A DNA stretch of 22,686 nt, taken from a virus. This document shows, in pieces, positions 1-22,686 of the stretch (position 1 is its first letter; every line of letters begins with the position of its first letter). Under the pieces are notes generated by a model, which saw nothing but the letters and a program-made list of their open reading frames with translations, was not told the origin of the DNA and ran no database searches. The DNA lies in IMG/VR virus record IMGVR_UViG_3300025168_000724, positions 1-22,686 of that record; one strand, given 5' to 3'. The translations under genes were made by a program, and so were the position numbers.

Positions 1-75
1 TATGATATGGATATAGATGGTATGAAACTCCTTAGAATGCGTAATTTTGACGTGTTAGCTTCGTATGGAAAGTAA
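1..75 (+). CDS. C-terminal end of an upstream gene (partial)
   Basis: Frame 1 is open from the first base and ends at TAA 73-75, giving 24 residues that finish with NFDVLASYGK. The frame has no internal stop and the stop overlaps the next gene's ATG (65) by 11 bases, the same close packing seen at the next gene junction. This makes it a likely gene end rather than noncoding leader. Too little is present to name the product. It is too short to prove coding by itself; the alternative is untranslated DNA upstream of the small gene. Confidence 0.55.
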   Translation, partial: YDMDIDGMKLLRMRNFDVLASYGK

Positions 76-352
76 TGGTAAGAATTACGCTCTAGAGACT
101 TTAGAAAGGCTTATAGAAGCAAGTAAGGGAGCTATAGATCTTCTTATAGAGGAGATAAGCAAACCTTTACTAGAGGAAGATGACGCAAAGAGAAGACAAG
201 CAATAAAAGCAAAGAGAGAGTGCTTTGAAGACTGTCAAGAGATTCTTTTGGGGATAAAGAACCTTGAGGATAGAATAAAAGATGGTCAAACCTTAATAGA
301 GGATAAGAAAGATTTCAAAGGCTCTTTTGCAGAGAAGTATGCAAGAAAGTAA
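65..352 (+). CDS. Small helical protein next to terminase, unknown function
   Basis: This 95-residue protein is highly charged, rich in Lys, Glu and Asp, and without Cys-pair, membrane or signal features. Most of it (about residues 8-78) reads as amphipathic helix with heptad-like spacing, ending in a basic FAEKYARK tail. Its ATG lies inside the end of the preceding frame and its stop overlaps the terminase start by 14 bases, so translation of the three frames is probably coupled. The position immediately before the large terminase gene and the helical character would fit a small-terminase or packaging accessory role, but no DNA-binding helix-turn-helix is evident, so that role is only a guess. 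It is certainly plausible as a real gene because of the tight overlaps. Confidence 0.8.
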   Translation: MESNGKNYALETLERLIEASKGAIDLLIEEISKPLLEEDDAKRRQAIKAKRECFEDCQEILLGIKNLEDRIKDGQTLIEDKKDFKGSFAEKYARK

Positions 353-2417
353 TACGATATATTTAAGTAAAGACAGTCATGGTGAGGTAATGGAGTTTGA
401 CAATTTAAAAATTGTCTTACCTAAAAAACCTAGGTATAAGAAAGATATACTTTACCACGACCTACCCAAAGCAAAGCAGAAGTGGAGTAGACTTCAAACA
501 CCTAAAGCTTTAACAAGGGAGAACGCTTCTGACTTTGTAGATTACATAGAGGAAGAGTTTAGGCGTAGAATGGAGGGGTTATGGTTTTATAACAACGGAG
601 TTCCTACGTATATTACTGGGTCACATTATATGTTCATCCAGTGGAGTAAGATAGATATTGGGTATCCTGATTACAGGACCGCCAATAGAACGTTCTTTAT
701 TTTTTGGGAAGCGTGTAAATTAGATAAGAACTCTTACGGGATGTGTTTTCTTAAGAACAGACGTAGTGGTTTTTCCTATATGGCTAGTAGTGAGACAGTT
801 AATTTGTCTACAATGACTTACGAGAGTAGGTTCGGTATACTATCAAAAACTGGGGCAGATGCTAAGACTATGTTTACAGATAAGGTAGTACGTATATATC
901 GTAACTACCCTTTCTTTTTTCAACCAATACAAGATGGTTCTAGTAACCCTCGTGTAGAGCTTGCATTTAGAGAACCTGCTAAGAAGATTACAAAGAATCA
1001 AAAGCATATAGAAAACTCTGAGGCTTTAAACTCTAGTATAGATTGGAAAAACACTGGAGATAATAGTTACGATGGGGAAAAGCTTAAACTTCTAGTTCAT
1101 GACGAAGCAGCTAAATGGATTGGTCAAAACTCTATAAAGAAGAATTGGGGTGTAACTCAAACCTGTTTATTATTAGGTAGAAAGATTGTAGGTAAGTGCT
1201 TAATGGGTTCTACTGCAAACAAACTACAGGATGGTGGTTCAGAGTACAAGGATATATTCTACGATTCTGACATGGAGCAGAAAGACTTAAATGGTAGAAC
1301 TAAGAGTGGATTATATAAGCTGTTTATACCATCTTATGACAATCTAGAAGGTTTTATTGATGAGTACGGCAACTCTGTAATAGATACCCCTAAGGAGCCT
1401 GTAATGGGTGTAGACGAGATGGTTATTGATACTGGTGCTAAAGATTATATTCAAAATAGAAGGGACGCTTTAAAGGATGATACGACAGCGTTATCAGAAT
1501 TTAAAAGACAGTTTCCATTTACTATAGAGGAAGCCTTTAGAAATGACACTCAAAGTTGTATCTTTGACGTTGAAAAAATCTATCAGCAGATGGATTACAA
1601 CGAGGTTAATAACTCTCCTACAACAAGGGGAGAGTTTATTTGGAAGAATGGTACACAGGATGGTGAGGTTATATGGATACCTCATAGAAAAGGTAAGTGG
1701 GAGATTACTTGGGTTCCAGAGACTCAAAATCAAAACGTTATCTCGTCTAGATTTGGTAAAAAGTTTCCTGGAAGGTCAGACAGCTTGGTCGCAGGTTGTG
1801 ACCCTTATGACCACGACACCACTACTGATGGTAGGAGATCTGATGCTGCTGCTCATGTTTTTCATAAGTTTAGCATGTCAAGTGATGCGTCTATGCAGTT
1901 TGTATGCGAATACATTAATAGACCACCTAAAGCGGAGATATTCTACGAAGACATGATTAAAATGTGTGTATTCTATGGGTGTCAGATATTAGTTGAGAAT
2001 AACAAGGTAGGTATACTAAAGTACTTTGAAAATAGAGGTTACTACGAGTACCTAATGGATAGACCAGATATGACTCATACAGAGTGGAGTAGAGGGAAAC
2101 AAAAGACAAAGGGAATACCTGGGTCTGGAGCTGCAGTTATAAACGCTCAAGCAGAAGCTATAGCGACTTATATATATGACCACGTGGGCGTGATAGCTGA
2201 TACAGGTGAGATGGGAAGGTGTTATTTTAATACTTTACTTGATGACTGGAGTAGATTTGAAATAGATAACAGAACAAAATACGATGCTAGTATTTCTTCA
2301 TCATTAGCTTTACTAGCTTCTCAAAAATATATTAAACCAAAAAAAGAATTAAAGGCATCATCTCCTTTGGTCAAGAGGTACTCTAATAAGGGGATGTTTA
2401 GTAAAAAAATAAAATAG
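339..2417 (+). CDS. terL: Terminase large subunit (DNA-packaging ATPase/nuclease)
   Basis: This 692-residue protein is the motor that pumps phage DNA into the prohead and cuts it. Numbering from ATG 339, the ATPase half shows a deviant Walker A loop, KNRRSGFS at 139-146, with the lysine at the loop's start as in lambda gpA; a Walker B strand LKLLVHDEA at 249-257 (Asp255, Glu256); and a GSTA coupling motif near 290. The RNase H-like nuclease half carries three spaced acids: Asp488 in GCDPYDHD, Glu553 in ILVENN and Asp649 in KYDAS. A TTG at 327 would add four residues, but ATG 339 is preferred; it overlaps the upstream gene by 14 bases. Two bases separate its stop from the portal gene, so the two are probably cotranscribed. 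No active-site residue seems missing. Confidence 0.95.
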   Translation: MQESNTIYLSKDSHGEVMEFDNLKIVLPKKPRYKKDILYHDLPKAKQKWSRLQTPKALTRENASDFVDYIEEEFRRRMEGLWFYNNGVPTYITGSHYMFIQWSKIDIGYPDYRTANRTFFIFWEACKLDKNSYGMCFLKNRRSGFSYMASSETVNLSTMTYESRFGILSKTGADAKTMFTDKVVRIYRNYPFFFQPIQDGSSNPRVELAFREPAKKITKNQKHIENSEALNSSIDWKNTGDNSYDGEKLKLLVHDEAAKWIGQNSIKKNWGVTQTCLLLGRKIVGKCLMGSTANKLQDGGSEYKDIFYDSDMEQKDLNGRTKSGLYKLFIPSYDNLEGFIDEYGNSVIDTPKEPVMGVDEMVIDTGAKDYIQNRRDALKDDTTALSEFKRQFPFTIEEAFRNDTQSCIFDVEKIYQQMDYNEVNNSPTTRGEFIWKNGTQDGEVIWIPHRKGKWEITWVPETQNQNVISSRFGKKFPGRSDSLVAGCDPYDHDTTTDGRRSDAAAHVFHKFSMSSDASMQFVCEYINRPPKAEIFYEDMIKMCVFYGCQILVENNKVGILKYFENRGYYEYLMDRPDMTHTEWSRGKQKTKGIPGSGAAVINAQAEAIATYIYDHVGVIADTGEMGRCYFNTLLDDWSRFEIDNRTKYDASISSSLALLASQKYIKPKKELKASSPLVKRYSNKGMFSKKIK

Positions 2418-2419
2418 AT

Positions 2420-4810
2420 ATGCTTAACAAGAAACAAGAGTCATACGGTTACCCATCTCCCTTATCAACAAATGAGGAGAAAGCTTCGTTAGCCTATGGG
2501 TTACAGTACTTTAAAACAATGTACTATGATTGGCACAATAACAGTGACGTATACTTTAGGGATAGAAAGTTAAGATACTCTAGAAACAGAAGTTATGCTG
2601 AGGGTAATCAAGATGTCGGTAAGTATAAGGACCTACTAGATACTGGTGGGGATAGTTCTTACTTAAATATAGACTGGAGCCCTGTATCTATTATACCTAA
2701 GTTCGTTGACGTTATAGTTAACGGGATGGTTAATCAAGAGTATGACGTAAAGGCTGAGTCTATAGATCCTATCGCAGCTAACAAAAGGCTAGAGAAGAAG
2801 AAGCAAATGCTTGGCGATATGTTATCTAAGGATTTCTTAGAGAACCTAGAAGATGAGACTGGTATACCTTTAGCTCCAAATGGTTTTGTAGCACAAAGCT
2901 CTGAGGAGGTAGATATGTTTATGGCTTTAAACTATAAGCAAAACGTTGAGATAGCACTAGAGAAAGCAATTGAGTACACATTAAATATAAACGACTACGA
3001 TCAGGTAAAAAGATACATGATACGTGATCTTGTTGTCTTAGGGTTGTGTGCAGCTAAAACAGATTTATCCCCTACAAGTGGTCTTAGTATTCGATATGTA
3101 GACCCTTCAAACTTAATTACATCTTTTTCTTCTTCTGCTGACTTTAAGAACATGAAGCACGCAGGTGAGGTATACTCTATGACTATAGCTGATTTAAAGC
3201 AACAAGCAGGAGATCAGTTTAGCGAGGAAGACTATATTAAGATAGCTAACGAGTACGCAGGTAAGAATAATAACCCTACCTATTTTGATACTACAGCTAA
3301 TTACGAAAACGGAGATAACACTTATGATTACGATAAGTTTAGCATTAATATATTAGATGCTGAGTTTATGACAAGTCACGATCTTAAATACGAAAAGAAA
3401 GACAACAAGAAGGGTGGTTACTCAGTAAATAAAAAACCATCTAACTATAAGCAACCTAAAAACTCTAAGACTAACAGAAAAGCTATTGGCTCTACAGTGA
3501 AGGTTGTATACACAGGTAAATACATTGTAGGTTCTGATTACGTATTTAATTACGGTTTAATGAAGGATATGCCTAGGACTAAGTCTAACCTATCTGAGAC
3601 TAGACTTTCTTATATTGTATACCAGCCTAACTTATACAAGATGAAGAGTCGTTCTTTAGTTGATAGAATGGTTCCATTTGCTGACCAGATACAATTAGCT
3701 CACCTTAAGATACAGCACACACTAGCTAAGGCTAGACCAAAGGGTGCTGCCTTTGAAGTAGGATCTTTAGAGAATGTATCTAAGGGAGATGGTGGTACGT
3801 TTACCCCTATGGAGCTTCAAGAGATATATGACCAAACTGGTAACATCTACTACAGACGTATAGATGATGAAGGTCAGATGACTGGGGCTATGCCAATACA
3901 GGAGTTAGAAAACGGTATAGGTAGAGACTTTGGTACCCTTATAGGAGTTTATAATCATAACATGCAGATGATTCGTGACGTGACGGGTATTAACGAGGCT
4001 CGTGACGCATCTAAACCATCTAGCGAGGCTTTAGTAGGTGTTCAGAAGTTATCTCTTCTAGCATCAAACAACGCAACTAGAGACATTAATGATGCTTACT
4101 TAAACGTAACTAAGAGAGTGTCTCAGAGTGTTACTGTTCGTATGCAAGACCTAATAAACTTTAAGAGTTTGCATAGTATGTACGCTAATGTTATTGGGGA
4201 AACTTCAATGGAGTCAATAGACCTTATGAAGAAGCTATCCATCCACGAGTTTGGTATTACCTTAGAGGTTGCGCCTAACGAGGAAGAGAAGCAGATGATG
4301 GAGCAAAACATTCAAGTTTCTTTAGCTCAGAAAGAGTTAAGACTTGAGGATGCTATAATGATTCGTTCTGTTAAGAATATCAAGATGGCTAACCAAATGC
4401 TTGTCTTGAGAAGAAAGAAGTACCAAGAGGAACAGCAGCAACAAGCTCAACAAGCTTCAGAGCAAAACGCTCAGTTGCAACAACAATCTGCACAACAGGC
4501 TGCACAGCTTAAGCAGCAAGGCCTACAGGCAGAGATGCAGATAGAGCAAGCTCGTGTTCAGGCTAAGAATCAAGCTGATATGCAGTTAAAGCAATTAGAC
4601 TACCAGCTTAAGGAGCAGTTTGAACAAGCTCAACACCAAAGAAGACTTAGAGAGATAGAGCTAGGCAACTTAGGTAAAGAGGGTCAGGCATCTATACAGG
4701 GTGGTGTTAGAAAAGAAGTTCAACAACAGTCTGCTATAAATCAATCTCAAATGATAGAGCAGAGAGATGGTAAAAGAGGACCTCTAGGTGAGGAAAATAA
4801 AGTAAGTTAA
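2420..4810 (+). CDS. Portal protein (P22-like, with Gln-rich C-terminal helix)
   Basis: This 796-residue protein should form the dodecameric ring at one capsid vertex through which DNA passes and to which terminase and connector proteins bind. Position directly after the terminase, length, and central region support this: residues about 411-445 form a helix (DRMVPFADQIQLAHLKIQHT) followed by GAAFEVGSLE, and a further helical stretch includes GRDFGTLIGVYNHNMQMIRD then TGINEARDAS, the typical portal order of stem helices and wing strands. From about residue 668 to 735 it becomes a long Gln/Ala-rich coiled helix, as expected for the barrel domain seen in P22-type portals, then ends in a basic tail with QRDGKRGPLG. 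The start follows the terminase stop by two bases. The next gene has its own promoter. Confidence 0.9.
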   Translation: MLNKKQESYGYPSPLSTNEEKASLAYGLQYFKTMYYDWHNNSDVYFRDRKLRYSRNRSYAEGNQDVGKYKDLLDTGGDSSYLNIDWSPVSIIPKFVDVIVNGMVNQEYDVKAESIDPIAANKRLEKKKQMLGDMLSKDFLENLEDETGIPLAPNGFVAQSSEEVDMFMALNYKQNVEIALEKAIEYTLNINDYDQVKRYMIRDLVVLGLCAAKTDLSPTSGLSIRYVDPSNLITSFSSSADFKNMKHAGEVYSMTIADLKQQAGDQFSEEDYIKIANEYAGKNNNPTYFDTTANYENGDNTYDYDKFSINILDAEFMTSHDLKYEKKDNKKGGYSVNKKPSNYKQPKNSKTNRKAIGSTVKVVYTGKYIVGSDYVFNYGLMKDMPRTKSNLSETRLSYIVYQPNLYKMKSRSLVDRMVPFADQIQLAHLKIQHTLAKARPKGAAFEVGSLENVSKGDGGTFTPMELQEIYDQTGNIYYRRIDDEGQMTGAMPIQELENGIGRDFGTLIGVYNHNMQMIRDVTGINEARDASKPSSEALVGVQKLSLLASNNATRDINDAYLNVTKRVSQSVTVRMQDLINFKSLHSMYANVIGETSMESIDLMKKLSIHEFGITLEVAPNEEEKQMMEQNIQVSLAQKELRLEDAIMIRSVKNIKMANQMLVLRRKKYQEEQQQQAQQASEQNAQLQQQSAQQAAQLKQQGLQAEMQIEQARVQAKNQADMQLKQLDYQLKEQFEQAQHQRRLREIELGNLGKEGQASIQGGVRKEVQQQSAINQSQMIEQRDGKRGPLGEENKVS

Positions 4811-4815
4811 ATAAT

Positions 4816-4845
4816 TTGACTTTGTAATAAAAAAGTCTATATTTG
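4816..4845 (+). promoter_or_regulatory. Bacteroidota-type promoter for the capsid operon
   Basis: TTG at 4816-4818 (within TTTGAC) and TATATTTG at 4838-4845 match the -33 TTG and -7 TAnnTTTG elements known for Bacteroidota sigma factor, with a 19-base spacer. Transcription would start at roughly 4850-4853, giving a leader of about 25 bases before ATG 4876. It is the best promoter match in the window and sits in the 65-base gap just before the scaffold and capsid genes. Confidence 0.75.
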
Positions 4846-4875
4846 CGAAATACAAATAAGTAAATTTAAGAAAAG

Positions 4876-5958
4876 ATGGATATAAGAGACGAGTTAGTAA
4901 AACAATTTGGGGGTGAAGTAGTTCAACCACAAACACAAGGAAATATCGTTGACTTGACTGGTGATGAAAACCAAGCAGTCGAGTCAGAGCAACCTATAAC
5001 AGAAGAGAGATCTGACATTATAGACTTGACAGGAGAAGGGAGTTCTTTAAATACTGAGGAGACAAGCTTTGATGACAATCAAACTAGTCAACCACAAGAG
5101 GGTGAAGAATTAAGTGATGACCAAGTTGTCTTACAATACCTTAGCGAGAAGCTTGGGCGAGACATAGATTCATTTGATGATTTTAACAGCACTGGTGAAA
5201 CAACAGAAAGCAATGACTTTGCTAGCGAGCAGCTACAGGTTATTAATGATTATGTAAAAAACACTGGTCGTACTGTTCAAGATTACCTAAACACTCAAAC
5301 GGTTGATTTATCTAACGTATCTGATGACGCTGTAATAAAGGAGTATCTACAACTAGAGAATCCAACTTTAACTGAAGCTGAGTTAAGTGATTACATTGCG
5401 GCAACATACAAAACAGATGCTGAGGAGTATAGTTCGAGAGACACCAACGCTGGTAAGGTTCAACTTACTAAGGACGCTAGAGCTGCTAGAGATTACTTTA
5501 ATCAGATAAAAGAGGATTACGCTATGCCAACTGAGGCTGGAGTTGATCCTGGAGTATCTGAAGCTGACAGAGGAGAATGGTTATCACAAATGGAGGGAGA
5601 GGTTAATGACCTTGAAGGTTTATCTTTCTCTATGAATGACCAAGGTGAAGAGTTTACTTACAATCTAGATGACGAAGCTCGTCAGGAGATTAAGAGTTAC
5701 AACTCAGATCTAGAAAACTTCTTTGACAAGTACGTAAGCGAAAGCGGTGACTGGAACTTTGACGCTCTTAATACAGATATGTACATCTTAAATAACATCG
5801 ACAAGATTGTTAGGGGTGTAGCTAATCAGTACAGAAGCAAGGGGACAGAGAACGTAATTAATGAGATTAAGAACCCATCGTTTGCCCAAGATAGGCAAGC
5901 AGCCCCTCAAAAACAAGAGTCAACTCTTGATATGTTGAGACGACAAATACTTGGTTAA
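4876..5958 (+). CDS. Acidic scaffold-like capsid assembly protein
   Basis: This 360-residue protein lies between portal and capsid genes, the usual place of a scaffolding protein, which guides capsid assembly and then leaves or is degraded. It is very acidic, low in hydrophobic residues and rich in Asp, Glu, Gln, Ser and Thr for its first 120 residues, so the N-terminal part is probably disordered; the rest is mixed helix (for example NAGKVQLTKDARAARDYFNQ). The short C-terminal segment STLDMLRRQILG is basic and amphipathic, as expected for a scaffold's capsid-binding end. Two near-copies of an (I)(V/I)DLTG(D/E) motif occur at residues 24-31 and 48-55. No protease motif was seen. ATG 4876 is preceded by A-rich sequence. 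Function is inferred from position and composition only. Confidence 0.65.
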   Translation: MDIRDELVKQFGGEVVQPQTQGNIVDLTGDENQAVESEQPITEERSDIIDLTGEGSSLNTEETSFDDNQTSQPQEGEELSDDQVVLQYLSEKLGRDIDSFDDFNSTGETTESNDFASEQLQVINDYVKNTGRTVQDYLNTQTVDLSNVSDDAVIKEYLQLENPTLTEAELSDYIAATYKTDAEEYSSRDTNAGKVQLTKDARAARDYFNQIKEDYAMPTEAGVDPGVSEADRGEWLSQMEGEVNDLEGLSFSMNDQGEEFTYNLDDEARQEIKSYNSDLENFFDKYVSESGDWNFDALNTDMYILNNIDKIVRGVANQYRSKGTENVINEIKNPSFAQDRQAAPQKQESTLDMLRRQILG

Positions 5959-5997
5959 AACAAAAATTAATTATTATTTATTTAAAATTATAAAAAA
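5959..5997 (+). promoter_or_regulatory. A/T-only leader of the capsid gene
   Basis: The gap before the capsid start is almost purely A and T and ends in a run of seven A directly before and into the ATG. No TAnnTTTG element is present, so transcription probably comes from the promoter at 4816. Unstructured A-rich leaders are known to favour efficient translation in Bacteroidota, which lack strong Shine-Dalgarno use, so this may be the capsid gene's high-yield initiation region. Confidence 0.45.
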
Positions 5998-7431
5998 ATG
6001 GCAACAGTAAATATACCTTCGGGTTTATCAGCTACTCCATCAAATGTTGCAGTCGCAACAACATCAAACTATGTAGGTAGTGCTAGTTTACTAGCAACCT
6101 CTGTAGGTACTGCAGCAAATGTACCTTTACATAAACGTGATGTGGATGAGCAGTTAGTTAAGCGATACGGTGATCAAGGTATCACTGGATTAATGGAACT
6201 AATGGGTTCTAAAAAAGAAACAACAGCTAGGACTTACGAGCACTACGAAGAAACACACCTTCATAATTACTTTGAAGGGGTAATGGGATCCTCTGGTGAT
6301 TTTGCAATTAGTGATACAGATTATCAAGATGGACTTGGTAACACTTCTCTTCGTGATGGTGATATTATCATGGGTGGTTCAGGTGCTTTGTACTATGTAA
6401 CTGCAGAAGATGCTGCACAACCTGGTCATGACTTTACAATTAAAAATGTATCAGATGGTAATGTATCTGCCGCAACTCAAGATACTAAGTTTTGTGTTGT
6501 AGGTAATGCTTGGGCTGAACAATCAGGTCAACCAACAGGTATCACGCCACGTGTTCACCAATACCAAAACAGTACTCAAATTATTAAGGAGTCGTTTATT
6601 GTTTCAGGTTCTGAAGCAACTAACGCTGTTTACGTAAAGGTTAACTCTCCAGAGTTTGGTTCTGGTTACTTATGGTACTTACAGGGTGAGGCTGATACTT
6701 ACCAACGTTTTATGGACTACTCTGAGCTTGCAATGATTATTGGATCTGCAGGTGATAGTACTTTATCTAATGCTGCTGGAGAAGAAGATGGTTCTGCTGC
6801 TGCATTCTTAAAAAATCAAGTTATCACTACAGAAGGTCTTTTACCATTTATTGAAAATAAAGGACAGTCTATGGATCTTGGTTCTTCTGCAATTACAATG
6901 GCTGATTTTGACGCTGCTGTTAAGTCTTTAGACAAGTACAGAGGTGCAAAAGAGATGGCTCTTTACGCTGGTATTAACTTATCTTTAGATATTGATGACT
7001 TATTAGCTTCACAAGGTGCTTACGCAGCAGGTGGTGCTAACTACGGTACTTTCGCTAACAACAAAGATATGGCGTTGAATTTAGGCTTCAACTCGTTCTC
7101 TCGTGGTGGTTACACTTTCCACAAGAAAACTTACGACCTATTTAATCGTCCTGACTTGTTAGGTGGTACTGGATTTAACTACAATGGTTACGGAATGTGT
7201 ATCCCTATGGATTCACAGAAAGATGCTAAGTCTGGTGAGAAAATTCCTTCGTTACGTATGCGATACAAAGCTGCTAACGGATACTCTCGTGAGATGGAAC
7301 ACTGGTTAACTGGTTCTGCAGTTCTACAAAACAAGACTAACGAAACAGATGAGTTACGTTGTAACTACCGTACTGAACGTGGTTTTGAAGGATTTGCTCC
7401 TAACCGTTTCTTATTGTTCAAGAAATCATAA
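5998..7431 (+). CDS. Major capsid protein (HK97-fold candidate)
   Basis: This 477-residue protein should build the icosahedral shell. The call rests on position (portal, scaffold, then this), length, an A-rich start region and a terminator-like hairpin just after it, both typical of a highly expressed gene. Residues about 1-45 are a Ser/Thr/Ala-rich flexible arm; residues about 50-90 (KRDVDEQLVKRYGDQGITGL, then TTARTYEHYEETHLHNYFEG) resemble the extended-arm and spine region of phage capsid proteins of this group; the middle has Gly-rich beta segments and QIIKESFIVSGSEATNAVYV. The C-terminal part is mixed alpha/beta and ends in NRFLLFKKS. No N-terminal protease domain is fused and no cleavage site can be assigned. 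Codon choice here is visibly more uniform (many GGT, GCT, CGT) than in neighbouring genes, consistent with strong expression. Confidence 0.85.
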   Translation: MATVNIPSGLSATPSNVAVATTSNYVGSASLLATSVGTAANVPLHKRDVDEQLVKRYGDQGITGLMELMGSKKETTARTYEHYEETHLHNYFEGVMGSSGDFAISDTDYQDGLGNTSLRDGDIIMGGSGALYYVTAEDAAQPGHDFTIKNVSDGNVSAATQDTKFCVVGNAWAEQSGQPTGITPRVHQYQNSTQIIKESFIVSGSEATNAVYVKVNSPEFGSGYLWYLQGEADTYQRFMDYSELAMIIGSAGDSTLSNAAGEEDGSAAAFLKNQVITTEGLLPFIENKGQSMDLGSSAITMADFDAAVKSLDKYRGAKEMALYAGINLSLDIDDLLASQGAYAAGGANYGTFANNKDMALNLGFNSFSRGGYTFHKKTYDLFNRPDLLGGTGFNYNGYGMCIPMDSQKDAKSGEKIPSLRMRYKAANGYSREMEHWLTGSAVLQNKTNETDELRCNYRTERGFEGFAPNRFLLFKKS

Positions 7432-7445
7432 TTAATATAGGTAAG

Positions 7446-7479
7446 GGAAGGGGGAAAAACCTCCTTCCTAAATCTTTTA
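7446..7479 (+). terminator. Hairpin after the capsid gene, partial terminator
   Basis: A 9-base-pair stem (7446-7454 with 7460-7468, one G-T pair) encloses an AAAAA loop; downstream is only a short T run (TCTTTT, 7474-7479). The stem is strong but the T tract is short and slightly displaced. No promoter motif is seen between it and the next gene, so it most likely reduces rather than stops read-through, or protects the 3' end of the capsid message. Confidence 0.7.
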
Positions 7480-7491
7480 AAAAAAATAATT

Positions 7492-8187
7492 ATGACAAAA
7501 GAAAAATATTTATACTTTAACACTAGCGATAAAGCAAGTTTAGTTATTATTCCTGCTGGTTCTGATACCCTTACATTTACTGCTGTTGAAACAGGAAGTG
7601 GTGTTGCAAATGATATATCTGTTCAGGTTGATTCTGGCGTTGCTGCTGGGACTATTACTGTTACAGGTAGAGCTATTGTAATTGGTGTTGGTACTGGGGG
7701 TGATAAAGGTGCTGATGATATTGCTACAGCTTATGCTGTTGATGCTGCTGGTCCAAATGCTGCAAGAGCTTTAGCTACACTTGCTGTTTCTGGAACTGCT
7801 CACGTAGCTGCTGACTTAGATTCAGGAGTTCAATTTCTTAGTTCTTCTGATGTTATGTATCCTTTATCTTCATTTGCTGGTATGGCTCCTGGTGCAACAG
7901 GAACTTTACTTCTTTACTTTAAGTCTTTAAGAAATTATGACGGACAAGTATCTTTAGCAAACGGAGTGGTTATATCTGACGTAGTTACGTTAACTTTAGC
8001 TGCAAATCAAACTCATAAAGATGCTATGCAATCTATATGTGATAGACTTTCCTCAGCTCAAGGTGGATACGGATTTGTAGTCATAGGTGATGACGCTGAT
8101 GGAAGTGTAGAATCTGCAATTACAGGCTTGAATGCTTCTAACCCTATAGGAACATTAACAATAGCAGCTACTAACGCTGACTCTTAA
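7492..8187 (+). CDS. Decoration-type protein, paralog 1, with inserted domain
   Basis: This 231-residue protein begins with KEKYLYF, as do the next two genes, and its second half (from about residue 118, VMYPLSSFAGMAP, then LLLYFKSLRNYDG and GVVISDVVTLTL) aligns by eye along the whole body of those proteins. Between these lies a roughly 100-residue segment (about 17-115) that the paralogs lack. It has beta-strand, Gly/Ala-rich linker and helix order (TLTFTAVETGSGVANDISVQ, then TITVTGRAIVIGVG, then ADDIATAYAV), reminiscent of small Ig-like or decoration modules found in many phage structural proteins. Location just after the capsid gene suggests a capsid-surface or head-fiber protein. There is no signal peptide or membrane segment. 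The exact role is unknown. Confidence 0.75.
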   Translation: MTKEKYLYFNTSDKASLVIIPAGSDTLTFTAVETGSGVANDISVQVDSGVAAGTITVTGRAIVIGVGTGGDKGADDIATAYAVDAAGPNAARALATLAVSGTAHVAADLDSGVQFLSSSDVMYPLSSFAGMAPGATGTLLLYFKSLRNYDGQVSLANGVVISDVVTLTLAANQTHKDAMQSICDRLSSAQGGYGFVVIGDDADGSVESAITGLNASNPIGTLTIAATNADS

Positions 8188-8199
8188 AAATATAAAAAC

Positions 8200-8568
8200 A
8201 TGAACGAAAAATATTTATACTTTAGAGATCAGGCTGGTACTGACGATGGCTCAGACGATTCTTGTTGTTTTCCAATGTCTTCACTTACAGGGTTATTACC
8301 TGCAAGTGCTACAACTTTAAGTGTTTTCTTTAAATCAATGAAACAATATGATGGTGATACTATTGGCTCAGGCGAAGTAGTAACTACAGATATTGTTACC
8401 TTGACTATAACTGAAGATAAACACAGAGAGGTTATACAAGACATTATGGATTCACTTTTATCGAATGACACAATGATAACTATTGGTGACGATAGAGTTC
8501 CAACTTCATTTTGTTCTACGAACATTAGTGCAGTGGCTTCTATAGTAATAGATGGTGCTAACTCTTAA
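8200..8568 (+). CDS. Decoration-type protein, paralog 2
   Basis: This 122-residue protein shares a common plan with its two neighbours: EKYLYFRDQAG at the start, DSCCFPMSSLTGLLP at about residues 20-34, SVFFKSMKQYDGD in the middle, then EVVTTDIVTLTITED and a helical segment (HREVIQDIMDSLLSN) before a final pair of strands. The double Cys before FP is present here and in paralog 3 but is MYP in paralog 1. The protein is small, acidic and predicted soluble, with alternating strands and one helix. It starts 12 bases after paralog 1 behind an A-rich leader, so the genes are one transcription unit. Position after the capsid gene suggests a head decoration or auxiliary capsid protein; this is not proven. 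Confidence 0.75.
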   Translation: MNEKYLYFRDQAGTDDGSDDSCCFPMSSLTGLLPASATTLSVFFKSMKQYDGDTIGSGEVVTTDIVTLTITEDKHREVIQDIMDSLLSNDTMITIGDDRVPTSFCSTNISAVASIVIDGANS

Positions 8569-8579
8569 TTCTTATAACA

Positions 8580-8984
8580 ATGAATGAACTTTATTTATAC
8601 TTTAGAACGGTTGCTGCCGCAGATGATGATGCTTTAACAGGAGACTCTTGTTGTTTTCCGTTATCTTCTTTTGCTGGTATTGAACCGACTAGTGCGGTTA
8701 CAAACACAGTTGGTAACGCAGTCACTATATACTTTAAATCTATCATTAACTATGATGGTGTTGATACAGATAATACTGCACTTCACTCTGACGAGGTTAT
8801 TGTTGTTTTAGATTCTACTGCTACTGTAAAAGGTTTTATGGAAGAATTTGTTGAAGCTACTAATTTAGCTAAAGCAAAGCCTAACAAAAACTTCCTTGTA
8901 GTGGCTGACGATTCATCTTCGGAGTACTTTTCTTCGTTGATAAACAACGTTAATGCAATTACTATTCAAGCTATACTAGCTTAA
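8580..8984 (+). CDS. Decoration-type protein, paralog 3
   Basis: This 134-residue protein has the family features NELYLYFRTVAA at the start, GDSCCFPLSSFAGIEP at about residues 21-36, VTIYFKSIINYDGVD in the middle, SDEVIVVLDST and then a helix (KGFMEEFVEATNLAK). DNA similarity to its neighbours is still visible: 16 of 17 bases at 8643-8659 match 8257-8273, and 19 of 20 at 8661-8680 match 7864-7883. This points to tandem duplication from a common ancestor. It follows paralog 2 by 11 bases and is followed by a strong terminator, so it closes the unit. Three paralogs could give separate capsid-surface positions or oligomers of mixed subunits; that is inference. Confidence 0.75.
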   Translation: MNELYLYFRTVAAADDDALTGDSCCFPLSSFAGIEPTSAVTNTVGNAVTIYFKSIINYDGVDTDNTALHSDEVIVVLDSTATVKGFMEEFVEATNLAKAKPNKNFLVVADDSSSEYFSSLINNVNAITIQAILA

Positions 8985-9006
8985 TAGATAGATTACTATA
9001 TTTACT

Positions 9007-9030
9007 GGAGGGGAGAAATCCCCTCCTTTT
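9007..9030 (+). terminator. Rho-independent terminator after decoration genes
   Basis: A perfect 8-base-pair GC-rich stem (9007-9014 with 9019-9026) closes a GAAA tetraloop and is followed by TTTT (9027-9030). It stands 22 bases after the stop of paralog 3. The stable tetraloop and direct T run make it the cleanest terminator in the window. Confidence 0.85.
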
Positions 9031-9064
9031 ATAAACTTTAAGTTAATTTTAGAAAATAATTATT

Positions 9065-9946
9065 ATGACACCAACAAAAACTCGTAAGGCTGTTACGCCT
9101 CCTACGTCTACTAAGGTCGAAGCTAAAGCTCCCGTAGTAGAAAAAAAATTCACACCTCAATTTACTAACAAGAAACAAGATTTTAAACCTTCTGTTTATG
9201 TTTTAAGAACAAAGTCTAGAAATCCAAGGACTAAGATGCCTCAATACCCTGTTGTTTCTTTATTAAAGGCTGAGGATATTATATTTGACCCTACAAAGGG
9301 GGAAAATAGAAAGATTAGATACGTTCCTGGAGAGGCTTCTATTTTTGCAGATGAGCAACCAAAGGAGGCTAAAATGAGAGAGCCTATTTCTTTTACTAAT
9401 GGTTTTCTTTTTGTCGAACACACTAATCCCACCTTAAAGCTTTATTTAGATACCTGTAACGCTAACGGTAGTAATCCTCATAGGATTAAGTCTAAGAATG
9501 TTTTATTTACCGTAAAAGACGAAGAAAAGTCTGCACAAGATAGAATAGCTAAAGTAGCCGATGTTATGGATGCTGTACAAAGTGCCCTTAAAATGCCTCT
9601 AAATGAGCTTGTAGGGTACGCAAAGGTATTAGGTGTCAACACTAACAAGAGTGTAGATGAGATCCGTTGGGATATGAAAGTTCAAGCAGAGAAAAACCCT
9701 GCAGCTTTCTTAGCAGGTATGAATGATCCTCGTACAGAGATGAAGCAACTGTTATTAATGGCTGAGGAATCAGGTATTATCTCTATGAAGAAGACAGGTG
9801 TAACTTGGGTGTCCTCAGGTAATACAATATGTGTCCCTGCAATTGGAGTTAAGCCTATCGAGAGAATGGTAGACTTCTGTTCTGAAGGCGAAGGAGAGCA
9901 GATATACTCTGAGATAGAGCGTAGACTAAAAGCGATTAATGGATAA
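9065..9946 (+). CDS. Conserved phage structural-block protein, function unknown
   Basis: This 293-residue protein sits between decoration and connector genes and is bracketed by two terminators. The first 50 residues are Lys/Thr/Pro-rich and probably disordered. The core (about residues 55-150) has SVYVLRTKSRNPRT, then IRYVPGEASIFADEQ, PISFTNGFLFVEHTNPTLKL and YLDTCNANGS: a pattern I recall from uncharacterised proteins near capsid genes in other marine phages, where an 'expected-feature' strand is followed by a short helix. The second half (about 165-293) is helical, with LNELVGYAKVLGVNTNKSVD resembling a small SAP/HeH-like helix-loop-helix, then strands and a C-terminal helix. The function is not known. 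No promoter motif is obvious in the 34 bases before its start, so it probably depends on read-through past 9030. Confidence 0.75.
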   Translation: MTPTKTRKAVTPPTSTKVEAKAPVVEKKFTPQFTNKKQDFKPSVYVLRTKSRNPRTKMPQYPVVSLLKAEDIIFDPTKGENRKIRYVPGEASIFADEQPKEAKMREPISFTNGFLFVEHTNPTLKLYLDTCNANGSNPHRIKSKNVLFTVKDEEKSAQDRIAKVADVMDAVQSALKMPLNELVGYAKVLGVNTNKSVDEIRWDMKVQAEKNPAAFLAGMNDPRTEMKQLLLMAEESGIISMKKTGVTWVSSGNTICVPAIGVKPIERMVDFCSEGEGEQIYSEIERRLKAING

Positions 9947-9968
9947 TGATTTAATGTAATATATGATT

Positions 9969-9997
9969 AAAGGGGGACTTAACGGTCCTCCTTTTTT
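9969..9997 (+). terminator. Rho-independent terminator
   Basis: A 10-base-pair stem (9969-9978 with 9985-9994, one G-T pair) with a six-base loop (TTAACG) leads into a run of T that overlaps the stem's lower right arm and continues to 9997. It lies 22 bases after the preceding stop and just before a promoter-like motif, so it separates two transcription units. Confidence 0.85.
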
Positions 9998-10016
9998 ATT
10001 ATATCGAATTATTTCG

Positions 10017-10024
10017 TACTTTTG
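10017..10024 (+). promoter_or_regulatory. Promoter-like -7 element before ring genes
   Basis: TACTTTTG fits TAnnTTTG, the Bacteroidota -7 element. About 19 bases upstream there is only T-rich sequence from the terminator rather than a TTG, so the -33 element is weak. Transcription would begin near 10031, leaving a leader of about 15 bases before ATG 10046. Its place between a terminator and a gene start supports it. Confidence 0.5.
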
Positions 10025-10045
10025 CTATGAATAAATTATGATATA

Positions 10046-10768
10046 ATGACAATTGATGAAGTATATAGATTAGTACAAGCCTTTGCTAACAAGGAGCAGC
10101 GAGGGTTTATAACCCCTTCTGAGTTTAATCTTTTAGCAAAGCAAGCAGAGTTAGAGTTGTACAATAAAAGACTCTCTATAGTGATGGAGAAGTCTCAACC
10201 TAAAAAAGCTGCAGGGTTTTATCACGAAAGCTTGAGTCCAACCTTGGCTGAACAAGATATATTACATTTTTTATTGAAAGAAGACGTAAACTTAAGTAGA
10301 AATGATAATCCTTGGTTTGGAGCACTTCAACACATGGAGATAGATTATATAGTTTCAATAAGCACAGGTAATGACGAAAAACACAGTATAAGTAGTAATA
10401 TTCCTATAGATATTGTTACTGATGAAAATATAAATCAAATATTGAGGAGTAGTCTAGTTAAACCTTCTATAGAGTACCCTATAGCTTTATTATCAGGAGA
10501 TGTTAGATTTAAAAGAATTAGTATTTTTCCTGAAACTATAACTAAAATTTTAGTAACGTACTACCACAATAAGAACACTCCTAAGTGGGGTTACGTAACT
10601 ATATCTGGTAAGCCAGTTTACGACCACTCTAGTTCTGCTCAGTTTGTATTAAGTCAAAGATGTCATGGGGAATTAGTGACTAAAATACTAGAGTATTTAG
10701 GCGTTAGCATTAGAGAAGCAGAGGTGGTGCAGTACGCACAGAATAAGGAAGCAATACAAGATAATTAA
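10046..10768 (+). CDS. Connector/ring-like tail protein A
   Basis: This 240-residue protein opens with MTIDEVYRLVQAFANKEQRG, then FITPSEFNLLAKQAELELYN, a helical opening (residues about 3-42) that I recognise as typical of a gene found just before the large tail protein in crAss-like and related marine phages, where ring or adaptor proteins join portal to tail. The rest is mixed strand and helix (about 60-240), with RISIFPETITKILVTYYHNK near 160 and a C-terminal helix that ends in QYAQNKEAIQDN. It is probably soluble and cytoplasmic during assembly. ATG 10046 is in frame; earlier ATGs at 10027 and 10038 are not. Its stop precedes the next start by two bases, so the pair is coupled. Ring identity is by pattern and order only. 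Confidence 0.75.
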   Translation: MTIDEVYRLVQAFANKEQRGFITPSEFNLLAKQAELELYNKRLSIVMEKSQPKKAAGFYHESLSPTLAEQDILHFLLKEDVNLSRNDNPWFGALQHMEIDYIVSISTGNDEKHSISSNIPIDIVTDENINQILRSSLVKPSIEYPIALLSGDVRFKRISIFPETITKILVTYYHNKNTPKWGYVTISGKPVYDHSSSAQFVLSQRCHGELVTKILEYLGVSIREAEVVQYAQNKEAIQDN

Positions 10769-10770
10769 TT

Positions 10771-11973
10771 ATGGCACTAGATTATACAGATATAGACGAA
10801 GTAGTTAACGACTTTCAGTTAATGATAGACGATACCTCTTACGATAAAGAGGCTAAGGTTTACCAATTAAAGTTATTAGCATTACAAGGCTTAAGAGAAC
10901 TTAAGTTTGATGCAGAGCAGGAGGTTAAGACTAGTACGCTTTTAGTTGACTCTACGACTCTTCAGTGTACTCTACCTACTGATTACGTTAAACTATTAAG
11001 GGTTGGGTATAAAAATGACGAGGGAGATTTTGTTCCCTTAGGTAATAACCCAGACTTATCTTTAGATGCATCTGTAGTATCTCAGGTTAATGATGATACT
11101 TACGATGAAAACAACCCTTACTACCATGTAGACTTAGGAAAAAAGTTTGGTGTAGGTGGAGGAAAAAACTCTTTAGGGTATTATAGATTAAATAGAAATG
11201 ACAACACTATAAACTTCTCTTCAGGTGTATCTGGTAAGACTGTATTTTTAGAGTATATATCTGATGGTGTTTCTTACGAAATGCCTAGAGACCATGTTAT
11301 TAGACTTAAGTTTAATGGTGCAGATTCTGATTCAGAATTTCAAATAATAGATGAAACTCTTTTAAGATTACCTAAAATAAATGACGCAACTGCTAGTGAG
11401 ACCTTTACTTTTTCTACTACTCAAACAACTACAGCTTCTACCTCAATCTTTTTTCAGGATGGTGATAATGCTACAACTATTGCAGAGAGATTTTCTACAT
11501 TAATAAATGAGGGCTACCCAACTTATAGAGTTAATCCTTATAGTACTAACCTTACAGCCTCACAGAGTGGGAATGAAGTTATTTTAACTTATAACAACTC
11601 AACTGTTGTTCCTATAGCACTTACAGATACTACTTTCTCTCCTAACCATGATGGTGCTCAAATGGTTGGGTATGAGGCTGGTGTTTCAGCAGGGATTGCT
11701 TCATCCCCCTTAACAACCACAATGGAATTAGTACAACTAGGGGTAGCAGGAAGCGTTCCAAGGGTTCATAAGTTTTGTGAAGAGGCGTTACGTTGTTACA
11801 TCTATTATAAGTATATACAAAGAAAGCGTGGTATTCCTGCAAACGAGAAGCAGATGGCTAAGAGAGCCTACTACAACGAGAAAAGACTAGCAAGAGCTAG
11901 AATGATGAGTTTTAGTAAAGAGACTGCTATGCAGACCTCTAGGAAAGCATTCAAACAATCACCAAAGCTTTAA
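10771..11973 (+). CDS. Connector/ring-like tail protein B, with inserted beta domain
   Basis: This 400-residue protein likely forms a ring under the portal, comparable in place to P22 gp4-type tail accessory factors. Residues 1-90 (YTDIDEVVNDFQLMIDDTS, then LKLLALQGLRELKFDAEQ and LPTDYVKLLRVGYKNDEG) and residues about 328-400 (VPRVHKFCEEALRCYIYYKY, QMAKRAYYNEKRLARARMMS and a basic tail) match the beginning and end of that pattern. Between GVSYEMP (about 171) and VPRVHKF (329) lies an extra segment of about 155 residues, Thr/Ser/Asn-rich and beta-like, with a short helix TTIAERFSTLINEG; I do not recall such a segment in relatives of this protein. The gene ends six bases before the giant gene. 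Identity as ring protein is inferred from pattern and order. Confidence 0.75.
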   Translation: MALDYTDIDEVVNDFQLMIDDTSYDKEAKVYQLKLLALQGLRELKFDAEQEVKTSTLLVDSTTLQCTLPTDYVKLLRVGYKNDEGDFVPLGNNPDLSLDASVVSQVNDDTYDENNPYYHVDLGKKFGVGGGKNSLGYYRLNRNDNTINFSSGVSGKTVFLEYISDGVSYEMPRDHVIRLKFNGADSDSEFQIIDETLLRLPKINDATASETFTFSTTQTTTASTSIFFQDGDNATTIAERFSTLINEGYPTYRVNPYSTNLTASQSGNEVILTYNNSTVVPIALTDTTFSPNHDGAQMVGYEAGVSAGIASSPLTTTMELVQLGVAGSVPRVHKFCEEALRCYIYYKYIQRKRGIPANEKQMAKRAYYNEKRLARARMMSFSKETAMQTSRKAFKQSPKL

Positions 11974-11979
11974 CATACA

Positions 11980-14900
11980 ATGGCACAAGATAAGAGAATA
12001 TTTACAGGTGGGATGGATAAGGATTCTGAACCTCGCCTGATAAAAAATGGTGATTATAGACACGCAGAGAACATTAGAAACGTTGCGTCATCTGATGGTA
12101 CTTCAGGCTCTGTAGAGAATATTGAAGGAACTAAAGAGGTTGTACATAGATTTGTAAATGAAAACAACTACATTGTAGAGACTATCGAAGATGGTTTTAT
12201 TTCTGAACCACCTCTAGAGAGTATATTCTTTACTCAAAAGATTTTTATTGGGGGTAGAGAATTAAATGGAAATAAACATCAATTTTCAATATGGAGCTAT
12301 GACGAAGACAGTAATTTAGTTTACTCAGGGATAGCTCTTGACTGGGTTGGGAATAGTGATGGTACCTCTGCAGCCACGACATTATATAATAAATTTAATT
12401 CTGCTGACGGTACTATAAGTCAAAATATACCACTTATAGATAGAGTATCTGGAGAAACTTTTACAGGACACTCAGAGATATACGTACAAGGAACGGGACT
12501 ACCTTTCACTCCTTCGACTTCTATGTCTTTAGGCAATGTAGTCCTAGTAATTGAGATTATAGCAGATGTTCAAGGGATGGATTTTGACCTTGATTTTAAG
12601 AGTTCGTACAGTGAAAGTCCTGAGTTTGATTTATGGGTAAATACTGTTAACGTAGGGGATCCTCAAGGGGAGTTTCCTATACAAGTTAATGGGGCTATAT
12701 ACTTAGGATCATCAGGAGGGATTGAGCTTTCAGAGGGTGTAGCAGACTCAGTAACGGATGATGGTAGCCCTATTGGAGTTATTGATGCTATTAGTGATAC
12801 AGATGAATATACTGAATTTATTATTACTTTAGAGGGGGATAACCCTATCACACCAGCAGATCCTTTAAACCCTCTTAATATATGGAGTGTAGTTGAGAAT
12901 TTTGATGGGACTATGGATGCTATTCCATTTGGTTCTGATAAACTTAATTTTGAGGGTACCTTTAACACAGGCGATCCCTTTGAGTTTGATGGAGATCAGA
13001 CAGAGATAGCTGCAGCTTTTGTTGATAAACTTACAGATTTTTCAGCTCAGATTCTTAGTCCTGGTGCAACTTCAGCATCTACTCACACAATATCTACCTC
13101 AAATAGAAATGTTGTAACAGGGTTTAACTCTACCACTAAGCTAGCTGGTATTTTAAATAGGAATCCTATAGAGGCTGATGCTAGTGACTTCTACCTTTTA
13201 GAGGCTTATACGTCAGAGAATGACTTTAACTCAAATATCCCTAGAGGTTTTTCTGTATCTAGTAATACCTTAACTATATCGGGAGATGAAGTTATTTCAG
13301 GGTCTTCTTTAAACTTCCCTGCATTCTTATCTAAAGGAAAAACTTATAAGATAGAGGCTAATATATCTGCGTTTTCTTCTTCAGGAAATAGTATAAAGTT
13401 TTTTGATGGTAAAGGGTACAGTGAGGATATAAGTGGTGTTAATAATACTTTTTCTTATACGTTTACATCTGAGGTTGGTAGATCTAACTTTAGTCTTGAA
13501 GTAAGTAGTGATTTTGCAGAGGAAGACTCTGTAACCATTTCAGGTATAAGTATATCAGAGTATAAGCAACCTGAGACAGAGTTAAGAATTTTAGTTAGGA
13601 GTGCAAAGCTTTTTGACTTAGTATTTGGAGACGATGAAGAGACTGTTAAAGAGAACTTTAAAGAGGGTAATTTAAATAGAAATATTGACTTTATTACAGG
13701 AGTTAGTGCTAAGATTGAAGTTAACAGTCAATCCTCTACTGCGTATGATGACCTTGTTATTGATTATCAGGAGTCACAACAACAGATAGCTGAATTAGAG
13801 GCAACCATCAATACCTTAACCATTCAGTTGAATCAGTTAACTACGGAGTATAACTTAACGTTAGGGAATCTTAACGCTGCTAATGGGTTGAGTAGTAGTA
13901 ATGCTGTAGGTTCTTTAAACTTATTAAATGCAGATTTAAGTAATCTAAATCAAATAATTACTCAAAACCAAGGTGCTTCAGAAGCGATAAATCTTTTGAC
14001 TGGGAATATTGAAACTCAAGCTTCTGAGATAGCAAATTTAACTTCTCAACTAAGTGGTTTGAATGATGAAATTGCATCTTTAGAAGCTGCTTTAGTAGAG
14101 GCAGAGGCATCTAGTAGTAGTGATATTCAAGATATTCAAGATCAATTAGATATTGCAGACGATACTATAAATAATATAAATTCCCAAATAGCTAATGTAA
14201 TAGGGGAGGGTCAACAAGTAAGTGATTTAATTTCAGCTTATCAAGCTAATCAAGCTCAGGTAACTTCTTTGACTTCTGCAATTGGTGAGATGATAATGAC
14301 CCTTAACAATGCTAACCTTTCTGATACTGACTTACAGGATGATGTTAATACTCAAATTGCATCTTTAGAATCTGCTATACAGGCTTTATTAGGTATAAAT
14401 ACTACTATTGATGCTGATACGCAAAGTCTTCAGGGTCTTGTTGATGCAGTTTCAAGCCTTCAAGCTGATTATACAGGAGTACTAGAGGTAATTAGGACTT
14501 TGGCTAATGAGATGACTCAATTAGTGCCTGGAGATGAGGGGTATGCGGGTGGTACGGGTATTATATTAAACTCTAACTATGCTAATTACGGTGCAACTCT
14601 TGGAGGTATAATTGTTAGCTTTAATACTGTTATTCAAGATGCTTACGATTTAGCTAACGCTTATGAGGATGAGATTTCTAGTCAAGCTGCTTTTGAAGCC
14701 CAAGCATTAGAGGCAGCACAAGCTGCTGCTGCTGCTGCAGAAACTGCCTTAAGTGCTGTTCAAGCTGAATTAGACGCTGCTCTTACTGCTGAAGGTGTGA
14801 CACAAACCACCTTAGATGCTGTTCAAGTTGAATTAGATGCTGCTGTTGCAGCTAATGTATTACTACAGAGTGAAGCTGATACTATTTTAGCTGATTTAGC

Positions 14901-17900
14901 AGATGCTATGGCAAACCAAGAGGATGGTGTGTCTCAAGCTGATGTTGACGCTGCTGAGGCTGTGATTCAAGGTAGATTAGATGCTGCTTATGCAACTATT
15001 GCAGGCTTAGAAACTCAATTAGTAGTTGCTCTTGCAAACCAAGAAGATGGTATAACACAAGCTGATGTAGATGCTGCAAATGCAAGTGCAGATGCTGCTA
15101 TACAAGCTCAGACTACTGCTGAAGAAGCCTTACAAGCTTTTGAGAATAGCATGACCCTTACAAACCTTGTATCTAATGGTACGTTTGATGAGAACAGTAG
15201 CACTGGGTGGGATTTAACTCATCAAGCAACTATTGCAGAAGAAGCGTTGCAATTTTCAGAAGGTAATAATTTTGCTATAACATCTAGTGCGGTTATTACA
15301 ACAGCAGGTCAGTATATAATATCTCTTAGCTCTTCTGTAGCTAATGGTATTTCCTATTTATATAAAGAGGAAGGGAATGCTAATCTTCATATTAACAATA
15401 TAGAAAAAAGTGGGTTTAATTTATTTAACATTAATGTTACAGAGCAAGACCTTGCTGGAACTACAGAGGGTTTAACTTTTAGATTAACTGCAGCTGTACC
15501 TACAGGTGGAGAACCTCAATATATAGACAACATACAGATATTTAAAGTTCCAGATAACGTAGATATAACAACTACTATCTACAGTGAGGCTATAGACCTC
15601 CTTAACGCTCTTACTACTCAAGTTGCAAGTTTAGGAGCTGACATAGCTAATGCTTATACTTCAGATGACATAACTAATTCTTACCTTATTGGTTATGATG
15701 TAGGTTATGCAGATGGTATCCTACAACAAGATTTTACTCAAGGGGATATAGACGCTGCATTTGATGATGGTGCAGCCTCAGTAGAACAGTTGTATACTGA
15801 AGAAGGAGTGGGTGACCTTGAGGATGCTGCTGAATTAACAGGTTATAATCAAGGCCTTATTGATGGTGCTGCTTCTATAACCCCAGAAGATGGTATAACA
15901 CAAGTTGATGTTGATGGTATACAAGCTTTACTAGATACAGCAAGTAGTGACAACGCAGCTTTATCACAAACAAATACAAACCTTACAACAGATGTTTATA
16001 GCTTATTAGGCTTACTAAATGACTTAACTTTAGATATTACTAATTTTAACGTTTTTGAGTTAAATAGTGTTTTAGAAAACCTTAGCCTAATAGCCTCTAC
16101 TAATGATGGTACTATAGCTGACTTTACTTCTGATTATGTAGATAATCAAACAAGTTTAAGCAATTTTATAGCTACATTATCTCAGCAAATTCAAATAATT
16201 CAAAACACACAATCTTCAGGTACAAACGTTTACGATGAGCATAGTTTTGTTCTTTATGGAGATCTTCCTGCAAGTTATTTTGCAACTATTGGTGGTGGTG
16301 ATGTTAGTATTCTTATGAAGAATCCTGATATACCTGGATATGAAAACTACCAAGAAAGCGACCCAAATAATTTTATCAAAATTTTAGATTACAACAACGA
16401 CTCTGGATCATCATCTTTAGCTGGTTTATTTATTCAAAACTGTCATAATTTTGCTAACGGGGCAGATGATTCTCACGAAGGAAATGCAAGTATTCCACAC
16501 GCTCATTACAAAATTATAGATGGGGGATCCTCAGCAGAAACATCACTATTAAAGCTTGAGATAAAGAATTTTAACTCTGATAGTATTTTTTCTTCAACAT
16601 CTGGGCAACAGCTACATCATGAAGACTACTCCTTTGTTGATGAGAACGGAGAAGATCTAGATAGAGGTCTTCACTTCACCGTAACAGTTATGAGTGGGAA
16701 TCCTAATTGGGAATTTAGGCTGTATAGAGCTGAAGAAGGCTCTACTGCATTTGGTAATGCTTTAAATGAAAATTATACTGGAGCGTTGCAACATAAAGAT
16801 ATTCTAGCTTTTATAGGGGAAGGTGAAACATCCTATATAGAGAATGTTGATACTATAAACGTACTATCAGGAGATGTTTCTGATGTACTTAATGAAGGAG
16901 AAGCTTCAGGATTTACTGAGGGGGTTGAGTCAGGTTCTCCTGGTATAATGACTGCTACTAACACAGATTGGATATACACAACTTCTACTGGTAAATTTGA
17001 ACATGATCCTAATCCATCTGCTGGCGGCTCTGTAGAATCAGGAGATTTTTTTTATAGGACTTTTGTTGCAGAGCCAAATACTACATACGAGATAAGGTTA
17101 AAGATGTGGATGCATACGGGATCTCCATCGAACCCAGATAACAGAGCTTTTAAGGTAGACTTAGGGGATAACACCGCTTTATATCAAAACACTGTAGTTG
17201 AAGAGCCATGGACGTATAGTGACATCCCTCTTAATGCAATTTCTGATGATGGAGTTTTTTATAAGGGGGCAGGTATTAATAGCACAAGTGGTACTGGGTA
17301 TCGCTACGTAAGAATAACAACTGGTTCTGAATACAGCTCGACAGGTATAATAAGGATTCAGGCTGGGAATGGTATAGAGTATGATGAGCCAAGTGATAAT
17401 TATATTTTTTCTGGATATATAAGTGAACTCTCTGTAAAGAAAGTGACCTCTTTAGAAATTTATAATGAAGGCACTCCTCAGGGCGTAAATCTTTTATACG
17501 AAAAAACTGGTAGCTACGAGGGGAATGTAGTTAGAAACGCTGCTCCTTCTAGGGCTTATACTGGTTCAGCTAAAAGAATACTTGCTGATTTCGATACAGG
17601 TAACACTACAGTAGTACCTATTGTTTCAGGTGGGTATAAGTGTATAGGATCTTACGAGGATAAACCTAAAAGTAAGGTTTATTACTTCTTGATTAACGAA
17701 GCTACTGGTAAGAAATTTGATTGTATACTAGAGTATGACCTAACAAATGACTCTATTAGTACTGTATATCAAGACGATAGAGCCTCTAGTGACGGTAGCA
17801 ATAACAACATATTAAACTTTAGTGATAGGCACCTTATAACAGGTGTAAGCAAGGTTGATGACATCCTTTACTGGACAGATAACCTTAATAGACCTAGAAA

Positions 17901-20900
17901 GATAAATGTTGAGCTTGCAAAGCAAAACGAAAGAAACATAGAGAATTGTAAGTTCTTATTTAAAGATGCTTACTATAGAAGTTTAGTATCAACTGTTTAT
18001 GTTGGAACTGGGTCTAACAATCACCCGTTCAAAGAGGATGATGATATATACACTCAATTAAATACAGTATCTGGAATTTCCACAATAGGGTTTAACGGTT
18101 ACTCTAAAATTACAGGAATAGTAAGGAAACCTAACCCTGGAATTACGTTTAACGTAACCCTAGGAAGCCCTGTAATCACAGCATCATCAACTCTACATGG
18201 ATTATCCAGTAGTTATATTGGTGACTTTATAGGAATACAGGACTCAGGAAACTTCCCTTACTACTACCAGATAGAGTCTATAAGTGGAACTAGTATTACC
18301 TTAACCACAAATTATGGTGAGGCTGATAATGTAGCTGCAAATCCTGTTCAGGTAGGTGGGGCAAATGCTGTGGGGGTGATTACAGATTCTCCTTGGCCTG
18401 GATCTTTCTCTGCTGTACCTGGTCGTTTATTATACGCTGACCCTTCGTCAGTATATGGTGAGGCTAAGGCACACTCACCACTTATTAGTTATGGTAGCTA
18501 TCAAGAGAAGAGTAAGTACTTTGACGTTGTAAAACATCAACCTACGTTTAAACCTAGCGTAGAGTTTGATATAGATGCAAACGTTGCTACAAACAATATC
18601 CTTGATAACGTGTTCCAATTTAAGTATAGGTATACACATGTTGATGAAGAAATGACTTCATACAGCCCTATATCAGATGTTGTTATAGACCCACACTTTG
18701 CTTTAAATGCTGCTGTTAGTGCTGAGGATTATACCTCTATAGCTAACAAGTTAGACATCACTTATGACGATACTATATCTGACGTAGAGACTATAGAGAT
18801 TGTAGCTAGAAAGGGTAATGATGGAGAGTTTTTCCTTGTTGATACACTTCAAAACAACTTTATAAAACACCTTAAGAAATTAAAGAATGATCTTATAGGC
18901 GAGAGTGATAATGAGTATACTGATATAGAGTCTAACGTAGCATTTTATAATAATGGTACGTATCCATTTATAGATAAAGCGGACTCAACTAAGTTGTATG
19001 ACGCTGTACCTAAGAAAGCTAAAGCTCAAACGATACTATCAAACAATAGACTTGCTTACGGTAATGTTGTAGAGGGGTATGACAACACTAAGATGGTTAT
19101 ACAATCTGAGTTTAAAAACGATGGTGGAGTTTCTTTAGAATCAAGGCAAGTAGATGTACCTTATAATGGTAGTAGCTTTGGAGAGTCTGAGTTTATTTTA
19201 GGACCAAACGATGGAAACTCTACTTATAGACCTCAGTTAGATTTAAACGGGTTAGATTTAGGTCCAGATAATTCTCAATATATAAATATTGATTTAGGTT
19301 TTAGTGCATTTTTCACTCAGCCATTTACTAGTGGGCTTAAAAGAGGTGGTAGCATTAGTGCTAGCTATACAGTTACTGGTTTTGTAGATGTAGACCTTCT
19401 TTGTAACGAAGTAGCTAACAGAATTAATAATGAATCATTTATTGGTGGTGCTGATATAAATCATGGACCGCACACAAATAAAAGAGTTACTGCAGAGGCT
19501 ATAGGAGGTGGAATTATAACCCTTCAGTTTGAATGTACTCCTTCAGGAAGTGAAGGTATGAATACTGCTGAAATCTCAAGTTTTAACGAGGTAAATAATA
19601 GCTCCTTCATCAGTGGTGATGTTGGTCTATCAGCCTTTAAAACAGGTGCTTTCCATAACTTTGGTGTAGCTTACTTTGATGAGACTAACAGGTGTTCATT
19701 TGTTAACGCTGCCCCTGACTATGGAGTTAATTTAGATGGTGCTAACCTTAACGGTACAAGACCATACAATAAGTTTTATACAGAGAGTGGAGGTAGTGAC
19801 TTAAGCTCAACATCTAGTCTTAAGTTTAAAATATACAACGAACCACCTAGCTGGGCTACACACTACCAGATGTATTACACAGGTAATACTACAGTAGATG
19901 AGTTTATACAGATGACTGTTGTGAACGCAAAGATTTCATCTGATGCTAATGACAAGCAAATATACTTAAGTCTTCAATCTCTAAAAGGAGAAGAATGGAG
20001 TTATAACCAAGCTAATAACTCTCAGATAGGCTATAATTACGTGGCTGGAGATAGAATTAGATTTATAAGCTTTGACCCTGGGACTGGTAGACGTAAGTTT
20101 ACAGAGTATGTAGACTTAGAGATTGCAGGAGAAGATTTATATGTAAGTGAAGATGGAGAACCAATATCTACAGACTCAACAACACAGGGGTTCTATTTAA
20201 GAATAAATGACCCTGAAAACGCTGCAGTAAATTATGGTGAAGCAGGCGAGTCTATTAGTATAGCTCACTCAGGGTTCTCATACGGATCTAGTGGGTACGA
20301 AAACCTTATAGCTGAGATATACAGACCTAAGAAAAATCTTGATGAGGATTTAATGGTTTATTATGAGGTAGGTAAAAAGTACCCTGTCACAAATGGTCGA
20401 CATATAGGTGATAGCAGTCAGGCTGGAGAGTTTATATTAAATAAAGATTTGAACACGAGAGTTTCTACTGTTCCTGCAGAGGTTTTATTAAATCAAGGGG
20501 ATGTATACTTCAAGCCTAGGAATATGGCTACTAATGAAACTGGATCAGCTTCAGAGCTGTTCTTCCCTGAGGATTACTACCTTAATGATTTCCATAGAAC
20601 GAATCATTACAGTAAGGGTAGAATAAATGTTATTAATAATAACGCCTCAGAGAGACGCTTAGAGGCTTCTGTGTACTACTCAGAGACGTACTCTAGTACT
20701 GGTTCTGTAAATGGGTTATCTAGCTTTAACTTAGCTAACACACCATACTACGACTATAATAAAAACTTTGGTTCTATACAGTCGTTAATGATGAGGGATG
20801 ATGACCTACTTATATTCCACGAGAATAAAGTTGGTAGAGTTCTAGTTCAGAAAGATATACTAACAACAGCCTCTGGAGAGGGCTTAGTATCTTTATCTAA

Positions 20901-22623
20901 TAAGGTTATAGATAACTACGTATACCTATACTCAGGAGAGTATGGATGCTGTCTACAACCTGAAAGTATAGTTAAGTTTGGGAATAAATTCTACTTTATA
21001 GATATTAAAAGAGGTGTTGCTTTAAGATTGTCTAATGATGGACTTACGGTTACATCGGATCAAGGTATGAGAGATTACTTCAGAGACCTTGGTGAGATGT
21101 ATGTTATTAACAACCCTGAAGGGCAAAAAGAATATAGCTTTAGCATTGTGGCTGGGTACGATCCTAAGTATGATGAGTATATAGTTACATTCCCTGACGT
21201 ATATCAATCAAGAGACTCATGGGGTGGAGATAAAGAAAACTGGGATTCTAGTTATGATAGGTATCAAAATAAAACACCTAAAATTATTTACGAGGGTAAA
21301 ACTATAGCTTTTAACGAGAGAACAAATAGATGGACATCTTTCTATGACTTTTACCCAGAGTATTACGCTAGAGTGGGTAGACAGTTTATAGGGTTTAAAA
21401 ATGGTAAATTGTACAAGCACAACATGACTGATAGAGGTTATCAAAACCTATATACAGGTCCTGAATCTTGGCAAAGTATGTATAACCATTTTTATAACGA
21501 TCAGTATGATTCTACAATACAGTTCCCGTTCAATATAGAACCATCTTCTGTAAAGTCTTACAACGCTATATCTTTAGAGAGTGATTCTAAGTTTTTCACG
21601 TCTATGTACACTAATATTGGGCAAACAGTTGAAGGGCCTAATAGCTTTGAGAATGGTTATAGCACGACAATAAGTACAGAGATAGGTTACAGAAAAGTTA
21701 ATGGTCTTATAAAGAACTATTCTTCAAGTGTAGGAGATGAGACCTTAATTTCAGGGACTGATACTAAATTCTTTGAGGATGTTAAAAGAGGTGATGTTGT
21801 TAAAGTATGGGGAATATCCTCTACTGTAGGCTACAAATTTAACACTAGACTGGTTGCTCAAGTAATCTCAAATGAAATTTTAAGATTATCTAGTAATATT
21901 CAGCTTACTCTTGAAGACTCTTATATGGAGGTTATAGACTACAAGACTAAGGAAGGTGTGCAGTACGCTAACATTCCATTTGTTGAGTCTAACCCTAATG
22001 AAGATTTAACATTATCATACACTGATGATCATGGCGATGGGTCAGAGTTTTTTGGTATTGGGTCAGTAAATTACCCTAGCTCTACTGTTATTTCTGATAA
22101 CCTTGGTAGCTTCACTGGAGAAGCTGGATTTGGTGTAAATAATCCAGCAAGGACTAAACCAAGTTCAATGATTGTTGGTGCTGAGTATGCTTTATATAGT
22201 CTTGGAGATTCTGACGTTGGCAGTTTATCACCATTTGGAGTGACTAGTGTAGGAGACGTGTTTACATATACTAAAAAAGTTAGCTTTGACGCAACAGAAG
22301 ATAACAATATTAGTGTTATATCAACAGACTACAAGTTGTATCTTCAAAAAGAAGACGGGAGCACTGTATTTTTAGGATACGCTTGGGGTCGTGGGACTAC
22401 TGTACACTTTGTGAAGGCTGAGTCTTATAGTCCTCCTGTAGATATTATAGGGTTCCTATTTATAGTTAAAGATGGTAACGTAGAGGGTGAGAGAATGAAG
22501 GGTCAGTACATGATGACAACCCTAACAACCGAACATCCAGGTGAAGCATACACATCAAAGTATAAGTTTAACCTATACGCTGCTAACGCTGATGTAGATA
22601 AGAGTGAGCTTAGTAATAAATAA
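11980..22623 (+). CDS. Giant tail/muzzle-type virion protein with large internal insertion
   Basis: At 3547 residues, this is about 47% of the window. The first 55 residues (RIFTGGMDKDSEPRLIKNGD, then YRHAENIRN and SVENIEGTKEVV) and residues about 1887-3547 match the start and body of a tail protein common in crAss-like and marine phages, where it caps the short tail ('muzzle' or stabilization-type). Body marks: IGSYEDK 1889-1895, YYFLINEATG 1901-1910, ILYWTDNLNRPRKIN 1962-1976, LSNNRLAYGN 2353-2362, FKTGAFHNFGVAYFD 2553-2567, PPSWATHYQMYY 2622-2633, VKFGNKFYFIDIKRGVALRL about 2998-3017, WTSFYDFYPEYYA 3118-3130, FKNGKLYKHN 3139-3148. These include propeller-like blades. Between the two parts lie about 1830 residues with beta modules, a coiled coil (588-1057), EDG repeats and jelly-roll candidates (405-528, 1060-1191, 1661-1827). 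No signal peptide, membrane segment, enzyme motif or frameshift is visible. Confidence 0.9.
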   Translation: MAQDKRIFTGGMDKDSEPRLIKNGDYRHAENIRNVASSDGTSGSVENIEGTKEVVHRFVNENNYIVETIEDGFISEPPLESIFFTQKIFIGGRELNGNKHQFSIWSYDEDSNLVYSGIALDWVGNSDGTSAATTLYNKFNSADGTISQNIPLIDRVSGETFTGHSEIYVQGTGLPFTPSTSMSLGNVVLVIEIIADVQGMDFDLDFKSSYSESPEFDLWVNTVNVGDPQGEFPIQVNGAIYLGSSGGIELSEGVADSVTDDGSPIGVIDAISDTDEYTEFIITLEGDNPITPADPLNPLNIWSVVENFDGTMDAIPFGSDKLNFEGTFNTGDPFEFDGDQTEIAAAFVDKLTDFSAQILSPGATSASTHTISTSNRNVVTGFNSTTKLAGILNRNPIEADASDFYLLEAYTSENDFNSNIPRGFSVSSNTLTISGDEVISGSSLNFPAFLSKGKTYKIEANISAFSSSGNSIKFFDGKGYSEDISGVNNTFSYTFTSEVGRSNFSLEVSSDFAEEDSVTISGISISEYKQPETELRILVRSAKLFDLVFGDDEETVKENFKEGNLNRNIDFITGVSAKIEVNSQSSTAYDDLVIDYQESQQQIAELEATINTLTIQLNQLTTEYNLTLGNLNAANGLSSSNAVGSLNLLNADLSNLNQIITQNQGASEAINLLTGNIETQASEIANLTSQLSGLNDEIASLEAALVEAEASSSSDIQDIQDQLDIADDTINNINSQIANVIGEGQQVSDLISAYQANQAQVTSLTSAIGEMIMTLNNANLSDTDLQDDVNTQIASLESAIQALLGINTTIDADTQSLQGLVDAVSSLQADYTGVLEVIRTLANEMTQLVPGDEGYAGGTGIILNSNYANYGATLGGIIVSFNTVIQDAYDLANAYEDEISSQAAFEAQALEAAQAAAAAAETALSAVQAELDAALTAEGVTQTTLDAVQVELDAAVAANVLLQSEADTILADLADAMANQEDGVSQADVDAAEAVIQGRLDAAYATIAGLETQLVVALANQEDGITQADVDAANASADAAIQAQTTAEEALQAFENSMTLTNLVSNGTFDENSSTGWDLTHQATIAEEALQFSEGNNFAITSSAVITTAGQYIISLSSSVANGISYLYKEEGNANLHINNIEKSGFNLFNINVTEQDLAGTTEGLTFRLTAAVPTGGEPQYIDNIQIFKVPDNVDITTTIYSEAIDLLNALTTQVASLGADIANAYTSDDITNSYLIGYDVGYADGILQQDFTQGDIDAAFDDGAASVEQLYTEEGVGDLEDAAELTGYNQGLIDGAASITPEDGITQVDVDGIQALLDTASSDNAALSQTNTNLTTDVYSLLGLLNDLTLDITNFNVFELNSVLENLSLIASTNDGTIADFTSDYVDNQTSLSNFIATLSQQIQIIQNTQSSGTNVYDEHSFVLYGDLPASYFATIGGGDVSILMKNPDIPGYENYQESDPNNFIKILDYNNDSGSSSLAGLFIQNCHNFANGADDSHEGNASIPHAHYKIIDGGSSAETSLLKLEIKNFNSDSIFSSTSGQQLHHEDYSFVDENGEDLDRGLHFTVTVMSGNPNWEFRLYRAEEGSTAFGNALNENYTGALQHKDILAFIGEGETSYIENVDTINVLSGDVSDVLNEGEASGFTEGVESGSPGIMTATNTDWIYTTSTGKFEHDPNPSAGGSVESGDFFYRTFVAEPNTTYEIRLKMWMHTGSPSNPDNRAFKVDLGDNTALYQNTVVEEPWTYSDIPLNAISDDGVFYKGAGINSTSGTGYRYVRITTGSEYSSTGIIRIQAGNGIEYDEPSDNYIFSGYISELSVKKVTSLEIYNEGTPQGVNLLYEKTGSYEGNVVRNAAPSRAYTGSAKRILADFDTGNTTVVPIVSGGYKCIGSYEDKPKSKVYYFLINEATGKKFDCILEYDLTNDSISTVYQDDRASSDGSNNNILNFSDRHLITGVSKVDDILYWTDNLNRPRKINVELAKQNERNIENCKFLFKDAYYRSLVSTVYVGTGSNNHPFKEDDDIYTQLNTVSGISTIGFNGYSKITGIVRKPNPGITFNVTLGSPVITASSTLHGLSSSYIGDFIGIQDSGNFPYYYQIESISGTSITLTTNYGEADNVAANPVQVGGANAVGVITDSPWPGSFSAVPGRLLYADPSSVYGEAKAHSPLISYGSYQEKSKYFDVVKHQPTFKPSVEFDIDANVATNNILDNVFQFKYRYTHVDEEMTSYSPISDVVIDPHFALNAAVSAEDYTSIANKLDITYDDTISDVETIEIVARKGNDGEFFLVDTLQNNFIKHLKKLKNDLIGESDNEYTDIESNVAFYNNGTYPFIDKADSTKLYDAVPKKAKAQTILSNNRLAYGNVVEGYDNTKMVIQSEFKNDGGVSLESRQVDVPYNGSSFGESEFILGPNDGNSTYRPQLDLNGLDLGPDNSQYINIDLGFSAFFTQPFTSGLKRGGSISASYTVTGFVDVDLLCNEVANRINNESFIGGADINHGPHTNKRVTAEAIGGGIITLQFECTPSGSEGMNTAEISSFNEVNNSSFISGDVGLSAFKTGAFHNFGVAYFDETNRCSFVNAAPDYGVNLDGANLNGTRPYNKFYTESGGSDLSSTSSLKFKIYNEPPSWATHYQMYYTGNTTVDEFIQMTVVNAKISSDANDKQIYLSLQSLKGEEWSYNQANNSQIGYNYVAGDRIRFISFDPGTGRRKFTEYVDLEIAGEDLYVSEDGEPISTDSTTQGFYLRINDPENAAVNYGEAGESISIAHSGFSYGSSGYENLIAEIYRPKKNLDEDLMVYYEVGKKYPVTNGRHIGDSSQAGEFILNKDLNTRVSTVPAEVLLNQGDVYFKPRNMATNETGSASELFFPEDYYLNDFHRTNHYSKGRINVINNNASERRLEASVYYSETYSSTGSVNGLSSFNLANTPYYDYNKNFGSIQSLMMRDDDLLIFHENKVGRVLVQKDILTTASGEGLVSLSNKVIDNYVYLYSGEYGCCLQPESIVKFGNKFYFIDIKRGVALRLSNDGLTVTSDQGMRDYFRDLGEMYVINNPEGQKEYSFSIVAGYDPKYDEYIVTFPDVYQSRDSWGGDKENWDSSYDRYQNKTPKIIYEGKTIAFNERTNRWTSFYDFYPEYYARVGRQFIGFKNGKLYKHNMTDRGYQNLYTGPESWQSMYNHFYNDQYDSTIQFPFNIEPSSVKSYNAISLESDSKFFTSMYTNIGQTVEGPNSFENGYSTTISTEIGYRKVNGLIKNYSSSVGDETLISGTDTKFFEDVKRGDVVKVWGISSTVGYKFNTRLVAQVISNEILRLSSNIQLTLEDSYMEVIDYKTKEGVQYANIPFVESNPNEDLTLSYTDDHGDGSEFFGIGSVNYPSSTVISDNLGSFTGEAGFGVNNPARTKPSSMIVGAEYALYSLGDSDVGSLSPFGVTSVGDVFTYTKKVSFDATEDNNISVISTDYKLYLQKEDGSTVFLGYAWGRGTTVHFVKAESYSPPVDIIGFLFIVKDGNVEGERMKGQYMMTTLTTEHPGEAYTSKYKFNLYAANADVDKSELSNK
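13741..15150 (+). other. Coiled-coil segment of about 470 residues
   Basis: Residues 588-1057 are rich in Leu, Ile, Ala, Gln, Asn, Ser and Asp in heptad-like spacing, for example QQQIAELEATINTLTIQLNQ and EIASLEAALVEAEASSSSDI, ending in Ala-rich helices with EAAQAAAAAAETALSAVQAE. A short Gly-rich break (GYAGGTGIILNSNYANYGAT) occurs at about 861-880. A helix this long would be a rod of tens of nanometres if continuous, although the breaks imply bends. Confidence 0.75.
14911..15078 (+). repeat. Tandem EDG-type repeat, copies 1 and 2
   Basis: GCAAACCAAGARGATGGT begins at 14911 and again at 15034, 123 bases (41 codons) apart. The encoded peptides are NQEDGVSQADVDAA (979-992) and NQEDGITQADVDAA (1020-1033), followed by similar Ala-rich helix. 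The acidic loop pattern could bind a cation, but this is not shown. A third, more distant copy lies at 15886. Confidence 0.8.
15886..15927 (+). repeat. EDG-type repeat, copy 3
   Basis: The 18 bases at 15886-15903 are identical to 15043-15060 in copy 2. The peptide is EDGITQVDVDGI at residues 1303-1314. A degenerate relative, FTQGDIDAAFDDG, starts at about residue 1252. GYDVGYADG and GYNQGLIDG motifs lie nearby, giving a small family of acidic and Gly-rich helical repeats. Confidence 0.75.
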
Positions 22624-22638
22624 TAAAAAAATAATCAT

Positions 22639-22646
22639 TACATTTG
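22639..22646 (+). promoter_or_regulatory. Promoter-like -7 element before the last gene
   Basis: TACATTTG fits TAnnTTTG and sits in the 40-base A/T-rich gap between the giant gene and the next start. No clear TTG lies about 19 bases upstream. Transcription would start near 22652, about 12 bases before ATG 22664. No terminator hairpin was found after the giant gene. Confidence 0.5.
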
Positions 22647-22663
22647 TAAAAATTCAATAAGAG

Positions 22664-22686
22664 ATGGCACGAAAGATAAAAGCTAA
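22664..22686 (+). CDS. Start of a downstream gene (partial)
   Basis: An ATG at 22664, after an A/T-rich leader with a promoter-like motif, opens a frame reading MARKIKA before the window ends. The basic start is not enough to identify the product. The position after the large tail protein would suit another tail or virion gene, but nothing more can be said. Confidence 0.6.

Follow-up and report, generated by a model that had tools for sequence, protein, structure and literature searches.

Three tandem genes, P1, P2 and P3, directly follow the major capsid protein gene of an uncultured phage, and the locus raises the question of how this group of genes arose and what its products do. The window, that is, the whole stretch of DNA that was analysed, is an entire IMG/VR record of 22,686 bases, in which TerL (phrog_6681), portal (phrog_6547), a 360-aa gene, the capsid gene, P1-P2-P3, a 293-aa gene, two more virion genes and a 3547-aa gene are arranged in this order; the three-gene cassette, the two genes flanking it and the hairpins around it are all on the plus strand. 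The capsid gene (5998..7431), which forms the left flank of the cassette, matches phrog_13704 at E 8e-72 and PF17236 (SU10_MCP) at E 1e-5, which makes its identification in an earlier note on this DNA plausible. Residues about 100-180 of the capsid protein were far more variable (modal identity 38-64%) than residues 280-380 (92-99%), and may be an exposed insertion. The right flank is the next conserved gene (9065..9946), which encodes a basic protein of 293 aa (phrog_34748, median pI 9.1). This gene occupies the position of crAss001 gp33, which is annotated with a dsDNA-binding domain, and the hhalign probability for the pair was just 12%. Further downstream, the 400-aa virion gene (10771-11973, phrog_13977) encodes about 390-414 aa in the window, L005 and L042 and about 241 aa in L009, L010 and L037; over 24 partial matches it had no correlation with the capsid tree, and it may be a second variable site or the carrier of an optional insert. 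The 3547-aa ORF (11980-22623) contains coiled-coil-like stretches, matches phrog_14478 (virion structural, E 5e-86) and, at residues 3167-3204, weakly matches the C-terminal domain of the crassvirus muzzle protein (E 4e-4). The closest isolates by capsid protein, at 27-28% identity, are Maribacter phage Panino, the Flavobacterium elemo phages and Cellulophaga phages Calle and phi38:1, and the clade of the window consists of uncultured marine podovirus-like phages that are relatives of Cellulophaga phi38:1 and Calle. The capsid gene was not found in the bacterial genomes searched. Considering that the nearest isolates by capsid protein are phages of Maribacter, Flavobacterium and Cellulophaga, the hosts of this clade are probably marine Flavobacteriia.

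P1 (7492..8187, 231 aa), P2 (8200..8568, 122 aa) and P3 (8580..8984, 134 aa) belong to one family, as the earlier note had proposed. Pairwise BLASTP gave E values of 2e-16 for P1-P2, 3e-13 for P1-P3 and 2e-18 for P2-P3, and the pair scores were 16-20 standard deviations above the shuffle mean, beating every one of the 500 composition shuffles made for each pair. When the three proteins were aligned, the N-terminal xYLYF, P(L/M)SSxxG, FKSxxxYDG and late β-strand segments all lined up. The match of 19 of 20 bases between 7864-7883 and 8661-8680 was correct as the note had given it. As a sign of recent duplication, this match was rejected, because it encodes the PLSSFAG motif, which is conserved in distant relatives too. 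The AlphaFold2 model of P3 (pLDDT 84.8, pTM 0.80) presented five strands, one helix and two strands, and the body shared by the three proteins is confidently predicted to be a β-rich fold. Comparison of the body model with the PDB, using Foldseek and VIA-align, revealed no significant match among solved structures; PH-like domains were among the top weak matches, with Z up to 4.6, which is below a meaningful level. In BFVD, the model matched only four unnamed proteins of uncultured viruses (E 5e-7 to 3e-5).

The extra residues that the earlier note had counted as about 100 in P1 were found in P1 alone. They form an insert of about 107 aa (residues about 13-119; 7528..7848) between the N-terminal YLYF strand and the shared body, absent from P2 and P3 and present in 10 of the 10 P1 orthologs aligned. 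The insert resembles β-sandwich domain II of the phage tail sheath (PF17481, phrog_279, 3hxl_A). Seven of 10 P1 orthologs matched PF17481 (Phage_sheath_domII) weakly, with a best E of 1.1e-4 over nearly the full model, and the best score for the insert, 23 bits, is below the Pfam curated cut-off of 31.4. Five orthologs matched phrog_279 (tail sheath; best E 1.6e-5). In the PDB, the insert profile found 3hxl_A (DSY3957), which we take to be a sheath homolog, in the first place at E 0.008, and an annotated tail sheath in the second at E 0.34. Since the three libraries (Pfam, PHROG and PDB) agree, a common origin of the P1 insert and sheath domain II is likely. The AlphaFold2 model of P1 with ten orthologs was unreliable (pLDDT 38.8), and the fold of the insert is therefore suggested by sequence profiles only. 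P1 as a whole was considered as a tail sheath protein and rejected, because it has no convincing subtilisin-like domain; its match to that sheath domain, PF04984, covered only 48 residues inside the body common to P2 and P3 and scored 18.2 bits against a cut-off of 31.4.

To place the cassette among related phages, one scan of viral contigs with the capsid gene gave 102 relatives, 80 capsid loci were fetched, and in total the analysis took in about 90 related loci of this gene, all on public viral contigs. In every locus with enough downstream sequence, the capsid gene and the 293-aa gene homolog were separated by one, two or three genes; wherever the locus was complete, these slot genes lay directly 3' of the capsid gene, within the head gene block. 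The relatives with one or two copies that the earlier note had suggested looking for thus both exist, and they use the same slot. The tree set contained 47 single, 5 pair and 12 triplet rows, and two of the triplet rows (L004 and L061) were cut by contig ends. As judged from profiles, the slot genes appear to form one small protein family that includes some distant members. The MAQIIGDKL and MERYLYLEV types were recovered (E about 1e-3 to 1e-9) by a profile from which they had been left out, and membership is doubtful only for L040 and, with E from 0.008 to about 1, for the MAKFIRFKD type. The family was confined to the slot in 16 longer contigs, and with six slot proteins as tblastn queries no match was found in 50,697 phage records. 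In the isolates phi38:1, elemo and Panino the slot is empty, with the capsid gene, a terminator-like hairpin and the homolog of the 293-aa gene in succession and 69-90 bp between the genes. In another locus, L166, the normal slot gene was accompanied by two more ORFs before the next gene (590-994 MFIDETDKFLYFQI..., overlapping a 969-1430 ORF), which are perhaps a partial second cassette.

The cassette of the window is bordered by two terminator-like hairpins. One (7445..7469) lies between the capsid gene and the triplet; it is also present ahead of the triplet in the triplet loci L042, L048 and L058 and absent from the single-gene locus L005. The other, GGAGGGGAGAAATCCCCTCC-TTTT (9007..9026), closes the cassette, and a similar hairpin was located 3' of the slot in the relatives inspected and directly 3' of the capsid gene in the empty-slot isolates. 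Because the slot gene precedes the hairpin corresponding to that of the isolates, it is probably on the same transcript as the capsid gene. Promoter matches at the cassette were no better than those in shuffles. Between the slot gene and the terminator of L055, L056, L057, L059, L062, L064 and L068, we also observed the element CTGTCTTGAAAxGATATACAGxCAG, which has inverted-repeat character, is conserved in its subclade and is missing from the triplet locus L074.

When loci with closely related flanks were compared, the slot differed from its surroundings, and phages whose flanks agree at 96-100% were found with unrelated cassettes. DNA identity among L055, L056, L057 and L059 was 98-99% in the capsid gene and 96-98% downstream, against 46-69% in the slot, and L037, L039, L044 and L040 combine nearly identical flanks with unrelated slots. 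A triplet locus (L074) and three single-gene loci (L062, L064 and L068) are mostly 95-100% identical over about 3 kb on each side. In such pairs with near-identical flanks, identity was back to about 95-100% within about 100 bp of the gene ends. The edges of the slot are at gene boundaries: to its left, the capsid gene has a conserved 3' end, and to its right come the spacer, the terminator and the start of the next gene. Similar cassettes were likewise found between dissimilar flanks: the triplets of L042 and L058 are 94% identical in DNA over 1468 bp, with capsid genes at 71% and downstream sequence at 80%, and the two-gene cassettes of L008 and L025 are 99.5% identical over 815 bp, with 83% and 87%, respectively. 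Different slot alleles were found in 16 of 32 close pairs, which are not all independent.

The same pattern was obtained from the distances between proteins. The Spearman correlations with the distances of the capsid protein were 0.75 for TerL, 0.76 for portal, 0.81 for g360, 0.76 for the next gene and 0.87 for g240, and those of the slot in the same analysis were -0.02 to 0.00. A separate run gave 0.72 for the next gene and -0.05 for the slot, and in a hold-out set of 25 new loci outside the first analysis the values were 0.72 and 0.02, respectively. Low values were also obtained for two further downstream genes (g400 and giant), for which few loci were available and the matches were partial. 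On the capsid tree, the triplet label requires 8 changes, 7 of which are forced by starred branches, and the allele classes require 37. Taken together, whole alleles are replaced at a fixed slot, and the cassette retains no trace of the phage's own ancestry. Slot type and capsid protein did not vary together, so that no fit to a particular capsid could be seen. Over the final 180 bp of the capsid gene, loci with a common slot allele resembled each other no more closely than did loci with differing alleles, and the recombination tracts were thus not seen directly. Within slot alleles, the median dN/dS was 0.26, compared with 0.23 for the capsid gene; considering this purifying selection, the variety of the slot comes from replacement and not from fast point change.

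The history of the triplet was read from a tree of slot proteins, in which P1 was entered without its insert and which is based on few columns and a short search. All triplet members formed one clade (SH-aLRT 96), and P3 (99) and P1 (88) were each monophyletic, with P2 unresolved around them. As P1 and P3 are each one clade across relatives, the duplications should predate the spread across capsid lineages, and the triplet appears to have arisen once, by an old tandem triplication, and then to have spread as a block. The earlier note had described a decoration gene family expanding in place, with one copy gaining a new domain. The single family is supported, and so is the added domain of one copy, which is like sheath domain II; the expansion in place is not supported. 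A recent local tandem expansion, with one copy gaining a domain in this lineage, would explain why three paralogs stand in tandem and why one copy has an insert; it is hardly credible, however, when P1 and P3 orthologs across capsid lineages are 59-99% identical to those of the window, when the insert is in all P1 orthologs, when the close relative L005 has one unrelated gene in place of the triplet, and when the orthology tree contradicts it. The triplet was instead passed on whole among unrelated capsid lineages, and the capsid tree calls for at least 7-8 gains or losses of it. Because most relatives have a single gene in this slot and some a pair, the variation reflects replacement of alleles rather than local growth. 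The exchange pattern might also be produced by metagenome assembly joining different phages at conserved flanks, given that every locus with the family is an assembled contig and no isolate has the family. We regard such an artefact as very improbable: the same alleles turn up in many independent samples and have themselves diverged from lineage to lineage, both flanks agree where slot alleles differ, identity breaks at gene ends where chimeras would break within the conserved flanks, and the hold-out set gave the same result.

As to function, we lean towards a reading in which the locus is a fixed exchange slot for accessory head proteins, with selection favouring variety at the surface of the particle. 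We infer this role, and with it a location in the virion, from the position of the genes, their probable co-transcription, the β-rich body, the virion-type insert and the replacement of the slot amid stable neighbours; the "decoration" role named in the earlier note is plausible. Alleles would be exchanged by homologous recombination in the conserved flanks, and their products would be made late from the capsid transcript and sit on the capsid, with the shared body as an anchor and the variable parts exposed. Replacing an exposed protein would be favoured in that it alters what the particle sticks to or what recognises the particle. The domain inserted in P1 would be one more exposed module; the products of the three-gene allele may assemble into a hetero-oligomer, and those of the one-gene alleles into a homo-oligomer. 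C-ending two-fold codons made up 0.32 in the slot genes, similar to TerL, and 0.47 in the capsid gene; with this TerL-like bias, hundreds of copies per particle are less likely than a sparse head component. A more speculative possibility is that the locus specifies a "coat type" of the capsid. One- and three-gene alleles would then be interchangeable and supply a homo- or hetero-oligomer, one paralog of which carries a transplanted tail-sheath domain, at one surface position. Recombination would pass the whole coat type from phage to phage, whichever capsid and neighbouring virion genes they carry, much as a serotype cassette of the phage head would be passed on.

Two other roles have to be weighed against accessory head proteins. 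The slot proteins are very acidic, with a median pI of 4.1-4.6 in all slot classes, and could for this reason be counter-defence proteins that are not placed at the surface but enter with the ejected DNA or are produced in the cell, and whose swapping tracks the defence repertoires of hosts. Such acidity would suit DNA mimicry, the codon bias is not capsid-like, and counter-defence genes are often exchanged. However, the slot is part of the late head block, preceded there by the capsid gene and followed by a terminator, the capsid protein itself is acidic (pI 5.1), and the P1 insert resembles a virion domain, that of the tail sheath, which together make a counter-defence role improbable. PADLOC gave no match for the slot proteins, which says little because it lists defence and not counter-defence proteins. 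It is also rather unlikely that the slot genes encode assembly helpers or minor head-to-tail parts that are exchanged without selection for variety. Mosaic exchange is general in tailed phages, and both the purifying selection within alleles and the TerL-like codon bias would agree with neutral mosaicism of this kind. Yet the phylogenetic signal stays strong in five neighbouring structural genes (0.75-0.87) and is completely lost in the slot, half of the close pairs, not all of them independent, differ in their alleles, and replacements as divergent as these should not be tolerated in a part with a conserved interface.

Accessory head proteins selected for variety are thus the reading that we carry forward. 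Rapid gene swapping in phages is usually ascribed to tail fibres, and here it involves a small capsid-adjacent cassette. That this cassette is unlinked from its flanks while five structural genes stay linked points to selection on the function of head-linked proteins. Near-isogenic phages that differ mainly in the slot constitute a natural experiment. A single gene in some phages seems to do the same job as three diverged paralogs in others, which offers a test of the change from homo- to hetero-oligomer, and the system would also let the movement of domains between tail and head proteins be tested. In kind, each element has precedents: marine phages are known to have hypervariable structural islands, head accessory genes to be exchanged, and decoration proteins to exist (PMC6487183, PMC7029224, PMC7602432). 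In a partial search of the literature, which does not prove that none exists, we found no described exchange locus beside a phage capsid gene; a gene-precise capsid-side slot, in which 1-, 2- and 3-gene alleles of one family are interchanged with full loss of linkage and one paralog has a sheath-type insert, was not found described there.

Compared with known systems, the P1 insert is like Phage_sheath_domII in that its best ortholog covers nearly the whole model, and P1 is unlike it in scoring below the curated threshold, in being a small protein of a podovirus-like phage and in having no convincing sheath subtilisin-like domain. Like phage morons, the slot genes are inserted between genes that are adjacent in phi38:1, elemo and Panino, next to terminators; unlike morons, they fill the slot always in this clade, come from one family and have no known prophage expression. 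In crAss001, the domain that forms the capsid auxiliary protein gp36 is split by the insertion of a second one, and two different head fibres, gp21 and gp29, bind different hexon pockets (PMC10172136). The window shares with crAss001 a related overall layout of head and neck and a muzzle-like giant protein downstream; in contrast, the gene right after the crAss001 capsid gene is gp33, and the slot family was not detected among the crAss001 genes tested. With gp36 and the head fibre gp29, the slot proteins gave hhalign probabilities of about 1%, as single sequences and with weak power. T4 Hoc/Soc, lambda gpD, phage L Dec and T5 pb10 are head accessory or decoration proteins of tailed phages; decoration proteins are accessory gene products for which gene transfer between viruses has been suggested (PMC7602432). 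The slot proteins are likewise small, β-rich and encoded in the head block beside the capsid gene; unlike known decoration proteins, they have no detectable sequence or fold match, occur in 1-3 copies, are replaced as alleles without phylogenetic signal and have no capsid-level codon bias. Viral genomic islands, or metaviromic islands, have been described in marine phages (PMC6487183, PMC7029224), and the slot is like them in that its gene content varies locally between genomes with near-identical flanks, the genes of such islands often being structural or for host recognition. In contrast with these islands, the variation here is not spread over a large tail-fibre region but is held in one precise slot, with 1-3 genes of one family beside the capsid gene.
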